Origin: Salinadaptatus halalkaliphilus
GTDB lineage: Archaea; Halobacteriota; Halobacteria; Halobacteriales; Natrialbaceae
Length of the DNA: 64,000 nucleotides
Assembly: GCF_006543045.1 (NCBI RefSeq)
Contig: NZ_RBZW01000021.1
Span: 186,001-250,000, forward strand
Direction: 5' to 3'
Shown here: piece by piece, positions 1 through 64,000 of the stretch
How the letters are laid out: every line of letters starts with the position of its first letter
Position numbering within the stretch: the first letter of the stretch is position 1
Translations under genes and position numbers: made by a program
The notes under the pieces: generated by a model
The model's input: the letters and a program-made list of their open reading frames with translations, nothing else
The model's database searches: none
What the model was told of the DNA's origin: nothing

Positions 1-540
1 GGCCTCGGCTGCCGGTCGACCCGTGACGACGCCGACATCGTAGCCCGCGAGCAGGGCGTCGCGAGTCTCGGTCTCGAGCAACACCGGCTCGTCGTGGATG
101 AACCCGCGGGTCTCGAGGTCGGGCTCGTCGCCCTCGAGGCCGCGGTAGAGTTCGGCGCCGAGATACAGTTGTTGAAAGACATCGCGCAGTCGGTCGCGAT
201 CCCAGCGGTCGGTGACGCGCTGGGTCGCTCGAGCGCCGATGTTCTCGCGAACGACGGTTTCGGCCGCCTCGAGACCGCCGCCGTTGGCCGCGATGCCGTC
301 GGTGAAGCCGTCGATCGACTCGTCGTAGCCTTCGCCCGCGGCGAGGACGTACAGCGCCGCCGCGTTGGTCAGTTCCCAATCGTTGTTGAACCCGCCCGCG
401 TCTTTGAACTGCTGGATGTCGTCTTTGCGAATCGTCCGATCGTAGACGCGCTCGATCGACTCGACGATCGCACGGCGGTAGGAGTCGGCGACGTCGACGA
501 GCACGCCGTCAATATCGAGGACGACGGCATCTACGTTCAT
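1..540 (-). CDS. HAD-superfamily hydrolase, 3' end cut off by window edge
   Basis: The gene reads leftward from an ATG at 540 and runs off the left edge, so only the first 180 residues are seen. The protein opens with a HAD motif I, DIDGVLVD, at about residues 8-15, giving the nucleophile Asp and the acid/base Asp. A helical cap region follows, then a motif II-like VVTGRPAA near the cut. HAD enzymes with this arrangement are phosphatases or phosphotransferases acting on small phosphorylated metabolites in the cytoplasm. The substrate cannot be told from this part. It lies in the same direction as, and 96 bases beyond, the UPF0146 gene, so they may be co-transcribed. Confidence 0.8.
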   Translation of the reverse strand, partial: MNVDAVVLDIDGVLVDVADSYRRAIVESIERVYDRTIRKDDIQQFKDAGGFNNDWELTNAAALYVLAAGEGYDESIDGFTDGIAANGGGLEAAETVVRENIGARATQRVTDRWDRDRLRDVFQQLYLGAELYRGLEGDEPDLETRGFIHDEPVLLETETRDALLAGYDVGVVTGRPAAEA

Positions 541-636
541 AGCCGGACGAACGGCCTGGCGGGAATAAAGACAGTCGATTTCGTCCCCCCGGCTCGAGGG
601 CCACGTGGTTGGAAGTGACTCGAGAGACACGTCTCG

Positions 637-1071
637 TCACTCGGGAACGTCGTCGGTAGTATTACTCTTTCCGTCGATCTCTCGTGCCACGTACAGCGTC
701 CCCGACCGAATCGTCTGGCGCTCGACTGGAACCGCCGGCTGGTCGCCACCCAGCGTCGTAAACAGGAAGTCGGCGTCGGCCGCGCGGGCGACCTCGAGCG
801 CGGATCGATGGAGTTCGGGCGGAAGGTTTCGCGCGTAGATCGCGTCGGCGTCGGCGTAGACAGTCGGATCGGGGTCGACGATGTCGTCACGAACGAATCG
901 AACGGTTTCGGGAACCTCGCGGCGGTGAACGTCGGTCGCGGTGACGGCTACACCGTCGGCGGCGAGGCGTCGAGCGAGGCCAGTTCGGTGGCCGATACCG
1001 ACCTCGACGACGCGGTCGTACCTCCGAAGGGAGTCGAGCAGTTCGTCTCGATGCTGGCGAGAGTCGCACAC
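637..1071 (-). CDS. UPF0146 family protein (Rossmann/methyltransferase-like)
   Basis: A 144-residue protein with VVEVGIGHRTGLARRLA, a Rossmann-like glycine loop of the SAM-methyltransferase type, then a VTATDVHRREVP strand and a middle YARNLPPELH segment. This matches the archaeal UPF0146 family, which is typically about 135-140 residues and has no established biochemical role. I chose the GTG at 1071 because it gives the family's usual length. An open frame extends upstream to 1530, but that part overlaps the divergent archaemetzincin gene and is its shadow. The start lies 39 bases from the divergent amzA start, so the two genes share a short promoter region. Confidence 0.72.
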   Translation of the reverse strand: MCDSRQHRDELLDSLRRYDRVVEVGIGHRTGLARRLAADGVAVTATDVHRREVPETVRFVRDDIVDPDPTVYADADAIYARNLPPELHRSALEVARAADADFLFTTLGGDQPAVPVERQTIRSGTLYVAREIDGKSNTTDDVPE

Positions 1072-1110
1072 GGCGAGACGTTTATGACACCCGCGGTCAT
1101 AGCCGTTGTC

Positions 1111-1632
1111 ATGCTCGTCGATATCGTGCCGGTCGGCAGCGTCTCTGCGGAAGTCAAGCGGGCGGCCTCCTCGGCGCTGCGGACGGTCTACGACTGCGAT
1201 GTCTCGGTCAACGACTCGCAGTCGATGCCAAACGGCGCATACGACTCCGATCGCAACCAGTACTCCGCCGAGCCGTTCATCCAACTGGCCGAACGGGTCG
1301 GTCGTGGCGACAAAAACATCGCGATCACGCCACACGACCTCTTCTACCGTCGTCGAAACTACGTCTTCGGACTGGCCTATCTCGACGGTAGCGGAAGCGT
1401 CGTTTCGACGTATCGACTCCAGACCTCGAGCGATGGCGGCTTCTCGAATCAGAGCGCGAGCGAAATTTTCGAAGACCGCGTTCGCAAGGAGATCGTCCAC
1501 GAGATCGGCCACACCTACGGCCTCGAACACTGCGACAACAACCGTTGTGTAATGAATTTCTCGCCGACCGTCCGCGAGGTCGACATCAAAGAAGAGACGC
1601 TCTGTGGCTCCTGCCAGCGACTGATTAGCTGA
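1111..1632 (+). CDS. amzA: Archaemetzincin (zinc metalloprotease)
   Basis: A 173-residue protein with the archaemetzincin signature. HEIGHTYGLEHC provides the zinc-binding and catalytic HExxHxxGxxH plus the first extra Cys. It is followed by a Cys after four residues, a Met two residues later (the met-turn), and a final CGSC pair. The family is known to bind a catalytic zinc with the His residues and a second structural zinc with the four Cys. Its natural substrate is not established. The start at 1111 (MLVDIVPVG) matches the family's N-terminus and length; the open frame upstream to 808 is noise. The gene is divergent from the UPF0146 gene. Confidence 0.9.
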   Translation: MLVDIVPVGSVSAEVKRAASSALRTVYDCDVSVNDSQSMPNGAYDSDRNQYSAEPFIQLAERVGRGDKNIAITPHDLFYRRRNYVFGLAYLDGSGSVVSTYRLQTSSDGGFSNQSASEIFEDRVRKEIVHEIGHTYGLEHCDNNRCVMNFSPTVREVDIKEETLCGSCQRLIS

Positions 1633-1682
1633 AGAGTGCTGGTCGACGGTCCGCCGTGGTACTCTTCGCGCGGAGGCAAGCC

Positions 1683-1693
1683 TTTTTATTTAA
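1683..1693 (+). promoter_or_regulatory. TATA box for the methyltransferase gene at 1714
   Basis: The AT-rich run TTTTTATTTAA ends 21 bases before the ATG at 1714. This is the spacing of a haloarchaeal TATA box that starts transcription at or next to the start codon (leaderless mRNA). It supports the 1714 start over the upstream in-frame codons. Confidence 0.7.
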
Positions 1694-1713
1694 TTGGCAC
1701 GGAGTTTGGGTCA

Positions 1714-2370
1714 ATGGCACACACTCCCTTCGAAAGCCGAGTCGCGGAGTACGACGAGTGGTTCGACGCCCACCAGGGAGCCTATCGTGCCGAACGGACG
1801 GCCCTCGAGCACGCCGTCCCCGAACGCTTCGACCGGGATCGAGCGCTCGAAATCGGCGTCGGCACCGGTCGCTTCGGGACCCACCTCGGCATCGCACGTG
1901 GCCTCGATCCTGCCCGCATGCCGCTCAAGCGCGCTCGCGAGCGCGGTATCGATCCGATTCGGGGCGTCGCCGAAGCGCTGCCGATCGCCGACGATGCCCT
2001 CGAGGTCGTCCTCGTCGTCACCGTCCTCGAGTTCGTCGACGATCTCGAGGCGACAGTCGCCGAATGCCGGCGCGTCCTCGATCGCGACGGAACGCTGGTC
2101 GTCGCCGTCCTCGATCGCTCGAGTCCCGTCGGCCAGCTGTATCAGGACCACAAAGACGAGGACCCGTTCTACGCCGAAGCCGAGTTTGTAACCGGCGAAT
2201 ACGCCTGCGAGATCCTCGAGGAAGCCGGCTTGACGATCGAGCGACGACTCCAGACGATCTTCGACGCACCCGAAGACCTCGAGAACGATTCGATGAAGAC
2301 GACGGAGGTTCGCGAAGGTCACGGCGAGGGATTGTTCGCCGTCATTCGGGCGACACCGAACGGCCGGTGA
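1714..2370 (+). CDS. Class I SAM-dependent methyltransferase
   Basis: A 218-residue cytoplasmic protein with the class I methyltransferase glycine loop ALEIGVGTGRFG at about residues 46-57 and a post-II segment LEVVLVVTVLEFVDD at about 95-109. A strand VAECRRVLDRDGTLVVAVLD follows at about 115-135. These are the SAM-binding elements of UbiE/YcgJ-like enzymes. The substrate is unknown. The ATG at 1714 sits just after a clear TATA box. The gene is followed by an unrelated hypothetical gene after 128 bases. Confidence 0.82.
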   Translation: MAHTPFESRVAEYDEWFDAHQGAYRAERTALEHAVPERFDRDRALEIGVGTGRFGTHLGIARGLDPARMPLKRARERGIDPIRGVAEALPIADDALEVVLVVTVLEFVDDLEATVAECRRVLDRDGTLVVAVLDRSSPVGQLYQDHKDEDPFYAEAEFVTGEYACEILEEAGLTIERRLQTIFDAPEDLENDSMKTTEVREGHGEGLFAVIRATPNGR

Positions 2371-2498
2371 GACGGATCAGTCGATCGGTATCGGTGCAAC
2401 CGCGGGAATCGCGACTGCACCGGAACGTCGTTCCAATAGCTCTGTGACGGGAACGACTTACCAGCCTCGAGCCCGTAGCCTCGCGGTGACACCAGCCC

Positions 2499-3371
2499 GT
2501 GACCGACGAGCGCACACCCTCGAGCGAGAACGAACGCACGCCCGGCGACGGCGATGTCGAAATCGAGATCACACGCGGGAAGATCGGTGACGACGGCGTC
2601 GGCGATAGCGAACGCCACGGCACGAACGAGACGCGCGATAGCAACGAACACGCCGACGAGAGCGACACACGCGACGGACACGAACGCCGCGGTCCCGACG
2701 CGCAGGACGGCGACACCGATCTCGCGGACGAGCTCGGCCGAATCGACATCATGACGACACCGGCGGGCTACGTCGAGGGTCGAATTACCGACCTCAGCAC
2801 CGTCGACGCGACGACGGTCGAACTCACGGTTACCCTTCCCCACGGCGAGACAACTGCGTTCACGCTCGAGAAACCGATTCCGTGGTCGAGGGAGTTTCTC
2901 CTCGCGCGGCTGGTCGAGGATGTCGGTTACGACGCCGCCTCGATCGACTACGCCGTCGGCGAACCCGTCTCCCTCGAGCGGACGGACCTCGAGACGGACG
3001 ACGACGAGAACTGGTGGGCCGAGTCGGTGCAGGTTGCAACCGACGCTCTGGTATCGTCGCTCTCGGGCGGTCGCTACTCCCTCGAGCGAACGGACGAACC
3101 CGAGTGGCGGCTGGTCGATCCCCTGGAGCGACCGGATCCGACGGGCGACACCGACGACGAGACGGTCGGTGATCTCGCCGGTGCCGGACTGGTACTGATC
3201 GGTACCGTACTTGCCGTGACCGGTGGCGTCGTCGGGGCGACGGGCGGACTCGTCGTGTCGGGACCGATCGTCGCCTACGCGTCCATCGGCCTGATTGTGG
3301 TACTGGCCGGCCTGATCGTACTCTTCAGAGACGAACTACGGGAGCCAAGCGACGACAATCAGGGCGCGTAA
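2499..3371 (+). CDS. Hypothetical acidic protein with two C-terminal membrane segments
   Basis: A 290-residue protein starting at a GTG. Residues 1-80 are a highly acidic, Asp/Glu/Arg-rich, probably disordered region. Residues 85-210 form a compact domain beginning MTTPAGYVEGRITDLSTV. Residues about 225-280 hold two hydrophobic Gly/Val/Ile-rich segments that should span the membrane, ending in LFRDELREPS. I do not recognise the family; it looks like a haloarchaeal-specific membrane protein with its soluble domain on one side. Its last 13 bases overlap the end of the convergent rli gene. No operon partner is evident. Confidence 0.6.
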   Translation: MTDERTPSSENERTPGDGDVEIEITRGKIGDDGVGDSERHGTNETRDSNEHADESDTRDGHERRGPDAQDGDTDLADELGRIDIMTTPAGYVEGRITDLSTVDATTVELTVTLPHGETTAFTLEKPIPWSREFLLARLVEDVGYDAASIDYAVGEPVSLERTDLETDDDENWWAESVQVATDALVSSLSGGRYSLERTDEPEWRLVDPLERPDPTGDTDDETVGDLAGAGLVLIGTVLAVTGGVVGATGGLVVSGPIVAYASIGLIVVLAGLIVLFRDELREPSDDNQGA

Positions 3372-5173
3372 TAGTACTCGCCGTCGGCTTTCTGCTGTTT
3401 GTCCAGTTGCGAGTCGGGCTTGTTGATCCGCGGGCGTGAGGTGCGTTCGTCCCGGCGGAACGTGACCTCGAGGTTCGCGAGAAAGTCGTTCATGCCGTCG
3501 CGCATCGGCTGTGGAGTGCCGGCGCGACCGTGGGATGCGGGTTCGCCGTCGAAGACCATCAGCCGGTCGGCCAGCAGGTCGATCGAGTAGATGTCGTGAT
3601 CGATGACCATCACGGTCGCGTCCTGTTGTTCGGCGTAGCGCCGGATGGCGCTCGTGGCCTGGACTCGCTGTTCGACGTCGAGGTGCGCCGATGGTTCGTC
3701 GAGCAGGTAGAGGTCTGCCGAATCCGACAGGCAGGCCGCGATCGCGACCCGCTGGCGCTCACCGCCGGAGAGATCCGAGAGGTTCTGTTCCATGATCCGC
3801 TCGAGTTGCAGCGGCTGGGCGATTTCGGTGTTCCAGTAGGATGACCCGAACTGGTCCGTAATCGACGAGAGGAACGCATCGACTCGCATGTGCTGATCGA
3901 TGGTCACGTACTGCGGTTTGTAGGAGATGTCCAGATCTAGATCAGCCGCTCCCGAATCAGACTCGAGATTGCCGGTCAGCAGCTTTGCGAACGTCGATTT
4001 CCCGATCCCGTTCGGGCCAACGATGCCGAGCACTTCGTTCTCGCGAATTCGGCCGCTCTCGACCTCGAGCGTGAACTCGCCGTCGCCGTAGCTCTTCGTG
4101 AGGGCGGGGTACTCGACGAGCGTGTCACCGTGTGTTTCGGTTCGCGGAGCGTGTTCCTCGAACTCGATCGGGTTCGGTCGAATCCGCATGTTCTCGTTGT
4201 CGAGATAGCCCGAGAGATACTCGTTGATACCGTTTCGGACCGACTTCGGCGGCGTGATGACACCGTAGGCACCGGGCTCACCGTAGGCGACGTGGAGCGT
4301 GTCCGCGAGCAGGTCGAGAATCGCGAGGTCGTGTTCGACGACCAGGACCGATTTGTCTTCCTTCTCGGCGAGTTCGCGGATCAGCCGTGCCGACGTGACG
4401 CGCTGGCTCATATCGAGGTAGGGCGTCACCTCGTCTAAGAAGTAGAAGTCGGTATCACGAGCCAGCGTTGCGGCGATGGCCACCCGCTGGAGTTCCCCAC
4501 CCGAGAGGTCGTCGATCGATTGGTCCATCACGGGGCCGATCTCGAGGCGGTCGACGATCGAATCGAGTTCGCCGCGTTCGTCCGTCCGCTCGAGAAGCTG
4601 GCGGGTGTTGCCGTCGAAGCTGTTTGGGATCTGGTCGACGTACTGTGGTTTCCGGGCGACGGTCACCTCGCCGTCGCGCACGTCGGCGATGTAGTCCTGG
4701 AGTTCGGTGCCGCGATAGGCTTCCAGCACCTCGTCCCAGCCGGGTGACTCCTCGTGGCGCCCGAGATTTGGCTCGAGTTCGCCGGCGAGGATGCGAACGG
4801 CGGTGGTCTTTCCGATCCCGTTCGGTCCCAGAATGCCGGTTACTTGCCCTTCCTGGGGAGCGGGGAGACCGTACAGCGAGAAGGCGTTCTCGCCGTAGCG
4901 GTGGGCCGGATCGTCTTGCAGTTCCTGTGGCAGGTTGATGATCTCGATCGCGTCGAAGGGACATTTCTCGACGCAGATACCACAGGTTTCGCCGAGACAG
5001 ATCTCTTCGGAGATGCGGACCTGTTCGGGTTGACCCTCCATCGTGTCCTCGCCCCGGAGGGTGATACACTCCTTGCCGGTCCGGTTTGGCGGACAGTAGT
5101 TTTTACACTCGTAGCTACAGCGGTCGGGTTGGCACCGATCGAGGTCGACGACGGCGATACTATCGTCTGCCAT
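3359..5173 (-). CDS. rli: Ribosome recycling / RNase L inhibitor-type ATPase (ABCE1/Rli)
   Basis: A 604-residue protein with every ABCE1 hallmark. The N-terminal Cys-rich region (residues about 14-71) carries two 4Fe-4S cluster motifs, the second being CLGETCGICVEKCP. Two ABC ATPase domains follow: Walker A GPNGIGKTT at about 116-124 with signature LSGGELQR, then a second GPNGIGKST with LSGGERQR. ABCE1 splits ribosomes into subunits after termination and links recycling to initiation. The family is essential and usually about 590-610 residues. It starts 3 bases after the EMC6-like gene, so both are one transcript. Its stop overlaps the convergent gene at 3359-3371. Confidence 0.96.
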   Translation of the reverse strand: MADDSIAVVDLDRCQPDRCSYECKNYCPPNRTGKECITLRGEDTMEGQPEQVRISEEICLGETCGICVEKCPFDAIEIINLPQELQDDPAHRYGENAFSLYGLPAPQEGQVTGILGPNGIGKTTAVRILAGELEPNLGRHEESPGWDEVLEAYRGTELQDYIADVRDGEVTVARKPQYVDQIPNSFDGNTRQLLERTDERGELDSIVDRLEIGPVMDQSIDDLSGGELQRVAIAATLARDTDFYFLDEVTPYLDMSQRVTSARLIRELAEKEDKSVLVVEHDLAILDLLADTLHVAYGEPGAYGVITPPKSVRNGINEYLSGYLDNENMRIRPNPIEFEEHAPRTETHGDTLVEYPALTKSYGDGEFTLEVESGRIRENEVLGIVGPNGIGKSTFAKLLTGNLESDSGAADLDLDISYKPQYVTIDQHMRVDAFLSSITDQFGSSYWNTEIAQPLQLERIMEQNLSDLSGGERQRVAIAACLSDSADLYLLDEPSAHLDVEQRVQATSAIRRYAEQQDATVMVIDHDIYSIDLLADRLMVFDGEPASHGRAGTPQPMRDGMNDFLANLEVTFRRDERTSRPRINKPDSQLDKQQKADGEYYYAP

Positions 5174-5176
5174 GGT

Positions 5177-5500
5177 TTATGCCTGAAACTCCGCGGTCAG
5201 AAAGATGCCCCACGTCACGAACCAGAACGAGAACGTCATGAACACGATAAACAGGTAGTGTTTGACGCCGAACTCGTCGTCGCCGTAGATCCCCGTGAAA
5301 TCGTAGAGGATGAACTGGGCGAGGATCGCCCCAACGACGAGCATGAGCGCCTGTGTGTCCCCCGCAGCCTCCGCTGGGCCGAGGTCTCCCGTCAGCGCCA
5401 CGGAGGCAAACGCAGCGCCGACGCCGAGCAACGCCGACAGCGCCGTCACGCTGATCGAGCGAACGTGCTCGCGTCGGTCGCTAATCGATTCGGTCGACAT
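5177..5500 (-). CDS. EMC6-like small membrane protein
   Basis: A 107-residue membrane protein with three hydrophobic segments: about residues 20-37, 47-65 and 82-103. The last contains FMTFSFWFVTWGIFL. The order and the conserved WFVTWG end resemble archaeal EMC6-like proteins, relatives of the eukaryotic ER membrane insertion complex subunit. That role is inferred, not shown. The ATG at 5500 is preferred over one 27 bases upstream because it gives the short charged N-terminus expected. It is followed after 3 bases by rli, so a membrane-insertion-like factor and a ribosome-recycling factor are co-transcribed. Confidence 0.7.
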   Translation of the reverse strand: MSTESISDRREHVRSISVTALSALLGVGAAFASVALTGDLGPAEAAGDTQALMLVVGAILAQFILYDFTGIYGDDEFGVKHYLFIVFMTFSFWFVTWGIFLTAEFQA

Positions 5501-5554
5501 GCGTGTGTATCGGCGGCCGGCCTTCAAAAGCCGTTCGGGTCAGCGCTGTCGGTC

Positions 5555-6742
5555 TCAACAGTCATCCACTTCCTCGCCGATGTCTATCTCACCGTGGATC
5601 GTGACATCACAGCCGCGATATAGCGTTCCGTCCGCAGAGACATCGTCGGTCACCGTTACCCCCTCACGAAGGAAGCTATCGCCATCGGCCTCGAGTTCGT
5701 CGTTGACTTGCGAGTGGGCGCCGATGGTGATATCACCACCTGCTTCGAGTTCGTCCGTCAGCTGTGAGTGGTCACCGATCGTGATGTCACCGTCGGCCTC
5801 GAGTTCGTCGTTGACCTGCGCATCGTTGCCCAGAGTAACGTCGCCACCTGCTTCGAGTTCGTTCGTCGTGTGCGGATTCGATCCGAACGAGATGTCTCCC
5901 GCCGCCGAGATCTCGTCGTTTGGTCTGAATTCGTCACCGGCGACGACGTTCCCGCCGGCCTCGAGTTCGTCGTTCGTTCGAACGTCGTTCCCGATCACGA
6001 TGTCACCACCTGCCGTAATCTCGTCGTTGGCGTTGGCGTGATCTTCGAGCAACACGTTCCCGGGGACGTCGATCTCGTCGTCGGACGACGATCCACTCTC
6101 GACGACGGCATCGAACTCACCGCTCGTCTCGTCGTCATCTGAGCCGTCGTCATCGTCCGATTCATCGCCATCCCCGGGGCCGTCGGCACCGTCCTCGAGA
6201 CAGGTCGCGGCGAGTTCGCGCTCGAGGTCGACGGTTACTGCTCCCTCGCTCGTTTCGATATCGATAGCAAGTGTCGTCTCCCCGCTCTGTTGATCGCCGG
6301 ACGGGACGAGCCACCCACCGACGTTCTCGGCATCACACTGAAGCGTCCCGCTAACGACGATTTCGTCACCGCTACCGTCGGTTTCCAGATCCGCAAGTTG
6401 TGGATACCCCCCAGTTGTATCAGAAACGCCGATCGCATTTTCATCGAGGTCGAGCGCGCCATCGTCAGTCTGATCCGTTATCGTCACGAGTTGCTCGTTC
6501 TCGTATTCGAAGTAGCCGTCGGTGCACCATCCCCACCACGTGTACTCCGTACACTCGAATTCCTCACCCTCGAGGACGACTTCGTCCGGGGTATCGATCC
6601 CAAGCAACGCGTTTGCGTCGTCGGCAACGGTGACGTCGACGGACCGATCGGCATCCAGGGCGCTAAACGCACCCGTCGAAACGAGGATGGCGGCGACGCC
6701 GACGAGGACGAACACGAAACCGATCGTTTTGACGGCTTTCAT
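5555..6742 (-). CDS. Secreted bactofilin-like repeat protein with GAFSxxxA signal peptide
   Basis: A 395-residue exported protein. Residues 1-31 are a signal peptide ending TGAFSALDA, followed at once by DRSVDV, the same end as in the proteins at 7694, 8344 and 9365. Residues 32-180 form a beta-rich domain with several Cys. Residues 182-213 are an Asp/Glu/Ser linker. Residues 220-395 are about nine turns of an 18-residue repeat, NDELEAGGDxxIGxxxxx, expected to fold as a right-handed beta-helix as in bactofilins (polymer-forming scaffold proteins). Bactofilins are normally cytoplasmic, so a secreted version is unusual. The start overlaps the stop of the upstream regulator gene by 4 bases, so they are co-transcribed. 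A surface scaffold role is inference. Confidence 0.72.
   Translation of the reverse strand: MKAVKTIGFVFVLVGVAAILVSTGAFSALDADRSVDVTVADDANALLGIDTPDEVVLEGEEFECTEYTWWGWCTDGYFEYENEQLVTITDQTDDGALDLDENAIGVSDTTGGYPQLADLETDGSGDEIVVSGTLQCDAENVGGWLVPSGDQQSGETTLAIDIETSEGAVTVDLERELAATCLEDGADGPGDGDESDDDDGSDDDETSGEFDAVVESGSSSDDEIDVPGNVLLEDHANANDEITAGGDIVIGNDVRTNDELEAGGNVVAGDEFRPNDEISAAGDISFGSNPHTTNELEAGGDVTLGNDAQVNDELEADGDITIGDHSQLTDELEAGGDITIGAHSQVNDELEADGDSFLREGVTVTDDVSADGTLYRGCDVTIHGEIDIGEEVDDC
5558..6085 (-). repeat. 54-bp coding tandem repeats (18-residue beta-helix turns)
   Basis: About nine consecutive units of 54 bases encode residues 220-395 of the protein above. The unit begins N/T-D-E-L/I-E/S-A-x-G-D and its spacing is exactly 18 residues through most of the array. 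The DNA units are similar but not identical, so this is an old, diversified array rather than a recent expansion. Confidence 0.8.
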
Positions 6743-7275
6743 CGTGGCCGCTCCGTTCCACCGAGTTTGAGTCGTCGGTTCTGCCAGACGTGGACGACCG
6801 CCGAGACGCCAAAGAGCGCGACGACGAGCGTCGCCCACCCCAGTTCCGGGATCGTTTCGGTGGGGATCCACTCGAGCCAGAGCCCGCCCATTACGACCAG
6901 TCCAACGGCAGCCAGCCCGAGATAGTACGTGCCCCACGGGACCGAATCGCCGGGAACGATATCGAGGTAGACGTCTAGATCGGCCGCTTCCTCGGTCAGT
7001 TCGATCGTCCGATCGTCGAACGCGATCATGTTCGCGCGCTCGAGGGTCGGCAGGTGGTTCTGCTGTAGGGAGGTGTAGACGCGCTTGCGTTCGGCGGAGG
7101 TCAGTTCCTCGACGTCCTTGTCGAGTTCCCAGGCGGCGACGTGTTCGGCGAGGTCCCCGAGGGTGACGGGTTCGTCCTCGCGTTTGCAGTAGTGAATCGC
7201 GTATCGCCGTCGCTGATTACTCAATAAGTCGAAGATTTCTCCGCGATCCGGTCGCCCCTCGTCAGCCGTCGCCAT
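6739..7275 (-). CDS. Winged-helix regulator with C-terminal membrane anchor (DUF7344-like)
   Basis: A 178-residue protein. Residues 10-100 are a winged-helix domain of the haloarchaeal type seen in DUF7344 proteins: IFDLLSNQRRRYAIHYC, a helix around LGDLAEHVAAWE, then the recognition region KRVYTSLQQNHLPTLE. Residues about 117-165 hold two hydrophobic segments, so it is anchored in the membrane with the DNA-binding domain inside the cell. It overlaps the bactofilin-like gene by 4 bases and is divergent from the GAFS gene at 7694, across a 418-base intergenic region. A local regulator of this surface cluster is the natural inference. Confidence 0.75.
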   Translation of the reverse strand: MATADEGRPDRGEIFDLLSNQRRRYAIHYCKREDEPVTLGDLAEHVAAWELDKDVEELTSAERKRVYTSLQQNHLPTLERANMIAFDDRTIELTEEAADLDVYLDIVPGDSVPWGTYYLGLAAVGLVVMGGLWLEWIPTETIPELGWATLVVALFGVSAVVHVWQNRRLKLGGTERPR

Positions 7276-7693
7276 TGCTCCCCAGGTTGACTGATTCTAC
7301 TCACCAGTGACAGATAAGTTTTCTTGTAGTGTTGGTTGGTATCAACATCCTCGCTGCACTATTTCTACACACCTTGGCACGAATCGCCATGCCTGCTAGC
7401 CGACTCGCTTCGCTCTCGATTGCTCCGGTCTGGTTTCACGTCACCGAACCAACATACTGACTATGTTTGTAGTAGGATTGTTAACGACGGTACTATACTG
7501 GTGTGTCAACGAGGAACAGCGGCCATGCGTGCCACCGTCACCACTAGACGGTCGTGTCATATGGTATCATGGAATCCCTCAAATCCGCCGATTTCGGCCG
7601 TTCAGGGTGGGCTTGAAGCCGGTACGGACTGTCCTGTAGCAGTTCTCTCCGATCAATACAAAGGGGGTGGGGAACATATCGTGAAATATGAGA
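7276..7693. other. Divergent intergenic region of the surface cluster
   Basis: 418 bases without a convincing gene. It is more AT-rich than its surroundings and carries promoters in both directions. On the right it holds the conserved block also found upstream of 9365 (separate entry). A GACTCGCTTCGCTCTCG stretch near 7403 is a weak imperfect hairpin. The open frame 7336-7773 does not look like a protein and crosses into the next gene. Confidence 0.6.
7588..7665 (+). promoter_or_regulatory. Upstream block, copy 1 (shared with 9186-9284)
   Basis: Three pieces occur in the same order upstream of the genes at 7694 and 9365: GGCCGTTCAGG followed shortly by CTTGAA; then GTACGGAC; then CAATACAAAG with a G-rich tail. 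The last piece is the likely TATA region. The two genes also share almost the same first 28 codons, so the whole unit was probably duplicated. Confidence 0.6.
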
Positions 7694-8215
7694 ATGAATC
7701 GACGCAACGTGTTGGTCGGACTGGGAACGATCGTCGCCGGCGGTGGCGCCGCACTCGGGACGGGTGCGTTTAGCACTGTGACGGCTGAACGAACCGTCAG
7801 TGTCGAAACGGCGGGCGATAGCGACGCTTTCCTCGCGCTCACGGCAGCAGAGGGCGCTGAGGACTATGTCGATACCGATGGCGACACCATCGAAATCGAC
7901 ATCGGTGGGGACGGTGACGGCATCAACCAGGACGCACTGACTCGCTTCGAGGAACTCGTCGAGATCACGAACAACGGGACCAACTCAGTCGACATCTCAG
8001 CTTCGATTGTGGAGAGCAGTGACGAAGCGGACGTGCTAACACTGATCGAAGAGTTCGGCGAAGATAACTCGCTCGGTGGTACAGAATCCACGACCTTCGG
8101 CCTCGCGATCGAACTCCGCGAGGCGGAGGTCGGGAGTGGTACGTCATATGACGAAGGCGACCTCACCGACGACTTCGACCCTACGATTGAGATTACCGCC
8201 GAGTCAACCGAGTAA
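7694..8215 (+). CDS. Secreted GAFSxxxA protein 1 (DUF1102/SipW-substrate-like)
   Basis: A 173-residue acidic exported protein. Residues 1-31 form a signal peptide that begins with a twin-arginine-like MNRRNVLVGLG and ends TGAFSTVTA, predicted to be cut just before ERTVSV. The mature part is beta-rich with segments such as LVEITNNGTNSVDISASIV, typical of an immunoglobulin-like sandwich. The signal end and mature start match the haloarchaeal DUF1102/SipW-dependent style. An ATG two codons upstream (7688) is possible, but 7694 aligns with the paralogue at 9365. The dedicated-type signal peptidase at 11091 is the likely processing enzyme (inference). Its cell-surface function is unknown. Confidence 0.75.
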   Translation: MNRRNVLVGLGTIVAGGGAALGTGAFSTVTAERTVSVETAGDSDAFLALTAAEGAEDYVDTDGDTIEIDIGGDGDGINQDALTRFEELVEITNNGTNSVDISASIVESSDEADVLTLIEEFGEDNSLGGTESTTFGLAIELREAEVGSGTSYDEGDLTDDFDPTIEITAESTE

Positions 8216-8307
8216 GCCTCCCCGTCGCATCACGTTCGGTTTTGGGATCGCCATTTCTCGTCACTGTCGCTTTGTGGTGTCTGCCTGTGGTAATAACTCA
8301 CTCGATC

Positions 8308-8321
8308 AATATAGTTATAGG
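8308..8321 (+). promoter_or_regulatory. TATA region for the gene at 8344
   Basis: AATATAGTTATAGG lies 23-36 bases upstream of the ATG at 8344, the distance expected for a leaderless haloarchaeal transcript. The preceding GATCAATA echoes the GATCAATACAAAG block upstream of 7694. Confidence 0.55.
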
Positions 8322-8343
8322 TACTCGAGACCTACAGTATAGT

Positions 8344-9153
8344 ATGAACAGACGGGCGTTTCTGGGGCTCGGGGCTGCGTTCATCGGCGCTGGTGCACTC
8401 CACCAGACCGGTGCCTTTAGCTCCGTCAGCGCTGGTCGCGGGGTTGCAGTCTCCGCTGCGACCGATCCGAACGCCCTGCTCGGCGTCGACCGCAGCGAGT
8501 ACCCGCCGACAGTAACGAACAACACCGACAGTTTCTCGATGACCGTCTCCCTCGAGAGCCACAATCTCGCGTTCGACGTGACGGGCGACGGCAGCTACGA
8601 GGAACCCGCGACGTTCCAGTTCGGGCCAGGCGACTCTCGGACCGTCGAACTCGAGGGTGACGACGACACCGTCACGATTACTGCCGAACTCGAGAACGGT
8701 GCAGGGACGATCGAACTCGAGCGGTTCTTCGAGGTGCCACAGGCTGCGGCCATCGAACAGGTCGTTGGCAGTGTGAGAGAGGCCTTCGGAAGCGGCCGAT
8801 ACGAGTTTTCACTCACGAACACCAGTGGAAACGACATTACGCTCGATGGATTCGGTATCGCGTGGACGAACAATCCCGATGCGATGCAGGTACCACGCCC
8901 GAACGGCAACGACAGCATTCTCACCGCAAACGGCAGCCAGCGAATCGACCAGGTGCTGTACGTCGGTGGGGAGATAACCGACGTTATCGATGGGCAGGAG
9001 GTACAACTCGGCGGCGGCGAGGCCATGGACTTCGAAATCCAGCGGTTCAGTGACGGAAACCCTGGTGGCGGGATCGGTGTCGAAGATGTCGATTTAGCCG
9101 TCCGAGCAGCGGATGGCTCGAGTTCCGTCGTGGAACTGCGAGCAGACGGCTAA
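8344..9153 (+). CDS. Secreted GAFSxxxA protein 2
   Basis: A 269-residue exported protein. The signal peptide begins MNRRAFLGLG, a near-consensus haloarchaeal Tat motif, and ends TGAFSSVSA at residue 30, followed by GRGVAV. The mature chain has two beta-rich parts separated by AIEQVVGSVREAFGSG. The second, YEFSLTNTSGNDITLDGFGI, again looks like an immunoglobulin-like surface domain. It lies between the two closely related GAFS proteins and in the same direction, so it is probably exported and processed with them. The exact function is unknown. Confidence 0.72.
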   Translation: MNRRAFLGLGAAFIGAGALHQTGAFSSVSAGRGVAVSAATDPNALLGVDRSEYPPTVTNNTDSFSMTVSLESHNLAFDVTGDGSYEEPATFQFGPGDSRTVELEGDDDTVTITAELENGAGTIELERFFEVPQAAAIEQVVGSVREAFGSGRYEFSLTNTSGNDITLDGFGIAWTNNPDAMQVPRPNGNDSILTANGSQRIDQVLYVGGEITDVIDGQEVQLGGGEAMDFEIQRFSDGNPGGGIGVEDVDLAVRAADGSSSVVELRADG

Positions 9154-9185
9154 GTTCCTCGCGTATCCATCGAATCGACAAGCTC

Positions 9186-9284
9186 GTCGATTTTGGCCGT
9201 TCAGGACGGCCTTGAAAGGAGTATCGACGCCACTTCAGTACGGACGGTCGACCTTGAGGAATTTCTCGAAACCCAATACAAAGT
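9186..9284 (+). promoter_or_regulatory. Upstream block, copy 2 (shared with 7588-7665)
   Basis: This region repeats, in the same order, GGCCGTTCAGG plus CTTGAA, GTACGGAC and CAATACAAAG seen upstream of 7694. The last piece is about 80 bases before the ATG at 9365, farther than in copy 1 (about 30 bases), so this transcript would have a 5' leader or use another box closer in. Confidence 0.55.
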
Positions 9285-9364
9285 GGGTCCCACGTCTGTC
9301 CTCGAGTAAGAGCCACGTGCTGGGTCCGGTCATGGGTTCGGGCGTGGCTGGAGAGATACATACA

Positions 9365-9937
9365 ATGAATCGACGCAATGTGTTAGTTGGTTTGGGAACG
9401 ATCGTCGCCGGCGGTGGCGCAGCACTGGGATCGGGCGCGTTCAGCACGGCCGAGGCCACTCGGGATCTGGACGTCAACGTCGTTACTGATGACGAAATCG
9501 CAGAGGAGTTCGTCGATATTCTCCTGACGGACGTCGACGGCACCGACAGTGTGGGGGTCGACAATGGGGGCGATTCCGACGCGACAAATATGTTTCCCGA
9601 ACAAGAGGTCAACTACGACAACCACACAGCAACCGAGGCCGATGTCAGCCTCATGCAAAATGATGTCACGATTATATTCGGTCCCGACGGCAACGCACTC
9701 CCACCGAATTCGACTGTAAGCTACGACGAGCTCATTACCGTCGTCAACGACGAGGGGGACTCCCCACAGGACTTCGAGGTCAGTTTCTCGGTCGGTGGCG
9801 ACGAGCCATCGAGTGTTATCCTCGATCCGAACGAGCCCGAGGTTGACTCTGGCGAGAGCGAAAGCGTAGACGTTACCGTCGAAACCGGCGATGAAGACAG
9901 CTCTGGAACCCTCACTATCGAAATCACAGCGTCATAA
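9365..9937 (+). CDS. Secreted GAFSxxxA protein 3, paralogue of 7694
   Basis: A 190-residue exported acidic protein. The first 28 residues are almost identical to the protein at 7694, including MNRRNVLVGLG. The signal ends SGAFSTAEA at residue 31, followed by TRDLDV. The mature part differs: an N-terminal Asp-rich segment, then a domain with YDELITVVNDEGDSPQDFEV and a C-terminal beta strand TLTIEITAS. Signal conservation with mature divergence is what a shared export and processing route would select. Probably a surface fibre or matrix component, as inferred for its neighbours. Confidence 0.73.
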   Translation: MNRRNVLVGLGTIVAGGGAALGSGAFSTAEATRDLDVNVVTDDEIAEEFVDILLTDVDGTDSVGVDNGGDSDATNMFPEQEVNYDNHTATEADVSLMQNDVTIIFGPDGNALPPNSTVSYDELITVVNDEGDSPQDFEVSFSVGGDEPSSVILDPNEPEVDSGESESVDVTVETGDEDSSGTLTIEITAS

Positions 9938-10013
9938 ACTAAGCGTCGTGCTCGGTACATGACCGTGCTGTTGGCTGTGTGGCCAAACTGGAGCACTGTC
10001 AGAAATCCATCGG

Positions 10014-10985
10014 ATGCCATCTACAAAGGTCCTCGCGACCACAATCGCGGTTTGCGTGCTTTGCGGTCTGGTAGTCCCGACAGCGGCACTGGCAGTCGGT
10101 GAAGACGCGGCGGCCAACGAGGTGACTCTCGAGCCGGTCGACGACCGGTATGCGACGATCGAAGACGACGAACTCAGGCTCGATCTTGGCGTCTACGACC
10201 ACGCGGTGACGACCATTGTCAGCGTGTTCACGATCACGGTCGGCGAGGACGCATCGACGATCGAGGAAATCTGGATCGACCACGACGTCGACGGGATTCA
10301 GTTCGCTATTGGTGGGGAAGAGGTAACTGCGGATTCACCCATCGAGCCCTCGCCCGGCGAGACCATCACGGTTGGGCTAACAGTCGATACAGCGACGAAC
10401 AACTACGACGAGAGCGAGACGTTCACGGTCCACGTCGCCTACGAGGACGACGAAGACGACGGTGACGAGGAGGCCGACGACGGCGACGACGCCGACAGCG
10501 GTGGTGGTGGTGGTGGTGACAGCGGCGGACAGACCGGGGACGAGCAGCCGTCGACCGAGAAAGACGAACCCGCGGCCGTGATCGACCAGATCGACCTCGA
10601 GGCCGCCCCCACGGATGTCGAGACCGGCGAGACGGTGACGGTGACCGCGACCTACGAGAACACCGGGAATATCACGGGCGAGCGGACCGTCGAGTTGACC
10701 GAAGACGGCGTCGCCGTCGCGAGCGAGACGATCGAACTCGGCCCCGAGGAGACGGAGACGGTCTCGTTCGAGTGGTACGCCGACGCCGCCGGCGAGTACG
10801 ACCTCGCGGTCGACGACGAACTGGCCGACTCGATTACCGTGACGGATCCGGGGCCGATGGCACTCGAGGACCGCGACCTCTCGGGCCCGGCGACGGCAGC
10901 ACTCGCGCCGCCGGCGGCGCTCAGCATCCTGGCGCTGGGGATTGCTGCCAGACGACGGTGGGATCAAATTGGGCGGGTCCGCTGA
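10014..10985 (+). CDS. Secreted CARDB-like protein with C-terminal membrane anchor
   Basis: A 323-residue exported protein. A Sec-type signal peptide occupies residues about 1-28 (TTIAVCVLCGLVVPTAALA). Domain 1 spans about 30-140. An acidic and glycine-rich linker with a run of six Gly covers about 143-180. Domain 2 (about 190-275) is a CARDB-like beta domain: VETGETVTVTATYENTGN, then ETETVSFEWYADAAGEYDL. A hydrophobic C-terminal anchor followed by RRRWDQ ends the chain. Its signal lacks the GAFSxxxA end, so it should use ordinary signal peptidase. It sits between the GAFS genes and the signal peptidase, and may tether the exported proteins to the membrane (inference). Confidence 0.7.
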   Translation: MPSTKVLATTIAVCVLCGLVVPTAALAVGEDAAANEVTLEPVDDRYATIEDDELRLDLGVYDHAVTTIVSVFTITVGEDASTIEEIWIDHDVDGIQFAIGGEEVTADSPIEPSPGETITVGLTVDTATNNYDESETFTVHVAYEDDEDDGDEEADDGDDADSGGGGGGDSGGQTGDEQPSTEKDEPAAVIDQIDLEAAPTDVETGETVTVTATYENTGNITGERTVELTEDGVAVASETIELGPEETETVSFEWYADAAGEYDLAVDDELADSITVTDPGPMALEDRDLSGPATAALAPPAALSILALGIAARRRWDQIGRVR

Positions 10986-11090
10986 CGGATCACGAGGATC
11001 TGATCGGAGCCGGTGTCTTAAGGTCGTTCGTCCCCGACGTTTCGTCGAGACGGATCGTTCGCTTGGCATGACAACTAGACGAACACGACG

Positions 11091-12263
11091 ATGACGGCAC
11101 GAACGTACCTCGAGCGGGGACTGGGGATAGCGGTGGTGATCGTCATCGTCCTGTTGTTGATCGGCCAGGTGCTCGGCCAGCCGATCTTGCTCGGCTACGT
11201 CGCGACCGGCAGTATGGAACCGACGATGAACGCCGGCGACGGCTTCGTCGCGATTCCCAGCGTCGTTGCCGGCGAGATCCAGGAGGGCGATGTCGTCGTC
11301 TACGACGCTCGAGAGTTACACGACGGCGGACTGACGACTCACCGAGTGGTCGGCGAGACCGAGGACGGATACGTCACTGCGGGCGACGCGAATCCCTTCA
11401 CCGATCAGGACGGCGACGAACCTCCCGTTTCCGAGAGCCAGATCGTCGCGACCGCCTGGCAGGTAAACGGCGAGGTCGTGACGATCCCGCATCTCGGAAC
11501 CGTCGTTATGGGGATGCACGGGCTGCTCGAGCAGGCGTCTCAGACCGTGACATCGGCACTCGGAATAGAGGGATCGTCCGGGTCGGACGGACTCGGCGCG
11601 TTTTTCGTCGCGATCGGCGTTGCGCTGTTGGGATTTGGACTCTTGCTCGAGCGGTTCGGTCCGTCAGAACGGATAACCGATCGATCCCGCCGCCGGAAAA
11701 ACGTCGTTCGGTTCTGGGTCGCGATCGGCGTCGTATTGGTGGCCCTCGTTACGGTTGCGACTGCAGCGATGGTCATCCCGGCGGGAACGACGGAGTACGG
11801 CCTGGTGAGTTCCGACTCGCCGACTGACGATCCACAGATCGTCGCTCCCGGTGAGACGACGACGCTCACACGGACCGTCGACAACGCCGGCTTCGTTCCC
11901 GTGGTCGTCGTCCATGAGGCTCCTCACGAGCACGTCTCAGTCGATCCGGACCGACAGACGGTCGGCATTCGAAGCGAGGCGGAGACGACGGTATCGCTTA
12001 CCGCACCCGAGGAAACGGGTGAGTACACGCGCCACGTCGAGGAACACCGCTATCTCGCCGTCGTTTCGCCATCGATACTCGGCACCCTTCACGATGTCCA
12101 TCCGCTTGTCGCCATCGCCTTCGTCAATGTGGTCGTCGTTGCAGTCACCGTTGCCCTCGTGAGTCTCCTCTTCGGGACCGGCGACTTTCGGCTCCGGAAC
12201 GGCGGCGATCACGTTCCCTTCTCGACACGGCTCGCCCGGACGGTTCGAAAATGGCTTCGATGA
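11091..12263 (+). CDS. ER-type signal peptidase I with long C-terminal extension (SipW-like)
   Basis: A 390-residue membrane enzyme. An N-terminal membrane segment (about 9-31) is followed by the catalytic core: TGSMEPTM with nucleophile Ser41, TTHRVVG with His84, and GDAN with Asp99. A His in place of the bacterial Lys is the mark of the archaeal/ER/SipW class, which cleaves signal peptides on the outer face of the membrane. Archaeal signal peptidases are usually about 150-250 residues. This one has extra membrane segments near 165-185 and 205-228, an outside beta domain (about 245-335) and a final membrane segment. It lies among four GAFSxxxA substrates, so it is probably their dedicated processing enzyme. 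Confidence 0.85.
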   Translation: MTARTYLERGLGIAVVIVIVLLLIGQVLGQPILLGYVATGSMEPTMNAGDGFVAIPSVVAGEIQEGDVVVYDARELHDGGLTTHRVVGETEDGYVTAGDANPFTDQDGDEPPVSESQIVATAWQVNGEVVTIPHLGTVVMGMHGLLEQASQTVTSALGIEGSSGSDGLGAFFVAIGVALLGFGLLLERFGPSERITDRSRRRKNVVRFWVAIGVVLVALVTVATAAMVIPAGTTEYGLVSSDSPTDDPQIVAPGETTTLTRTVDNAGFVPVVVVHEAPHEHVSVDPDRQTVGIRSEAETTVSLTAPEETGEYTRHVEEHRYLAVVSPSILGTLHDVHPLVAIAFVNVVVVAVTVALVSLLFGTGDFRLRNGGDHVPFSTRLARTVRKWLR

Positions 12264-12464
12264 GTCCCACCCAAACCAGGTTGTGGGGTCGAGACAAAAT
12301 CCACTCGGACAGGACGATCACTATATCGTTGCACCGTTGTGTAAAATTCGTCCCCAAGCCACTATTGTTATAGTGATCGACGCCATTGACTCAATTACGC
12401 GTCGTCTCATCGATGTGTTTGGGGGCACGCATCTCGAGGGACCCCTCGGGACGACAGTGAGACG

Positions 12465-13661
12465 ATGGGGTGGATACGAATGCTCGATAATCCGCGGCTC
12501 GATCTCGTACTCGCGACGCACGGTCGACGCGTCGTCATCGTACTCCTGGTCCTCGGTGTCCTGGCGATCGGCGCGACCGGCTGGGCCGTCGCCAATCCGG
12601 AAACCGAGACGAGCCCACAGTTTGCCGAACATTCGGTGACGACGGACGTCCATACGAGTGCATCGGTCGTCGACGGCGGTAGTCTCTGGGAGGAGGGCGA
12701 CCAGCTCTCGAACAGTCCTGTGTACGTACTCGGGGCGTCACCCGAACTCGAGGTCCAACCGGTGACGCAGCTGACGAACGAAACGGAACGGACGCCGATC
12801 GAAGATGGGACGGTCACACACGAATTGACGGTCCGTCTCGAGGCGACTCGCGACGGCGAGGCGTTCTGGAACGAGAGCAATCAGGAACTCGAGTCGACCG
12901 GACCGGTCGAAGACGGCGTTAGTGCGTCCTCGACGACGATCGATATCGAGTCGCTGGTCGAGCGCCAGCGCCAGCTCGAGGAGGAAATCGGGACGATCGG
13001 TGACGTGGCCATCCACCTGGACCTTGCCGTCACCTACGAAACCGAGACCCACGAGGGAGCACAGACGGCGACGACGACGATCGACGTTGACGACAACGCG
13101 TACTGGCTGGCCGAGCCGCTGAGCGTGTCCGATACGAACGCACACCGAACCGGTACCGAACGGACGACCCAGTCGCGACATCCGTTAGTCATCGGTGGGC
13201 TGTCACTGGTCGGGACGCTCTCGCTCGCCGGCGCGGTTGTGACGAAGCGTCGGCTTCCCGTCGACGAGGACGAGGCGCGCCAGCGCGTCCACGAGCAGCG
13301 CTACGCCGAGTGGATCTCGCTGGGATCGATCCCGATGTGGATCGGCGATCACCACCTGTCGCTCAATACGTTAGAAGACGTCGTCGACGTCGCGATCGAC
13401 ACCAACGAACGAGTCGTCTACGACGCCCAGCGTGGGCTGTTCGCGGTCGTCAACGGCAATATCGTCTACTACTACAGCGAACGCGGTACCTGGGAACAGA
13501 CGACGTGGCCCGAGATGGGGTTCTCGAAAAACCAACAGGTCGTCGACACCGATCAGCCATCTCCAGCCGACCAACTCTCCGAATTCCAGGGTAGCGACGA
13601 GTTCGCAGCCCCCGACGAGGAAAATGCCTTCGACGACGAGGATGTCTGGGAACAACTGTGA
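12465..13661 (+). CDS. DUF5305-type membrane protein
   Basis: A 398-residue protein with a membrane segment near residues 23-43, an extracellular beta-rich domain of about 190 residues, a second membrane segment near 240-262 (GGLSLVGTLSLAGAVVTKRR) and a cytoplasmic C-terminal domain of about 130 residues ending in acidic residues. The outside domain contains TVTHELTVRLEATRDGEAFW. This architecture, and the place directly after a SipW-like signal peptidase, matches haloarchaeal DUF5305 proteins. No biochemical role is known. It may be an assembly or anchoring partner for the processed surface proteins (inference). A second ATG at 12480 is an equally possible start. Confidence 0.72.
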   Translation: MGWIRMLDNPRLDLVLATHGRRVVIVLLVLGVLAIGATGWAVANPETETSPQFAEHSVTTDVHTSASVVDGGSLWEEGDQLSNSPVYVLGASPELEVQPVTQLTNETERTPIEDGTVTHELTVRLEATRDGEAFWNESNQELESTGPVEDGVSASSTTIDIESLVERQRQLEEEIGTIGDVAIHLDLAVTYETETHEGAQTATTTIDVDDNAYWLAEPLSVSDTNAHRTGTERTTQSRHPLVIGGLSLVGTLSLAGAVVTKRRLPVDEDEARQRVHEQRYAEWISLGSIPMWIGDHHLSLNTLEDVVDVAIDTNERVVYDAQRGLFAVVNGNIVYYYSERGTWEQTTWPEMGFSKNQQVVDTDQPSPADQLSEFQGSDEFAAPDEENAFDDEDVWEQL

Positions 13662-14019
13662 CGCTTACAGACGGAAACGATCGTTCCTGCAGCGACCGAC
13701 GCCCTGGGCCGATCGCTGGGAATCAGCGATAACTGGCTGTGTCCTCCCTCGAGTGCAGGTGCTTGTTCTTGCGTTGTCCACGTAGCCACGCTCGAGTATC
13801 GATTCGCACTGTCGTGAAAAGTACATTTTGCACGCGGGAGGGTATTCGACAGTATATCGACCGGTGACTGCACAATCTGACTAACCAGTTAAATAGTCGC
13901 GATAGTGCCCTAGAGCACGTTCTGAACCATTTTTCTGTCTATATATCCTTACATTATAGCTATTCACGAGCGATTATATGGCTCAACTTTTATACTGCTG
14001 GGGGTTTTCGAATCGTAAC
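13662..14019. other. Intergenic region, AT-rich on its right side
   Basis: 358 bases without a gene. The left half has normal composition. From about 13865 it becomes AT-rich, with several TATA-like runs such as TCTATATATCC, leading to the promoter of the regulator at 14020. No repeat or mobile-element end was seen. Confidence 0.6.
13988..13994 (+). promoter_or_regulatory. TATA box for the regulator at 14020
   Basis: TTTTATA lies 26-32 bases before the ATG at 14020, which is the leaderless spacing. It decides the start: the in-frame ATG at 13978 would lie upstream of the TATA box and cannot be used from this promoter. Confidence 0.75.
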
Positions 14020-14313
14020 ATGGTAGACACCGACGGGGAGGAGATCGAAGACCTGCCACCGAGCGCGAAACTCGTTTTCAAAGTGCTCGAGTACGATGGT
14101 CCCTTGACACAAAAACAGATCGTCGAGGAGTCGATGTTATCGGCACGAACGGTTCGGTACGCACTCGAGCGACTCGAGGAGATCGGTATCGTCGACGAGG
14201 ATATCTACTTTGCAGACGCACGGCAGAGTCTCTATCGGCTCAAAGAGCCGGTTGCAGCTGACGGCAACGGTGTCGAAGAGGCACCGAAGAAAGACGCCTG
14301 CTGTGCCGAGTAA
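14020..14313 (+). CDS. Small winged-helix transcription regulator (MarR/TrmB-like)
   Basis: A 97-residue protein. Residues 10-75 form a winged helix: LPPSAKLVFKVLEYDGPLT, then KQIVEESMLSARTVRYALE as the helix-turn-helix, then LEEIGIVDEDIYF and DARQSLYRL as the wing. The C-terminus ends DACCAE, with a Cys pair that might bind metal or sense redox state (inference). It is the size of a bare DNA-binding domain. No operon partner is certain; a membrane protein follows after 58 bases. Confidence 0.8.
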   Translation: MVDTDGEEIEDLPPSAKLVFKVLEYDGPLTQKQIVEESMLSARTVRYALERLEEIGIVDEDIYFADARQSLYRLKEPVAADGNGVEEAPKKDACCAE

Positions 14314-14371
14314 CGCGGCCGGGTCGACCGCGAGCGCCAGGATTATTTCGGCTGGGTGACCCACCAGAGAC

Positions 14372-14785
14372 ATGGACAAAGAGCTGCTGCCACGATGGGG
14401 ATGGTTGCTTGTTGGCCTCTTCGTCGTCGCAACCGTTGCAAATATGCTCAACTACGCGGTACTGGGCCCAGCCGGGCTTCACGAGGAATATTTCGTTATT
14501 ACCGTCATCACCGGAATGGCTCCGGTGTTGATCTATATCGGCGTCTGGTACGACGACGATCGCCAACACTACTGGGAGCACCGGAGCGAACGGATCTTCG
14601 GCGACGTCGTCTTCGTCCTCGTCGGAGCAGCGTTAGGGTCGTCGATCGCGCTCGTCATGCTCACCGATCTCGGCGCGACCGGTCTGATCGCGGATATCGC
14701 GGCGATGGTCGCCGGATTCGTGCTATCGTGGGGGTTGTTCTGGTGGCGGAATCCGGAACTCTATCGGGACGAAGCAGGCCGATAG
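14372..14785 (+). CDS. Hypothetical four-segment membrane protein
   Basis: A 137-residue protein with four hydrophobic stretches: about residues 9-32, 40-60, 75-95 and 103-125. They are separated by short charged loops such as WYDDDRQHYWEHRSER. No catalytic motif is visible and I do not recognise a family. The start at 14372 gives a short charged N-terminus MDKELLPRWGW. It ends 10 bases before the stop of the convergent nadE gene. Confidence 0.6.
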   Translation: MDKELLPRWGWLLVGLFVVATVANMLNYAVLGPAGLHEEYFVITVITGMAPVLIYIGVWYDDDRQHYWEHRSERIFGDVVFVLVGAALGSSIALVMLTDLGATGLIADIAAMVAGFVLSWGLFWWRNPELYRDEAGR

Positions 14786-14795
14786 CGGTCCGAGT

Positions 14796-15707
14796 CTACC
14801 GAACTTGGTCGTCTCGGTGCTGATACGTGTCTCGAGTCCCGATGGCTGGCGTCGGCGGAGACTGCCGTTTGTGCTCGGTCTCGGCGACGAGCCAGGCGAT
14901 CGATCGAGCGGTCTCCCGGTTGATCTCGAGGGCGTCGGTCGCATCGGCGAGTGTCTGGTCGTCGTCGACGAGTCGTCGTAAGAGCGGATCGATAACGTCG
15001 TAGGGGGCACCGAGTTCGTCGACATCAGTCTGACCAGCCCAGAAGCCGGCTGTCGGTTCTCTGGCGACGATTCGCCGTGGGATGCCGATGCGTGTAGCCA
15101 GGGCCCGTACTTCCGTCTTGTACAGATCGCCGATCGGATAGATGTCAGCCGCGCCGTCACCGTACTTGGTGAAATAGCCGCACAACAGTTCCGACCGGTT
15201 CGCAGTGCCGAGCACGAGTCGTTTACGGCGGTTCGCGACGTAGTACGCACAGCACATCCGCAGCCGTGACACCGCGTTCCCGCGTTCGTGTCTTCGCTCG
15301 TCCGGTCGATCAGCCTCGTCTTGGCCGGGTTCGGGGTCTAAAACGACCGTCTCCTCGAACGAATCCAGCAACGGTTGCAACTGCAGTTCGTGGAACTCGA
15401 TCCCGAGACCGTCCGCGATCGTTCGCGCGTCGCTGACGGCCGCACCATCGCTTTTGTGACAGGGTAATCCGAGACCGATCACGCTGTCGCTACCGAGCGC
15501 TTCGACGGCCAATGCGGCCGTGACGGTCGAGTCGAGTCCGCCGCTCATGGCGACGACGACACCATCAGCGCTCGCATCCTCGACGGCCGTTCGAATCGCC
15601 GTCAGGATCTCGGCTCGGACGCGCTCGAGGCGCGCTCGGTCCGTAATGAACGGCTCACGATCGTTGATGGACTCCGAATAGACGAATGACCTACTATCAG
15701 TACTCAT
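14796..15707 (-). CDS. nadE: NAD(+) synthase, ammonia-dependent type
   Basis: A 303-residue cytoplasmic enzyme that amidates deaminonicotinamide-adenine dinucleotide to NAD using ATP. The PP-loop SGGLDSTVTAALA at about residues 55-67 is the ATP pyrophosphatase signature. LVLGTANRSELLCGYFTKYGDG and YPIGDLYKTEVR are the dinucleotide-binding and catalytic blocks of the family. There is no glutaminase domain, so it uses free ammonia. An Asp/Glu/Arg-rich insertion near residues 120-140 looks like a haloarchaeal loop. The start at 15707 is preceded on its strand by a TATA-like box. Confidence 0.92.
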   Translation of the reverse strand: MSTDSRSFVYSESINDREPFITDRARLERVRAEILTAIRTAVEDASADGVVVAMSGGLDSTVTAALAVEALGSDSVIGLGLPCHKSDGAAVSDARTIADGLGIEFHELQLQPLLDSFEETVVLDPEPGQDEADRPDERRHERGNAVSRLRMCCAYYVANRRKRLVLGTANRSELLCGYFTKYGDGAADIYPIGDLYKTEVRALATRIGIPRRIVAREPTAGFWAGQTDVDELGAPYDVIDPLLRRLVDDDQTLADATDALEINRETARSIAWLVAETEHKRQSPPTPAIGTRDTYQHRDDQVR

Positions 15708-15736
15708 CGAACAATACCACCAACTATCTCGATAAC

Positions 15737-15744
15737 TATAAAAC
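15737..15744 (-). promoter_or_regulatory. TATA-like box for nadE
   Basis: On the minus strand TTTTATAG lies 30-37 bases upstream of the nadE ATG at 15707, consistent with a very short or absent leader. Confidence 0.6.
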
Positions 15745-15867
15745 ATTCGTCGCCCTATATCGGCATATTGGTTGACAAACCGTGTCATGGGGCGAGATTC
15801 AACAGCCAGGTCGGTCGTCGAACCGACCGTCGACATGTTTATTTCGAGGCGCGGTTATCTGCCCCGC

Positions 15868-16506
15868 ATGGCACCGATGATCGTCAACGTCGCTCTCGGT
15901 GTCCTCGTCGGACTCGCGTTGCTCGGTGCGGCGTTCGACCGACGCTCGATCCTCCTCGTCGCGCTCGCGGCCGCCCTCCCGGACCTCGATGCGGCCGCAA
16001 GTCTCGTTGTCGTGGGCGCGACGAACGCGCTCTTGCATACGCTCTTGGTGCCTGCTCTCGCGTTCGGTCTCCTCTACTGGGATACCCGCCTTCGTGACCG
16101 CTCGTGGCTCGAGGACCGCTACGGCTGGTACGGCAGTCGCGTCGCCTGGGTCGCACTCGCGGCTTTCGTCGTCGCCGGTATCGGTCCCGAGCTGTTCAGC
16201 ACCGACGGCGTGAACCTATTGTACCCGCTGCACGATCGGTTCTACACCGTCGTCGGTTCCTTTCTGCTCTCGAGCCAGGACGGCGTGATCCTCACGTTCG
16301 TCGACCGCGGCGAGCATCTCCTGTGGTTGGCGTCTCCGGGAACGACCGCCGATCACCACGTCGCGACGTGGGTAAATCCGACACCCGGAACCGGCCTCGA
16401 GACTGGTGTCGAACGCGAGTTTTACTTGGTCGAGACGGGCTGGCAACTGATCGTCGTCGTCGCAACCGTGGCCGCGCTGGCAGTGCGGCTCTGGGAGGAG
16501 CGATAA
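15868..16506 (+). CDS. DUF457-like membrane protein, first of a tandem pair
   Basis: A 212-residue membrane protein related to the next gene. Both have paired N-terminal hydrophobic segments, a LP-(E/D)-(A/L)-D motif at about residue 40, a LLH motif near residue 60, a YWDTxxRxRSWLxxR loop and a GVNLLYPLHDRFY or GINVFYPVYDRFF segment. This resembles membrane-bound metal-dependent hydrolases of the DUF457/YbcI type. In this copy the His near residue 7 is replaced (MAPMIVNVALG) and the His-Arg before LLH is changed to Asn-Ala, so metal binding may be weakened. The ATG at 15868 matches the paralogue's start. Its stop overlaps the next ATG by one base. Confidence 0.65.
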   Translation: MAPMIVNVALGVLVGLALLGAAFDRRSILLVALAAALPDLDAAASLVVVGATNALLHTLLVPALAFGLLYWDTRLRDRSWLEDRYGWYGSRVAWVALAAFVVAGIGPELFSTDGVNLLYPLHDRFYTVVGSFLLSSQDGVILTFVDRGEHLLWLASPGTTADHHVATWVNPTPGTGLETGVEREFYLVETGWQLIVVVATVAALAVRLWEER

Positions 16507-17165
16507 TGCCGTCGACGGTCGTCCACGCTGGATTCGCCCTCCTGCTGGCCGCAGGCTTGCTCAAGGGCGCGTACGACCGGCGTACACTCGCCATCTTGCT
16601 CGTCGTCGTTACGCTCCCGGAGGCGGACACGCTCGTCGGCCCGTGGATGGACGGCGCCCACCGGGCGCTGTTGCACAACCTGACGATTCCCATTCTCGCC
16701 GGTATCGTCGTCTACTGGGACACCTGCTATCGCGAACGGTCGTGGCTCCGCGAGCGCTTCGGCGGCGGGGGCATCCGCGTCGCCTGGGTCGTCCTCTTCG
16801 TCCACGTTTTCGCCCACATCCTGCTCGATTACGCCCACCTCGAGGGGATCAACGTCTTTTATCCCGTCTACGACCGGTTTTTCAGACTCGAGGGCGAACT
16901 CCTGGTGTCGACGGCCGACGGCGTCATCCAGACGTTCGTCGAATTCGAGACCAATCCCGAAACTGGCGAGCAGACGGCCGATGTCGGCGCGGTGGGAACC
17001 ACCGCAGACACCCACGTCGCGAACCCGGTCGAACTGTCCGAGGATCCCGAGCCAGACGACCCGATCTTGCTGCCGATTGCAGAACGCGGTTGGGAGCTGT
17101 ACCTGGCACTCACCGGACTGTTCGTCCTGATCGCTCGCCGGTTGCAAAACCGTGATTCGGAGTGA
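16506..17165 (+). CDS. DUF457-like membrane-bound metal-dependent hydrolase, second of the pair
   Basis: A 219-residue membrane protein. It keeps the candidate metal ligands His7 (MPSTVVHAG), the LPEAD motif near residue 40 and GAHRALLHN near residues 57-65, plus a later HVFAHILLDYAH helix. These are the features expected for the DUF457 family, whose enzymatic role is poorly defined. Its start overlaps the stop of the preceding paralogue, so the two are translated together. The pair arose by tandem duplication and then diverged. Confidence 0.7.
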   Translation: MPSTVVHAGFALLLAAGLLKGAYDRRTLAILLVVVTLPEADTLVGPWMDGAHRALLHNLTIPILAGIVVYWDTCYRERSWLRERFGGGGIRVAWVVLFVHVFAHILLDYAHLEGINVFYPVYDRFFRLEGELLVSTADGVIQTFVEFETNPETGEQTADVGAVGTTADTHVANPVELSEDPEPDDPILLPIAERGWELYLALTGLFVLIARRLQNRDSE

Positions 17166-17267
17166 GCACTGACGAACTGACTGGGGCGATAGCGCCCCCA
17201 TCACGTGCGGGTCGCTCGAGGTTCGTCTTGCGACGTTCCCGCTCGAGTCGACGACTGACGGGTACAG

Positions 17268-18107
17268 CTATGGCTCGAAGGGCAGATCGTCCAGAAACCG
17301 CTCGCTCTGATAATCGAGATGGTCCAGTCGCGGTCCGAGCAGTTCGCGAACGAGCACTACCAGCGGATTCGTTCTCCCGTCACCGACCATCGCGACTTCC
17401 CGTTTGGTGCCGTCGGTGGATTCGTCCCAGAGACCGACGACGACCTGCTGGCGGTCTGCAACGATGAGTCGACTGATCGTCGGATAGCTCGTCCGTCGGT
17501 TCATCCAATCTAGTTGCGGCTCCCAGATCGTCGCCTCCTGTAACTGCTCGCTGAAAAACTCGCGCGTTTCGTCGCTTTTTGCCCCCGCGTAGAGATCGAC
17601 ACCACGATCGACCGCGCGCTGTGCGTGTGGCAAACAGTTCTCGTCCAACAACTCGTCACTCGTGTAGATCAGAAACAACTCGTCGGTCGCCGTGTCCGCG
17701 AGGTTGCGGCCGTACTCGTAGATATCGTCTCGACCCTCGAGTATCTCGACGGGCCCACCGGCGGACGTGGTCTCGTCGTTGACGGTCGATACAAACTCGT
17801 CGAGTACCTCGAGGTTCCCCCACTCGGTATCGGCCGATCGTCCGGCCACCGTCGACACCGTCGTCGACTCGCGATCGTACGCGAGCAGTCCCACGTCCTC
17901 GAGTTGGGGTAGATGCGTGTGATGCAGCGAGAGTCGGATACGCTCGAGTTGGGCGTCTGTCCCCCACGGCGTCTCTGCCCGGCCACGAAGCCGTTCGGCG
18001 AGTTCGGCTACCGACAGCGCTCGCGGTGTGCTATCGAGGACTTGAAGGATTGTTCGGTTGGTTCCATTCGAGAGTAACCGAACGATTCGTTCCTCCGGTG
18101 TAGCCAT
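17268..18107 (-). CDS. Transcription regulator: winged helix plus TrmB/PLD-like sensor domain
   Basis: A 279-residue protein. Residues 1-85 form a winged helix of the haloarchaeal DUF7344 type: RIVRLLSNGTNRTILQVL, a second helix around LSVAELAERL, then RLSLHHTHLPQLEDVGLL. Residues about 100-275 form an alpha/beta domain with YEYGRNLADTATDELFLIYTS, like the effector half of TrmB-type regulators. The effector is unknown. On its own strand a TATA-like TCTATTAAG lies 26-34 bases before the ATG at 18107. The gene is convergent with the DUF457-like pair. Confidence 0.75.
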   Translation of the reverse strand: MATPEERIVRLLSNGTNRTILQVLDSTPRALSVAELAERLRGRAETPWGTDAQLERIRLSLHHTHLPQLEDVGLLAYDRESTTVSTVAGRSADTEWGNLEVLDEFVSTVNDETTSAGGPVEILEGRDDIYEYGRNLADTATDELFLIYTSDELLDENCLPHAQRAVDRGVDLYAGAKSDETREFFSEQLQEATIWEPQLDWMNRRTSYPTISRLIVADRQQVVVGLWDESTDGTKREVAMVGDGRTNPLVVLVRELLGPRLDHLDYQSERFLDDLPFEP

Positions 18108-18412
18108 CGCTCAAGACTCTCAGCTATACCATCTTAATAGAAATGTAATGTTACAGTCACTGGATGACAGAGTGATATTCTATTTTGATGTGATACTAGT
18201 CACACACTATCAGTTTGACCCGTCGTTGTGAGTAGCGGTTACGACGTTCACTCGCGGTAGATGGCGCTACGAGGGAACGACCGTGATCGGCTCCTCGCGA
18301 TGGACCTTTTTTCCTCGTCGGGATCGCGCCCTCCGGGCGCTCACCGCTCCTCGAAAAAATCTCCACCAAAAAACGGCCGCTCGCTCACGTCGTTCACTCG
18401 CGGTAGATGGCG
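18108..18412. other. Intergenic region with duplicated gene end and mini-hairpin
   Basis: 305 bases. The left part is the AT-rich promoter of the regulator that starts at 18107. The right part holds the first copy of a 53-base direct repeat and, between the copies, a perfect mini-hairpin GCGCCC-TCC-GGGCGC near 18315-18329, flanked by T-rich and A-rich runs. The T-runs and hairpin could serve as a transcription terminator for the PIN-KH gene (inference). Confidence 0.65.
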
Positions 18413-18439
18413 CTACGAGGGAACGACGGTGATCGGCTC
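18241..18439. repeat. 53-bp direct repeat, two copies 146 bp apart
   Basis: Bases 18241-18293 match 18387-18439 at all but two positions. The right copy contains the last nine codons and stop of the PIN-KH ATPase gene plus 26 bases downstream. The left copy is therefore a detached duplicate of that gene's 3' end. Confidence 0.9.
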
Positions 18440-20299
18440 TTTATGATCGATCGCCCGCTCTAGCTCTTCGGCGATTGCACTCCCTCGAGAGACCTGGATT
18501 TCGCCGCCGCGACTTACCGTCGCGGTGAAGAGGTAATCGCCGCCAGCCTGGATCTCGACGGTTTCGCCGTGGTTACCGTCGACGGGAACGACGATGTGCC
18601 GTGAGGTGATCTCCGGCGTGACCATCTGGCCGGCGGCCTGTCCGCCGCCACCGCCTGCGCCGCCGTCACCCGCTGCCCCAGCGCCCCCACCGGCCCCCGG
18701 CCCGTAGTTGGGGTTCTCGTCGTGCGTGCGGACGTCGATGTCGATGCCCAGCCGGTTCTCGATGTCCGTGATGCGACCGCCACCCTTGCCGATGACACTC
18801 GAGATGTCGTCCTCTTCGACGTAGACGACGGCGCGATCCTGACTCTTGAGCGCGACGTCGACGTAGCCGTGGGCGATCGAACGAATCTCGCGTTCGATCT
18901 CCTGTTTGGCGATACGGTCGACGCCGGATTCGCTGCCGGGGCCGCCCTCCTCGTCTTTCAGGGGGACCGTGACGACCTGGCGGTTGAAGGTGTAGATCTC
19001 GTACTCGGGCTCGCCCGTCTCGAAGTTCGTCACTTGGATCACTGGGCGAGCGAGGTCTTCCTCGGTGAGGCCCGCGGGGACCTTGACCTCGGTGCGGATG
19101 TCGTAGACCGTGTTGACCTCTCCGGCCTCGATGTAGACGACGGTGTCGACGACCTGGGGAATCATCCCGAGTTCGACTCGGCCCACGAGTCGTTGGAGGG
19201 CGTCGATCGGCCGGGTCGCGTGGACGACGCCGATCATGCCGACGCCCGCAAGCCGCATGTCCGCAAAGACCTCGAAGTCGTCGGTCTTGCGGACTTCATC
19301 GTAGATGGTGTAGTCGGGTCGGACCATCAGCAAGGCGTCGGCCGTCTTGGCCATCTCGCCGCCGAGTTCGGTGTACTGGGTGATCTCGGGGCCGACCTGC
19401 AGGTCCCGGGGTTTCTCCATCGTCTTCACGGAGTAGTCGTGTCCCGAAATGAACCGGGCGACCGCCTGCGCGAAGGTCGACTTCCCGGCGCCCGGCGCAC
19501 CCGAGATCAGGACGCCGCGCTGGCGCTCGAGCAGACGCTCTTTTAACTCGTCGGCGTTCTCGTAGTCCTCGATGTCGGTCTGGGCGATCGGCCGAACGGC
19601 GGTGATCTCGATCCCGTCCGAAAACGGCGGTCGACCGATGGCGATCCGGTAATCGCGGAACTGCACGATCTTCATTCCGGGCTCCGAGAGCTCGATGAAC
19701 CCGTCCGGAGACTCCTTCGCGCCGTCGATCACCTCACGGGCGTACTCGTCCATCGTGGCTTCGTCTAACGGTTCGTCGGCGATCTCCTCGTAGCGCATCT
19801 CGCCGAGTTCGCCGCGTTTGGCCATCGGGACCGTCTCCGTCTTCAGGTGAACGCTCATCGTCCCCTCGTCGAAGTAGTCCTCGACGGTGAGCGTGCCGAC
19901 CTCCCGTACTTCGGGCGAGACGCGCTCGACCTCGAGGCCCTTCGCCTGGGCCACCTCGGCCTGGACGATGTCGCTCGTCAGGAAGGTCGCCTCGAGCTCC
20001 TCCGCGAGGTCCCGAATCAGGGCGTCGATCTCGCCTTCGGAGGCGTGGCCGCGCTCGATGGCGTTTGGACGGTCGCCGACGTACTCCAGGAAAATCGTCC
20101 CGTCCTCGGCCAACTCGGCGAGACGCTGGAGCTCTTCTAAGCCGTCCCACCCACTCTCGATCCCGTCGTTTGCCTGCGCCTCGAGTTCCGCGACGACGGC
20201 TTCGGGCACCGAAATCGTCGCTCCCTCGAACTGCCCGTCGTCGATCGTCGATGAGACGCGGCCGTCGATGACCACGCTCGTATCCGGCACGACGTTCAT
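18413..20299 (-). CDS. PIN-domain/KH-domain ATPase (PINc/VapC family ATPase)
   Basis: A 628-residue archaeal protein. It starts with a PIN nuclease fold (VPDTSVVIDGR at residues 4-14; later acidic residues in EGEIDALIRDL and LTSDIVQAE). A PilT/VirB11-like ATPase follows, with Walker A GAPGAGKST at about 267-275 and DYTIYDEVRKTDDF as the Walker B region. The C-terminal KH RNA-binding domain has VIGKGGGRITDIENRLG. A glycine-rich insertion with runs of five Gly lies after the KH motif. The combination suggests an RNA-processing nuclease motor; its substrate is unknown. On its strand CTTTTACG at 20324-20331 fits a leaderless start. The final codons are duplicated downstream. Confidence 0.88.
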   Translation of the reverse strand: MNVVPDTSVVIDGRVSSTIDDGQFEGATISVPEAVVAELEAQANDGIESGWDGLEELQRLAELAEDGTIFLEYVGDRPNAIERGHASEGEIDALIRDLAEELEATFLTSDIVQAEVAQAKGLEVERVSPEVREVGTLTVEDYFDEGTMSVHLKTETVPMAKRGELGEMRYEEIADEPLDEATMDEYAREVIDGAKESPDGFIELSEPGMKIVQFRDYRIAIGRPPFSDGIEITAVRPIAQTDIEDYENADELKERLLERQRGVLISGAPGAGKSTFAQAVARFISGHDYSVKTMEKPRDLQVGPEITQYTELGGEMAKTADALLMVRPDYTIYDEVRKTDDFEVFADMRLAGVGMIGVVHATRPIDALQRLVGRVELGMIPQVVDTVVYIEAGEVNTVYDIRTEVKVPAGLTEEDLARPVIQVTNFETGEPEYEIYTFNRQVVTVPLKDEEGGPGSESGVDRIAKQEIEREIRSIAHGYVDVALKSQDRAVVYVEEDDISSVIGKGGGRITDIENRLGIDIDVRTHDENPNYGPGAGGGAGAAGDGGAGGGGGQAAGQMVTPEITSRHIVVPVDGNHGETVEIQAGGDYLFTATVSRGGEIQVSRGSAIAEELERAIDHKEPITVVPS

Positions 20300-20357
20300 T
20301 TAGGCGTGGCTAGGGTGTGTACGCGTAAAAGGCTGCGGAAGAATCTGTGCGTCCCGA

Positions 20358-21137
20358 TCACACAAATCGGTTGCCCCGACGGAGAAACGCCCGGCGCTGC
20401 TCGACGCTGGGTACCGATCGGTACGTCCCTTCTTCGATCGGGTTCGGACGGGTCTCGAGGTCGAGATCGGGCAGTCTCTCGAGCAGATCGATCGCGAGAT
20501 CGCTTCCCACGGCCGCCAGTCGCCGGTAGCAATCGTCCATCGTGTCGGTCTCGTCGATCGAAAACGATCGCTGCTCGACGATGGGGCCGGCATCGAAGCG
20601 GGTCGTCATCAGGTGTGCCGTCACCCCGGTGCGGTCGTCGTCGTAGTACAGCGGCCAGAACGCCGTCGCCCGACCGCGATACTTCGGGAGTAGGGAGCCA
20701 TGAACGTTGATCGCGCGGTCGGGAATCGACAGCAGGTCGGCCTCCAACAGCTGGCCACAGATGATCGAAAGAATCAGGTCCGGCTCGGACTCGCGGACGC
20801 TCGAGACGAACGACGTGTCGGTCACGTCCGCGACGTAGCGGACCGGAACGCCGTGGTCCGCTGCGACCGACCGAACGGAGTGGAGCCGTCCCGTCGCGTA
20901 GCGTTGCCATGCGGGCGGGAGTTTCCCGAGTACTGCCCCGCGAGCGAACCGGCTTCCCATACGAAGTCCGTTTACGAGTCCGAACTGTCCGTACTGGGAG
21001 CGAAGCACTGCGAGCGAACTCGCTGCAGGCGGCGCAACGACGACCTGCTCGATGACATCGGCGTGTTCTCGAAGGATCGGATCGAGGTACCTGGGCAGAT
21101 ACAGCGGCTCCTCGGACGTAAACAGCCAGACGGTCAC
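20358..21137 (-). CDS. Formyltransferase-like protein
   Basis: A 259-residue cytoplasmic protein with the formyl-transferase N-terminal domain. The core motif INVHGSLLPKYRGRATAFW at about residues 160-178 carries the catalytic Asn-His pair and the SLLP loop, and TGVTAHLMTTRFDAGPIV follows. Enzymes of this fold transfer formyl groups from formyl-tetrahydrofolate to Met-tRNA, GAR or sugar amines. Archaeal initiator tRNA is not formylated, so a Met-tRNA role is unlikely. A nucleotide-sugar or amino-sugar acceptor is more likely (inference). It has no C-terminal OB domain. It is in the same direction as the PIN-KH gene, 58 bases upstream of it. Confidence 0.75.
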   Translation of the reverse strand: MTVWLFTSEEPLYLPRYLDPILREHADVIEQVVVAPPAASSLAVLRSQYGQFGLVNGLRMGSRFARGAVLGKLPPAWQRYATGRLHSVRSVAADHGVPVRYVADVTDTSFVSSVRESEPDLILSIICGQLLEADLLSIPDRAINVHGSLLPKYRGRATAFWPLYYDDDRTGVTAHLMTTRFDAGPIVEQRSFSIDETDTMDDCYRRLAAVGSDLAIDLLERLPDLDLETRPNPIEEGTYRSVPSVEQRRAFLRRGNRFV

Positions 21138-21229
21138 GCCCAGTCGTCTCGTGGCCGACGGGATAGTTGTATCGACGACAACTCCGGACCGACGGAAGGC
21201 TTATTAGCCGACGGTGTGCGCCGACGTGC

Positions 21230-21793
21230 ATGTCCGCTGACAGTCAAGGGCTCGATCTCGAGCGCGTCGTTCGAATTACCGCCGCAGTGGCTGCGATCGT
21301 CGTCATCACGGTTTGGAACGCCGTCATGCGCCGTCGTGAGCGCTCGGTTCCGGTCGGCGAGCCTGACGACGAGCCGGTCGTCCGTGAACACGAACGCGGA
21401 TGGATCGGCTACATCCGTGGCTACGATGTCCACCACGGCGCTGGGATGGCGGCGACCGGCGGCTCGTTCTGGCGCGGGCTCGTTCGCTGGAGCGAGGGTG
21501 ACTTTCTGCGCGGCTACACGATCGGCGACGACGTCTACCTCTGTCCGTACACGCCTCGAGTCGTCCGGGTGCACCAGGCCGGTCACGCGCCATCGTTCGG
21601 CGAGGCGTTCGAACCGCTCGCCGAGCGGCGCCGTGAGGACGGTGGGTTACCGGACGAACCCCTCCGAACGGCCGACGTGATGCTGCCCGGTGCGTTTCCA
21701 CACACGTTCCTCCGGCTAACCGATCGGCGGGGATTGGGCGGGGCCTACCGGTTCTGTTTGGCTGACGGCCGGATCGGTCGTGTCCGCGAGTGA
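21230..21793 (+). CDS. Hypothetical single-pass membrane protein
   Basis: A 187-residue protein with one N-terminal membrane segment (about residues 13-30, VVRITAAVAAIVVITVWNAV) followed by a charged linker and a soluble domain. That domain has a Trp/Tyr/Gly-rich core (ERGWIGYIRGYDVHHGAG, then FLRGYTIGDDVYLCPYTPR). I do not recognise it. A GCTTATTAG box 23-31 bases before the ATG at 21230 supports the start. It ends 3 bases from the stop of the convergent regulator. Confidence 0.55.
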   Translation: MSADSQGLDLERVVRITAAVAAIVVITVWNAVMRRRERSVPVGEPDDEPVVREHERGWIGYIRGYDVHHGAGMAATGGSFWRGLVRWSEGDFLRGYTIGDDVYLCPYTPRVVRVHQAGHAPSFGEAFEPLAERRREDGGLPDEPLRTADVMLPGAFPHTFLRLTDRRGLGGAYRFCLADGRIGRVRE

Positions 21794-21796
21794 CCG

Positions 21797-22627
21797 TCAA
21801 TCGACGGTATCGCGCCCGGATTGTGCGGAGCGGTTCTCGCCGACGGGCGCCTCGAGAGACACCCCGACCGCCTGTTCGCGATACCGGTCGTAGATGTCGC
21901 TCGCCCACTCGCGAAACGTCCGCTCGCTGCTCTCGATGCAGGCGACGAACGTGCCATCGTCGTAGGTACCGACGAACGCGGCGTCGTCGGTAAGCGTCAG
22001 CCCGAACGAAATCGGTCGATCGAGCACGTAGAGTGAGAACTGCGACGAGTGGGGCGCGTCCTCCGGTGCGCTCTCGAGGACGGATCTCGGTGCGATCAGT
22101 TCCGTGTCGACGCCGTCGGCGAGCATATCGCGGTGGACTTCGACGAGCAGTTCGCTGAACACCGGTAGGATACCGCGGATCGACTCGGTGGTCGTCTCGT
22201 TCATCGCACGCCGATAGTGGATGATCGGTTCGTGCGGGTTGTTCGAATCCGCCACCGAAACGGTCGCATCGGTGAGCAACAGTGGGTCGAACGACGGATC
22301 GATCGCCGCCAGCGAATCGATCACCGCCTCGTGGGTCTGCAGTACCGAGAGTCGATCGACGAACGCCGTCGTCGCCGCACAGACGTGCTCGCCAAGCGGC
22401 GTGAGCTCGTAGCGGCCGTCGACTTTCCGAACCCAGCCGAGTTCGGAGGACCGGTTCAGATGGCGCTGGATGGTCACTCGGGAACTCGAGAGGGCGTCGG
22501 TCAACGCCTGCGTATCCGCGGGGTTCGACCGAAGCTCGCGGAGCAACTCGAGCCGGTGTGGTGACGAGAAGAGCTGTGTTCCCCAGTCGTAACCCATTGC
22601 TGCCGGTAGGTTCTCGACGAACGTCAA
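21797..22627 (-). CDS. Winged-helix regulator with FilR1-type C-terminal domain
   Basis: A 276-residue regulator. Residues about 17-90 are an ArsR-like winged helix: LFSSPHRLELLRELR, then DALSSSRVTIQRHLNR, then LGWVRKVDGRYELTPLG as wing. Residues about 120-265 match the FilR1/methanogen regulatory-domain pattern: an alpha/beta domain ending with VGTYDDGTFVACIESS and a final amphipathic helix, REWASDIYDRYRE. Many haloarchaea carry several of these; their ligands are unknown. The ATG at 22597 (MGYDWG) is an alternative start that removes ten poorly conserved-looking residues. Confidence 0.75.
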   Translation of the reverse strand: MTFVENLPAAMGYDWGTQLFSSPHRLELLRELRSNPADTQALTDALSSSRVTIQRHLNRSSELGWVRKVDGRYELTPLGEHVCAATTAFVDRLSVLQTHEAVIDSLAAIDPSFDPLLLTDATVSVADSNNPHEPIIHYRRAMNETTTESIRGILPVFSELLVEVHRDMLADGVDTELIAPRSVLESAPEDAPHSSQFSLYVLDRPISFGLTLTDDAAFVGTYDDGTFVACIESSERTFREWASDIYDRYREQAVGVSLEAPVGENRSAQSGRDTVD

Positions 22628-23038
22628 TACGTCTGTTGGCTCGACAACGATTGATACGGACTGGTGTCGTTCGTTACCGGTGATCGCTCGAGCAGGTTCA
22701 GCGGCCGCCGGTCAAACGCTCCAACAACCCGTCCGACTCGACGCGCGAATCGGATGCCGGGAAACGCGTACCGTGTATCGATGTTCACGAGGTGAATGGG
22801 CATTCACCCGGTAAGGTAAGGGTTGGATCCGATTTATCACCCACTGCGCCACGACGACCGCTCGATCGATCGCGCTGGACGCGATCGCTATTTCCTCGTG
22901 CGACCGATGGTGGCGTGTGCCTCTGACACGACGGGCGTTCGTCCCGTGCCCGACACGAACGCCCGCCTATTACGTTCCACAAAGCAATAGCGACGACGAT
23001 CCGGTGATGGCCTCGAATTGGTCCGCCGCTGTGAACCG
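22628..23038. other. Intergenic region with inverted repeats, left of the IS remnant
   Basis: About 410 bases without a credible gene. It contains TTGATACGGACTGGTGT at 22651-22667, a possible decayed half-copy of the 86-bp palindrome found at 28640; a perfect hairpin GGTGAATG-GG-CATTCACC at 22791-22808; and an inverted repeat GGGCGTTCGT / ACGAACGCCC with a 12-base loop at 22933-22964. Such hairpins beside an IS200/IS605 element suggest worn-down earlier insertions. Confidence 0.55.
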
Positions 23039-23059
23039 CCTCGGGGTCAAGCCCCGAGG
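23039..23059 (-). repeat. IS right-end hairpin, copy 1
   Basis: CCTCGGGG and CCCCGAGG pair across a five-base TCAAG loop. On the minus strand it follows the tnpB stump and is preceded by GGGAAGC, as at the ends of haloarchaeal tnpB elements, where the end also overlaps the guide (omega) RNA. The sequence CCTCGGGGTCAAG recurs at 23991-24003. Confidence 0.65.
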
Positions 23060-23070
23060 CTTCCCGTGGT

Positions 23071-23286
23071 TTAGTCGGACACTCCCACGACACCATCGGT
23101 CTGATAAGCGCCGCCGGCTACTCGGTCAGGAATGTCATCCCAGTCCACGCCTTGCTTGGCGAGGCGGATGGTTTCGTTGTACACCGACCGTGCTTCGAGC
23201 GTGGCGTCGTACAGCAGGCTCTCGTTGTCACTCTGGATGTTGAGTTGGAAGTCCAGCGTCTTGACGAGAGCCTGTGCGTCCGTCAT
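23071..23286 (-). pseudogene. tnpB: tnpB (IS200/IS605 OrfB) N-terminal fragment
   Basis: 71 codons. The first 57 or so, with LVKTLDFQLNIQSDNESLL and YNETIRLAKQGVDWDDIPD, are the typical N-terminus of haloarchaeal TnpB, an RNA-guided nuclease usually of about 400 residues. The frame then runs into unrelated sequence and stops. All of the RuvC catalytic domain is missing, so it is an internally deleted remnant whose right end survives next to it. The ATG overlaps the stop of the small gene upstream by 4 bases. Confidence 0.82.
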
Positions 23287-23426
23287 TCTTGGTCGTTAGG
23301 TTGGACGTGACGGTAGTGGAGGAGGAGCGTGCGGAGTACGCTATCGAAACTCGTGTGGCCCTCCTCGTCCTTGAGTTCGTCAAGCTCGTCGTACACGGCG
23401 TCGGATACCTTGAGTTGCTTCGTCAC
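23283..23426 (-). CDS. Small ribbon-helix-helix/VapB-like protein coupled to tnpB
   Basis: A 47-residue protein read from a GTG at 23426: it begins MTKQLKVSDAVYDELDELK and continues through TSFDSVLRTLLLHY. The short strand, two helices and S/T-F-D-x-V-L-R pattern resemble ribbon-helix-helix antitoxin-like proteins. It overlaps the tnpB start by 4 bases (ATGA), so the pair is translationally coupled. The in-frame GTG at 23447 is rejected because the TATA box at 23451-23460 fits only the 23426 start. A role in controlling the element's own expression is inference. Confidence 0.65.
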   Translation of the reverse strand: MTKQLKVSDAVYDELDELKDEEGHTSFDSVLRTLLLHYRHVQPNDQE

Positions 23427-23450
23427 GTCTACCCCTTGTTCATCCACACT

Positions 23451-23460
23451 TAATAGTATA
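23451..23460 (-). promoter_or_regulatory. TATA box for the small gene and tnpB stump
   Basis: On the minus strand TATACTATTA lies 25-34 bases upstream of the GTG at 23426, the leaderless spacing. It selects that start over the GTG at 23447. Confidence 0.65.
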
Positions 23461-23521
23461 CTGGTGGTAGTCTGTGAGTCGTCTCAAAGAATACTTTAGA
23501 TTAGTCGTTGTGTTGTCAGGT

Positions 23522-23971
23522 ATGGACGAGAAGCGGTCAAACCACACGGTGTACAACGTCAACTACCACTTCGTGTGGTGTCTAAAGTCAAGCAAAGCGA
23601 AGCTTTGCGTACCTCGCGGGATCGAAGATCCCGCTTAGTACCGTCACGCGATTCTCGAACCAATCGAAGATTCGCTGGAAACGAGTTTCCGCGACGTGTG
23701 CGACAAGTACGGCTACGAGATATTATCGCTCCACATCTCGCCCGACCACGTACACCTGTTCGTCTCCGCTCACCCGAAGCACTCACCGAGCGAGATTGTG
23801 CGAACAGTCAAGAGCATCACGGCGCGGGAGATGTGGGAACAGCACGAACCGTTCTTGGAAGACTACCTGTGGGGCGGTGGGTTCTGGGAAGAATCGTACT
23901 ACGTTGGGACGGCAGGCGATGTTTCGACCGACACGATTGAGCAGTATATCGAGCGCACGGAACACGTTTAG
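23522..23971 (+). pseudogene. tnpA: tnpA (IS200-type Y1 transposase) interrupted by an in-frame stop
   Basis: 150 codons including one internal TAG at 23636-23638. The start, HTVYNVNYHFVWC, and the part after the stop, YRHAILEPIEDS, join into a normal Y1 transposase. HISPDHVHLFVSA supplies the HUH metal motif, and DTIEQYIERT near the end supplies the catalytic Tyr region. Between WC and YRH, where the family has Pro-Lys, lie 57 bases (23582-23638) made of two hairpins and ending in TAG. The insertion keeps the frame, so removing it would restore the gene. A TATA-like ACTTTAGA sits 22-29 bases before the ATG. Confidence 0.85.
23592..23634. repeat. Paired mini-hairpin A, inside tnpA
   Basis: Hairpin 1, 23592-23608: arms GCAAAGC and GCTTTGC, loop GAA. 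Spacer of seven bases GTACCTC. Hairpin 2, 23616-23634: arms GCGGGATC and GATCCCGC, loop GAA. Both stems are perfect. The geometry is 17-7-19 bases, the same as in copy B at 24010. Confidence 0.9.
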
Positions 23972-24009
23972 CGGGGCTTACGGCCTTCACCCTCGGGGTC
24001 AAGTGGTTC

Positions 24010-24052
24010 GAGACGCGAAGCGTCTCGTCATCACGAAAATCTTCGATTTTCG
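24010..24052. repeat. Paired mini-hairpin B, downstream of tnpA
   Basis: Hairpin 1, 24010-24026: arms GAGACGC and GCGTCTC, loop GAA. Spacer of seven bases GTCATCA. Hairpin 2, 24034-24052: arms CGAAAATC and GATTTTCG, loop TTC. The lengths are identical to copy A and the caps next to the loops (GC-GAA-GC and ATC-NNN-GAT) are the same, while the outer arm bases differ but still pair. It splits an inverted repeat, CCTCGGGGTC on the left and GACCCCGAGG on the right. Confidence 0.9.
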
Positions 24053-24202
24053 AACGACCCCGAGGCACTCGGCCTGCTCCGCCTGTAGACCGGCAAATAT
24101 CCCACCTTGCGGTACGGGAAGCCGCGCCCTTTAGGGCGCGGAGGATGTCACGTTGTGGGAACAGTCGTAATTACTTCAATTAATGGCCGAACAGGTTCCC
24201 CT

Positions 24203-25840
24203 ATGCATCCCGAGCAGACGTTTGGTGGTGGGCAATTAAACGAGTACGTCGATGTCGAGGAACTCGTCGCGAACATCGGTCTCGACGAGGCGGATGTCGC
24301 CTGGCGAAAAGATTTTATTGGCTTCGACGACGACGATGCACGACGGTTAGCCGACCTCGAGCCGTTGTTACGGGACAATCAGGAAGCGATCGCCGACGAC
24401 TTCTACGATAACCTGGTCGTCGACGAGCGGACCCGAGAGATCATCGAGCGCTCGCCCAAGGGTATCGACGCCCTCAAACAGACCCAGCGTGCGTATCTCG
24501 TCTCGTTGGCGTCTGGCGACTACGACCGGTCGTACTTCCAGAACCGGGCCCGCATCGGCAAACTGCACGAACTGCTCGATATGCCGCTCAAACAGTACGT
24601 CGGGCAGTACGGCGTCTACTACGATCTGTTGTTGGACCGGCTCAACGAACGGATTCAGGACCAGGTCATCGACGCCGTCGAGGAGTGGGCGACCGACCGC
24701 GAGCAATCCGACCGCGGTGGGCTCGGCGGTCTCGCAGAGACGCTTGGATTCGGGACCGAACGTGACGACGAGGTAACTCTCGAGGAATCCTTCGAGGAGA
24801 CGATTCGGGGCGCGATCGACGACGGCCTTCGGGACGTACTCGCGCTATTGAAAGTCATCAATCTGGATATGCAGGTCGCCGTCGAAACCTACGTCGACTC
24901 CTACGCACAGCGACTCGAGCGCTCGATCGACCGTCGAAAGCAACTGGCACACGAGGTCGAAACCGACGTTCAGGGACCGATCGACGAACTTCACGAGACG
25001 AGCGAGGTCGTCGCGGACCGGGCCGAGCGAATCAGCGCACACACCTCGACGCAGGCCGACGCCGTCGGCCGGGCAGCGAGCGAACTCAGCGAGATCAGCG
25101 CCGGCGTCGAGGAGATCGCGAGCGTCGCCGACGATGTCAGCGAGGAAAGCGAACGAACAGAGCGACTCGCCGCGGCCGGCGTCGAGTCGGCCGACGACGC
25201 CCTGGACGATCTCCAGGCGATCGAGGACGCGACCGCTCGCGTCGAAGGAGCCGCGACGGACCTCGAGGCACGCACCGACGATATCGACGATATCCTCGAG
25301 CGTCTCGAGGATGTCGCCGATCGAACAACGATGCTGGCGACGAACGCGAAGATCGAATCCTCCCGGTCGGAGGCCGCGGACGGAACGATGGGCGTCATCG
25401 CCGACGAAGTCCGCTCGTTCGCCGACCAAACGAAAGCCGACATCGCGGCGATCGAAGACGCCGTCGAGGACGTTCGTGCGGACGCCAGACGGACGGTCGA
25501 GACGACCGAAGAAACCGTTCGCAGGGTCGACGACGGCACGGATCGTGTGCGAGAAACGGTCACCTCGCTCGAGGAAATCCACGAGGCGGCCCGGTCGACC
25601 GCCGCGGGGATCGACGAGGTGACGACGGCGACCGACCAACAGGCACGCAGCGTCGAGACGACCGCCGGCATGGTCGACGATCTCTCGACGACGGCCGACC
25701 GCGTCGCCACAGCCGCGGAGTCGCTCGCGGCGGCGAGCCAGGAACAGACCGCGAGCCTCCAACAGGTGAGCCAGTCGGTCGGCCGGCTGACCGACGAGGA
25801 ACCACAACCGCGAACGCCGATCTACGAACGGATCGGCTGA
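24203..25840 (+). CDS. hemAT: HemAT-type globin-coupled aerotaxis transducer
   Basis: A 545-residue soluble signal transducer. Residues about 30-185 form a sensor globin; the candidate proximal haem-binding His is at about residue 122 in RIGKLHELLDMPLKQYVGQY. A coiled-coil signalling domain follows, with the methyl-accepting tip around MLATNAKIESSRSEAADG and VIADEVRSFADQTKADIAAIE. There is no membrane segment, as in known HemATs, which bind oxygen and signal to the CheA kinase. The open frame starts earlier (24107), but that part is IS-end DNA; the ATG at 24203 matches the family. The IS remnant ends only about 50 bases upstream, so the promoter lies next to, or partly in, IS-derived sequence. 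Confidence 0.9.
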   Translation: MHPEQTFGGGQLNEYVDVEELVANIGLDEADVAWRKDFIGFDDDDARRLADLEPLLRDNQEAIADDFYDNLVVDERTREIIERSPKGIDALKQTQRAYLVSLASGDYDRSYFQNRARIGKLHELLDMPLKQYVGQYGVYYDLLLDRLNERIQDQVIDAVEEWATDREQSDRGGLGGLAETLGFGTERDDEVTLEESFEETIRGAIDDGLRDVLALLKVINLDMQVAVETYVDSYAQRLERSIDRRKQLAHEVETDVQGPIDELHETSEVVADRAERISAHTSTQADAVGRAASELSEISAGVEEIASVADDVSEESERTERLAAAGVESADDALDDLQAIEDATARVEGAATDLEARTDDIDDILERLEDVADRTTMLATNAKIESSRSEAADGTMGVIADEVRSFADQTKADIAAIEDAVEDVRADARRTVETTEETVRRVDDGTDRVRETVTSLEEIHEAARSTAAGIDEVTTATDQQARSVETTAGMVDDLSTTADRVATAAESLAAASQEQTASLQQVSQSVGRLTDEEPQPRTPIYERIG

Positions 25841-25893
25841 TACGGATCGACGAGTGCCCAACGCTGAACACCCTCGAGGATGAACTCGCCCGC

Positions 25894-27030
25894 ATGTCGA
25901 GTGTACTCGAGTTGACCCGCGAACTCGTCTCGATCGCGAGCCACGAGGACGAGACTGCCGCGGGCGATTTCATCGAGGCGTGGCTGCGCCGCGAGACGGA
26001 TAGCGACGTAATCCGTGATGCGGTCGGCAACGTCATCGCCCGCACGGGGACCGGCGGCGAGACGCTCGCGCTCGTGGGCCACCACGATGTCGTCGAGCCA
26101 GCACCCACACAGCTCGCGGCGGGCGCCGACGAGAACACTGGCGAGGCGACCTACGTCCTCGAGGAACGCGACGGCCGCCTCTATGGGCGCGGGACGGCAG
26201 ACATGAAAGGCGCCGTCGCGGCCGCGATGCTTGCGTTCCGGGACGCGGAGGTGGATGCCCCCTCGAGCGGTCCCGCCGACGATACCGAGTCGGCGGGTGA
26301 ATTCGCCTTCGCGAGTTTCGTCGGCGAGGAGGTCGGCGGCGTCGGGGCGCGCCACGCCATCGACGAGGGGTTCGCGCCGGAGTACGCCGTCGTCGGCGAG
26401 GGGTCGACCGGCTACTCGAGCCCGGGCGTCACCGACGTCGCCGTCGCACACAAGGGCCGCCGGGGTAGCACGATCACCGCGAGCGGCGAGCGCGCGCACG
26501 CGAGCGAGGTCGGTGCCGGCACAAACGCGATCTATCGGGCGACCGACGCCGTTGCGGTCGTCCGGAATCTCGAGATTCCGGCCCTCGAGGTCGCCGGTGA
26601 ACGCCTCGAGGGTAGCCTCACCGTCACCGAAATCGAGGGCGGGACAGCGATGAACGTCGTCCCGGATCACTGTGAGCTAACGATAGACGAGCGGACGGTA
26701 CCGGGCGAACGCGCCGCCCTCGAGCGCGTCGAGTCGATCGAGGGAGTCGCGTGGACCGTCGATCAGGATCTGCCGCCGATGCGGTGTGGCGACGAAGCCT
26801 TCGCCGAGGCCGTTCTCGAGGCCGCCGACGCCGCTCAATCTGGCTCGCCGGAGCTCGTGACCAAGCCCCACGCGACCGACGCGGGCTGGCTCGCGCGAGC
26901 CGGCACCGACTGCGTGATCTGTGGCGCTGCAGAGCCAGGCGAGGCCCATACCGCCGACGAGAGCGTCTCGATCGAGGCGCTCGAGCGGTGCCGGGAGACC
27001 TATCGGCGGGTCGCAGAGGGCTGGCTGTAG
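25894..27030 (+). CDS. M20 family metallopeptidase (ArgE/DapE-like deacylase)
   Basis: A 378-residue cytoplasmic enzyme with the M20 metal-binding pattern: LALVGHHDVVEP (His and catalytic Asp), LYGRGTADMKGAVAA (bridging Asp), FVGEEVGGVGARHA (the Glu-Glu pair), a central dimerisation domain starting AVAHKGRRGSTITASGERAH, and a C-terminal GAAEPGEAHTADE with the last His. It removes acyl groups or N-terminal residues from small substrates. Whether it acts on acetylornithine, succinyl-diaminopimelate or dipeptides cannot be told. It follows the HemAT gene by 53 bases, with no functional link visible. Confidence 0.87.
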   Translation: MSSVLELTRELVSIASHEDETAAGDFIEAWLRRETDSDVIRDAVGNVIARTGTGGETLALVGHHDVVEPAPTQLAAGADENTGEATYVLEERDGRLYGRGTADMKGAVAAAMLAFRDAEVDAPSSGPADDTESAGEFAFASFVGEEVGGVGARHAIDEGFAPEYAVVGEGSTGYSSPGVTDVAVAHKGRRGSTITASGERAHASEVGAGTNAIYRATDAVAVVRNLEIPALEVAGERLEGSLTVTEIEGGTAMNVVPDHCELTIDERTVPGERAALERVESIEGVAWTVDQDLPPMRCGDEAFAEAVLEAADAAQSGSPELVTKPHATDAGWLARAGTDCVICGAAEPGEAHTADESVSIEALERCRETYRRVAEGWL

Positions 27031-27033
27031 CCG

Positions 27034-27423
27034 TCAGATTGGATCGGAGTCGGTACTGGCATCGGAATCGGTCTCGGTTTCGTCGTCAGCCGACTGGTCC
27101 TCGGATTCGGCCTCCTCGATGACGGTCGCCGGCGACTCGTCCTCGCCAGCGGTCTCTGTTTCGGCCGGTCGTTCCGCTCCTGTCTCGCCACCGCCGTTCT
27201 CCTGGCCGTCTTCGGTCGGCTCGGATTCGTCGGCCGGCTCGGATTTCTCGCTCACGTTCTCTCGACCGGTAACGGTCTCGCCGCAGTTCGGACACGTGTC
27301 CTGTGCTGGATCGACCTGTTCACCGCAGTTTCTACAGGCGTCGCTGCGCTCTTCGGCGGCCGCGCGTTTCGCCTCGTGGGTGAACTGTCCGACTTTCCGC
27401 CCCAGATTTTCGAAGAGCCCCAT
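27034..27423 (-). CDS. Zinc-ribbon protein with acidic tail
   Basis: A 129-residue protein. Residues 1-28 are a charged helix (MGLFENLGRKVGQFTHEAKR). Residues about 30-50 form a zinc ribbon with two Cys pairs, CRNCGEQVDPAQDTCPNCG. The rest is a low-complexity Glu/Asp/Ser/Thr tail. The small zinc ribbon suggests a protein- or nucleic-acid-binding adaptor; no function is known. It is convergent with the M20 gene, 3 bases apart. Confidence 0.65.
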   Translation of the reverse strand: MGLFENLGRKVGQFTHEAKRAAAEERSDACRNCGEQVDPAQDTCPNCGETVTGRENVSEKSEPADESEPTEDGQENGGGETGAERPAETETAGEDESPATVIEEAESEDQSADDETETDSDASTDSDPI

Positions 27424-27485
27424 CGTCTGCAGTTGGGGATCGAGTCGGATATACTATCGGTCCGCCTCGCGACTGGTATCGATCG

Positions 27486-27842
27486 TTAGACGCCGGGCAC
27501 GCCGACCGCCTCGAAGCCGGTGAGCCCGACCGCGGCGAGGACGTAGAGCACGACCAGGACCGTCACCCAGGCGACGACGCCGATCATCGCCGCGGCGGTC
27601 CAGTCGCCGGGGTACCGGAAATTGATCACCGCGACGTAGGCCAGCAGCGCGAGTAGCGGCCCCAGAAGCGGGATCCATCCGACGAAGAAGCCAACGACGG
27701 CCCATATCACCGCCCCGATCAAGGCGGTGACGATGGCGTGGTCGTAATCGTCCGCGCCGACGATTACCCGCGCTCCGAGGTAGATGCCGAGCGCGCCGAT
27801 CAACAGACTGACGACGAAGACGATCGCTGATGCGAGGACCAT
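27486..27842 (-). CDS. Small polytopic membrane protein
   Basis: A 118-residue protein made almost wholly of hydrophobic segments (about residues 3-25, 33-55, 60-75 and 87-108), with WAVVGFFVGWIPLLGPLLALLAYV in the middle. The ATG at 27842 gives a segment-first N-terminus; the open frame continues far upstream but through implausible Arg-rich sequence. No family is recognised. It lies upstream of the zinc-ribbon gene in the same direction, 62 bases apart. Confidence 0.6.
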   Translation of the reverse strand: MVLASAIVFVVSLLIGALGIYLGARVIVGADDYDHAIVTALIGAVIWAVVGFFVGWIPLLGPLLALLAYVAVINFRYPGDWTAAAMIGVVAWVTVLVVLYVLAAVGLTGFEAVGVPGV

Positions 27843-27943
27843 ACTAGTCGAGCCGTCAACGAGGGAGAATACACCATGGCTTGCAATCTCCACTGTGGGG
27901 CTCGGTCGTTGGTCGATCGCGATAACTGCATTGGCCTGTCGAA

Positions 27944-28338
27944 TCAGTACGCTTCCACGTCGACGACGGTCTTCGTCGCCGGGTGCGTGAGGCCACTGTC
28001 GATCGAGACGACCGTCCCATCGAGGTCGCGACTGACTGCAGCAACGATCGCGTCGATACCGTCGAGGAACGGTCTCTCCGGTCCGATTTCGTCCGCAATC
28101 CGTGCCGCTTCGATCGAGTGCCGGCGATCGACATCGACGACATCTACCCACGCGAGCGCGTCGATGGCCTGTTCGACATCACCGTCCGGGAGATTCCCGA
28201 CGCCGACGAGGACCTCGGCGTAGACTGGTGTGGGCGTACTCCAGTGCTCCTTGGGACCACCCTGTTGCTTGTAAAACGTCTCCGTGGCTGGGTCGCCTCG
28301 AGATAGTCGATGAGAAAATTTGCGTCGAGGGCCTTCAT
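27944..28338 (-). pseudogene. vapC: VapC toxin (PIN nuclease) with a -1 frameshift
   Basis: The start MKALDANFLIDYLE, with the first PIN Asp at residue 5, is read from an ATG at 28338. The rest, ATETFYKQQGGPKEHW then TPTPVYAEVLVG and FLDGIDAIVAAVSRDLDGT, lies in another frame down to 27944. One missing G near 28295-28298 (GAG GC instead of GAG GGC) explains the break: restoring it gives a normal VapC of about 132 residues with the conserved acidic positions. As written the toxin would be a 64-residue truncated product. The start overlaps the vapB stop by 4 bases. Sequencing error or programmed frameshifting are alternatives. Confidence 0.8.
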
Positions 28339-28574
28339 GCGTCGTCGAGCCGTTGCAGCCGATCTTTCCGGTCGCCTTTCGCGGTTTCGCGCTCGTCACG
28401 GATCCGATCGGCCTGCTCGTCCGAGAGTATCCCGAACCCGTCCTCGAAGTCGGCCTCGGCGTCACCCAGCACTCGCTCGAGGACGTCGTTGTAACTCTCG
28501 TCGGGTCGCTTCCGCCGCTCGAGTTCGCGCTTGACTCGATCGCTGACTGGGATCTGTTCGTCCGATGTCCCCAT
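28335..28574 (-). CDS. vapB: VapB-type antitoxin
   Basis: A 79-residue protein: EQIPVSDRVKRELERRKRP, a short strand-helix, then DESYNDVLERVLGD, then a charged C-terminal helix. This resembles haloarchaeal ribbon-helix-helix VapB antitoxins, which bind the PIN toxin through the C-terminal tail and the operator DNA through the N-terminus. It overlaps vapC by 4 bases, as in typical toxin-antitoxin operons. The antitoxin frame is intact although the toxin frame is broken. Copy A of the 86-bp palindrome begins 66 bases upstream. Confidence 0.78.
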   Translation of the reverse strand: MGTSDEQIPVSDRVKRELERRKRPDESYNDVLERVLGDAEADFEDGFGILSDEQADRIRDERETAKGDRKDRLQRLDDA

Positions 28575-28639
28575 ACATCGACGTTCGCGGTTGCGCTACT
28601 TCGGCTTTCGGTTCGGTCGACTCGTCTGTGATCGCCTCT

Positions 28640-28725
28640 GATACGGATTGCTGTAACGATTTACCGGCGCAACCGCCGCCCGGGTCGCAGTTGCGCCGGC
28701 AATGACTTACAGTAAACCGTATGAG
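28640..28725. repeat. 86-bp imperfect palindrome, copy A
   Basis: The ends are GATACGGATTGCTGTAACG and its partner TTACAGTAAACCGTATGAG. The inner arms CCGGCGCAAC and GTTGCGCCGG pair around a GC-rich centre. It lies between vapB and the divergent carboxypeptidase gene. Copies B (37564) and C (57699) have the opposite orientation and CACC/GGTG where this copy has CAAC/GTTG, so pairing is kept. Confidence 0.88.
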
Positions 28726-28789
28726 GGCCCGACTCGAGTCTCCCGGAACCACGAGGTTGATACGATTGCCGACGGTAGTAGCGCCACAG

Positions 28790-30373
28790 ATGGCGACCGA
28801 TCAGTCCCGACAGGAGGCGGCCGAGCCCGACACCTACGACGAGTTCGAATCGCGCGTCGAACGCATCAGAAACGTCGGCAACGCCGCGGGTATCTTGCGG
28901 TGGGACCAGGAAGTCGTGATGCCCGAGGCTGGGACCCCCGCTCGAGCCCAACAGCTCTCGACGCTGTCCTCGATCAGCCACGACCTTCTGACGGCCGAGG
29001 AAACCGGCGACTTGCTCGCAGACCTTGAGGCAGACGACCTCACCGACGAGCAGGCGGCGGTCGTCCGCGAGATTCGCCGCGAGTACGATCGGGCCACGAG
29101 CGTCCCCGAGGAACTCGTCGCCGAAATCTCGGAGACGACCGCCAACGCCCACCCGGCCTGGACGGAGGCCAAGGCAAACGACGACTTCGAGGCCTTCGCG
29201 CCGACGCTGGAGAAACTGGTCGCGTTGAAGCGGGCGTACGCCGACCACGTCGACCCCGACGCCGATCCCTACGCGGTGTTGTTTGCCGAGTACGAACCCT
29301 ACATCGACCTCGAGACCGCAGAACGCGTCCTCGAGCGCCTGCGCGAGAACCTCGTCCCGTTGATCGATGCAGTACAGGACAGCGACGCCGACCTCGAGAC
29401 CGACGCGTTCGCCGGGGAGTTCGACGACGACGATCAGGAGGCGCTGGCGCGTGACGTGCTCGATTCGCTGGGCTACGACTGGGACCGCGGTCGGCTCGAC
29501 ACCGCGCCACATCCGTTCTCCTCGGGGACGCAGTTCGACGCCCGCGTGACGACGCGATTCGAGGCGGACGACTTGCTCGGCTCGATCACCTCGACGATCC
29601 ACGAGTTCGGGCACGCGAACTACACCCTGGGCCTGCCCGACGAGGGCTACGCCACGCCGCTTGGCGAAGCGCGGGACCTCTCGGTCCACGAGTCCCAGTC
29701 CCGACTCTGGGAGAACCACGTCGGCCGATCGCAGCCGTTCTGGGAGCACTTCCTGCCGATCGCCCGCGAGCGGTTCCCCGAACTCGAGGACGTGACGCCC
29801 GAGGAAGCCTACGAGGCCGCCAACCAGGTCCACGACGACAACCTCATCCGCGTCGAAGCGGACGAACTCACCTACCACCTCCACATCGTGATCCGCTTCG
29901 AGATCGAACGCGACCTGATCCGGGGCGACCTCGAGGTCGCGGAGGTCCCCGAGGTCTGGAACGACAAGTACGAGGCGTACCTCGGCGTCCGCCCCGAAAC
30001 CGACGCCGAGGGTTGTCTCCAGGACATCCACTGGTCTCACGGCTCCTTCGGCTACTTCCCGACGTACTCACTCGGCTCCGTGCTGGCCGCACAGCTGTAC
30101 GACACCGCCGAAGACGACCTCGGGAGCGAGGCGCCACGCGCCTCGGAAACGCCGAGCGGCGATGAGCCGCGAGGCGATCTCGCGGACGACATCCGGAACG
30201 CGGACTTCGACGCGATAAACGGCTGGCTCCGCGAGAACGTCCACCAGCACGGGAAACGATACACCACGCCCGACCTGATCGAGGGCGCGACCGGACAGGA
30301 GCTCACCGCCGAGCCGTTCCTCGAGTACGTCGAGTCGAAGTACGGCGAACTGTACGAGCTCGAGAAGTACTGA
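28790..30373 (+). CDS. M32 metallocarboxypeptidase (Taq carboxypeptidase family)
   Basis: A 527-residue, mostly helical zinc enzyme that removes C-terminal amino acids. The zinc motif STIHEFGHANYTLG (HExxH) is followed by the family blocks VHESQSRLWENHVGRS, RVEADELTYHLHI and HWSHGSFGYFPTYSLGSVL. Most M32 enzymes have about 490-510 residues. The surplus here is a piece around residues 446-464 (LGSEAPRASETPSGDEPRGD), encoded by two GC-rich hairpins inserted in frame. The ATG at 28790 fits the family start; the frame upstream to 28721 comes from the palindrome region. No operon partner. Confidence 0.92.
   Translation: MATDQSRQEAAEPDTYDEFESRVERIRNVGNAAGILRWDQEVVMPEAGTPARAQQLSTLSSISHDLLTAEETGDLLADLEADDLTDEQAAVVREIRREYDRATSVPEELVAEISETTANAHPAWTEAKANDDFEAFAPTLEKLVALKRAYADHVDPDADPYAVLFAEYEPYIDLETAERVLERLRENLVPLIDAVQDSDADLETDAFAGEFDDDDQEALARDVLDSLGYDWDRGRLDTAPHPFSSGTQFDARVTTRFEADDLLGSITSTIHEFGHANYTLGLPDEGYATPLGEARDLSVHESQSRLWENHVGRSQPFWEHFLPIARERFPELEDVTPEEAYEAANQVHDDNLIRVEADELTYHLHIVIRFEIERDLIRGDLEVAEVPEVWNDKYEAYLGVRPETDAEGCLQDIHWSHGSFGYFPTYSLGSVLAAQLYDTAEDDLGSEAPRASETPSGDEPRGDLADDIRNADFDAINGWLRENVHQHGKRYTTPDLIEGATGQELTAEPFLEYVESKYGELYELEKY
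30127..30170. repeat. Hairpin pair inserted in frame in the carboxypeptidase gene
   Basis: Hairpin 1, 30127-30145: arms CGAGGCGC and GCGCCTCG, loop CAC. Hairpin 2, 30156-30170: arms GCGGC and GCCGC, loop GATGA. Between them lie ten bases. The DNA codes for a Pro/Ser/Glu-rich peptide that does not fit the helical context. The layout recalls paired mini-hairpins A and B but is less regular. Confidence 0.75.
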
Positions 30374-30456
30374 CCTCGACGGATCGATATCGTTCTACCG
30401 ACGAGACTGCCGAGTGCGAAACACCCACGGTGCTGGCCCGCCCATCCCCACGTACT

Positions 30457-31203
30457 ATGACAGCTACTGACACCCTCGAGGAGAAGACGGCGATCGTCAC
30501 CGGCGCGAGTGCGGGAATCGGTGCGGCGACCTGTCACGCGCTCGCGAGCGACGGGGCGAACGTCGTTCTCGCGGCCCGGAGCGAGGATCGACTCGCCGAC
30601 CGGGCAGGCCAACTCGAGGACGACTACGGGGTCGAGACGCTCGTCGCGCCGACGAACGTCCGCGAAGAAGCCGATGTCGACGCGCTGATCGCGGACACCG
30701 TCGAGCGCTTCGGCGGGATCGACGTCTTGGTAAACAACGCCGGCCTCTCACGGGGTCACCGCATCGAGGAGATGGCGACCGAGGAGTACGAGACGATGCA
30801 GGAGACCAACGTCGATGGCGTCTTCTACGCGACGCGGGCGGCGATTCCCCACGTTCGCGACAGCGGCGGCCACCTGATCTTCGTCGCGAGTTTTGCGGGC
30901 CAGTATCCGCGGTCGTTCAACCCCATCTACGCCGCTTCGAAGTGGTGGGTTCGTGGCTTCGCAAAGAGCGTCGCCGCACAGGTCGGCGACGAGGGCGTCG
31001 GCGTCACGGTCGTCAACCCCGCGGAGGTTCGCTCGGAGTTCGAAGCGAGCGACGGGACGACCTTCGCGGACCACTTCGACGAAGGCGAGGTCAGCGAACC
31101 CGAGGAAGTCGCCGACGCGATCCGCTTCGCCGCGAGCAGAACCGGCTCGAGCATCAGCGAGATCGACGTCAACCGCCGGGACAAGTTCGCCGACGGCTTT
31201 TGA
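30457..31203 (+). CDS. Short-chain dehydrogenase/reductase
   Basis: A 248-residue NAD(P)-dependent oxidoreductase. The cofactor loop TGASAGIGAAT (TGxxxGIG) lies near residues 14-24, NNAG near 88-91, and the catalytic YAASK with its upstream Ser in VASFAGQYPRSFNP. R-rich AARSEDRL after strand 2 suggests NADP preference. The substrate is unknown. The ATG at 30457 gives a standard SDR N-terminus; the frame upstream to 30430 adds a non-family extension. Confidence 0.88.
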   Translation: MTATDTLEEKTAIVTGASAGIGAATCHALASDGANVVLAARSEDRLADRAGQLEDDYGVETLVAPTNVREEADVDALIADTVERFGGIDVLVNNAGLSRGHRIEEMATEEYETMQETNVDGVFYATRAAIPHVRDSGGHLIFVASFAGQYPRSFNPIYAASKWWVRGFAKSVAAQVGDEGVGVTVVNPAEVRSEFEASDGTTFADHFDEGEVSEPEEVADAIRFAASRTGSSISEIDVNRRDKFADGF

Positions 31204-31275
31204 TTTCGGCCCCGATAAAACGGGCGTGGCCCTGCCGGGTATACACTCTCAATCGCGAGATCCCTCGAGCCGGGT

Positions 31276-31929
31276 ATGCGAGTCTCCATTCCGGGTACAC
31301 CCGGCATCTACTACGACACCGACGCCGGATCGTCGGCGCTGCAGGTTGCGCTGACCGCAGCGGGTCGTCGCGCACCGAAACCGAAGGGGTACGCGATCCA
31401 GCTCCTGCCCTATCTCTGGTCGTTCGATGTCGACCTGCGGGAAGTCCCAACCGAGCATCCGATCCAGTATCTCCACCCCGAAGGGGCACGAAGCCTCGGC
31501 GAACTGTCGGCCGAGCGCGGCGTTCAGAGGGCCGGGGCCGACCTCGAGGCCGTTCTCCAGTTCGCCTGGGCGGTCAACCGCGAAGTCGAGTCAGGGGCCA
31601 ACAGCCTGCTCGGCATCGAGTCCGCCACCGAAGGGGTCGTCATCGAGATCGAGGACGGCAGCGTCGGCGTCGACGGCGACGAACTCGAGACCGACGCCTT
31701 CGACATCGACGATAGCGACGCCACGTCCGCAGACGACGATCGTGCGATCGACGACGGCGTCACCGAGTTCGAGATCGATACCGAGACCGGGGAACGCGAG
31801 CGGGACGACCTCGAGATCGGCAGCGGCGACGATACCGTCGTCGAGGAGGACAACACGACCGATGCCGGCGAAGACGCTGCGAGGAATTCGGACGAGGAGA
31901 CGACGGACAGCCCCGAGGACGAACGGTGA
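31276..31929 (+). CDS. Hypothetical protein with acidic C-terminal half
   Basis: A 217-residue protein. Residues 1-115 form a compact domain starting MRVSIPGTPGIYYDTDAGSS with RRAPKPKGYAIQLLPYLWSF in the middle. Residues 120-217 are an Asp/Glu/Thr-rich, probably disordered tail. I do not recognise the family and no membrane segment or signal peptide is seen. The stop lies in a 17-base sequence repeated 45 bases downstream. Confidence 0.6.
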   Translation: MRVSIPGTPGIYYDTDAGSSALQVALTAAGRRAPKPKGYAIQLLPYLWSFDVDLREVPTEHPIQYLHPEGARSLGELSAERGVQRAGADLEAVLQFAWAVNREVESGANSLLGIESATEGVVIEIEDGSVGVDGDELETDAFDIDDSDATSADDDRAIDDGVTEFEIDTETGERERDDLEIGSGDDTVVEEDNTTDAGEDAARNSDEETTDSPEDER

Positions 31930-31982
31930 GACGACGGACACCTCGACGACGCCGGTACTGACGACGAACGGTGAGACGACGG
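31921..31982. repeat. Short direct repeat at a gene end
   Basis: GAACGGTGAGACGACGG occurs at 31921-31937 and again at 31966-31982. The first copy contains the last codons and stop (TGA) of the gene at 31276; the second lies in the intergenic space. It is a small duplication of a gene's 3' end. Confidence 0.8.
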
Positions 31983-31995
31983 TCCCGAGGAGTGG

Positions 31996-32604
31996 CTACT
32001 CGAGGGTGACGCGGTCGCTCGTCGCGCTGCGGAGGCGGTCCCGGAACGCGTCGGCTCCCTCGAGCGGGACGCGAACGTCGAAGGACACGTCGGCCTCGTA
32101 GCTCGCGTTGAACTCGTAGCCCTCGCTCTCGATGATGCTACGCACGGTACCGGAATCGTCGTAGTCGACGGTCACGACGACGCGCTCGTGGGGCCGTTCC
32201 TCGACGATTCCCGCGGCGTCGACGGCGTCTTTGACCGCTCGAGCGTAGGCCCGGACCAGCCCGCCGACGCCGAGGTTCGTGCCGCCGTAGTAGCGGGTGA
32301 CGACGACCGCACAGTTTTCGATCTCTCGTTGGGCGAGTACGTTCAACGCCGGTTTCCCCGCCGAGCCCGAGGGCTCGCCGTCGTCGCTCGAGTACTCCCG
32401 AAGGAGCTCGCCGTCGGCGTCGGCTCGAACGCGGTAAGCGGGGACGTTGTGGGTCGCGTCGGCGTACGCTTCGGCGACGGTCTCGACGAACGTTTCGGCC
32501 GCCGCGACGGATTCGACGGGACGGGCGCGGCCGACGAACTCCGATCCCTGGACGACGAACGCCGCGTTGGCGGGCTCGGCAAGCGTGCGGTAGCTCCGGC
32601 TCAC
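31996..32604 (-). CDS. YigZ/IMPACT family protein
   Basis: A 202-residue protein with the UPF0029/IMPACT N-terminal domain: EFVGRARPVESVAAAETFV, then HNVPAYRVRADADGELLREYSSDDGEPSGSAGKP, a highly conserved Asp-Asp-Gly-Glu-Pro block, and VVVTRYYGGTNLGVGGLVRAY. A DUF1949-type C-terminal ferredoxin-like domain follows. Eukaryotic IMPACT regulates Gcn2 and translation; the role of YigZ in prokaryotes is not settled. Length and motif order match the family. Confidence 0.88.
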   Translation of the reverse strand: MSRSYRTLAEPANAAFVVQGSEFVGRARPVESVAAAETFVETVAEAYADATHNVPAYRVRADADGELLREYSSDDGEPSGSAGKPALNVLAQREIENCAVVVTRYYGGTNLGVGGLVRAYARAVKDAVDAAGIVEERPHERVVVTVDYDDSGTVRSIIESEGYEFNASYEADVSFDVRVPLEGADAFRDRLRSATSDRVTLE

Positions 32605-32774
32605 GGACTGTCACCACGGCCGTCGTTCATACCTGCCCTACAGCGACGTCGGAAATGAGCCCATCGGTCTGCTACTTACCGTACGCTGCAGGCGCCGTCC
32701 TCGCCACCGCATCGAACTCGAGCCGTCTTGCCACGTCCAGTAGGCTATTCAACCTGGGCGTGGTATAGCAACAC

Positions 32775-33176
32775 ATGGACGGCGAAGCCATCGAAACGGA
32801 ACTTGCCGACGAAGTGCTCTCGATCTGTCGAACGACGGTCGGCGACGAGCTCCGGAGTATCACCTACTTCACCGACGAGGACGTCGAACAGCTCTACCTT
32901 CGATCGGATCTCGATCGAACGGCCGACCTCGTCGGATTCGCCGAACACGAACGTCTCGGCTTTCGCTCTCAGTCTGCCTACCGGAATACCCAACTCGGCG
33001 AGTACGGGGCGACGATCCGAATGTTCGAAAACGGCTTTTTGAGCCGCGTCATCCGGAACGACCACGGCGTCTGGGTAACCACCGACCCGATGTCGATGGA
33101 GCGTTTCGAGGAGCTAACGAGCGCCCTCGAGTCGGTCCTCGAGGACCACGACGTGATGATCGTCGGCGGCGAGTGA
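32775..33176 (+). CDS. Haloarchaeal conserved hypothetical protein (DUF7522-like)
   Basis: A 133-residue soluble protein: LSICRTTVGDELRSITYFT, EDVEQLYLRSDLDRT, then TIRMFENGFLSRVIRNDHGVWVTTDPM. The pattern of a helix pair followed by beta strands and a final helix matches small haloarchaeal proteins of unknown role, perhaps DUF7522. No catalytic motif is visible. The start follows a TATA-poor region; no operon partner is seen. Confidence 0.6.
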   Translation: MDGEAIETELADEVLSICRTTVGDELRSITYFTDEDVEQLYLRSDLDRTADLVGFAEHERLGFRSQSAYRNTQLGEYGATIRMFENGFLSRVIRNDHGVWVTTDPMSMERFEELTSALESVLEDHDVMIVGGE

Positions 33177-33203
33177 TCGAAACCGATTCGTCGCCGGCCG
33201 GCC

Positions 33204-33719
33204 CTACTGTAATTCGATTTTGCGGACGAACTCGAGGTCGCGGAGCTCGGTGATCGCGTCGCCAGGGAGGTGTTCGTCAGTGATCAGATACAGCCGCGGT
33301 TCGTCGGTAAACTCGGGATCCTCGCTAATCGTCTGTCGGATCGAAATCCCATTATCGGCCAACGTTCCTGTAACCGTCGACACGATTCCTTCGCGCTCCG
33401 GATCGTCGACGGCGATCGAGAGGACGGTCAGATCCAGAACCGGCGCTAAATCCATCAGGCTCGGCACTTGCGAGATGTTCTGAAAGATCCGCCGCAACTC
33501 GGGATCCTCGAGGATAACGTCGGTCGTCGAGTCGACGACCCGGCGATCGACGCCGATCTCACGAGCGATGCCGGTGTTTGGAATCTCGATGCCGCCGGAG
33601 ACGACTCGCCCCTCGTCGTTGACCGAGAAGCCCCGCTCGAGCAACAGACGAATCACCGCCTGCTGACTCGGAGACCCCTCGAACTTCTCCATAATTTCGT
33701 CGAACATTCGTTGGCGCAT
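33204..33719 (-). CDS. ACT-domain regulator with N-terminal DNA-binding-like region
   Basis: A 171-residue protein. Residues 1-75 look like a helix-turn-helix region: MFDEIMEKFEGSPSQQAVIRLLLERGFSV and GIAREIGVDRRVVDSTTDVI. Residues about 95-170 are an ACT domain: DLTVLSIAVDDPEREGIVSTV, TLADNGISIRQTISED, then RLYLITDEHLPGDAI. ACT domains bind amino acids, so this is probably an amino-acid-responsive regulator. The ATG at 33719 is chosen because the long upstream frame (to 34460) is the shadow of the next gene. It is divergent from the zinc-finger gene at 33802 with 82 bases between. Confidence 0.78.
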   Translation of the reverse strand: MRQRMFDEIMEKFEGSPSQQAVIRLLLERGFSVNDEGRVVSGGIEIPNTGIAREIGVDRRVVDSTTDVILEDPELRRIFQNISQVPSLMDLAPVLDLTVLSIAVDDPEREGIVSTVTGTLADNGISIRQTISEDPEFTDEPRLYLITDEHLPGDAITELRDLEFVRKIELQ

Positions 33720-33770
33720 ATACGCCCCCGGTCGTATAATGGGCGGTGGTCGACATCGGCGTCTGACGGA

Positions 33771-33780
33771 CGTTTTTACC
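33771..33780 (+). promoter_or_regulatory. TATA box for the gene at 33802
   Basis: CGTTTTTACC lies 22-31 bases before the ATG at 33802, at the leaderless distance, and supports that start over the upstream in-frame ATG at 33739. Confidence 0.6.
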
Positions 33781-33801
33781 TGTTCGCGTCCAGACCCCGA
33801 T

Positions 33802-34683
33802 ATGCGCCCACTCCGCACCTGTGACTTCTGTGACGCCGACGCGATCGGCACGTTCGAAGTCGTCCCCGCCGAGCTCGAGCCGTCCGAGAACGAACAACGC
33901 CGCGTGCTCCTCTGTGAGAGCTGTCGCGACCGCCTCGAGACGCTGCTCGAACCGCTTCTGGAGCGCGTGCTCGGGGACGGGCAGACGCGAGCCAGCGCCG
34001 CGTCGGCGGCTGACCCAACACGGTCCCGGTCCGCGACGGCCACCGAGACTGACGCCGGATCCGAGACCGACGCGATCACCGACGACGCGATTACGTTCGA
34101 TGCGACGACGGCAGCCGGCGACCCCGATTCGGACGGTTCGACACCGCCCGGTACCGACTCGAGCACTGCGTCCCGATCGAAATCCAGCGACGACAACGGC
34201 GACGAACCCGAGGCCGCCGCCGAGCACGTCGCCGAGTCGACCCCCAAGCAGGTAGCCGAGGCCGATACCGACGACACGCCGGATTCGTCGGTCGACGGAG
34301 TCGCAGATACCGACACCGAACTGCTCGAGCAGCGAGACGAGTCGCCCGCCGACGACGAAGCCGAACCGGCGAGCGACGGGAGCGATGACCGCCAAGAAAC
34401 CGAGTCTACGGACACGACACTCGAGAACGACGGTGATGGAGACGGGGACGCTGACGACACAGCGACCCAATCGGCTACCGAACCGGCGACGCGACCGCCA
34501 CGGGCCTACGGCAAGGTCGTTCGACTGCTTCGCAACCGCGAGTTCCCGATGGAACGCGACGCCGTCGAACAACTCGCCGCGGGTGCCTACGACCTCGAGG
34601 ACGACGACGCCGAAGCGATCGTCGGCCACGCCATCGCCAACGACGAGTTCGACGAACGCGGCGGCAAACTACACCGATCCTGA
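33802..34683 (+). CDS. Zinc-finger protein with long acidic linker and conserved C-terminal domain
   Basis: A 293-residue protein. Residues 1-45 hold two Cys pairs, CDFC and CESC, about 28 residues apart, expected to bind one zinc. Residues about 62-235 are low-complexity Asp/Glu/Ser/Thr sequence, a disordered linker. Residues about 236-293 form a helical domain: YGKVVRLLRNREFPMERDA, then AGAYDLEDDDAEAIVGHAI. Two small domains joined by a long disordered chain suggest a scaffold or nucleic-acid-associated protein; no function is recognised. Confidence 0.62.
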   Translation: MRPLRTCDFCDADAIGTFEVVPAELEPSENEQRRVLLCESCRDRLETLLEPLLERVLGDGQTRASAASAADPTRSRSATATETDAGSETDAITDDAITFDATTAAGDPDSDGSTPPGTDSSTASRSKSSDDNGDEPEAAAEHVAESTPKQVAEADTDDTPDSSVDGVADTDTELLEQRDESPADDEAEPASDGSDDRQETESTDTTLENDGDGDGDADDTATQSATEPATRPPRAYGKVVRLLRNREFPMERDAVEQLAAGAYDLEDDDAEAIVGHAIANDEFDERGGKLHRS

Positions 34684-34715
34684 TCCGCCGAGAGCTTTCG
34701 GAGTAGAACTGGTTA

Positions 34716-35309
34716 CTACTCGTCTAACGTCCCTTTCGTACTCGGGGCACCCTCGCGTCGGTCGTCGATTTTCGTCGCGTTGTCGAGTGTCCGCGCAAGT
34801 GCCTTGAACAGCGCCTCGACCTCGTGGTGGGCGTTTTCGCCCTCGACCGCGAGGTGGAGCGTCAGTCCGGCGTTCATCGCGAGCGACTCCGCGAAGTGTC
34901 TCGCCATGTCGCTCGTGAAGTCGCCGATCTGTGCCTGCGAGAACGCGCCGTCGAAGTAAAATCGCGGCCGACCGCTGACGTCGACGACTGCGCCGGCGAC
35001 GGCTTCATCCAGTGGCACGCGTCGGTCTGCGTACCGGACGATCCCCGCGCGGTCGCCGAGCGCCTCGTCCAGTGCAGTGCCGAGCACGATCGCGACGTCT
35101 TCGACGCTGTGGTGATCGTCGATCTCGAGATCGCCGTTACAGGCAACCTCGAGGTCGAATAGGCCGTGTTTAGCGAGCGCCGTCAGCATGTGATCGAAGA
35201 AGCCGATTCCGGTCTCGACGTCGGCGTCGCCGCTGCCGTCTACCGCGAACGTACACTCAATCGTCGTCTCGCCCGTCTCGCGTGTGACGGTCGCCGCTCG
35301 GTCGGTCAT
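34716..35309 (-). CDS. hisB: Imidazoleglycerol-phosphate dehydratase
   Basis: A 197-residue enzyme of histidine biosynthesis, converting imidazoleglycerol phosphate to imidazoleacetol phosphate with two Mn ions per site. Both metal motifs are present: [13 protein letters not shown] and [30 protein letters not shown] and RFYFDGAF are further family blocks. The length equals the monofunctional archaeal enzyme and no phosphatase domain is fused. The ATG at 35309 ([12 protein letters not shown]) is the family start. No other his gene is in the window, so the pathway genes are scattered. Confidence 0.95.
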
Positions 35310-35575
35310 ATCCACTCGGTCGCACCAGCGACACAAGGAGATTGCGCTCGTCGCTCGGCCATCGCGCCCTGCCAGTTCGGAACAACACCGAGATGACCGA
35401 CTTCGACGAAGCGCCCTTAGATGGAGTTATAAAAGGTCTAATTGGGTCTAAAAGAGTCGCAAAACATTCTGATTTTGAAGAGAGTCAAGTAAAACGGACC
35501 GAAACAGCGCCAATGTTCGAGCCATTATATGATGTACTGGCTGAATGTACTGCACAAGAAGAGGTGAACCGACCC

Positions 35576-35842
35576 ATGTCGAACCACTCCCCGCTCTCCA
35601 ACGACTCGATCGCCCCATCCAGTCGCGAGTCAGGCCAAGCGTCCGACCGCCATCCGCTCGTTCGCTCGCTCAAAGGCCCGGCACAGTTTCTCTCCTTCTG
35701 GATCGCAATTGCCCTCCCGTTCGTCCACCTGCCGCTGCTCGCACAGGGACTCGGCGACCCCACCGTCACGGCAACGTTTCTCGCACTGCTCGGGATCAAC
35801 GTCCTCGCGCTGTATGCCGGCCACGGACACAACCAGGGGTGA
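35576..35842 (+). CDS. Small membrane protein, possibly with an AT-rich 5' extension
   Basis: From the ATG at 35576 the product has 88 residues: a polar Ser-rich N-terminus, then RHPLVRSLKGPAQF and two membrane segments (FWIAIALPFVHLPLLA and TATFLALLGINVLALYAG), ending GHGHNQG. It is not assigned to a family. The same frame is open upstream to an ATG at 35394, which would add 60 residues encoded by much more AT-rich DNA with TATA-like sequences. Whether that part is coding or a promoter region is unclear; I prefer the short form. Confidence 0.55.
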   Translation: MSNHSPLSNDSIAPSSRESGQASDRHPLVRSLKGPAQFLSFWIAIALPFVHLPLLAQGLGDPTVTATFLALLGINVLALYAGHGHNQG

Positions 35843-35940
35843 GGCGTTGTCTCCGCTGGCCTCGCAGTTTCCAATTTGTCTTCGTGAGCGCTCGTTCCCT
35901 TCCACCGCCCACCCCGTCCGTACTGCGAGACAGCGAACAG

Positions 35941-35948
35941 TATATTTT
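35941..35948 (+). promoter_or_regulatory. TATA box for trkH
   Basis: TATATTTT lies 27-34 bases upstream of the GTG at 35975. This fits a leaderless transcript and supports the GTG start. Confidence 0.72.
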
Positions 35949-35974
35949 GGTCCCGCCCACAGCTAGGGGCACTC

Positions 35975-37504
35975 GTGACGATTCGCGTCGACTGGCGCTC
36001 GAGCTGTAGTCTGACTGGCACGGTTCTGAAGTGGTTGGCCGTGCCGCTTGCAGTACCACTCGTCCTCGCGCTCTACGATAGCACTGATCCGACGCCGTTT
36101 CTGGCGGCGATCGTCGTCACGGCGGCGGTCGGGCTCGTCTTAGAGCAACTGCACGACGATCCCGAACTCGGTCAGCGCGAGTCGTTTCTGATGGTCGCGC
36201 TGACCTGGCTCGCGGTTGCAGTCGTCGGCGCGATACCGTTTTTCCTCGTTGGACTTACAAGCGGTGGCAACTCCGCGTTCGCCGGCCTGATCAACGGTCC
36301 GATCAACGCCCTCTTCGAGAGCACGAGCGGGTTGACGACGACCGGTGCGACCGTGATGAACGGCTGGGACTTCGACACCCAGCCCCGCTCGATCCTGCTG
36401 TGGCGACAGCTCATCCAGTGGCTCGGCGGGCTGGGAATCCTGATCGTCGCGATCGGGTTGCTCTCGCACCTGATGGTCGGTGGCGCCCAGTTGATGGAGA
36501 CCGAGACCCAGACCCAGAACGTGCGCAAACTCAAACCACACATTGGCGACACGGCACGGCTCCTCTGGAGCCTGTACGTCGGTATCACCGTACTCGCGGC
36601 CGTGATCTTCTACGTGCTCCATCTACTGGGTGTCGCCCCCAACATGTCGCTGTTCAACGCCGTCTCCCACGCGCTGACGAGCGTCGCCACGGCCGGCTTC
36701 TCACCGGAAGCCGACAGCGTCGCCGCCTTCTCGCCGATCGTCCAGTGGGCGATCGTTCCCTTCATGATCGTCGGCTCGACCAACTTCGTGTTGTTGTACT
36801 ACCTCACCCAGGGCGAGTTCGAACGCCCCCTCGAGTCGGAGGAACTGCGGTTTTACCTCGGAACGCTCGTCTTCTTTAGTGCCGTCGTCGTCGCCATCCT
36901 CGTGCTCGACCCCGACATCGAAAAAGGCCTCGAGCCGACGATCCGTCACGGCATCTTCAACGTCGCCTCGATCGTGACGACGACGGGCTATGCCTCGACC
37001 GATTTCAGCCTCTGGACGCCCGGTGCCCAACACACCCTCTTCCTGTGTATGTTCCTCGGTGGCATGGCCGGGAGCACCACCTGTTCGATCAAGTCCCTGC
37101 GCTGGCTGGTCGTCCTCAAAGCTTTCCGCCGAAATCTGTTCATTTCGGTCCATCCTCAGGCCGTCCGGCCGATCCGACTCGGCAACAGCGTCGTCGACGA
37201 AGACACCGTCAACGACATCTTCGCCTACGTCATGCTCGCCATCGTCATCTTCTTCGGACTCACCGTCTTCCTTGTCGTCGACGCCGCTCGAGCGGGCACG
37301 TTCGTAACCGAGTTCGAAGCTCTTGGCGCGGCCGCCTCGATCTTCCTGAATATCGGGCCCGCCTTCGGCATGGCCGGCCCGATGGACAACTACGCCGGCT
37401 TCCCCGCCAGTTCGCGAGCCGTCATGATTGTCATGATGTGGGTCGGTCGCATCGAAATCATTCCCGTACTCGTGTTGTTGACGCCGGCGTTCTGGCGCTC
37501 GTGA
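35975..37504 (+). CDS. trkH: TrkH family potassium uptake channel subunit
   Basis: A 509-residue membrane protein with the fourfold pore-loop layout of TrkH/KtrB. The filter-bearing loops are visible in order: TSGLTTTGATV, SVATAGFSPE, VTTTGYASTDF and GPAFGMAGPM, each with the selectivity-filter Gly. About ten membrane segments surround them. It moves potassium inward and normally works with a cytoplasmic TrkA/NAD-binding gating subunit; none is next to it here. Potassium uptake is central to the salt-in strategy of haloarchaea. The start is a GTG placed by the TATA box. The 3' end is followed by copy B of the palindrome. Confidence 0.93.
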   Translation: MTIRVDWRSSCSLTGTVLKWLAVPLAVPLVLALYDSTDPTPFLAAIVVTAAVGLVLEQLHDDPELGQRESFLMVALTWLAVAVVGAIPFFLVGLTSGGNSAFAGLINGPINALFESTSGLTTTGATVMNGWDFDTQPRSILLWRQLIQWLGGLGILIVAIGLLSHLMVGGAQLMETETQTQNVRKLKPHIGDTARLLWSLYVGITVLAAVIFYVLHLLGVAPNMSLFNAVSHALTSVATAGFSPEADSVAAFSPIVQWAIVPFMIVGSTNFVLLYYLTQGEFERPLESEELRFYLGTLVFFSAVVVAILVLDPDIEKGLEPTIRHGIFNVASIVTTTGYASTDFSLWTPGAQHTLFLCMFLGGMAGSTTCSIKSLRWLVVLKAFRRNLFISVHPQAVRPIRLGNSVVDEDTVNDIFAYVMLAIVIFFGLTVFLVVDAARAGTFVTEFEALGAAASIFLNIGPAFGMAGPMDNYAGFPASSRAVMIVMMWVGRIEIIPVLVLLTPAFWRS

Positions 37505-37563
37505 CACCGGAGCGACCAGGAACCGCCCTGGGAGTGCTCCGGTACCGACGGACAGCAATCCGT

Positions 37564-37651
37564 CTCATACGGTTTACTGTACGTCATTCCCGGCGCACCC
37601 GCGACCCGGACGGCGGGTGCGCCGGAAAATCGTTACAGTAATCGGTATCAG
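37564..37651. repeat. 88-bp imperfect palindrome, copy B
   Basis: The ends are CTCATACGGTTTACTGTACG and TTACAGTAATCGGTATCAG. The inner arms GGCGCACCCGC and GCGGGTGCGCC pair perfectly. It lies between the convergent trkH and DUF35-type genes, and its right end contains the stop codon (37648-37650) of the DUF35-type gene. Confidence 0.9.
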
Positions 37652-38040
37652 TCTCGGAGTCGCGCCTCGAAGAACGGGCGTCCCTCGAGTCGTCCGCGAT
37701 CGACGGTGCCCGCGTACTCGCGTGTCTGCAGTGTCACGGTTGCGCCGATCTCGAGGTCGTCGTACTCGCTCGCAAACTGGGCGAGCAGCCGGGGTCCGTC
37801 CTCGAGTTCGACGATGCCGAGGACGTTCGGCGAGGGGACCCCCGGAGCGGTTCGATGCTGGCGGGTGAACGCGTAGAGCGTGCCGACCCCTTCGCTCTCG
37901 AGCCACTCGATGTCGGTCGCGTGACAGTGCGGGCAGGCGCGACTCGGCGGGAAGAACGCCTCTCCGCAGTCCTCGCAGGACGGCAGCAGGAATCGGTCGT
38001 CCTCGAGCGCGTCCCAGAACGGATCGGAGGCGGCCTCCAT
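37648..38040 (-). CDS. DUF35-type zinc-ribbon/OB-fold protein, thiolase partner
   Basis: A 130-residue protein. Residues about 18-42 form a zinc ribbon: CEDCGEAFFPPSRACPHC. Residues 50-125 form the OB fold: GVGTLYAFTRQHRTAPG, VLGIVELEDGPRLLAQF, then LEIGATVTLQTREYAG. DUF35 proteins act as acyl-CoA-binding partners of thiolases, archaeal HMG-CoA synthase and the Ltp2-type aldolases. Its start touches the stop of the thiolase-like gene, so the two are one unit. The stop codon is supplied by the end of palindrome copy B. Confidence 0.87.
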   Translation of the reverse strand: MEAASDPFWDALEDDRFLLPSCEDCGEAFFPPSRACPHCHATDIEWLESEGVGTLYAFTRQHRTAPGVPSPNVLGIVELEDGPRLLAQFASEYDDLEIGATVTLQTREYAGTVDRGRLEGRPFFEARLRD

Positions 38041-39200
38041 CAGGCATCCCCTCCGAAGACGGTGGCGGTGACGCCGTCGATGTGACCGTGCTCGCTGGTC
38101 GTCAGGACAGTCCCAACGTCGTCGACGACGGGCGACTCGCCCCGAATCTGGCGAACCGCGGCGGCGTAGTTCAAAAGCGGCGTGACCATCGGTGGGTGGC
38201 CACGGCCGATACAACCGCCGGAGGGGCTGACCGGAATCGCCCCATCTGTGGCCGTCTGCCCGCGCGCACAGGCCGCTGCGCCCTCGCCGTGCTCGAACAG
38301 TCCGAGTTCCTCGGTGAGCATCGCTTCCGTGTGCGGGAAGGGGGTGTAGGGCTCGAGGACATCCAGCTCCGCGACCCCGAGGTCGGCATCGCCGAGCGCC
38401 CGCTCGGCAGCTCCCGCGATGGCCGGAAACGCGGCCAGCGAGCGGCCCCGAACTCCAAGCAGGTGACTCGAGGGATGGTGTGCACCGGTGCCGCCGACGC
38501 GAACGCCGTCGCCGGTCCCATCGTGATCGTCCGCGACATCGCCGCGCGTAATGACGATCGCGGCCGCACCGTCACAGGGCGCCGGACACTCATAGAGGCG
38601 TAACGGATCGGCGACCACTCGCGACTCGAGGACGTCGGTTTCGGTCACGGGGTCGTCGAACAGCGCGTCGGGATTGGCGGCGGCGTTTTCCCGGTTTTTG
38701 ACGACGACGCTCGCGATGTCCTCGCGGTCGACGTCGTACTCGTAGCGGTAGCGCTGGAGGCTCATCGCGTAGACGCCCGGAATCGTCGGCCCGGCGGGCG
38801 ACTGGAACTCCCGGTCGAAGATCGAGAGGATGTACTCGAGGTAGTCGTCGGTCTCGATAGTGGAGTTCCGTTCGACCGCGAGGACGACCGCGCGCTCGAC
38901 CGAGCCGTCGCGGACGTCGCCGACGGCGTGCTGGAACGCGTGCCCGCCGGAGGTCCCGCCGGTGTAGGTCTCGACGCTCTCGGCGAGCTCGAGTCCGAAC
39001 TGGTGCTCGAGCAGCGTCGTAAAAAATCCCTGATCGGTCCACGGGCGCGGCTTCGGCATGTAGAGTCCGTCGACGTCCGACAGCGTGCAGCCGGCGTCGT
39101 CGATCGCCTCGAGAAGGACCTCGCCGGCGAGATCTCGTTCCGGGACGTCGTAGGTCCCGTTAGGCAGCGTTGCGAGGCCTGTAACACGTGCGTCGGTCAC
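38040..39200 (-). CDS. Thiolase-like protein (SCP-x/Ltp2 type) lacking the nucleophile Cys
   Basis: A 386-residue thiolase-fold protein. DVDGLYMPKPRPWTDQGF and SVETYTGGTSGGHAFQHA mark the N-terminal half. Ordinary thiolases carry the acylated Cys just before the GG-containing loop; here that place reads TYTGGTSGG with no Cys. The C-terminal half has PCDGAAAIVITRGD, LEPYTPFPHTEAM and SGGCIGRGHPP. This pattern, with a DUF35 partner beside it, resembles Ltp2-like retro-aldolases rather than thiolases, so an acyl-CoA lyase or ligase role is plausible (inference). The pair forms a two-gene operon. Confidence 0.8.
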   Translation of the reverse strand: MTDARVTGLATLPNGTYDVPERDLAGEVLLEAIDDAGCTLSDVDGLYMPKPRPWTDQGFFTTLLEHQFGLELAESVETYTGGTSGGHAFQHAVGDVRDGSVERAVVLAVERNSTIETDDYLEYILSIFDREFQSPAGPTIPGVYAMSLQRYRYEYDVDREDIASVVVKNRENAAANPDALFDDPVTETDVLESRVVADPLRLYECPAPCDGAAAIVITRGDVADDHDGTGDGVRVGGTGAHHPSSHLLGVRGRSLAAFPAIAGAAERALGDADLGVAELDVLEPYTPFPHTEAMLTEELGLFEHGEGAAACARGQTATDGAIPVSPSGGCIGRGHPPMVTPLLNYAAAVRQIRGESPVVDDVGTVLTTSEHGHIDGVTATVFGGDA

Positions 39201-39355
39201 GCTACCACCCCTCGTCGGGAATCGCCAGATCGGTCAGCCGGCTGGCGTCGGGAGAGTCGCAGTCGAATCCGGTTCATGGTATCTATCAGCATGGATCGAG
39301 CAGCAAAAGAGGCGAGCAAAACGGCTGTCGTTGCCGGGGCTGTCTCGGTCGTCGA

Positions 39356-39437
39356 TGGCTCTTTCGGCCCGGCCGCTACTCGTGGTTTTCGGTGGCTCTT
39401 TCGGCCCAGCCGCTACTCGTGGTCGTCGGTGGCTCGT
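39356..39437. repeat. 37-bp tandem repeat downstream of a universal stress protein gene
   Basis: Units start at 39356, 39393 and 39430, exactly 37 bases apart, each with TGGCTCTTTCGG or a close variant and CGCTACTCGTGG. Two units are full and the third is cut short at the stop of the gene that ends at 39437. It is an expansion of sequence just beyond a gene's 3' end. Confidence 0.85.
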
Positions 39438-39895
39438 TACCCGCTGGCGGCCAGCTCGGCGTCGTCGCCACCCGTCTCGAGTTGCCGGACGGTCAGCACC
39501 GGAACCGGCGAGGTTCGAACGACGCGTTCGGCGACGCTTCCGAGCAGGAGGCGGTTCTCGCCGTGGCGACCGCGGGTGCCGGTCGCGATCAGGTCGCCGT
39601 CGACCTCGCGGACGTACTCACAGATTTCGACGGCGGGCCGACCGTCACGGACGGCGGTCGTAATCTCGGTGTCGGTTCGCTCTTCGACGGTCGCGAGCGC
39701 GGCGTCGGCTGTCGTCTCGAGGGCCGTCTCGAGCTCCGAGCGAAGCTGCTCCGGGGAGGCGTCGACCTCGCTCGCGTCGACGACCGAGAGCGCGTGTACC
39801 TCGGCATCGAAGCGCGCGGCGAGATCGAGTGCGACGTCGACGGCCCGTGAGACGCTGTCGGAGCCGTCGGTGGCAACGACGACGGTATCGAACAT
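39437..39895 (-). CDS. Universal stress protein, ATP-binding type
   Basis: A 152-residue UspA-fold protein: MFDTVVVATDGSDSVSRAVD at the N-terminus and GTRGRHGENRLLLGSVAERV near residues 108-127, the Gly-x2-Gly-x9-Gly-Ser pattern that binds ATP in this family. VVRTSPVPVLTVR closes the fold. On its own strand a TATA-like GGTATTTAAGC lies 24-34 bases before the ATG, a leaderless start. It is divergent from a second USP gene at 40034. USPs help survival of starvation, heat, salt or oxidative stress; the precise role is unknown. Confidence 0.9.
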   Translation of the reverse strand: MFDTVVVATDGSDSVSRAVDVALDLAARFDAEVHALSVVDASEVDASPEQLRSELETALETTADAALATVEERTDTEITTAVRDGRPAVEICEYVREVDGDLIATGTRGRHGENRLLLGSVAERVVRTSPVPVLTVRQLETGGDDAELAASG

Positions 39896-40002
39896 ACGCG
39901 TCCGTTGCTGCCGTAGGCGCTTAAATACCCGCGATGCTATCGTTGTCGCTGTCGCTGTGGGGTGATCCAGCCGAGCTGTACAGAGGCTGGGTCGGTGGGT
40001 GG

Positions 40003-40012
40003 CTTTTTTATA
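40003..40012 (+). promoter_or_regulatory. TATA box for the USP gene at 40034
   Basis: CTTTTTTATA lies 22-31 bases before the ATG at 40034, the leaderless distance. It rules out the in-frame start at 39962, which is upstream of the box. Confidence 0.72.
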
Positions 40013-40033
40013 GTGGGCGACAGAGTCCCGGGT

Positions 40034-40492
40034 ATGGACGATAGCGAGCCGTTTGCTGTCGACACCGTGCTCGCGCCGGTCGACGGTAGCGACGAATCCG
40101 CGACCGCACTCGAGTACGCCGTCGCCGTCGCCGATCGGTACGACGCTTCGGTACACGCGTTGTTCGTGCTCGGTCGGGGCGTCGTACACGGCATGAATTC
40201 GGGTACGGTCGACGAGGACGCCGTCGCAACGAACACTCAGGAGTTCTTCACCGACGTCAGACGCATCGCCGCCGCGGAGGGCGTCGCGATGTCGACCTCG
40301 GTCGACGACGGCTTTTCCGAGATGCGAAAGACGCGCCATCCCGGCAACGTCGTGCTCGACACGGCAGACCTCATCGACGCCGACTTCATCGTCTTGCCGC
40401 GAGAACCGGTCACCGACAGCTCCACAGACGTCCTCGAGGCGGCGGCCGAATACGTCCTCGCGTACGCGAGTCAACCGGTCCTATCCGTGTAA
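40034..40492 (+). CDS. Universal stress protein, non-ATP-binding type
   Basis: A 152-residue UspA-fold protein: VDTVLAPVDGSDESATALEYAV at the start and VLAYASQPVLSV at the end. The ATP loop found in the neighbouring USP is absent; the equivalent place reads PREPVTDSSTDVLEAAAEY, without the Gly pattern. It is therefore probably of the UspA subtype that does not bind ATP. It is divergent from the ATP-binding USP, and the two share a short promoter region, so they may be induced together and act as a pair (inference). Confidence 0.85.
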   Translation: MDDSEPFAVDTVLAPVDGSDESATALEYAVAVADRYDASVHALFVLGRGVVHGMNSGTVDEDAVATNTQEFFTDVRRIAAAEGVAMSTSVDDGFSEMRKTRHPGNVVLDTADLIDADFIVLPREPVTDSSTDVLEAAAEYVLAYASQPVLSV

Positions 40493-40524
40493 GCGCGGTC
40501 CTCTCGTATAGACGCTCGTCGTGA

Positions 40525-41094
40525 TCACTCGCCGAGGAAGATCGCCATCTCCTGCTCGAAGCTCTCGGTACCGGTCGCTTCGAAGCCGACCCGTTCGTAG
40601 AGGGCGATCGCCGGATTGTTCCAGCGCTCGACGGTTAGCCAGACGCGCTCGATGCCGACATCGATCGCGTGGCCCAGCAGTCCCTCGAGCAGTTCCGTGC
40701 CGATCCCGGCGCGTTGGTAGGCCTGGAGGACGAAGATCGCCAGTTCCCACTCGATGTCGCCCGGGTCGTCGATCGCGGCCGGATCGCCTGTGTCGGGGAC
40801 GAGCATCGCGTGGCCGACCACGTCGCCGTCGTGGCGCGCGACCACGTTGACGGTATTTTCCGCGATAGCCTCGAGCCAGTCGCGAATGCGCTGTTCACCC
40901 GTCGGCGGAATCCCCTGGGCGCGGTCTTCCGGATCGAACTGGACGTACATCTCGACGACGTCCTCGAGCGACTCGTCGGCGAAGGAGTCGAGTGCGACGA
41001 TGTCGATCTGTCGGCCGTCACGGTCCTCGAGGGTCGTCGTCGGCGACGGAAACGGTCCCGACGGCTCGTCGGGATACGGTCGCGTTCCGGACAT
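40525..41094 (-). CDS. GNAT family N-acetyltransferase
   Basis: A 189-residue cytoplasmic enzyme. The acetyl-CoA loop is QAYQRAGIGTELLEGLLGHA near residues 130-149 (Q-x-x-x-G-x-G), preceded by ELAIFVLQ and followed by RVWLTVERWNNPAIALYERVGF. The substrate amine is unknown. The ATG at 41094 is chosen because the frame upstream (to 41655) is the shadow of other genes. Its start lies 2 bases after the stop of the upstream USP gene, so it is co-transcribed with that stress protein. Confidence 0.87.
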   Translation of the reverse strand: MSGTRPYPDEPSGPFPSPTTTLEDRDGRQIDIVALDSFADESLEDVVEMYVQFDPEDRAQGIPPTGEQRIRDWLEAIAENTVNVVARHDGDVVGHAMLVPDTGDPAAIDDPGDIEWELAIFVLQAYQRAGIGTELLEGLLGHAIDVGIERVWLTVERWNNPAIALYERVGFEATGTESFEQEMAIFLGE

Positions 41095-41096
41095 CG

Positions 41097-41465
41097 TTAT
41101 CGCACCAACTTGACGGTCGTCGGCGCGTTCAACAGGACGAACTCGGTGATCGGGCCGAGCTGAATCTTGCCCATCGGACTCAGGGTACCACCGCCGATAA
41201 CCAGCTGATCGAACTCGCCTTGCTCGGCGTAGTTGACCAGCGAGCTGCCCGGATCGCCCTCGAGTGTGATAACGTCGGCGTCGACGTCGGCCGCTGTGAG
41301 CAACTCGGCGGCTTCCTCCTGCATCTCTTCTTGTGACCGCTTGGACTCGGGCTTCTCGAGGACGGCGACTGTCAGGTCGTCGCCGACGGCCTCGGTCCGA
41401 TCGATGGTCTGGCGGAGCGTTTTGATCGATTCGTCGCTCCCGCCTAGGCCAACTAAGACGTTCAT
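41097..41465 (-). CDS. Short universal stress protein
   Basis: A 122-residue, minimal UspA-fold protein: MNVLVGLGGSDESIKTLRQT, a variable middle rich in Glu, and GEFDQLVIGGGTLSPMGKIQLG near the C-terminus, a Gly-rich loop like the nucleotide-binding turn, then FVLLNAPTTVKLV. It is shorter than the other two USPs of this cluster. It is immediately followed by the GNAT gene and is divergent from the AAA ATPase gene at 41615. Confidence 0.85.
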   Translation of the reverse strand: MNVLVGLGGSDESIKTLRQTIDRTEAVGDDLTVAVLEKPESKRSQEEMQEEAAELLTAADVDADVITLEGDPGSSLVNYAEQGEFDQLVIGGGTLSPMGKIQLGPITEFVLLNAPTTVKLVR

Positions 41466-41614
41466 ACGAATCCGTGTGTGCCGGTGGACGAAAATCGTTG
41501 CGCCGGATGACGGTGCTTGCCACCGGGGTTCGGCCCTGCTTTGGGCTCGAGAGTGTGTACCATACCCTGTGCGTGACGACGGCGTTAAGAACGTGTAGTG
41601 AGTACGATGACCGA

Positions 41615-43024
41615 ATGAGTGATGCGGCGCTCGATGTCGTCGAGTTTTTGCTCACGACGAGGGTGTACTCCGACGACAGGACGTTAGACGAGAACGATCT
41701 GCCGCCGGCGGTCCGTCAGGTCTTCTGGACCAGCGGCTCCGACGGCGGTGAGAGCGATAGCGGCGGGGAGACGGGCCGACACGCCGGTATTAGTCGACCG
41801 CTTTCGGCGACAACTCGAACCGCGCGGGAGGCGACTGATGTCAGCCAGCCCTGGGAGGCCGTCGCCGAACTGATGTTCACCGAGCGCGACGAGTTCTCGG
41901 GGACGATCACGCTGGCCCAGGAAGACATGGCCTTCGAGTGGTACGCCGAACGCGCCGACGACGATCGCCTCTGCGAGAATCCGACGCTCGCGAAGTACTA
42001 CGAGGATCACCCGGATGTCGACGTCACCCACGAGGCCGCCCGCGAACAGAACCGTCCCGTTCAGGCCGACCGCGTCTGGATCGACGGCCTCTTAGAGGAG
42101 TACTTCGACGAAGAGGAAGACGAGGAAATGCTCGACCTCGTCGAGGTCCGGGCACCCGAAGAAGTCGACATGTCGCTCGACGACCTCGTTCTGACCGACG
42201 ACCAGGAGAACGAACTCGACAAGATCGCCAAGGCGATCGAACACCGGGACTACCTCGCGGATATCGGCCTGCGCGAGATCGGCAAACTGCTGTTCGTCGG
42301 GCCGCCGGGGACGGGCAAGACTTCGACGGCACAGGCGCTGGCCCAGGACATGGACCTGCCGTTCGTCGAGGTCAAGCTCTCGATGATCACGAGCCAGTAC
42401 CTCGGCGAGACGGCCAAAAACGTCGACAAGACCTTCGAGGTCGCCAAGCGGCTCTCGCCGTGTATCCTCTTTATCGACGAGTTCGACTTCGTCGCGAAGA
42501 CCCGCCGTAGCGACGAGCACGCCGCCCTGAAACGCGCGGTCAACACCCTGCTCAAGAGCATCGACAACATCTCGCTCATCGAGGACGACGTGCTCCTGAT
42601 CGGCGCGACGAACCACCCGGATCAGCTCGACGACGCCGCCTGGCGGCGTTTCGACGAGATCATCAACTTCCCGAAACCCGACCGCGGGATGCGTGCAGAC
42701 ATCCTCGACGTCATCACCCGCACGATGGACATCGAGGAGTTCGACCCACAGCTCATCGCCGAGGTCACCGAGGGACTGACCGGCAGTGACCTCCGGATGG
42801 TGCTTCGCGAAGCCGTCCTCGAGGCCCTGACCGAGGACCGTACCACGCTGAATCAGGAGGACCTGTTAAACGCCGTCGAGGAGTTCGAAGAACGCGACAC
42901 GCTGAAGAACATGGATATGATGGGCGGCGATCACGACGCGCTGGTCGCCGGCGGCGACCTCGATGCGGCCAGCGACGGTGGGCACGACCACGATCACGAT
43001 CACGATCACGACCACGATCACTGA
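41615..43024 (+). CDS. AAA family ATPase with His-Asp tail
   Basis: A 469-residue ATPase. The N-terminal about 190 residues are family-specific. The AAA core has Walker A GPPGTGKTS at residues 229-237, a Walker B variant CILFIDEFDFVAKTRR, and sensor 1/SRH LIGATNHPDQLDDAAWRRFDE, with a helical lid after it. It resembles CDC48/proteasome-type AAA proteins with a single ring. The C-terminus has seven His in an alternating HD tail, a likely metal-binding stretch. A GGCGTTAAGA box about 30 bases upstream fits the ATG at 41615. Its clients are unknown. Confidence 0.85.
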   Translation: MSDAALDVVEFLLTTRVYSDDRTLDENDLPPAVRQVFWTSGSDGGESDSGGETGRHAGISRPLSATTRTAREATDVSQPWEAVAELMFTERDEFSGTITLAQEDMAFEWYAERADDDRLCENPTLAKYYEDHPDVDVTHEAAREQNRPVQADRVWIDGLLEEYFDEEEDEEMLDLVEVRAPEEVDMSLDDLVLTDDQENELDKIAKAIEHRDYLADIGLREIGKLLFVGPPGTGKTSTAQALAQDMDLPFVEVKLSMITSQYLGETAKNVDKTFEVAKRLSPCILFIDEFDFVAKTRRSDEHAALKRAVNTLLKSIDNISLIEDDVLLIGATNHPDQLDDAAWRRFDEIINFPKPDRGMRADILDVITRTMDIEEFDPQLIAEVTEGLTGSDLRMVLREAVLEALTEDRTTLNQEDLLNAVEEFEERDTLKNMDMMGGDHDALVAGGDLDAASDGGHDHDHDHDHDHDH

Positions 43025-43158
43025 CGGCTCTGGACCCACCGGCGGCCTGGATTCGCCCGCCGACGCAGGGGCCACAATCTTCTTTCGTCGATACTGCCAA
43101 CGTCGATGTAGCGGCCGTCCGACAGCGAGTCGGTGGGGCCGCTGGGACGGATTTGGGA

Positions 43159-43548
43159 ATGAATCGACGCAACGTACTCCGTGGGATGGCAAGCGTGGCC
43201 GGCGCGGTGTCGGTCGCCGGCTGTATGGACCAGGTCGACCTCGTCGAGGAGACCAGCGAGCAACTCGAGGAAGACGCCGAGGACGCGGTCGAAGATGTCA
43301 CCGGTGACCTCGAGCGTCCACCGGGTGCCGACCTCGAGATAGACGACGGAACGATCACGGTCATGTCGCTGAATTCGAACACGGAGGGGATCAAGTGCGG
43401 ACCGATCGAGGGCGACGATCCGCTCGCGGAGATCGAGGATCACGAGCTCGCGGCGACGGCGGCCGGCGAGACGATCGAGGACTGTGACGAAAGTACCATC
43501 GTCGCGGTCACGGAAAACGGGAATACGGAAGTTATCGAACAGTTGTAG
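43159..43548 (+). CDS. Tat-type lipoprotein, hypothetical
   Basis: A 129-residue exported protein. The signal MNRRNVLRGMASVAGAVSVAGC has a twin-Arg start and a lipobox ending at Cys22, the mark of haloarchaeal Tat lipoproteins. The mature part is an acidic helix followed by DLEIDDGTITVMSLNSNTEG and IEDCDESTIVAVTENGNTEV. It should be lipid-anchored at the outer membrane face. The function is unknown. A TTG two codons upstream is possible but less likely than the ATG at 43159. Confidence 0.75.
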   Translation: MNRRNVLRGMASVAGAVSVAGCMDQVDLVEETSEQLEEDAEDAVEDVTGDLERPPGADLEIDDGTITVMSLNSNTEGIKCGPIEGDDPLAEIEDHELAATAAGETIEDCDESTIVAVTENGNTEVIEQL

Positions 43549-43611
43549 CCGTCTCTCCTGGCTTTCGAGTGTGGCGCGATCACTCGAGGCTTCGAGCGTG
43601 TTGGTGGTTGG

Positions 43612-44427
43612 TCACTCGAGGACGCCACGAACGTAGACGTGTGCGAACACGAGCGTGGTGACGGCCGACGAGAGGAAGAACGTAGCGTTGCTCAGCCCGA
43701 AGGCGATGTCGCGCACCGTTTCGTTACCGATGATCGGGTAGGGTGCGGTCGCGATGCTGAGTTGTGAGACGACGACTCCGAACAGCAGACCGACCACGAG
43801 ACCGATCAGCACGATCGTCGTCCGGCGACGGAAAGAGATGATCCCCCAGCTCACCCGGAGCGACGCAATGGGGCCGTAACCCCCGATAACGGCCGCCTCA
43901 GCCGCGAGAACGAATTTGACGAGCACGACGATCATGAGCACGAAAGTCGCCAGCAGTGCACTGATACCGAGGACGACGTACCACCCCGTGTCGACGATGA
44001 GAACGAACAGGGCGAGGGCGACGATCCCCATCATCAGTCCGATCGTCACGAGACCGCTCAGGGCGAAGATCGCGAACACGGCTGGCAGTCGCCTGAGCGT
44101 GTATTTCGCGACGGCTCCTCGAGTGTGGGTCTCGTTCGAGAGCGAGTCGGCCGCGAGCATCGCCGTATATCCGCGGGCGAACATGCCGCCGACGAAGATG
44201 ACGGGTAACATAGCGAGTTCGACGGCCATCGGGGCGAGATGACCGACGAACTGGGCCCCAGCCAACAGCAAAAAGACGGCAACGACCGACGGATGCGTAC
44301 GCAAAAAACCGACCGCCCACAGGAGGATATCGCCGAGACGACGCCTGGTTGTGCCCGTCGCGACGTTGCGACACTCCAGACAGGCACAGCCCTCCGTCTC
44401 TTCGCGGCGTTTGAACTGGTAGACCAT
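43612..44427 (-). CDS. Hypothetical polytopic membrane protein (DUF7847-like)
   Basis: A 271-residue protein. An N-terminal Cys pattern, CACLEC, near residues 14-19 is followed by about six membrane segments rich in Val/Leu/Ala (about residues 45-65, 68-85, 118-145, 150-175, 203-225 and 245-265). GGMFARGYTAMLAADSL and VSWGIISFRRRTTIVL lie in loops. It resembles haloarchaeal membrane proteins of unknown role. No transporter motif is visible. It lies 64 bases from the end of the convergent lipoprotein gene. Confidence 0.62.
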   Translation of the reverse strand: MVYQFKRREETEGCACLECRNVATGTTRRRLGDILLWAVGFLRTHPSVVAVFLLLAGAQFVGHLAPMAVELAMLPVIFVGGMFARGYTAMLAADSLSNETHTRGAVAKYTLRRLPAVFAIFALSGLVTIGLMMGIVALALFVLIVDTGWYVVLGISALLATFVLMIVVLVKFVLAAEAAVIGGYGPIASLRVSWGIISFRRRTTIVLIGLVVGLLFGVVVSQLSIATAPYPIIGNETVRDIAFGLSNATFFLSSAVTTLVFAHVYVRGVLE

Positions 44428-44525
44428 TCACTTGAGATGCACGCACCGACGCACATAAGTGTAGCTATGACTATATGTTGGTCCGAGAATCAGGCGTCGG
44501 GAGCCATCCTCGAGAGTCGGTGACA

Positions 44526-44990
44526 CTACGCGCTGCCGACATCCGAACCGACGTAGCGGACCACGGTCTCCCAGAGCGCGATCAGCACCGAGACCGGGCC
44601 GACCGCGACCGCGAGGTTCTTGAACGCCACTCTAAGCCCCGGCTGGTCGTCTTCGGTGCCCAGAAAGAGCACGGTCGGTTCCTCGGCGACCGTATACACG
44701 TCCATCTCGCGGCCCTTCTCCGAGTAACAGGTGTCCGCGACTTCGATGAGTCCGGTTTCGGTAAGGTTCTCGAGGTGGTAGCTGACGCTCTGGATCGACA
44801 TCTCGAGGCGGTCGGCGAGTGCCGCTGCCGTCGAGGGTCGCTCGTTCAACTCTCGAAACACCGTCCGAGCGGTCTCCGAGGACAGCGTCGCGAGGACGTC
44901 GTCCGTTCGGTCGTCGTCGATACACAGCAGCGAGGGCTGGCCCGTCTGTTCGGTCGAGGCGTTCGTCGTCGTGGGAAGGAGTCGTGACAT
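44526..44990 (-). CDS. ArsR-type winged-helix regulator with C-terminal hydrophobic segment
   Basis: A 154-residue protein. Residues about 30-85 form the DNA-binding domain: DDVLATLSSETARTVFREL, then STAAALADRLEMSIQSVSYHLENL as helix-turn-helix, then TGLIEVADTCYSEKG as wing with one Cys. A hydrophobic segment near residues 125-146 suggests a membrane anchor. The signal sensed is unknown. It is divergent from the zinc-ribbon gene that starts at 45253. Confidence 0.77.
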   Translation of the reverse strand: MSRLLPTTTNASTEQTGQPSLLCIDDDRTDDVLATLSSETARTVFRELNERPSTAAALADRLEMSIQSVSYHLENLTETGLIEVADTCYSEKGREMDVYTVAEEPTVLFLGTEDDQPGLRVAFKNLAVAVGPVSVLIALWETVVRYVGSDVGSA

Positions 44991-45252
44991 GGCTCGAGTG
45001 CGGAAGGATCTCGTTGTGGGCGGTTCACCGTCGTGATACGTAACTACTGTCGTGGCTCAAAATTGGTTTTGGGTTATCGACCGGTCGATCGACTGGCCGT
45101 CGATCGGTGGTGACCCGACGTTCACGAATCTCGTCAAAAATTTAATGGGTGTGGCGGTCCACGCTGACGCTAGACGCAGCGAAACGCCTCGCCGGCAACG
45201 CGAAACGACCACCGTGAACGCGGTGGCGAACTACCGACACGAACCGAGACCG

Positions 45253-46530
45253 ATGCCCTCCACGCCACACGCAGCCGACTCCGGGACGCGAGACTGTTCC
45301 AGCTGCGGTACCGCCGTGGCCGTCGATGCCAACTTCTGTTCCCACTGCGGCACGCCGTTAGACGAGCCGTCGCTGCCCGCCTACTGTTCGACCTGCGGTG
45401 AGCCGTTCGACCACGACGACGAGTTCTGTACGCACTGTGGAACCGCTCGGACCGAGCCCGCCACGCGGTCGTCCCAGCCGTCTCGGTCCCCCTCCGACCG
45501 GCGCTCGAGCTCGTCGTCTCCCGGACCGTCGCCCCGCCCCGACCACACCGAGTCGTCGTCTCGAGGCGATTCCACCGAGTCGGCCAGGGCGGCGAACGGC
45601 GATGACGACTCGGCAGATCCTACGGGTGCAGCGTCCGACAGCGACGCGTACGAGGCCTTTCGTCGTCGCGTACAACGGCACCTCCACGACGGCTGGGAGA
45701 TCGAACACGATTACGGCGATCGGGTGACCCTCGTCGATCGGGATATCGGATCGATCCCGGTTCACGTCCTCCTGTTGCTCTTTACGGGCGGACTCGGGAA
45801 CCTCCTCTATGGCTGGTATCACTACTCGGAGTGTGCACGAACGCGTCACCTCTCGGTCGACGACCCTGCTCCCGAGCCGACCGCAGACACTGCAGCCGAT
45901 CGCAGGCCCCCAACCGAGACGACACAAACCGACGACGGTGAGTTAGTGACGGCCTCGTCGTACGTGCTTGGGATCTTCATGGCGCTGATCGGTCTCATGC
46001 TTCTGGTCGCGGGCCTCAGTGCGGGGACGATTGTCCTCTCGTTGATCGGCCTCGCGCTCACGGCCAGCGGACTCTACATCGTGCCGGCGGTCCACCGTCG
46101 ACTCGAGCGCAGACACGGCCTGACCGCGTTCGGCCGCCGTCGAACCGTCGATCATCGGGTCGTCCAGCCCCACGAGCAGTGTGCGGAGTCGTGTGTCGTC
46201 TGTGGCGGTCCCGTCGAGAGCGGGCTCGTCAGACGCCGGCGTGACGAGACCGTCCTCGCCGGCGTCCCCGTCAAAACGCACGCGATGGAGTACAACCACT
46301 ACTGTCTCTCGTGTGCCCGGGCGGAACTCGTCGACTCCACCGACGACCTCGAGGCGGTCGCTACCGACGGTCCGACCGTCGGGGGTGAGGAGCATCTCGA
46401 GGCGGAACTCGACTCGCTGCTCGAGGACGATGACTCTACAAGCGAGCCTTCAGTAACCGAGACACCCGCGACTGAGCCGCCGGCGGACGACGCCCCGAAC
46501 ACCTCGGACGCCGCGACGGAGACGCGGTAG
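45253..46530 (+). CDS. Zinc-ribbon membrane protein
   Basis: A 425-residue protein. Two N-terminal zinc ribbons come first: CSSCGTAVAVDANFCSHCG and CSTCGEPFDHDDEFCTHCG. A Ser/Arg/Pro-rich disordered linker (about 70-130) follows. A helical segment VQRHLHDGWEIEHDYGDRV leads to one membrane segment, then a pair near 240-280. A third Cys site, SCVVCGGPVES with CLSCARAEL, lies after them. The end is acidic. The start at 45253 gives MPSTPHAADSG; upstream in-frame starts (from 45144) would add about 36 Arg-rich residues and cannot be excluded. Function unknown; the ribbons suggest protein binding. Confidence 0.65.
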   Translation: MPSTPHAADSGTRDCSSCGTAVAVDANFCSHCGTPLDEPSLPAYCSTCGEPFDHDDEFCTHCGTARTEPATRSSQPSRSPSDRRSSSSSPGPSPRPDHTESSSRGDSTESARAANGDDDSADPTGAASDSDAYEAFRRRVQRHLHDGWEIEHDYGDRVTLVDRDIGSIPVHVLLLLFTGGLGNLLYGWYHYSECARTRHLSVDDPAPEPTADTAADRRPPTETTQTDDGELVTASSYVLGIFMALIGLMLLVAGLSAGTIVLSLIGLALTASGLYIVPAVHRRLERRHGLTAFGRRRTVDHRVVQPHEQCAESCVVCGGPVESGLVRRRRDETVLAGVPVKTHAMEYNHYCLSCARAELVDSTDDLEAVATDGPTVGGEEHLEAELDSLLEDDDSTSEPSVTETPATEPPADDAPNTSDAATETR

Positions 46531-46619
46531 CGGCTGCCGAGTCCCGGTGGTGCCCTCGGTTCCGACCTCCGATCCCGACGGGAAACACCCTTTATGTAAC
46601 GGGTCCCAATGAGGGGACG

Positions 46620-46943
46620 ATGAGCGATGGATCGCAACGAACGACCGCCCCCGACGCGTTCGCGACGCAGGCTCAGGCGAGCCACGGTGAGTCGATCCGT
46701 CATCTCGTCGTCGCCGGCGACGCGGTCGGTGACGACCACTTCCGGACCGAGATGGACGTTTTGCTGGTGCTCGAGACGGACGACCCCGACTGCGAGCGCG
46801 AACTCGAACACCTCGCTCGGCAGGTCGGTCTCGATCACGGCGTCGTCGTCACCGTCAACGTACTGCCAGCCGATCGGTTCGACGCCGTCGACGACCATCC
46901 GTTCGTCGAGCAGGCGTTCGCGGACGGGACGGTGTATGTGTAG
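46620..46943 (+). CDS. Small nucleotidyltransferase-fold-like protein, hypothetical
   Basis: A 107-residue protein with HLVVAGDAVGDDHFRTEMDVLLVLE, two strands around an acidic residue, then ELEHLARQVGLDHGVVVTVNVLP and FVEQAFADGTVYV. The order recalls the MNT/polymerase-beta nucleotidyltransferase fold found in two-component toxin-antitoxin systems. The usual Gly-Ser and Asp-x-Asp signature is only partly present (EMDVLLVLE), and no HEPN partner is adjacent. A TTTATGTAA box 21-29 bases before the ATG supports the start. The assignment is tentative. Confidence 0.5.
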   Translation: MSDGSQRTTAPDAFATQAQASHGESIRHLVVAGDAVGDDHFRTEMDVLLVLETDDPDCERELEHLARQVGLDHGVVVTVNVLPADRFDAVDDHPFVEQAFADGTVYV

Positions 46944-47009
46944 CGATTCGCTGCCGTTCGGTCGTGGGGCCAAACCGACCGCCGTCGGGGTGTGGCGCGA
47001 GCGATGACG

Positions 47010-47834
47010 ATGCGTGTAACGCTGCTCGGCACTGGTGATACGACCGGGACGCCGACGGTCGGCTGTGACTGTGACACCTGCGAGGCGGCCCGCGAGCGCG
47101 ATGTCGAGCGAACCCGATTTTCGATCCACGTCGCGAACGAACGCACTGACGAGTCGCTGTTGATAGATTTTAGTCCGGATTTTCGGTATCAGTTTCTCCG
47201 AGAAGGCGTCTCGTTGCCCGACGCAGCCATCGTCACGCACGTCCACTTCGACCACCTCGATGGCCTTGGCAACCTCTTTCGACTCACCGACTCGGTGTCG
47301 GTCTACGCGGCCGACGAAACCGATCCCGAGACCGGCCAGAGCGTCGCCGAGACGGTCGCGTCGGACTACCACTATCTCGATGCGATCGACGTGCAGCCGA
47401 CGCCGCCGCTGGAGCCGGTTCGAATCTGTGGGTTCGACGTGACGCTGGTTCCGGTCGACCATCCGCCGCTGGTCTGTTACGGTGTCGTCGTCGAAGACCC
47501 CGAGACGGGGTCGAAGCTGTCGATCACCGGCGATACGAACTTCAGCGTTCCCGACCGCTCCCGGGAACTGCTGGCCGATCCCGACCTCTTGCTCGCCGAC
47601 GGCATCGTCCCGGCACATCTGTGTGAGTACCATCCCATCGGCGGCCGTCACGAGGACGCCGACGGTACTCCTCGAACGTTCGGGACGAAACACATGACCC
47701 GCGAAGGAGCACTGTCGCTCGCGTCGGAACTGAACGCCGAGCGAACGCGGCTGGTCCACGTTGCCCACTACTATCCTGCAGACGAAGCCTTCGAGGACCC
47801 ACTCGCGGTCGACGGCGAAGAGTACGTCATGTAA
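47010..47834 (+). CDS. MBL-fold hydrolase, PhnP-like (cyclic phosphodiesterase type)
   Basis: A 274-residue metallo-beta-lactamase-fold enzyme. The start LLGTGDTTGTPTVGCDCDTC has the GCxCxxC structural zinc site of PhnP-like enzymes. THVHFDHLDG is the dinuclear metal motif HxHxDH. VPVDHPPLVCYGVVV, SITGDTNFS and VHVAHYYPADEAF supply later ligands. Family members hydrolyse cyclic phosphodiesters. No phosphonate genes are nearby, so the real substrate is open. Three in-frame starts exist (46992 GTG, 47004 and 47010); MRVTLLGTG at 47010 is the family start. Confidence 0.82.
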   Translation: MRVTLLGTGDTTGTPTVGCDCDTCEAARERDVERTRFSIHVANERTDESLLIDFSPDFRYQFLREGVSLPDAAIVTHVHFDHLDGLGNLFRLTDSVSVYAADETDPETGQSVAETVASDYHYLDAIDVQPTPPLEPVRICGFDVTLVPVDHPPLVCYGVVVEDPETGSKLSITGDTNFSVPDRSRELLADPDLLLADGIVPAHLCEYHPIGGRHEDADGTPRTFGTKHMTREGALSLASELNAERTRLVHVAHYYPADEAFEDPLAVDGEEYVM

Positions 47835-47890
47835 CAGCAGAGACCACCCCGCTGTCGCGATATGGGTGTCACACAGACACCGCCACAGCC

Positions 47891-48949
47891 TCACCCGAAC
47901 TGATCGAGCCCCGACTGCCGGCGGCGCTTGCCGCGTGGCTCGGCCACCCACGGCGTGTTTCGGTCGCGTTCGGCCTCGAGCGCCGCCTCGGGTGCCGAGG
48001 CCGACTCGTAGCCCGGACAGTCGGGACCGCACTCGCCGCTCTCGTCGACCAGCCGGTTCGCCCAGACGCAGTACGGCAGCGTCGCCGTGTCGCCTTTCGA
48101 CTCGATAGCGTCGGGCTGACACGCCCCACAGGCCGGGAGCCCGTAGGTACGCCATCCCTTGCCGTAGGCGCGCTCGGCGAGTCGGCGTCGGGCTCGAGCC
48201 TTCGCGTCGGCACCGACGATCGCGACGTCGGTTCGCCCGGGTTCGTACGCGAGCGGCTCGACGCCCGGCTCGTCGACCGGTAGGGGCGTCGGCTCTCGAA
48301 TTACCTCGACCTCGAGCGACGACGGATCGCCGTCGTTCAAGGCCGCATCCTCGCGGTGGACGCGCCAGACGCCGACCGCTTCGGGGATGCGATTCAGATG
48401 TGCGCGCGTGACGTAGCTCTCCGTCGCGAGCACGACCGCATCGACCACCCCGAGACTGACGTCCGTTCGCAACTGCGCCTCGAGGTCGCCCGGTCGACCG
48501 AGATCGGGTTTGTTCTCGATGGCGACGATGCGGTCGTACCAGTCGGGGTAGCGAGCGACCTGCCGGACGTACTCTCGACCGTTTCGCAGTTCGCGCTCGA
48601 AAAACCCGATCTCGAGGGCGCGCTCCGTCGCCCGGCGGGCCTGGTCGGGATGGCAGTCGAAGGTATCTTTCCAGTAGCGCGTTCGACCGGGACCCACGGC
48701 GGATTCGATCGCCACGTCCGGGATTGTCTCGCTCGTGATCGCGGTCCGATCGTCGAACTCGGGGCCGGGCTCGACACAGACGATATCGAGAATCCGGCCG
48801 CCCGGCTCGGCGACGCTCGCACCGAGTTGTCGGGCCAGAATATCGGCCCGCTCGGGATCGCTACTGGTCGCGTCGTCGCCGATCCGGGAGACACCTCTCT
48901 GGGCCTCGAGGTGGGCACACAGCTCGAGTTCGAACGCGAACTCGCTCAC
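47891..48949 (-). CDS. DUF5787 family protein (PD-(D/E)XK-like region, Cys-rich C-terminus)
   Basis: A 352-residue haloarchaeal protein beginning EFAFELELCAHLEAQ. ILDIVCVEPGPEFDDR and later WYDRIVAIENKPDLG, followed by AVVLATESYVTRAHL, look like the core of a restriction-endonuclease-like fold (D...E-x-K). The C-terminal part has four Cys in two pairs (CGACQPD; CVWANR...CGPDCPGY), a likely zinc or Fe-S site. Such DUF5787 proteins are of unknown role; nuclease activity is an inference. The GTG at 48949 is preferred over the TTG at 48976 because it begins at the conserved SEFAFEL. Confidence 0.72.
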   Translation of the reverse strand: MSEFAFELELCAHLEAQRGVSRIGDDATSSDPERADILARQLGASVAEPGGRILDIVCVEPGPEFDDRTAITSETIPDVAIESAVGPGRTRYWKDTFDCHPDQARRATERALEIGFFERELRNGREYVRQVARYPDWYDRIVAIENKPDLGRPGDLEAQLRTDVSLGVVDAVVLATESYVTRAHLNRIPEAVGVWRVHREDAALNDGDPSSLEVEVIREPTPLPVDEPGVEPLAYEPGRTDVAIVGADAKARARRRLAERAYGKGWRTYGLPACGACQPDAIESKGDTATLPYCVWANRLVDESGECGPDCPGYESASAPEAALEAERDRNTPWVAEPRGKRRRQSGLDQFG

Positions 48950-49053
48950 GACCGTCCAGTGGTTCGGGACGGGCAAAAGCGCCCGGATCGCTCCGACGAG
49001 GGCTCCCCGGGGGCGCCCCCGATTCCGTCGGCCGATCGCTACCAGAACAGTAG

Positions 49054-49062
49054 GTTTTTAAA
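49054..49062 (+). promoter_or_regulatory. TATA box of the aIF2 gamma operon
   Basis: GTTTTTAAA lies 40-48 bases upstream of the ATG at 49102. The mRNA would have a short leader of about 13-20 bases. This is the only strong AT box in the space between the operon and the divergent DUF5787 gene. Confidence 0.6.
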
Positions 49063-49101
49063 GCGCACAGCGGAACCTATAGCCAAGATTACTCCCGTCT
49101 T

Positions 49102-50331
49102 ATGGTAGATAAACAACAACCGGAGGTGAACATCGGGCTCGTCGGTCACGTCGACCACGGCAAGACGACGCTGGTGCAAGCGTTGAGCGGATCGTGGACG
49201 GACCAGCACTCAGAGGAGATGAAACGCGGTATCTCCATTCGGCTGGGCTATGCCGACGCGACGTTCCGTCACTGTCCCGACGTGGACGAACCCGAGTGTT
49301 ATACGGTCGAGGAGGAGTGTCCGGACGGCTCGCGCAGTGAGCCGTTACGGACCGTCTCGTTCGTCGACGCGCCGGGTCACGAGACCCTGATGGCGACGAT
49401 GCTGTCTGGTGCATCGCTGATGGACGGCGCTGTGTTGGTGATTAGCGCCAACGAGCCCGTCCCGCAGCCCCAGACCGAAGAGCACCTGATGGCACTCGAT
49501 ATCATCGGTATCGACAACATCGTCATCGCTCAGAACAAGGTCGACCTGGTCGATTCCGAACAGGCTCGAGAGAACTACGACGAGATCCAGGCGTTCGTCG
49601 AGGGGACCGTCGCCGAAGGCGCGCCCGTCGTCCCGATCTCGGCCGGTCAGGAGGTCAACATCGACCTGCTGATGAACGCGATCGAAGACGAGATCCCCAC
49701 GCCGGATCGGGATCCCGACGCCGACGCCAGACTCCACGTCGCCCGCAGTTTCGACATCAACAAACCCGGAACGACCGCTGCGAACCTGACCGGCGGCGTC
49801 CTCGGTGGCAGTCTGATCCAGGGCGAACTCGCGGTCGACGATGATATCGAGATCCGGCCCGGGCGGGAGGTCGAGAAAGGCGGTCAGACGGAGTACGTCC
49901 CGATCCAGACGACCATTCGATCGCTGCAAGCCGGCGGTCAGGACGCCGACACGGTCACGCCGGGTGGACTGCTCGGCGTCGGGACCGGTCTCGATCCATC
50001 GTTGACGAAAGGCGACGCGCTGGCTGGCCGTATCGCCGGTCCGCCAGGCTCGCTGCCACCGACCTGGGAAGCGTTTACGATGGATGTCGATCTCTTAGAG
50101 CGCGTCGTCGGCACCGACGCCGGCGAAGTCGAGGAGATCAGTACGGGCGAGCCGCTGATGATGACCGTCGGCACGGCCACGACCGTCGGCGCGGTGACCA
50201 GCGCGCGAGAAGGCGAGTGCGAAGTCAACCTCAAGCGCCCGGTCGCAGCCGAACCCGGGGCGACGATCGCCATCAACCGCCGTATCGGCGCTCGCTGGCG
50301 ACTGATCGGTCTCGGCACGCTCCAGGGATAG
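49102..50331 (+). CDS. eif2g: Translation initiation factor 2, subunit gamma
   Basis: A 409-residue GTPase that carries initiator Met-tRNA to the small ribosomal subunit as part of heterotrimeric aIF2. The G1 loop [10 protein letters not shown] lies at residues 15-24. G2 is in the [11 protein letters not shown] switch, G3 is DAPGHETLM, and G4 is NKVD. A small zinc-knuckle region, [20 protein letters not shown], lies between. Domains II and III follow ([31 protein letters not shown]). Length and order match archaeal aIF2 gamma. It heads a conserved operon with a PIN protein, Rpo7, Spt4 and GTP-dependent dephospho-CoA kinase. Confidence 0.96.
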
Positions 50332-50343
50332 TTCGCGACGACA

Positions 50344-50730
50344 ATGGCTACGCGAGTCGCCCTCGATACGAGTGCGTTGATGATGCCCGTCGAACTCGAC
50401 GTGCGGCTGTTCGACGAACTCGAGCGGCTACTGGACGCGTTCAAGCCGATCACACCACAGTCGGTCCTCGAAGAGCTCAGACGGCTCGCGGAGAAAGGTG
50501 GCACGGAAGGAACGGCCGCGAACGTCGGCCACGATCTGGCAACCGAGCGGTGTCTCGTCGTCGATACCGAGGCATCCTACGCCGACGACGCGCTGGTCGA
50601 ACTCGCTCGCGAAGGAACGGTCGAGTACGTCGTCACCAACGATCGACCGCTCGGCGAGCGGGTGCGCGAGGCGAACAGACCGGTAATTGCATTACGCGGG
50701 AGAAACAAGTTAGCGATCACTCAACCATAG
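50344..50730 (+). CDS. PIN-domain protein (Fcf1/Utp24-like)
   Basis: A 128-residue protein: VALDTSALMMPVELDVRLFDEL with the first PIN Asp, ITPQSVLEELRRLAEKGG with a conserved Glu, VVDTEASYADDALVELA with Asp residues, and YVVTNDRPLGERVREA with the last Asp. All four PIN acidic positions are present. The place directly after aIF2 gamma and before Rpo7 is a conserved archaeal arrangement, and such PIN proteins resemble the eukaryotic rRNA-processing nuclease Utp24 or Fcf1 (established for the family, inferred here). It is translated 12 bases after aIF2 gamma and abuts the Rpo7 ATG. Confidence 0.85.
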   Translation: MATRVALDTSALMMPVELDVRLFDELERLLDAFKPITPQSVLEELRRLAEKGGTEGTAANVGHDLATERCLVVDTEASYADDALVELAREGTVEYVVTNDRPLGERVREANRPVIALRGRNKLAITQP

Positions 50731-51300
50731 ATGTACAAACGGGTTAGATTGAAAGATACAGTGGAGGTACCGCCGGAGGAACTCGGCGACGTCTCGCCGA
50801 CGCTCGTCAAGCGACTGCTTCAGGACAAACTCGAGGGGCGCATGGACGAGGAGGTCGGGAGCGTCGTCTCGGTCACCAACGTACGGGATATTGGCGAGGG
50901 GACGGTGTTGCCGAACCGGCCCGGCGTCTACTACGAAGCCGATTTCGACGCCGTCACGTTCGACCCACAGATGCAGGAGGTCGTCGACGGCACCGTCGTC
51001 GAGGTCGTCGAGTTCGGTGCGTTCGTCGGCATCGGTCCCGTCGACGGCTTGCTACACGTCTCCCAGATCTCCGACGAGTATCTGGCCTTCGACGCCGAGA
51101 ACCAGCAACTCGCCTCGAACGAGTCCGATCGAACGCTCGGCGTCGACGATGCCGTCCGCGCACGAATCGTCACCAAGAGCATCGACGAGCGCAACCCCCG
51201 CGACTCGAAGATCGGGCTCACGGCCAAACAGCCGGGACTTGGCAAACACGGCTGGCTCACGGAAGAACACGAAAAACGCGAAGCCACGACAGGTGAATAA
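50731..51300 (+). CDS. rpoE1: DNA-directed RNA polymerase subunit E' (Rpo7)
   Basis: A 189-residue protein forming the stalk of archaeal RNA polymerase with Rpo4. The N-terminal tip domain begins MYKRVRLKDTVEVPPEELG. The C-terminal S1 RNA-binding domain runs from about residue 78: VVDGTVVEVVEFGAFVGIGP, DGLLHVSQISDEYL, RARIVTKSID. Rpo7 aids promoter opening and RNA contact. It starts directly after the PIN gene's stop and is followed by spt4 with a 2-base gap, so it is translated from the same message. Length is normal. Confidence 0.96.
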   Translation: MYKRVRLKDTVEVPPEELGDVSPTLVKRLLQDKLEGRMDEEVGSVVSVTNVRDIGEGTVLPNRPGVYYEADFDAVTFDPQMQEVVDGTVVEVVEFGAFVGIGPVDGLLHVSQISDEYLAFDAENQQLASNESDRTLGVDDAVRARIVTKSIDERNPRDSKIGLTAKQPGLGKHGWLTEEHEKREATTGE

Positions 51301-51302
51301 CA

Positions 51303-51500
51303 ATGGCATCCGACCGTCTCGTCTGCCGGGAGTGTCACCGCGTCAACGATCCGGACAACGAAACCTGCGACGCCTGTAATTCCTCGTCGCTGACCGAAGA
51401 CTGGGCGGGATACGTCGTCATCGCCCACCCCGAGGATAGCCAGATCGCAACCGAGATGCAGGTCACCGAGCCCGGCGCGTACGCGCTGAAAGTCCGGTAA
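51303..51500 (+). CDS. spt4: Transcription elongation factor Spt4 (formerly RpoE'')
   Basis: A 65-residue zinc protein. Two Cys pairs bind one zinc: CRECHRVNDPDNETCDAC. TEDWAGYVVIAHPEDSQIA and PGAYALKVR form the beta sheet that pairs with the NGN domain of Spt5. The Spt4-Spt5 complex closes over the RNA polymerase cleft to make elongation processive. It follows rpoE1 by 2 bases. No spt5 gene is in the window. Confidence 0.95.
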   Translation: MASDRLVCRECHRVNDPDNETCDACNSSSLTEDWAGYVVIAHPEDSQIATEMQVTEPGAYALKVR

Positions 51501-51502
51501 CC

Positions 51503-52135
51503 GTGACCCGCGATCGTCCCACGCTACGTCCAGATGGCGGACAGCCGCGGAACTCGGAATCGGACACGACGACCGACTCCGACGACGAATCGGCGGCTAC
51601 CGATCAGTTGCTCGTTTTACCGAAATCCCTCCGGAGCGAACTCAAAGAGCCGATGGGACCGATCGAAACCGACGCCGATCGGCTGCTCGAGACCGTCGAC
51701 GGCTCGCTGATCGCCGTCGGCGATGTCGTCACCTACCACATTCTCGAGGCGGGCCGCGCGCCCGACGTTGCACTCGTCGACGAACGGACGAAACGGTCGG
51801 CCATCGAGGACGAGATTCGCGAAACCGTCGCCGCCGAGACCCATCTCGAGGCCGTCAACCCGCCCGCGGAGATCTCTGCAGACGTTATCAGGGCGCTGGT
51901 CGAAGCCATAGCGCGCGACGAGCCGACGACGATTCTCGTCGAGGGCGAGGAGGACCTCGTCGCCTTGCCGGCGATCGTCGCCGCACCCGAGGGTGCAAGC
52001 GTCGTCTACGGCCAGCCCGACGAGGGGATGGTCCACGTCCAGGTGACCGACGACCACCGCACCGAGATGCGTGCCCTCCTCGAGCGCTTCGAGGGCGACA
52101 CCGAGCGCTTCTGGTCGCTGCTCGAGGGCGAGTAA
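51503..52135 (+). CDS. GTP-dependent dephospho-CoA kinase (DUF359 family)
   Basis: A 210-residue enzyme for the last step of archaeal coenzyme A synthesis, using GTP to phosphorylate dephospho-CoA. The family core is LIAVGDVVTYHILEAGRAPDVALVDERTKR (split here by position about residues 70-100), then NPPAEISADVIRALVEAI and ILVEGEEDLVALPAIVAAPEG, and GQPDEGMVHVQV. The first about 35 residues are an acidic haloarchaeal extension. The start is a GTG at 51503, 2 bases after spt4. The aIF2-Rpo7-Spt4-DPCK linkage is conserved in archaea. Confidence 0.88.
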   Translation: MTRDRPTLRPDGGQPRNSESDTTTDSDDESAATDQLLVLPKSLRSELKEPMGPIETDADRLLETVDGSLIAVGDVVTYHILEAGRAPDVALVDERTKRSAIEDEIRETVAAETHLEAVNPPAEISADVIRALVEAIARDEPTTILVEGEEDLVALPAIVAAPEGASVVYGQPDEGMVHVQVTDDHRTEMRALLERFEGDTERFWSLLEGE

Positions 52136-52158
52136 CGCTCGTTTCGGTACGCCGATTG

Positions 52159-53007
52159 ATGGACGCTATTCCGGTCGAGACGGTCGTCGACGTCACGACG
52201 ACGATTTTCGTCCTCTCGACGATGCTGGCGATGGGGCTCGAACTCTCCCTCGAGCAGCTGCTGGCGCCACTGAAGAGGCGACGGTTGCTGGCGAAATCGT
52301 TGCTGGTGAATCTGTTGGTCGTCCCGATGGTCGCGTACCTACTCGTCCGCGCCGTGACCGTCGAACCGGGGTACGCGGTCGGCATCCTCTTGCTCGCCGT
52401 CGCGCCTGGCGCCCCGTTCGGTCCGAAACTCGCCGAAATTTCCGACAGCGACATCGCCTTCGCGAGCGGGCTGATGGCCATCCTCGGTATCGTCTCCGTC
52501 GCGACGATACCACTTTCTCTCGCCGTGTTCCTGCCCGGCGAGGTCGCCGTCGATCCGGTCGCGATCGGACAGCTGGTCTTCGTGATTCAGCTCGTTCCGC
52601 TGGTCGCCGGTCTTGCGCTCGTTTCCCGGCTGCCGGGCGTCGCGGACCGACTGTTTCCGCCGGCCCAGCGACTCTCCGACGCCACGTTCGTCTTCCTGCT
52701 CGCGCTCCTGTCGATCGTCTATCTCGAGGACATGATCGCGCTCGTCGGCACGGGGACGCTGTTCGTCGCCAGCGTCGTCGTCGCCGTCTCGCTGCTCTGT
52801 GGGTACGTTCTGGGCGGACCGACTCGAACCACCAGGGAAGTGCTCGCGACGACGACTGCCGCTCGAAACGCCGCGATCGCACTGTTCATCGCGACGACGA
52901 GTTTTACTGACCCGAACGTGCTCACGGTGGTCCTCGCGTTTTCGTTCATCGGCGTGGTCGCGTCGGTCCTCCTCGCTGCAGTGTGGCGCCGACGTACTCT
53001 CTGCTGA
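52159..53007 (+). CDS. BASS/bile acid:sodium symporter-like transporter
   Basis: A 282-residue membrane protein with about nine hydrophobic segments. FVLSTMLAMGLELSLEQLLAPL matches the start of SBF/BASS proteins, AVAPGAPFGPKLAEISDSD corresponds to a ligand- or sodium-binding crossover, and TTTAARNAAIALFIATTSFT is the second crossover. Family members move organic anions or export compounds with sodium; the substrate is unknown. The ATG at 52159 is preferred to the TTG just before it. It is convergent with the lipid-enzyme gene. Confidence 0.8.
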   Translation: MDAIPVETVVDVTTTIFVLSTMLAMGLELSLEQLLAPLKRRRLLAKSLLVNLLVVPMVAYLLVRAVTVEPGYAVGILLLAVAPGAPFGPKLAEISDSDIAFASGLMAILGIVSVATIPLSLAVFLPGEVAVDPVAIGQLVFVIQLVPLVAGLALVSRLPGVADRLFPPAQRLSDATFVFLLALLSIVYLEDMIALVGTGTLFVASVVVAVSLLCGYVLGGPTRTTREVLATTTAARNAAIALFIATTSFTDPNVLTVVLAFSFIGVVASVLLAAVWRRRTLC

Positions 53008-53085
53008 ACGAGGTCCTCGTAGCCACTGGGCGAACCGACGCGATTCGACGAAAACGGCTGCACGTCGCCGCCCCGCCCTGGTAGT

Positions 53086-53868
53086 TCACTGCGGGTGGTA
53101 CCGCCCTGTGACGACGAGCCAGTCCCGCAGGAAATTTGCCAGGAACGGCAGGAGGACGATCGTCGCGAGCAGTCGGGTGGTGGACGGCCCAGCAACGGGA
53201 AGCAGTGCGATCCAGACAACACACAACACGAGCGCACCGAGCACACCGCGAACCCGATTCTCGTCGAGTTCGAGGACGGTGCGACCCCGAGCGTGCCACA
53301 CGGCGACGGCGGCGACGAACGCGTACCGCGCCAGTCCGGCGACGAGAAAGAAACGCGGCGCAAGTCCGTTCGCGACGACGAGGACGGTCCCAACGAGGAC
53401 AGTCAGCCCGTCGATTTCCGTGTCGAGTCGGCCGCCGAGTCGCGTCACCGAGTCGGTCCCTCGCGCAACCGGGCCGTCGACGGCGTCGAGAACGGCCACG
53501 AGCGCGAACAGTATTCCCGGTAGCCAGCCATCCAGCTGCCGGACGGAGCCAGCCGTTGGAACGCCACCGACGAGAAAGCCCCCCAGTATCGCCACTCCGC
53601 TCGCTCGAGCGATCGTGATCCAGGTGGCGCCGGATACCGACCGCTTGAGCGCCCCGGCTGGCGACTGGCTGCACACCCAGACGACGACCAGTAACGTGAG
53701 TGCGAACGTGATCGCCACCCCGACGAGAAACGCCGTTGACGGACCGCCGCTCCAGACGACCGCGAGCGCGACGACTCCGACCCCGACGAGGAGCGTGCTG
53801 CCGACGGCGAGGTGGGACAGGTACCGCCAGCGCGGCCGATTCTCGAAACCGGTGGTGTCGTCGGTCAC
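53086..53868 (-). CDS. CDP-alcohol phosphatidyltransferase family protein
   Basis: A 260-residue membrane enzyme with about seven to eight hydrophobic segments. The signature Asp-x2-Asp-Gly-x2-Ala-Arg-x8-Gly-x3-Asp-x3-Asp is complete: DAVDGPVARGTDS followed by VTRLGGRLDTEID near residues 130-155. Such enzymes join a CDP-lipid (archaetidyl) to an alcohol head group or similar. The acceptor is unknown. It lies in the same direction as the dehydrogenase upstream, 28 bases apart, so the two may be co-transcribed and work on the same head-group pathway (inference). Confidence 0.85.
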   Translation of the reverse strand: MTDDTTGFENRPRWRYLSHLAVGSTLLVGVGVVALAVVWSGGPSTAFLVGVAITFALTLLVVVWVCSQSPAGALKRSVSGATWITIARASGVAILGGFLVGGVPTAGSVRQLDGWLPGILFALVAVLDAVDGPVARGTDSVTRLGGRLDTEIDGLTVLVGTVLVVANGLAPRFFLVAGLARYAFVAAVAVWHARGRTVLELDENRVRGVLGALVLCVVWIALLPVAGPSTTRLLATIVLLPFLANFLRDWLVVTGRYHPQ

Positions 53869-53896
53869 TGGTGATCTGTGTCCGGTGCTCGGCGGC

Positions 53897-54928
53897 TCAC
53901 TCGTCGTAGGTCAACAATACCTGCAGGGCCGACTCCGGCCCCGAATCGAGCAGTTCGTAGGCGTCTTCAGCATCTCGAAACGGGATGCGATGTGTAACGA
54001 GCGCCGCCGTCTCGAGGCGAGCGACCCACTCGAGTGCCGTCTCGAGTCGGCGATCGGTATCCCAGCGGCCACGCAGCGACGGATCGACGGTGCTGACCTG
54101 GCTGGAGACGAGTTCGATGCGGTCCCGGTGGAAGCGGCCGCCGAAATCGATCGGGGCTCGCTTGGTGCCGTACCAGGAGCCGACGACGATGCGGGCGTCG
54201 TAGCCAACGGCACCGATCGCGTCGTCGAGCGCCGATGGGTCGCCGGCGAGTTCGATCGCGAGGTCGGCGTCGCCGATGGCGTCGTCGGTCACGTCCGCAT
54301 GCCCGTCGTTGGTTTCGGCGGCGAGTGCCGCTGGCGAGACAGCTCGATCCGCTCCGAATTCGCGAGCGATCTCCCGGCGGTGCTCGAGCGGTTCCACGAC
54401 GACGAGCGACTCGAGCGGAAACGAGGCGAGCAATCGAAGCGTACAGAGACCAACGACGCCGGCGCCGAAGACGACGACGCGTTCACCGAGTCGCGGTTGG
54501 GCGTCGAGGACGAGATTCGTCGCGGTCTCGAGCGTCGGGAGCAACGCGGCATCGACGTCGGTGAGTGCCGGGGGCACTCGGACCAGCGACTCCGGTCGGG
54601 CACAGAATCGCGTTCGATGTGGGACGAACCCGAAGACGGTCTCGCCCCACCAGTGCTCGTCGACGTCGCTGCCGACCGCGCGGATCTCGCCGACAGCCGC
54701 ATATCCGTACTCGACCGGAAACGAGAAGTCGCCCTCGATCGCCTCGAGCGTTTCGTCGGCCGCGAGATCCGACGGCAGCTGGTCGCGGTAGACGAGCAGT
54801 TCGGTACCGGCGCTGATCGCCGAGACGCGCGTCTCGACGAGCACCTCGTCGGCTGCAGGTTCCGACACGGTGATCGGCCGTCGCTCGACCGTCCGTGGCG
54901 CCGTAAACGCGAGGGCGGCGTCGTTCAT
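53897..54928 (-). CDS. MDR-family (zinc-type) alcohol dehydrogenase-like protein
   Basis: A 343-residue oxidoreductase. The N-terminal GroES-like domain has VSAISAGTELLVYRDQ, FSFPVEYGYAAVGEI and WWGETVFGFVPHRTRF. The NAD(P)-binding Rossmann domain begins VVVFGAGVVGLCTLRLLA at about residue 150. The first catalytic zinc ligand, normally Cys in this loop, is replaced (SAISAGTE), as in BchC-like and some other MDR enzymes, so metal use is doubtful. The substrate is unknown. It is paired with the CDP-alcohol phosphatidyltransferase. Confidence 0.82.
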   Translation of the reverse strand: MNDAALAFTAPRTVERRPITVSEPAADEVLVETRVSAISAGTELLVYRDQLPSDLAADETLEAIEGDFSFPVEYGYAAVGEIRAVGSDVDEHWWGETVFGFVPHRTRFCARPESLVRVPPALTDVDAALLPTLETATNLVLDAQPRLGERVVVFGAGVVGLCTLRLLASFPLESLVVVEPLEHRREIAREFGADRAVSPAALAAETNDGHADVTDDAIGDADLAIELAGDPSALDDAIGAVGYDARIVVGSWYGTKRAPIDFGGRFHRDRIELVSSQVSTVDPSLRGRWDTDRRLETALEWVARLETAALVTHRIPFRDAEDAYELLDSGPESALQVLLTYDE

Positions 54929-55048
54929 ACTCGCGGCTCGAGTCGCTGTACGACCGGCGCCATTACTAATTCGACGGCGATTCTCGCACGCAGAAACAGA
55001 CGAGTCAAGAACGACGCGCGCTCTACCGCCGAGGCGCGTGGAACGGTA

Positions 55049-56317
55049 CTAGTCGATCTCGGTCGGATCGACTTCCGGAAGCGTAATGAGGTTTTCGCGA
55101 CCGATCCGCAACTTTTCGATCTCGTCGTCGTCGTCCATCTGAGAGAGCAGTTGCGAGACTTTAGCGTTCGACCAGCCGGTTTCGGTGACGATGTTGGCCT
55201 GTTTCATTCGGCCGCCGTTTTGTTTGAGCAGGCGGTGGACTCGTTCTTCGTCGCTTAGCAGTTCGGGATCGATATCGTCGTCGATCTCTTCGTCGAATTC
55301 GATTCGGGTTCCCGTCTGATCGGTCGCGCTGTCGTCGGGAGCTGGGTCGGCGCGTGACCCGCTCGCGTCGGTGGCCGCCTCGGGATCGGTTTCGGTGTTG
55401 GGTTGACTGTCGGTCGGACCGACCGCTTCCGGCAGCCGCGCTGTGAGTTGCTCGAAGTCGGACGTTCCCTGTAGGATTCGGTACCCAGCGTAGGCACCGA
55501 CGGCGATCAAGAGCCCGAGGAAACCGGCGATCGGCCACCACGATGCAAACGTCGGCGTCGACGAGCCGGCGTCGACGAAGACGATCTCGAGGTCACCGGA
55601 CTCGAACTGGTGGGGACCGTCCCAGCTGAGCTGTGTCGCGGTCTCGAGGGCGTAGTTCGGCGGCGATTCGATGACGAGGCGCTGATCGTCGTACAGCGTG
55701 GGCAGCCACATCTCCCCGGTATCGGGGTGTTCGAACGCATCACCCACGTGGATTCGCTGGTCGTCGACGGTCGCGAAGTTCGTCCAGGTAAACGAGTAGG
55801 AGATGACGCCGATCCGGACATCGTCTTCGTACTCGACGTCCTCGGCTGGCTCGACGATTTCGGGATCGTCCCAGCCGGCATTTTCGACTGCCATCTCTCG
55901 GTCGGTCGATTGGGACGCGAGGTCGACTATCGCCTCGAACGTCGCTCGATCGTACTCGACGTCGCGGTCGCCGGTGACGACATCGGTCGCGTACTCGTCA
56001 AACAGTGCTTCGTCCTCGTCGTCCGTGATGCGAAACCGTGTCTCGACGGACCAGTGTGCATCGCCAGTTTCGCTTACGTTGATCCGGATGATCTGCCCGG
56101 GGTCGGCGGGCTCGAGGGGCGAACCCGTCGCGGTGTCCGACGACTGGGTGGCGTGTGCGTCGACCGTGGAGGCGGACGCAGTCGACGTCGGCTGGTCGCT
56201 GATCTGTGGCTCCGGACCGGCGTCGGGCGGCGTCGCAGACACCATCCCAGCCACACCCAGCAGCGACGCCACGAGGAGGATTGTCAGGGCGAGCGTCACA
56301 GCGGTGGATACCCGCAT
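55049..56317 (-). CDS. Secreted-sensor membrane protein with cytoplasmic winged helix
   Basis: A 422-residue protein. A signal peptide lies at about residues 1-28 (TLALTILLVASLLGVAGMVSA), followed by an extracellular beta domain (about 75-265; ISYSFTWTNFATVDDQRIHVG), one membrane segment (about 274-296), a disordered acidic linker, and a C-terminal winged helix: LLKQNGGRMKQANIVTETG and SNAKVSQLLSQMDDDDEIEKL. This layout is found in haloarchaeal membrane-bound regulators (DUF7345/DUF7343-like). It should sense something outside and act on DNA inside. The ATG at 56317 starts the signal peptide. It is divergent from the secreted-protein gene at 56472. Confidence 0.78.
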   Translation of the reverse strand: MRVSTAVTLALTILLVASLLGVAGMVSATPPDAGPEPQISDQPTSTASASTVDAHATQSSDTATGSPLEPADPGQIIRINVSETGDAHWSVETRFRITDDEDEALFDEYATDVVTGDRDVEYDRATFEAIVDLASQSTDREMAVENAGWDDPEIVEPAEDVEYEDDVRIGVISYSFTWTNFATVDDQRIHVGDAFEHPDTGEMWLPTLYDDQRLVIESPPNYALETATQLSWDGPHQFESGDLEIVFVDAGSSTPTFASWWPIAGFLGLLIAVGAYAGYRILQGTSDFEQLTARLPEAVGPTDSQPNTETDPEAATDASGSRADPAPDDSATDQTGTRIEFDEEIDDDIDPELLSDEERVHRLLKQNGGRMKQANIVTETGWSNAKVSQLLSQMDDDDEIEKLRIGRENLITLPEVDPTEID

Positions 56318-56440
56318 ACGTACCAACCGGTGGTTTCCCGGGGGAAAAAACACTTTCCATCCGAAAATAAAACGTTACCGACGGTGATGAAGCGTCTGCA
56401 GCGTCCTGATTCGCTCCTGCCATCGGATAGGTGCGACCAT

Positions 56441-56450
56441 CTTTTATATC
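56441..56450 (+). promoter_or_regulatory. TATA box for the secreted protein gene at 56472
   Basis: CTTTTATATC lies 22-31 bases before the ATG at 56472, which fits a leaderless transcript. Confidence 0.7.
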
Positions 56451-56471
56451 AGGACACTCTACTGAAGGGCG

Positions 56472-57692
56472 ATGACCAACGCGACGCCTGCCCTCCTCGC
56501 GTTGCTGCTCGTCCTCTCGTTGCCCGCAACGACGCTGGTTGCGGCGGATGTTGGGGACGGGATGCATAGCGAGCCCGCCACCTCTCTGCAAGAGACGGAT
56601 CACGCGACGCCGACCGACATCGAGAACACGACGAACCGTCTCGAGTTGCTTGATCCAGTCCAGAACGAGTACACCGAATCCAGTGTCGATTTCGGTGCGA
56701 CGCTTGCGGGCGGCGACGACGAGCTTCGAATCGACCACGAACGGTACGTCGGAATTGATCGCGACTTTGCCGAGGCGGACGACGAGGAGCGAGCCGAGAT
56801 ACTCGATGAGGCCCACGCGGCACTCGGCGAACGGATCGAAACCCTCTACGAACGCGAGCAAACCGCCGTTCGCGAACACGCAAACGGCGAACGGACGGGC
56901 GACGAACTCCGTCGGACCCTGCTACGGAATTATCACGAGGCGACGGCCCTCCTGTCGGTGCTCGATTACCTCGAACTGAGAGCGAACGAAGTGCCTAACT
57001 ACTCGCTATCCTCCGCGCAGGTGCGAGAAGACACGCGCTCGCTCGAGATTCATCGCTCTCCGATCCAATCACAGCTTGCAGGAACCAGTCAGAATATCGG
57101 CACCACCGACCGTTTCCAGTTTTTGATTCAGACGTCAGCGGACGGCTATCGCCTCTCGACGATCGATGGATCGAACTACGTCTCCGAAACGACTCGATTC
57201 GACAACTACGACCCCACCGCACCTGATCAGTTCAGTGAGCGATCGGCGCCCGAGTACGCAGGATCGTTGTACCCCTGGGCAGAGAGTGAAGGCTCGCTCG
57301 CCTATACGGAAGCCGGGCGGATCCACGACGTTGAATTCTCGGACAACCACTTTTCGGTCCGTATGTTCATCGACGGTGGGTCGGGTGCTGTCCACCGAGA
57401 GATCCAAGAACTATCGACGACTTCGCTCCCGATCGTACACGAAGAGACACACGAGGTCGACGGTCTCGAGCTCGAACGTCGTGAAACGCCGGCTAACGGC
57501 CCGGTCGAACTGACCGTCACCGACGGCTCGAGTGCGGTCGAATCAGTGACGATCGAGATCGGCGAGCACGTCGTCGGCGAGACCGACGAAGACGGCAGGC
57601 TTTGGTACGTGCCGCCGGATAGCAGCTACGAGTTGACCGTCACGCCGGCCGGCGAGGACGAGGGCTCGACGGTCGACGTCTCGAATCTGTAG
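56472..57692 (+). CDS. Secreted haloarchaeal protein (DUF7096-like)
   Basis: A 406-residue exported protein. A signal peptide lies at about residues 1-25 (LLALLLVLSLPATTLVAA). The mature part starts with an acidic coiled region (DEERAEILDEAHAALGERIETLYEREQ), then HANGERTGDELRRTLLRNYHEATALLSVLDYL, a beta-rich middle and a C-terminal domain resembling a carboxypeptidase-regulatory-like beta sandwich (DGSSAVESVTIEIGEHVVGE). It may be surface-attached, although no anchor is visible. It is divergent from a sensor-regulator gene and may be its target (inference). Palindrome copy C begins 7 bases after the stop. Confidence 0.65.
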   Translation: MTNATPALLALLLVLSLPATTLVAADVGDGMHSEPATSLQETDHATPTDIENTTNRLELLDPVQNEYTESSVDFGATLAGGDDELRIDHERYVGIDRDFAEADDEERAEILDEAHAALGERIETLYEREQTAVREHANGERTGDELRRTLLRNYHEATALLSVLDYLELRANEVPNYSLSSAQVREDTRSLEIHRSPIQSQLAGTSQNIGTTDRFQFLIQTSADGYRLSTIDGSNYVSETTRFDNYDPTAPDQFSERSAPEYAGSLYPWAESEGSLAYTEAGRIHDVEFSDNHFSVRMFIDGGSGAVHREIQELSTTSLPIVHEETHEVDGLELERRETPANGPVELTVTDGSSAVESVTIEIGEHVVGETDEDGRLWYVPPDSSYELTVTPAGEDEGSTVDVSNL

Positions 57693-57698
57693 CGTCGA

Positions 57699-57785
57699 CT
57701 CATACGGTTTACTGTACGTCGTTTCCGGCGCACCCGCAGCCCGGGTTGCGGGTGCGCCGATAAATCGTTATAGTAATCCGTATCA
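57699..57785. repeat. 87-bp imperfect palindrome, copy C
   Basis: The ends are CTCATACGGTTTACTGTACG and TTATAGTAATCCGTATCA. The inner arms GGCGCACCCGCA and TGCGGGTGCGCC are perfectly complementary around a CCCGGG centre. Orientation is as in copy B. It begins 7 bases beyond the stop of the gene ending at 57692. Confidence 0.9.
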
Positions 57786-57848
57786 CGCCCGGTTCGAGGG
57801 CGGTTCCGTTCTCGTACCCGTCGTCGATCCGTTCCGGGTTGGCCGTGA

Positions 57849-57856
57849 TTTTATAT
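57849..57856 (+). promoter_or_regulatory. TATA box for the pilin gene
   Basis: TTTTATAT lies 24-31 bases before the GTG at 57880, a leaderless position, and supports that unusual start codon. Confidence 0.72.
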
Positions 57857-57879
57857 CCGAACCGGCGGCCAACCGTTCT

Positions 57880-58389
57880 GTGACCGACCCTCTGGGTAGC
57901 TATCCGGTTTGGCGACGGAATTGCCGATCGAGCCGCGGGATCAGTCCCATCGTCGGCGTACTTGTCCTGCTCGCGATCACGGTCTGTCTGGCGGCCGTCG
58001 TCGCTGCGGGCGCTGCGACGATGACGCTCGAGGCGGGCGGGCCGACCGCGGCGTTCGACCTGCAGGCCGACGGCGAGACGGGTGCGGTGGCGATCGAACA
58101 CGTGGCCGGCGACTCGATCGATGTCACCGAACTGTCGGTGACCGTCGCGGTCGAGGGGACGGCGTTGCGGGACCAGCCGCCGGTGCCGTTCGTCGGCGCG
58201 GACGGCTTCGACGGGACACCGACGGGACCGTTCAACGAGGCGACCGAGCCGGTCTGGCACGCCGGCGAGCGCGCGGCCGTCACCGTCGCCGAGACCAACG
58301 AGCCGACCCCCGAGTCCGGCGAGACGGTGTCGGTCAGGCTGGTCGTCGACGGGCAGCAGGTCGCGGCCCTCGAGACGACGGCAACGTAA
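57880..58389 (+). CDS. Type IV pilin-like protein
   Basis: A 169-residue protein. Near residues 19-44 it has RGISPIVGVLVLLAITVCLA, the haloarchaeal type IV pilin signal: a charged residue and Gly before the prepilin-peptidase cut, then a hydrophobic helix that packs in the pilus core. The rest is a beta-rich head with acidic surface. Unlike many haloarchaeal pilins it stands alone, not in a pil operon; assembly genes must be elsewhere. The start is a GTG fixed by the TATA box. It may help attachment or biofilm formation (family knowledge). Confidence 0.8.
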   Translation: MTDPLGSYPVWRRNCRSSRGISPIVGVLVLLAITVCLAAVVAAGAATMTLEAGGPTAAFDLQADGETGAVAIEHVAGDSIDVTELSVTVAVEGTALRDQPPVPFVGADGFDGTPTGPFNEATEPVWHAGERAAVTVAETNEPTPESGETVSVRLVVDGQQVAALETTAT

Positions 58390-58436
58390 GGAGAACTGCC
58401 GTAGCGGGTCGTTCAGCGTGCGGATCGACGACGACC

Positions 58437-59060
58437 CTACTCGGGGGCGCGACCGATCGTCGTGATCGCAACGTCGGGATCGTAGGCTGGCCCCATGAAA
58501 GCGTGTTTGACGTCCTCGAAGCCGGCGCGCTTGAACATCGCGTCGGCCTCGTACTCGTCGTAGAAGAGCATGATCGAATCGGCCAGTTTCCCTGCGAGGA
58601 GGCTGTCCGGATAGTTCGGGCCGACGACGAGTACCTGCCCGCCGGGTTTCAGCACGCGACGGAACTCCCGGAGCGCGAGGATCGGATTCGGCCAGTACTC
58701 GATCGAGCCCGACGACCAGACGACGTCGAAGGTGTCGGTCGCGAAGGGAAGGCGTTCGGCGTCGCCGCGGTGGAAGTGAACCGGTGGCGCGTGTTTGCCG
58801 AACTTTTCGTAGGCCTGCTCGAGCTGGTGGCGGCTCTGGTCGAGGGCGTGGACTTCCTCGACGTGTTCGAGCAGCCCCTCGGTCGCAAAACCGGTGCCAC
58901 AGCCGACATCGAGAACGGTCATCTTCTCGTCGAACTCGAGCAGCGAGAGGGCGTCGTCGCGCATCTCGTCGGTCCAAATAAAGGGATTGACCTGGTCGTA
59001 GACCTGCGACAGGTACTTGTAGAACAGCCGGGCTCGTGCCTTGTTCTCGAGAATTCCCAT
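58437..59060 (-). CDS. Class I methyltransferase, menaquinone/quinone-type
   Basis: A 207-residue SAM enzyme. The start ARLFYKYLSQVYDQVNPFIW is typical of UbiE/VTE3-like quinone methyltransferases. VLDVGCGTGFATEGLLEHV is the SAM loop at about residues 49-67, with GDAERLPFATDTFDVVWSSG, then RVLKPGGQVLVVGPNYPD. The exact ring methylated is not shown, but haloarchaea make menaquinones. The ATG at 59060 is the family start; the long frame beyond it is antisense to the ATP synthase subunit H gene. It is divergent from the ATP synthase operon. Confidence 0.82.
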   Translation of the reverse strand: MGILENKARARLFYKYLSQVYDQVNPFIWTDEMRDDALSLLEFDEKMTVLDVGCGTGFATEGLLEHVEEVHALDQSRHQLEQAYEKFGKHAPPVHFHRGDAERLPFATDTFDVVWSSGSIEYWPNPILALREFRRVLKPGGQVLVVGPNYPDSLLAGKLADSIMLFYDEYEADAMFKRAGFEDVKHAFMGPAYDPDVAITTIGRAPE

Positions 59061-59209
59061 TGGATCGGCGTTTTCCCCCGAGGGAGATATGTCTACTGTT
59101 CTGTTCACTCGAAACGACCGGACGCTGCGAGACGAATCCGGCTGGCTGGAATCGCTCGCTTTCGCAACTACCATATACGCGCTCTTGTTACCCTTTGCTT
59201 GCTTCAAGT

Positions 59210-59542
59210 ATGCCGAGGCCAGAGGTTCTCGAACGAATCAAGTCGGCTGAGCAAGATGCCGACGACATCGTCGCAGAGGCAGCAAATGACCGCGACGAGC
59301 GAATAGCCGAGGCCCGGGAACGAGCCGAGGAGATTCGCGCGGACGCGGAAGAGGAAGCGCGCGATCTCAGGGACCGTCGCCTCGAGGAGGCACGGGACGA
59401 GATCGATCAGGAGTGCGAGCGCGTCCTCGAGGAGGGTGAACAGGAGCGTGCGGAACTCGCCGAGCGCGCCCGGGACCGGGTCGACGACGTGACCGACCAC
59501 GTCGTCTCCTTGTTCCAGGAGGACGTCCATGCTCAGACCTGA
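59210..59542 (+). CDS. ahaH: A-type ATP synthase subunit H
   Basis: A 110-residue protein that is almost all coiled coil: RIKSAEQDADDIVAEAANDR and long runs of Glu/Ala/Arg heptads. It begins MPRPEVLERI at 59210. It forms, with subunit E, the peripheral stalk of the archaeal ATP synthase. It heads the operon and its 3' end overlaps the start of subunit I by 14 bases. A short AT-rich region with CCATATACGC at 59171-59180 is the likely promoter. Confidence 0.88.
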   Translation: MPRPEVLERIKSAEQDADDIVAEAANDRDERIAEARERAEEIRADAEEEARDLRDRRLEEARDEIDQECERVLEEGEQERAELAERARDRVDDVTDHVVSLFQEDVHAQT

Positions 59543-61766
59543 ACGGATGAGCAAAATCTCGATGGCCGGCTCGAAGGGCGTCATGCCCGCGGCCATCGAG
59601 GCGATTCACGAACTGAATCTGGTGCATCTCTCGGACTACGACGGCTCTTGGGAGGGGTTCGACAACGGCAACCCGATCGAGGGTGCCGACGACGCCTCCG
59701 AGAAGTTGGTGACCGTCCGCGCACTCGAGAGCACGCTCGAGCTCTCCGACGACGAGATGGCACCGGGTCGTCTGGAGGAGGGCTGGGAGCAGCGCCTCGA
59801 AGAGATCCGCACGCGAATCAACGAACTCGACGACCAACGCAGCGAGGTCCGCGACCAGCTCCGACAGGTCGACGAGCGGATCGACCGCGTCGCGCCGTTT
59901 GCGGAGTTGGGAATCGACCTCGATTTGCTGTCGGGATACGAGTCGGTCGACGTCCTCGTCGGCGAGGGCGACCACGCCGACGTGACCGCCGCACTCGAGG
60001 ACGCCGAGGGGATTCGGGCCTTCGAGACGTTTACCGGCGGTGACATCGTCGCGATCGTCGCGGCACCGACCGCAGATGTCGACGAGGCGCCGATCGACGA
60101 CGCCCTCGTCGGCATCGAGTTTACCCGCCATCCCGTTCCCGAGACCGAACGCGGCCCACAGGCCTACGTCGGCGAACTCGAGGACGACAGACGGAAACTC
60201 GAGGCCGACATCGAGGAGATCGACGCCGAACTCGAGCGAATCAAACAGGAGGACGGCGGCTTTCTCCTGCGGGTCGAAGAGGAGCTAACGATCGAGGTCC
60301 AGCGCGCGGAAGCGCCGCTGCAGTTTGCGACGACCGAACGAGCGTTCGTCGCCGAAGGCTGGATCCCGTCGGCCCAGTACGACGACCTCGTCGCGACGCT
60401 CCAGGAGCGTGTCGGCGACAGCGTCGAACTCGAAGAGCTCGAGCGAGCGAGTTACGACCGCCACGGCAAGTCTCACACGGAAGACGTTCAGCAGGGCGAG
60501 CAGGCGGCCGACGAGCCCGACGCGAGCGAGGCCGACGACGGGAAACAGCAGAAGGCGGTCACCGACGGCGGTTCGACCGTCACGATGGACGACCAGCCGC
60601 CGACGGTCCAGAACAACCCGTCGGCAGCCAAACCGTTCGAGGCGCTGGTCAAGGCCGTCAACCGACCGAAGTACAACGAACTCGATCCGACGATCTTCAT
60701 GTTCCTGACGTTTCCGTTGTTCTTCGGATTTATGATCAGTGACGTCGGCTACGGACTGCTGTACGTCCTGATCGGGTTCTACATGTACCAGAGCTTCGAT
60801 AGTCCGGGTATCTCGAGTCTCGGCGGCGTCGCGATGTGGTGTGGTGGATTCACGATCCTCTTTGGCATCCTGTTTGGGGAGTTCTTCGGCATCCACGAAC
60901 TCGGCTACATGCTGTTCGGCGAGGGTGGCGCGCCGATGGGAGACAAGGGGCTGGCTCCTGCGACGCTCGACTTCGCGTTAGCGTGGCTCATCATCAGCCT
61001 GCTGTTCGGTATCATCCACCTGAACATCGGTTACATCCTGGATTTCGTCGAGAACATCCAGCACGGCCACGGCCTCTGGGGGGCGATCACCCACAGCGGC
61101 TCGTGGATCCTGATGCTCAACGGCCTCTGGATCTGGGTCTTTACGCCACAGGCGTCGGGAGTCAAACCCGACTTCCTGTTTACTGCCTTCGACGGCGCCG
61201 CGTTCGACCTCGGATTCAGCGGCTTCCCGATGATGGGGCTGTTCACGTTCCCGAGTGGCATTCCCTTCCTCGGCGGCTTCGAGCTGACGGCACCGCTGCT
61301 GGTGCTCTTGCTCGGCGTCGTACTGCTCGCGATCGGCGACCCCGTCGAACTCGCCGAGTTCGCGATTCCGTTCGCCCACGGCGTCTCCTACGCCCGAATC
61401 GCCGCCGTCCTGCTCGCGAAGGGTGGGATGGCGTTCGTCGTCAACCTGCTGGTGTTCGGCGGTATCGAGACCGAAGCAGGAGATCGCCCCTTCCTGGCAC
61501 CGTGGACCGGTTACGGCCACGGTGACGGGACGGTGATGTTCGAGGGACTCTTCCACATGGGCGACGGTGCGGTAGCGATCGGCGCCTTCATATTGGGCGT
61601 GCTCGTGTTGATATTCGGACACATCGTGGTCTTGTTACTTGGTATCACAAGTGCCGGATTACAGGGTATCAGGCTCGAGTACGTCGAGTTCTTTGGGAAG
61701 TTTTATGAAGGCGGTGGAAAGAACTACGAACCGTTCGGACACGATCGAAATCACAGCGAGGACTAA
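59529..61766 (+). CDS. atpI: A-type ATP synthase subunit I (a)
   Basis: A 745-residue protein. The cytoplasmic N-terminal half has coiled-coil and stalk-contact regions (AAIEAIHELNLVHLSDYDG; TERAFVAEGWIPSAQYDD). An acidic linker with Asp/Glu/Gln lies near residues 320-340. The C-terminal half holds about eight membrane segments: FMFLTFPLFFGFMISDVGYG, GILFGEFFGIHELGY, FAIPFAHGVSYARIAAVLLA. These form the ion half-channels, with the conserved Arg in the SYARIAAVLLAKGG segment. ATP synthesis is driven by the proton gradient. The ATG at 59529 overlaps ahaH by 14 bases. Confidence 0.93.
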   Translation: MLRPERMSKISMAGSKGVMPAAIEAIHELNLVHLSDYDGSWEGFDNGNPIEGADDASEKLVTVRALESTLELSDDEMAPGRLEEGWEQRLEEIRTRINELDDQRSEVRDQLRQVDERIDRVAPFAELGIDLDLLSGYESVDVLVGEGDHADVTAALEDAEGIRAFETFTGGDIVAIVAAPTADVDEAPIDDALVGIEFTRHPVPETERGPQAYVGELEDDRRKLEADIEEIDAELERIKQEDGGFLLRVEEELTIEVQRAEAPLQFATTERAFVAEGWIPSAQYDDLVATLQERVGDSVELEELERASYDRHGKSHTEDVQQGEQAADEPDASEADDGKQQKAVTDGGSTVTMDDQPPTVQNNPSAAKPFEALVKAVNRPKYNELDPTIFMFLTFPLFFGFMISDVGYGLLYVLIGFYMYQSFDSPGISSLGGVAMWCGGFTILFGILFGEFFGIHELGYMLFGEGGAPMGDKGLAPATLDFALAWLIISLLFGIIHLNIGYILDFVENIQHGHGLWGAITHSGSWILMLNGLWIWVFTPQASGVKPDFLFTAFDGAAFDLGFSGFPMMGLFTFPSGIPFLGGFELTAPLLVLLLGVVLLAIGDPVELAEFAIPFAHGVSYARIAAVLLAKGGMAFVVNLLVFGGIETEAGDRPFLAPWTGYGHGDGTVMFEGLFHMGDGAVAIGAFILGVLVLIFGHIVVLLLGITSAGLQGIRLEYVEFFGKFYEGGGKNYEPFGHDRNHSED

Positions 61767-61772
61767 CTAACA

Positions 61773-62027
61773 ATGACACTTGGACCAGAACTTGCGGACG
61801 TTGTACTACAGAACGGAGCGACGCTCGAAAACTTCACCGACAGTGGCGCGGCGGCACTCGCCGTCGGTCTCGCCGCACTCGCAGCGGGGTATGCCGAGCG
61901 AGGTATCGGCGCCGCCGCCGTCGGCGCGATCGCCGAAGACGACGATATGTTCGTTCCAGGCCTCATCATGACCGTCCTTCCGGAGACGCTCGTGATTCTG
62001 GCACTGGTCGTCGTCTTCGTCGTCTAA
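61773..62027 (+). CDS. atpK: A-type ATP synthase subunit K (c, proteolipid)
   Basis: An 84-residue hydrophobic protein with two membrane helices (about residues 22-44 and 57-80) joined by a short polar loop (GAIAEDDDM). The second helix carries the conserved ion-binding Glu (LPETLVILALVVV). It forms the rotating membrane ring. The first helix contains the Gly/Ala pattern AALAVGLAALAAGYAERGIG. It begins 6 bases after the subunit I stop and is followed by atpE after 22 bases. Confidence 0.95.
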   Translation: MTLGPELADVVLQNGATLENFTDSGAAALAVGLAALAAGYAERGIGAAAVGAIAEDDDMFVPGLIMTVLPETLVILALVVVFVV

Positions 62028-62049
62028 ACACTCCGCGCTTTCTCTCACA

Positions 62050-62631
62050 ATGAGTTTGGACACCGTCGTCGAAGACATTCGAGATGAGGCCCACGCGCGT
62101 GCGGAGGACATCCGTGCCGAGGGCGAGGCTCGCGCCGAGGAGATCGAATCGGCAGCCGAGACAGACGCCGAGGAGATCCTCGAGTCGGCCGAGACCGAGG
62201 TCGATCGTGAGATCGAGCAGTTGCGCGAACAGCGACTCTCCAGTGCGAAACTGGAGGCGAAACAGAAACGCCTGGAGGCCCGCCGTGACGTCCTCGGCGA
62301 GGTTCGTGAGTCCGTGGAGGACGAACTCGTCGGACTCGAGGGCGACAGCCGTGAGGACCTCACCCGAGACTTGCTCGAGGCAGCGAGCGTCGAGTTCGAG
62401 GCCGGCGACGACGTTTCCGTCTACGGCCGGCCCGGTGACGAGGCGCTACTCGAGTCGATTCTCGCCGACTACGACGGCTATGAGTACGCCGGCGAGTACG
62501 ACTGTCTTGGCGGCGTCGTCGTCGAGAGCGCCCAGTCTCGAGTTCGGGTCAACAACACGTTCGACTCGGTGCTCGAGGACGTGTGGGAAGACAATCTCCA
62601 GGCGATCAGCAACCGACTCTTCGAGCAATGA
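62050..62631 (+). CDS. atpE: A-type ATP synthase subunit E
   Basis: A 193-residue peripheral-stalk subunit. Residues 1-80 are a long charged coiled coil (VVEDIRDEAHARAEDIRAEG), which pairs with subunit H. The C-terminal globular part has VSVYGRPGDEALLES, CLGGVVVESAQSRVRVNNTFD and DNLQAISNRLFEQ, typical of the family. Its stop overlaps the atpC start by 4 bases (ATGA), so they are translationally coupled. Confidence 0.93.
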   Translation: MSLDTVVEDIRDEAHARAEDIRAEGEARAEEIESAAETDAEEILESAETEVDREIEQLREQRLSSAKLEAKQKRLEARRDVLGEVRESVEDELVGLEGDSREDLTRDLLEAASVEFEAGDDVSVYGRPGDEALLESILADYDGYEYAGEYDCLGGVVVESAQSRVRVNNTFDSVLEDVWEDNLQAISNRLFEQ

Positions 62632-63695
62632 GCGTAGGCGCCTCGAATCCGGAATACGTGAACGCTCGCGTTCGGTCACGCCGAGCGTCGCTGTTTGCCG
62701 ACGAGGATTACCGGAAGCTGATCCGGATGGGGCCGAGCGAGATCGCACGGTTCATGGAGGAAACGGAGTACGAACGCGAGATCAACGCACTCGGGGCCCG
62801 ATTTTCAGGAGTCGACCTGATCGAGTACGCCCTGAACCGGAACCTCGCAAAGCACTTCGACGACCTACTGGACTGGTCCGAGGGGCGACTCTACGACCTC
62901 GTCTCTCGATATCTCCGGAAGTTCGACGTCTGGAATCTGAAGACGATCATCCGCGGAATCTACACCGAGACTGATTCCGAAGCGATCCAGACCGACCTCA
63001 TCCGTGCGGGCGAACTCGAGGACGGAACGATCGACCGGCTCCTCGAGGTCGATACGATCGAAGACGCCGTCGAGGTCCTCTCGCGGACCATCTTCTACGA
63101 GCCGCTATCGGACGCCTTAGAGGAGTTCGAGGAGACCGGCGCGCTCGTTCCACTCGAGAACGCGCTGGACCGGGAGTTCTACGAGCACCTTCTGGAGGAC
63201 ATCTCCCGCGGCCCAGGCCACGAACCCCAGGAGGGACCCGAGGCGAAGTTCGTCGAGTTCCTGCAGGCCGAGATCGACTTCCGGAACGCCCGGAACGCCC
63301 TGCGACTCGCTCGCAGCGGTGCCGACCTCGATCCGGCGACCTACTACATCGAGGGCGGCGTGCTGTTCGATCGCGCCGACCTGAACCGACTGGTCGCGGA
63401 CTACGACGAACTCGTCGATCACATCGAGGAGAACAAACGGTACGGCGACCGTCTGTCGGGGGCGCTCGGTCGGCTCCGTGACGCCGACAGTCTCATCCAG
63501 TTCGAGCACGCACTCGACGCTGCACTGCTCGAGTACTCCGATACGCTCTCGAGCATCTACCCGGCCTCGGTATCGGCCGTGCTGTCGTACATCCTCGCGA
63601 AAGAACGCGAGGTCGAGAACATCCGCGCGATCGCACGCGGTCGCGAGGTCGGTCTCGACGAAAGCGAGATCGAGGAGGAGCTGGTGATCCTATGA
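62628..63695 (+). CDS. atpC: A-type ATP synthase subunit C
   Basis: A 355-residue subunit that links the K ring to the central stalk. It is mainly helical: NPEYVNARVRSRRASLF at the start, DLIEYALNRNLAKHFDDLL, VWNLKTIIRGIYTETDS, and EVENIRAIARGREVGLDESEIEEELVIL at the end, the usual family C-terminus. The ATG at 62628 overlaps atpE by 4 bases; the frame upstream is the shadow of atpE. Its own stop overlaps atpF by 4 bases. Confidence 0.94.
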   Translation: MSVGASNPEYVNARVRSRRASLFADEDYRKLIRMGPSEIARFMEETEYEREINALGARFSGVDLIEYALNRNLAKHFDDLLDWSEGRLYDLVSRYLRKFDVWNLKTIIRGIYTETDSEAIQTDLIRAGELEDGTIDRLLEVDTIEDAVEVLSRTIFYEPLSDALEEFEETGALVPLENALDREFYEHLLEDISRGPGHEPQEGPEAKFVEFLQAEIDFRNARNALRLARSGADLDPATYYIEGGVLFDRADLNRLVADYDELVDHIEENKRYGDRLSGALGRLRDADSLIQFEHALDAALLEYSDTLSSIYPASVSAVLSYILAKEREVENIRAIARGREVGLDESEIEEELVIL

Positions 63696-64000
63696 GCCAG
63701 GAAATCGCAGTCGTCGGCAGCCCGGAGTTTACGACCGGCTTTCGCCTCGCAGGCGTTCGCCGATTCGAGAACGTTCCGGACGACGACAAGAGCACAGAGT
63801 TAGACGACGCCGTCACGAACGTCTTGGACGACGAGGGGGTCGGCATCGTCGTCATGCACGACGACGATCTCGAGTACCTTTCGCGAAACGTTCGCCAGAC
63901 CGTCGAAACGAGCGTCGAGCCGGTCGTCGTCACCATCGGCAGCGGTACCGGTGGCGGCGGCCTGCGCGACCAGATCAAGCGGGCGATCGGTATCGACCTG
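63692..64000 (+). CDS. atpF: A-type ATP synthase subunit F, 3' end cut off by window edge
   Basis: The first 103 residues are visible: EIAVVGSPEFTTGFRLAGVR at the start, VTNVLDDEGVGIVVMHDDDL, and VEPVVVTIGSGTGGGGLRDQ. This is the Rossmann-like F subunit of the central stalk, normally about 100-110 residues, so nearly all of it is present. The last helix, DQIKRAIGIDL, contacts the catalytic hexamer. It overlaps atpC by 4 bases. The catalytic A and B subunits should follow beyond the window. Confidence 0.92.
   Translation, partial: MSQEIAVVGSPEFTTGFRLAGVRRFENVPDDDKSTELDDAVTNVLDDEGVGIVVMHDDDLEYLSRNVRQTVETSVEPVVVTIGSGTGGGGLRDQIKRAIGIDL

Follow-up and report, generated by a model that had tools for sequence, protein, structure and literature searches.

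A haloarchaeal Tat-fimbriae (tafi) type gene cluster with its own ER-type signal peptidase and a likely membrane anchor

TafA is the core of the haloarchaeal Tat-fimbriae, or 'tafi' (Galeva et al. 2025, iScience 28:111793, as reported in PMC12687288), and the PDB entry 9P0A bears the title 'Structure of Natrinema sp. J7-2 Tafi pilus'. In the Bacillus matrix fibre, TasA is cleaved within TWA|AFND (PMC10269814), and its donor strand, which comprises residues 28-38 including F29 and I32, starts right at the cut (PMC9674648). The first donor strand in Bacillus is believed to come from TapA, and the bundling pilus of Pyrobaculum has been described as a TasA-like system (PMC9674648).

The locus described here lies in a window of 64,000 nt, the whole stretch of DNA that was analysed, from a haloarchaeal host genome of 4.5 Mb, and all coordinates refer to this window, whose nearest kin among the compared loci are Natrialbaceae. 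All eight genes that the first-pass annotation had placed in the cluster were confirmed as open frames at their positions. The plus strand carries six of them (starting at 7694, 8344, 9365, 10014, 11091 and 12465); the other two (6739-7275 and 5555-6742) lie on the minus strand and overlap by 4 bases at the start of the 5555-6742 gene. The genes and their parts are as follows, with the proteins named after their start positions in the text.

5555-6742, minus strand: GAFS-signal protein of 396 aa (start 6742), without twin Arg (signal profile and hhalign)
6739-7275, minus strand: DUF7344 winged-helix protein with two membrane segments (DUF7344 profile, 102 bits)
7694-8215, plus strand: Tafi pilin or TafE-like subunit with Tat-type signal (family profile against 9P0A, E 3.3e-42)
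7766-7792, plus strand: AFSTVTAER, predicted mature start and donor strand, residues 25-33 of the 7694 protein (aligned by motif to TasA AFNDIK)
8344-9153, plus strand: GAFS-signal subunit of 269 aa with Tat-type signal (signal profile, hhalign)
9365-9937, plus strand: TafA fimbrial protein with Tat-type signal (NF052520, 214.8 bits, cut-off 190)
10014-10985, plus strand: anchored protein whose Sec-type signal lacks GAFS, with a pilin-like N domain and a CARDB domain, and at its C-terminus a membrane segment and an Arg-rich tail
10101-10463, plus strand: pilin-like domain of the anchored protein (hhalign prob 98.3, E 1.2e-14)
10593-10814, plus strand: CARDB domain of the anchored protein (PF07705, 34 bits, cut-off 22.7)
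11091-12263, plus strand: ER-type (Ser-His) S26B signal peptidase (TIGR02228, 62.5 bits, cut-off 51.85)
11772-12098, plus strand: extra domain of the peptidase, CARDB-like (hhalign prob 94.5)
12465-13661, plus strand: DUF5305 membrane protein (DUF5305 profile, 151 bits)

The DUF5305, CARDB and winged-helix neighbours named in the first-pass annotation were thus all recovered by their profiles. They belong to a set conserved across 80 loci, taken as the surroundings of relatives of the 11091 peptidase, in which the pilin was found in 74, the DUF7344 protein in 72, the DUF5305 protein in 68 and the CARDB protein in 49. The DUF5305 protein is the sole copy in the host genome and is regarded as a conserved membrane partner and candidate component; profile comparison of the hhalign type revealed no kinship between it and any of the subunits, the anchored protein or the domain of the peptidase. 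The DUF7344 protein is a candidate local regulator and probably controls expression.

Judged by its sequences, the cluster belongs to an already known kind, the haloarchaeal Tat-fimbriae. This assignment is based on the following observations: the 9365 protein exceeds the cut-off of the NCBIfam model for TafA (NF052520); the profile of the 7694 family aligns end to end with 9P0A; a syntenic locus of Natrinema gari (L087) encodes a protein that contains a 21-residue segment of 9P0A exactly; and three other loci with TafA over the cut-off all have relatives of the pilin, the DUF7344 protein and the peptidase, one of them also of the DUF5305 and CARDB proteins. The equivalog models for TafE and TafC stayed below their cut-offs (TafE 85.6 of 155 bits for the 7694 protein, TafC at best 26 of 410 bits). 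No Pfam family covers the 7694 protein, and DUF1102 matches 9 of the 73 members of its alignment.

The mature parts of the four exported proteins had been described as different, which was correct only in part. A core is common to the 7694 and 9365 proteins (hhalign 92%), while the post-cleavage strand of the 8344 protein recurs in the 5555-6742 protein (hhalign 97%). The 5555-6742 protein consists of an N-terminal domain with the post-cleavage strand, an Asp-rich linker and a beta-solenoid-like repeat region, against which the FapA beta-solenoid profile scored 29 bits, just below its cut-off of 31. Its C-terminal repeats (V/TNDELEAGGDITIG) look like a FapA/bactofilin-type beta-solenoid, which is unusual for an exported, fibre-linked protein. 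A 9P0A-type pilin and TafA stand together in 7694-9937, and TafA-like best matches occurred in only 6 of the 80 related loci. The cluster can be described as a tafi member with an unusual mix of subunits.

The four exported proteins (6742, 7694, 8344 and 9365) have in common a signal ending in G-AFSxxxAxR, in agreement with the GAFSxxxA signal of the first-pass annotation. GAFS occupies residues 24-27, or 23-26 in the case of the 8344 protein, and each of the four has Ala at 30/31 and Arg at 32/33. When a 44-position profile of this signal was compared with the whole genome, exactly four strong matches were obtained, all in the cluster (E 1e-22 to 2e-16), and the fifth-ranked match (E 0.003) was partial and covered the twin-Arg part only. 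The Tat-like twin Arg (MNRR...) is present in three of the four (7694, 8344 and 9365), which are probably exported by Tat, and is absent from the 6742 protein on the minus strand.

The end of the signal had been placed at residues 30-31. A cut near G24/A25 is likely instead, as in TWA|AFND of TasA. In the 73-sequence alignment of the 7694 family, A25, F26, R33 and D42 never vary, and V29 and A31 hardly do. Aligned by motif, F26 and V29 of the 7694 protein thus occupy the places of F29 and I32 in TasA. By this analogy we infer that GAFSxxxAxR joins the cut site and the donor strand in a single motif. In 9P0A, 188 of 215 residues are modelled, and if all 27 missing residues were N-terminal, the chain would begin at the place of the GAFS cut.

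The signal was found to be closely linked to the peptidase. A broad form of the motif gave 98 matches in 65 of the 80 loci (93 of them with the twin Arg), all at most 7 kb from the peptidase and mostly upstream; no match occurred in these loci more than 7 kb upstream or more than 3 kb downstream of it. The strict motif gave 84 matches in the same loci, compared with 0-2 for five decoy motifs. Across 145 genomes of the order, with the peptidase counted as full-length by match coverage, both signal and peptidase were found in 85, the signal only in 4, the peptidase only in 2 and neither in 54 (Fisher p 2e-32, a value that is not literal and overstates independence, because the genomes share ancestry). 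The predicted co-occurrence across haloarchaeal genomes was thus borne out, and GAFS proteins in genomes lacking the peptidase were not common. Among the 94 best signals listed, 22 had no listed peptidase within 10 kb; therefore adjacency to the peptidase is usual, not universal.

With an alignment of 73 sequences, AlphaFold gave an all-beta model of the 7694 protein with a pLDDT of 76.5. In a Foldseek search of this model, the first-ranked PDB entry was 7UEG (prob 0.99) and the second 9P0A (prob 0.97), with weak E values (0.015 and 0.018) and modest TM-scores (0.38-0.45). The model of TafA (13 sequences, pLDDT 39.5) was too low in confidence for a reading of its fold. For the 7694 protein, a donor-strand fold is supported by its top two PDB matches, with these modest scores. 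The TasA/camelysin family PF12389, part of the comparison proposed in the first-pass annotation, had no match among the window proteins. Because of the solved relative 9P0A, the fold match to the bundling pilus and the tight co-occurrence, the reading as a dedicated multi-subunit fibre cluster with its own ER-type peptidase and a TasA-like way of working is well supported.

The 11091 peptidase is of the ER type (S26B) by TIGR02228, with S41, H84, D99 and D105 invariant in its family and no Ser-Lys dyad, and the extra domain noticed in the first pass is real: two more membrane segments follow in the protein, and after them come an extracytoplasmic domain and a final membrane segment. It would be the enzyme that cleaves the GAFS subunits. 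The extra domain aligned with the CARDB domain of the anchored protein (hhalign prob 94.5), compared with at most 4.6% for shuffled controls.

The anchored protein (10014) is the part of the cluster that we consider new, as a likely anchor with a pilin-like domain minus the donor strand, relative to tafi as known here through PMC12687288 and 9P0A. Its residues 30-150 aligned with the mature pilin over 114 columns (hhalign prob 98.3), compared with at most 0.3% for column-shuffled controls and 3.5% for reversed ones. The alignment starts at pilin residue 47, past the AFSxVxAxR strand; among 51 relatives of the anchored protein none has GAFS and 50 have the C-terminal membrane segment. Because its pilin-like domain is without the donor strand, the 10014 protein could accept a strand and not donate one, and may thus serve as a membrane-bound acceptor where the fibre starts at its base. 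A tentative extension of this proposal, to which we give slightly less than even chances, is that a dedicated membrane-anchored acceptor, with the groove kept and the donor strand lost, tethers the fibre, and that this anchor and the adjoining peptidase with its related CARDB-type domain form one release-and-assembly site, with a polarity opposite to that of the TapA model. With an acceptor at the base here and TapA as the presumed first donor in Bacillus, the polarity of the fibre would therefore be reversed.

Gene content, signal uniqueness, co-occurrence, the 9P0A relation and the domain homologies were computed, and taken as a whole they are best explained, with good probability in our judgement, by a thin tafi-type donor-strand fibre on the cell surface with Tat-type subunits, the 11091 protein as the cutting enzyme and the 10014 protein as the anchor. 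Export route, cleavage, strand exchange, anchor role and regulation would then be arranged as follows. The 7694, 8344 and 9365 subunits would leave the cell by Tat, the 6742 protein being without the twin Arg. The 11091 peptidase would cut the subunits near G|AFS and expose the AFSxVxAxR strand. In the manner of TasA, the freed strand would then insert into the open groove of the neighbouring subunit. Candidate bulk subunits are the 7694 pilin and TafA; the 8344 protein and the 5555-6742 protein are candidate minor or tip subunits, the latter accessory or tip. The 10014 protein, presumably exported by Sec, would accept a strand and hold the fibre to the membrane beside the peptidase, with the DUF5305 protein as a membrane partner and the DUF7344 protein probably governing expression.

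Different explanations of the cluster were weighed against this model. It could be a true SipW/TasA-class cluster, with TIGR04088 signals and camelysin/TasA subunits, homologous to the Bacillus tapA-sipW-tasA operon, as the presence of an ER-type peptidase, the resemblance of AFS after the cut to AFND of TasA and the nearness of the 7694 fold to the TasA-like bundling pilus would suggest. However, no window protein was listed for TIGR04088 (cut-off 19 bits) at E<=10, the 11091 peptidase reached 35.4 of the 190 bits demanded by the Bacillus SipW equivalog NF046067, and PF12389 did not match. The only three TIGR04088 matches in the whole genome, all over the cut-off, are on contig C26 beside a different ER-type peptidase. 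The window was therefore rejected as a SipW/TIGR04088-class cluster, and homology to the Bacillus operon is improbable. Thus, from the SipW/TasA-like export system first proposed, the dedicated fibre cluster, its own peptidase and the TasA-like working are retained on the strength of 9P0A, the bundling-pilus fold and the co-occurrence, and the filing under SipW/TasA is given up. The region on C26 (59483-65234; L174:3719-10289) holds an ER-type peptidase, three TIGR04088 proteins, near-miss camelysin matches and DUF7344-like genes. With AFSxxxAxR here and TIGR04088 on C26, the genome has two special peptidases, each lying with a signal class of its own. Two further Sec11-like signal peptidase genes stand in tandem on contig C21 (89190-90562; L148) and are probable general signal peptidases.

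Still less credible is the explanation that GAFSxxxAxR is merely a lineage-typical Tat signal, the peptidase a general one and their neighbourhood incidental. Twin Arg is frequent in exported proteins of haloarchaea, and the 22 of 94 listed signals that are not beside a listed peptidase also speak for it. These points are outweighed by the restriction of such signals to four in the whole genome, all in the cluster, by decoys giving 0-2 matches, by the 85/4/2/54 split and by the further Sec11-like peptidases elsewhere in the genome. A more serious competitor, which is nevertheless unlikely, accepts the fibre cluster and sees in the 10014 protein no structural base but a chaperone bound to the membrane, or an usher-like protein that holds subunits until they are assembled. 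An open-groove pilin-like domain could also shield a free donor strand, and a CARDB-type domain common to the peptidase and the 10014 protein suits a handover complex. Nothing decisive speaks against this, but a base subunit would account at least equally well for the pilin-like domain and the C-terminal anchor.

Compared with known systems, the cluster is closest to tafi (Galeva et al. 2025 as reported in PMC12687288; 9P0A), with which it has in common TafA over the cut-off, a 9P0A-family pilin and Tat-type signals, besides the synteny in Natrinema and the related genes in other tafA loci; it differs in holding the 9P0A-type pilin, TafA and two more GAFS proteins together, TafA-like matches being found in 6 of 80 loci. 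The TasA/TapA/SipW system of Bacillus subtilis resembles it in the ER-type peptidase beside the subunits, in small subunits (all-beta in the 7694 model) and in a predicted cut that leaves AF, with Phe at P2', at the head of the donor strand, whereas the signals here are of the Tat type and are missed by TIGR04088, TasA/camelysin profiles have no match, and the anchored partner is acceptor-like where TapA is thought to be the first donor (PMC9674648). The Pyrobaculum calidifontis bundling pilus (7UEG) is the top fold match of the 7694 model, at about 8% identity and a modest TM-score. In chaperone-usher pili (PapD-like, Caf1) the donor-strand logic is alike, and a few PapD-like domains and a Caf1M:Caf1 entry appeared low in the Foldseek list; in contrast, no usher or chaperone gene is present in the cluster, and the archaeon is single-membraned. 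Three subjects that are usually handled apart meet in this cluster: tafi fibres, donor-strand assembly of the TasA kind and an ER-type peptidase specific for one signal. Since two substrate classes stand beside two different peptidases in one genome, peptidase specificity would be directly testable in one organism, and an acceptor-only anchor would offer a concrete, testable answer to how the fibre is retained on the cell.

Follow-up and report, generated by a model that had tools for sequence, protein, structure and literature searches.

Double-hairpin insertions in a haloarchaeal IS200/IS605 element as probable members of a family of very short mobile DNA elements

The host element and its two insertions

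The window, a 64,000-nt stretch of the Salinadaptatus halalkaliphilus genome, contains an IS200/IS605 element whose tnpB and tnpA genes are divergent, and the two double-hairpin structures studied here, A and B, lie inside it. On the forward strand, the Y1 transposase gene tnpA consists of a 5′ part (23522..23587; MDEKRSNHTVYNVNYHFVWCLK) and a 3′ part (23639..23971; YRHAILEP..., Pfam Y1_Tnp PF01797). What is left of tnpB on the reverse strand (23071..23286) encodes, on comparison with an intact TnpB, the N-terminal ~60 aa and the last residues (VGVSD), an internal deletion having removed the middle of the gene and spared the IS left end. The left-end hairpin of the IS, CCTCGGGG-TCAAG-CCCCGAGG (23039..23059, forward strand), is intact, whereas the right-end hairpin, with its 5-nt loop, is split by element B into a 5′ arm CCTCGGGG (23991..23998, forward strand) and a 3′ arm CCCCGAGG (24058..24065, forward strand). 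The right-end site of B has its empty counterpart in this left end, which at another locus (L015) is filled. Directly after the IS, positions 24092-24160 look like a further IS200/IS605 right end (GCCGCGCCCTTTAGGGCGCGGAGGATGTCA); an Rfam search of the region returned no family at its cut-off, only weak matches to sot0042 (in this right end) and HgcC.

Element A (51 bp; 23588..23638, forward strand) lies in tnpA between AAG (codon K22) and TAC (Y23), and adds 17 codons of which the last is an in-frame TAG. It is made up of TCAA, a 17-nt hairpin (GCAAA-GCGAAGC-TTTGC, 23592..23608; stem 7, loop GAA), the 7-nt spacer GTACCTC, a 19-nt hairpin (GCGGG-ATCGAAGAT-CCCGC, 23616..23634; stem 8, loop GAA) and TTAG. 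An earlier note on this DNA had this copy replace two codons of tnpA in frame and bring in a TAG; the frame and the stop codon stand, whereas the replacement does not, since 51 bp have been inserted between K22 and Y23. Sixteen relatives of A occupy the identical tnpA site (alignment A2).

Element B (54 bp; 24004..24057, forward strand) is located directly 3′ of TCAAG in the loop of the right-end hairpin of the IS. As first described, it comprised the hairpins GAGAC-GCGAAGC-GTCTC (24010-24026) and CGAAA-ATCTTCGAT-TTTCG (24034-24052) around the spacer GTCATCA. The structure is real, but a division into 19 + 6 + 19 nt between 5-nt ends describes it better than 17 + 7 + 19 does: TGGTT, a first hairpin (24009..24027; stem 8, loop GAA), TCATCA, a second hairpin (24034..24052; stem 8, loop TTC) and AACGA. 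A and B are discrete insertions, the limits of which were set by comparing occupied with empty sites.

That paired mini-hairpins are present at both places as described, and far above chance, is borne out by pattern counts, shuffles and folding. The exact pattern occurs at two places only, A and B, in the 4.52-Mb genome, and the reversed control gave none; with up to two mismatches allowed, only A and B were found in the window, although 4 of 100 shuffles also reached two places. Both copies fold as described when treated as single-stranded DNA, with z-scores of -5.2 for A and -3.3 for B, and of -5.9 when B is folded together with its IS arms. The earlier note had proposed a genome-wide pattern search for further copies: the exact pattern yielded none in this genome beyond A and B, but relatives were recovered by covariance models and by a pairing-aware scan, the latter giving 147 matches in 1.32 Mb of sampled loci versus about 4 in shuffled sequence.

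Family architecture and covariation

The family layout is a 5-nt end, a 17-21-nt hairpin, a 6-7-nt spacer, a 17-23-nt hairpin and a second 5-nt end. The 5-19-6-19-5 form is shared by the relatives of B, whose ends are TGGTT or TCGTT ... NACGA, and B itself matches covariance model R1 with 81 bits (E 8.7e-27). In an alignment of 42 different copies (A1), 99% of the pair cells are paired and 8 of 16 pairs show changes on both sides, a degree of covariation reached by none of 500 shuffles; sliding the partner column by 1-3 positions reduced pairing to 26-48%. The conserved shape with changing but compensating stems, which had been noticed from A and B, thus holds for the wider family.

The loops are also distinctive. 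GNA or its complement TNC accounts for 72% of 202 loops, and for 60% in a set unselected for loop sequence, in which 82 of 94 loops are closed by C-G; among other hairpins, the share is 12% for short C-G-closed ones and 24% for those that are isolated. Mini-hairpins of the d(GCGAAGC) type with GNA loops are unusually stable in DNA. This stability and the enrichment of GNA/TNC loops favour DNA, on either strand, rather than RNA as the acting form.

The loop triplets come as reverse-complement pairs (GAA/TTC, GGA/TCC, AAA/TTT). Together with the two-sided stem changes, this is what would be expected if perfect stems and changing loops arose from hairpin-templated mutation, i.e. quasi-palindrome correction and loop flipping, and not from selection for recognition. 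Such a process accounts for the upkeep of pairing, but not for precise insertions, fixed ends (TGGTT/TCGTT ... ACGA) or the G^C target described below, and we consider it a rather doubtful explanation in place of selection, though one that can operate alongside mobility. The earlier note's proposal that the structures originate by copying or templating finds no support; what is observed is precise insertion.

Other double-hairpin units whose stems and spacers differ (TCGCACA, CGGGCTG, AAAGC) were seen at L267, L330, L033:860-908, L056:938-986, L231 (in the window's own genome, C42:13437) and L324. These suggest several more families of like architecture.

Insertion sites and evidence for mobility

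Four insertion sites were found in tnpA: S0 with 45 nt, S1 with 51 nt, S2 with 54 nt in reverse orientation, and S3 with 54 nt. In an alignment with the solved TnpA structures of ISDra2 and ISHp608, S0 and S1 follow the first strand and S3 follows the HUH strand, positions that would correspond to surface loops of the protein. Inserts were also seen in tnpB, in other repeats, and in end-hairpin loops, both those of IS200/IS605 elements and those of remnants that lack a transposase. IS200/IS605 transposons are the most frequent host among the sampled loci, a preference that is partly due to ascertainment as these loci were partly fetched via tnpA. Comparison of empty and filled sites revealed no target duplication at the insert junctions. 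Among 66 distinct sites, G precedes the insert in 64 and C follows it in 58, the site finder having fixed the element's own end bases and not the flanks. Targeting of hairpin loops was tried as a general rule and rejected: it holds for the IS end loop and for GGCTGTGTGG^CACAGCC, but fails at other folded empty sites. Inspection by eye for IS608-like guide pairing between the hairpin foot and the flank showed no consistent match.

Evidence for mobility comes from three tnpA genes (L056, L067 and L084) that are ~98% identical outside the inserts: the first is free of inserts, the second has one of 45 nt and the third has two of 54 nt, with exact junctions. Because such closely related genes carry zero, one or two inserts at different positions, the elements are mobile and not inherited parts of the IS. 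The end-hairpin loop was empty in 97 cases and contained 54 nt in 30, with fillings of 51, 53, 57, 58 and 109 nt seen a single time each, in loci that partly overlap. On the tnpA tree, the minimum number of changes is 10 for S1, 11 for S2, and 3 each for S0 and S3; support for this tree is weak and part of the patchiness could stem from gene conversion, but the pairwise L056/L067/L084 case is independent of it. Furthermore, in the window's genome two loci (L210 and L211) carry two different elements in opposite orientation at one and the same site.

The alternative that the hairpins are inherited, fixed parts of one IS200/IS605 family and travel with it would fit with most sampled copies lying within IS200/IS605 elements or their remnants, and with class A inserts always occupying one tnpA site. 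It is contradicted already by L056/L067/L084, and also by the exact empty sites, by IS copies that are 98% identical and yet hold 45-, 51- and 54-nt types, with differing stems, at shared or separate sites, and by copies in unrelated TnpB families, in transposase-free remnants, in other repeats and in both orientations. We therefore regard it as very unlikely, and the claim of the earlier note that the structures are no part of a normal IS is upheld, near-identical IS copies differing in the inserts that they carry and copies lying outside any single IS family. Counted against the reading as mobile units is that many copies are passengers of an IS or of a larger repeat (groups G110, G120, G130 and G060).

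In two of these groups (G110 and G120; L273-L290), many near-identical copies with TGGTT...CGACA ends were observed within a longer intergenic repeat (GCAAGCACCGCAG...GAGGAGCG), and in some cases (L280, L281) these adjoin another double hairpin. The 109-nt insert in an IS end loop (L103:2795), which is of the size of the SMR-A repeats discussed below, looks like one double-hairpin unit nested in the spacer of another.

Effect on the tnpA reading frame

The insert lengths of 45, 51 and 54 nt are multiples of three, so that copies can survive in frame inside tnpA. The TAG or TGA stop codons of the S1 and S2 inserts are sense codons in about half of the copies, several of these differing from the stop-bearing ones by a point difference (GGA, CGA, TCAG); for one such in-frame copy, the annotation gives an intact transposase of 150 aa. 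Other coding copies bring in a stop codon and disable tnpA. These in-frame lengths, as well as a stop in about half of the coding copies with the rest of the ORF mostly clean, could be taken to indicate an element acting at the RNA level, such as a translational bypass cassette or an RNA switch in tnpA. Most copies, however, are non-coding or outside tnpA and lie in either orientation, GNA loops are a motif of DNA stability on either strand, and in several copies a point difference takes away the stop, as if these were read through normally, which makes this explanation very improbable.

Separately, annotated genes were seen to start (a DUF6516 protein) or stop (a TnpB) inside an element, on plasmids of Halobacterium hubeiense (L360) and Halovenus salina (L361). 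As the annotated gene boundary is inside the element, the element supplies the start or stop codon.

Distribution

Of the 125 genomes in the window's family, 124 gave a match to covariance model R1, which reached E 1e-10 or better in 115. In a phylum-wide search, 51 of 53 Halobacteriales matched versus 9 of 241 other Halobacteriota, where the matches were weak (best E 3e-11). The window's genome has 7-9 copies by model R1 and two by model R2, and one Haloquadratum genome has several dozen; a single copy can match a covariance model on both strands, and the genome copy counts are lower bounds, few candidates per genome having been scored in the large searches. At least 51 haloarchaeal plasmids carry copies, all plasmids among the matches listed being haloarchaeal. 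The phage records searched contained no copies, and 84 exact-pattern stretches in viral contigs were dismissed as chance, the pairing-aware scan leaving three marginal ones.

Discussion

Altogether, A and B are very probably (roughly 0.8) single copies of a haloarchaeal family of mobile DNA elements that are very short (45-60 bp) and non-autonomous. The earlier statement that no element of this design has been described is too strong, as several known systems share the design or the behaviour. The closest description is that of SMR-A of Haloquadratum walsbyi (HqIRS42/43/55), described as ~110 bp long, transposase-free, with inverted ends and no target duplication, inserting preferentially inside near-terminal palindromes of IS605-type transposons and PATEs by a mobilisation called enigmatic (PMC3119063). 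The double-hairpin family agrees in its inverted ends, clean junctions and near-terminal IS605/PATE palindrome target, the comparison being with the published description. It differs in length (45-60 versus ~110 bp), and in having paired mini-hairpins, stem covariation and a G^C target, features that go unmentioned in the text of that description.

CGTC-tagged REP dimers, and the intragenic RPE-4 and RPE-6, are reported from bacteria, with loops of 4-5 nt and dimer spacers of mostly 20-100 bp (PMC3733652). They resemble the haloarchaeal units in having 8-9 bp stems, paired units, a CGTC-like tag (TCGTC/TCGTT) and no dedicated transposase known, and in that some lie inside palindromes and some in frame in genes (PMC3733652). 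The haloarchaeal stems of 7-10 and the tag are similar, but the loop is 3 nt and the spacer 6-7 nt. In REPIN/RAYT systems (GTAG REP doublets), two inverted hairpins are likewise moved as one non-autonomous unit; the present family has ends TGGTT/TCGTT ... ACGA in place of a GTAG tag, and the examined Y1 loci contained no RAYT/Y1 gene flanked by such units. Mitochondrial double-hairpin elements (Allomyces and others) are tiny mobile two-hairpin units with compensating stem changes, but belong to organelle DNA, and we claim no common descent. Nor do the elements behave as MITEs, with target duplication and the terminal repeats of a known IS, their junctions being clean. A literature search, with most subscription papers outside its scope, found no paper on this haloarchaeal double-hairpin family.

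PATEs and terminal-only IS605 remnants deserve separate consideration, being likewise short, hairpin-bearing and free of target duplication. If the double-hairpin units were such derivatives, i.e. IS ends fused after core deletion and moved by the TnpA of that IS, this would account for two subterminal hairpins, the lack of target duplication and a host range equal to that of IS200/IS605, and a 52-bp terminal-only PATE is on record in the literature. However, PATEs derive from IS ends, whereas the ends of the double-hairpin family match no IS seen in a non-exhaustive set of Y1 loci (those of the window's genome and 20 others), and PATEs are among its targets. Moreover, the target is not a fixed 4-5 nt sequence 5′ of the insert but just G^C, and both hairpins are kept and yet are unlike each other. 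An origin of this kind is thus unlikely.

As for how the mobile units move, the hairpins would be what a recombinase recognises, on single-stranded DNA. Taken as a step by itself, movement in trans by a HUH/Y1-type single-strand transposase is our tentative best guess. Counted against it are the following observations: a non-exhaustive sample of 20 Y1 loci, and the window's genome, contained no autonomous element or transposase with these ends; no Y1 gene was detected in 32 of the 125 family genomes, yet 31 of the 32 have copies; Y1 gene count correlates weakly with copy number (rho 0.38) and was rejected as its predictor; and the target differs, IS200/IS605 elements using a tetra- or pentanucleotide and the double-hairpin unit a near-palindromic G^C. 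A bolder and rather unlikely extension would be that these are archaea-specific and the smallest known transposable units (~45-60 bp, paired extra-stable DNA mini-hairpins). They would be moved by a novel single-strand recombinase specific for G^C and, by inserting preferentially into IS200/IS605 transposons and their TnpB guide-RNA ends, would control these.

The question raised in Haloquadratum, by what means small mobile repeats are moved and why IS605 ends are their destination, now becomes testable, with unit, ends, target dinucleotide and pairs of empty and filled sites defined across haloarchaea, including the culturable Haloferax, Haloarcula and Natrinema. The family is also a clean natural example of hairpin pairing in DNA being preserved by selection or templating. 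Finally, it carries a warning for annotation, as insertions, in frame or bearing a stop, are present in what is annotated in haloarchaea as tnpA, tnpB and TnpB guide RNA.
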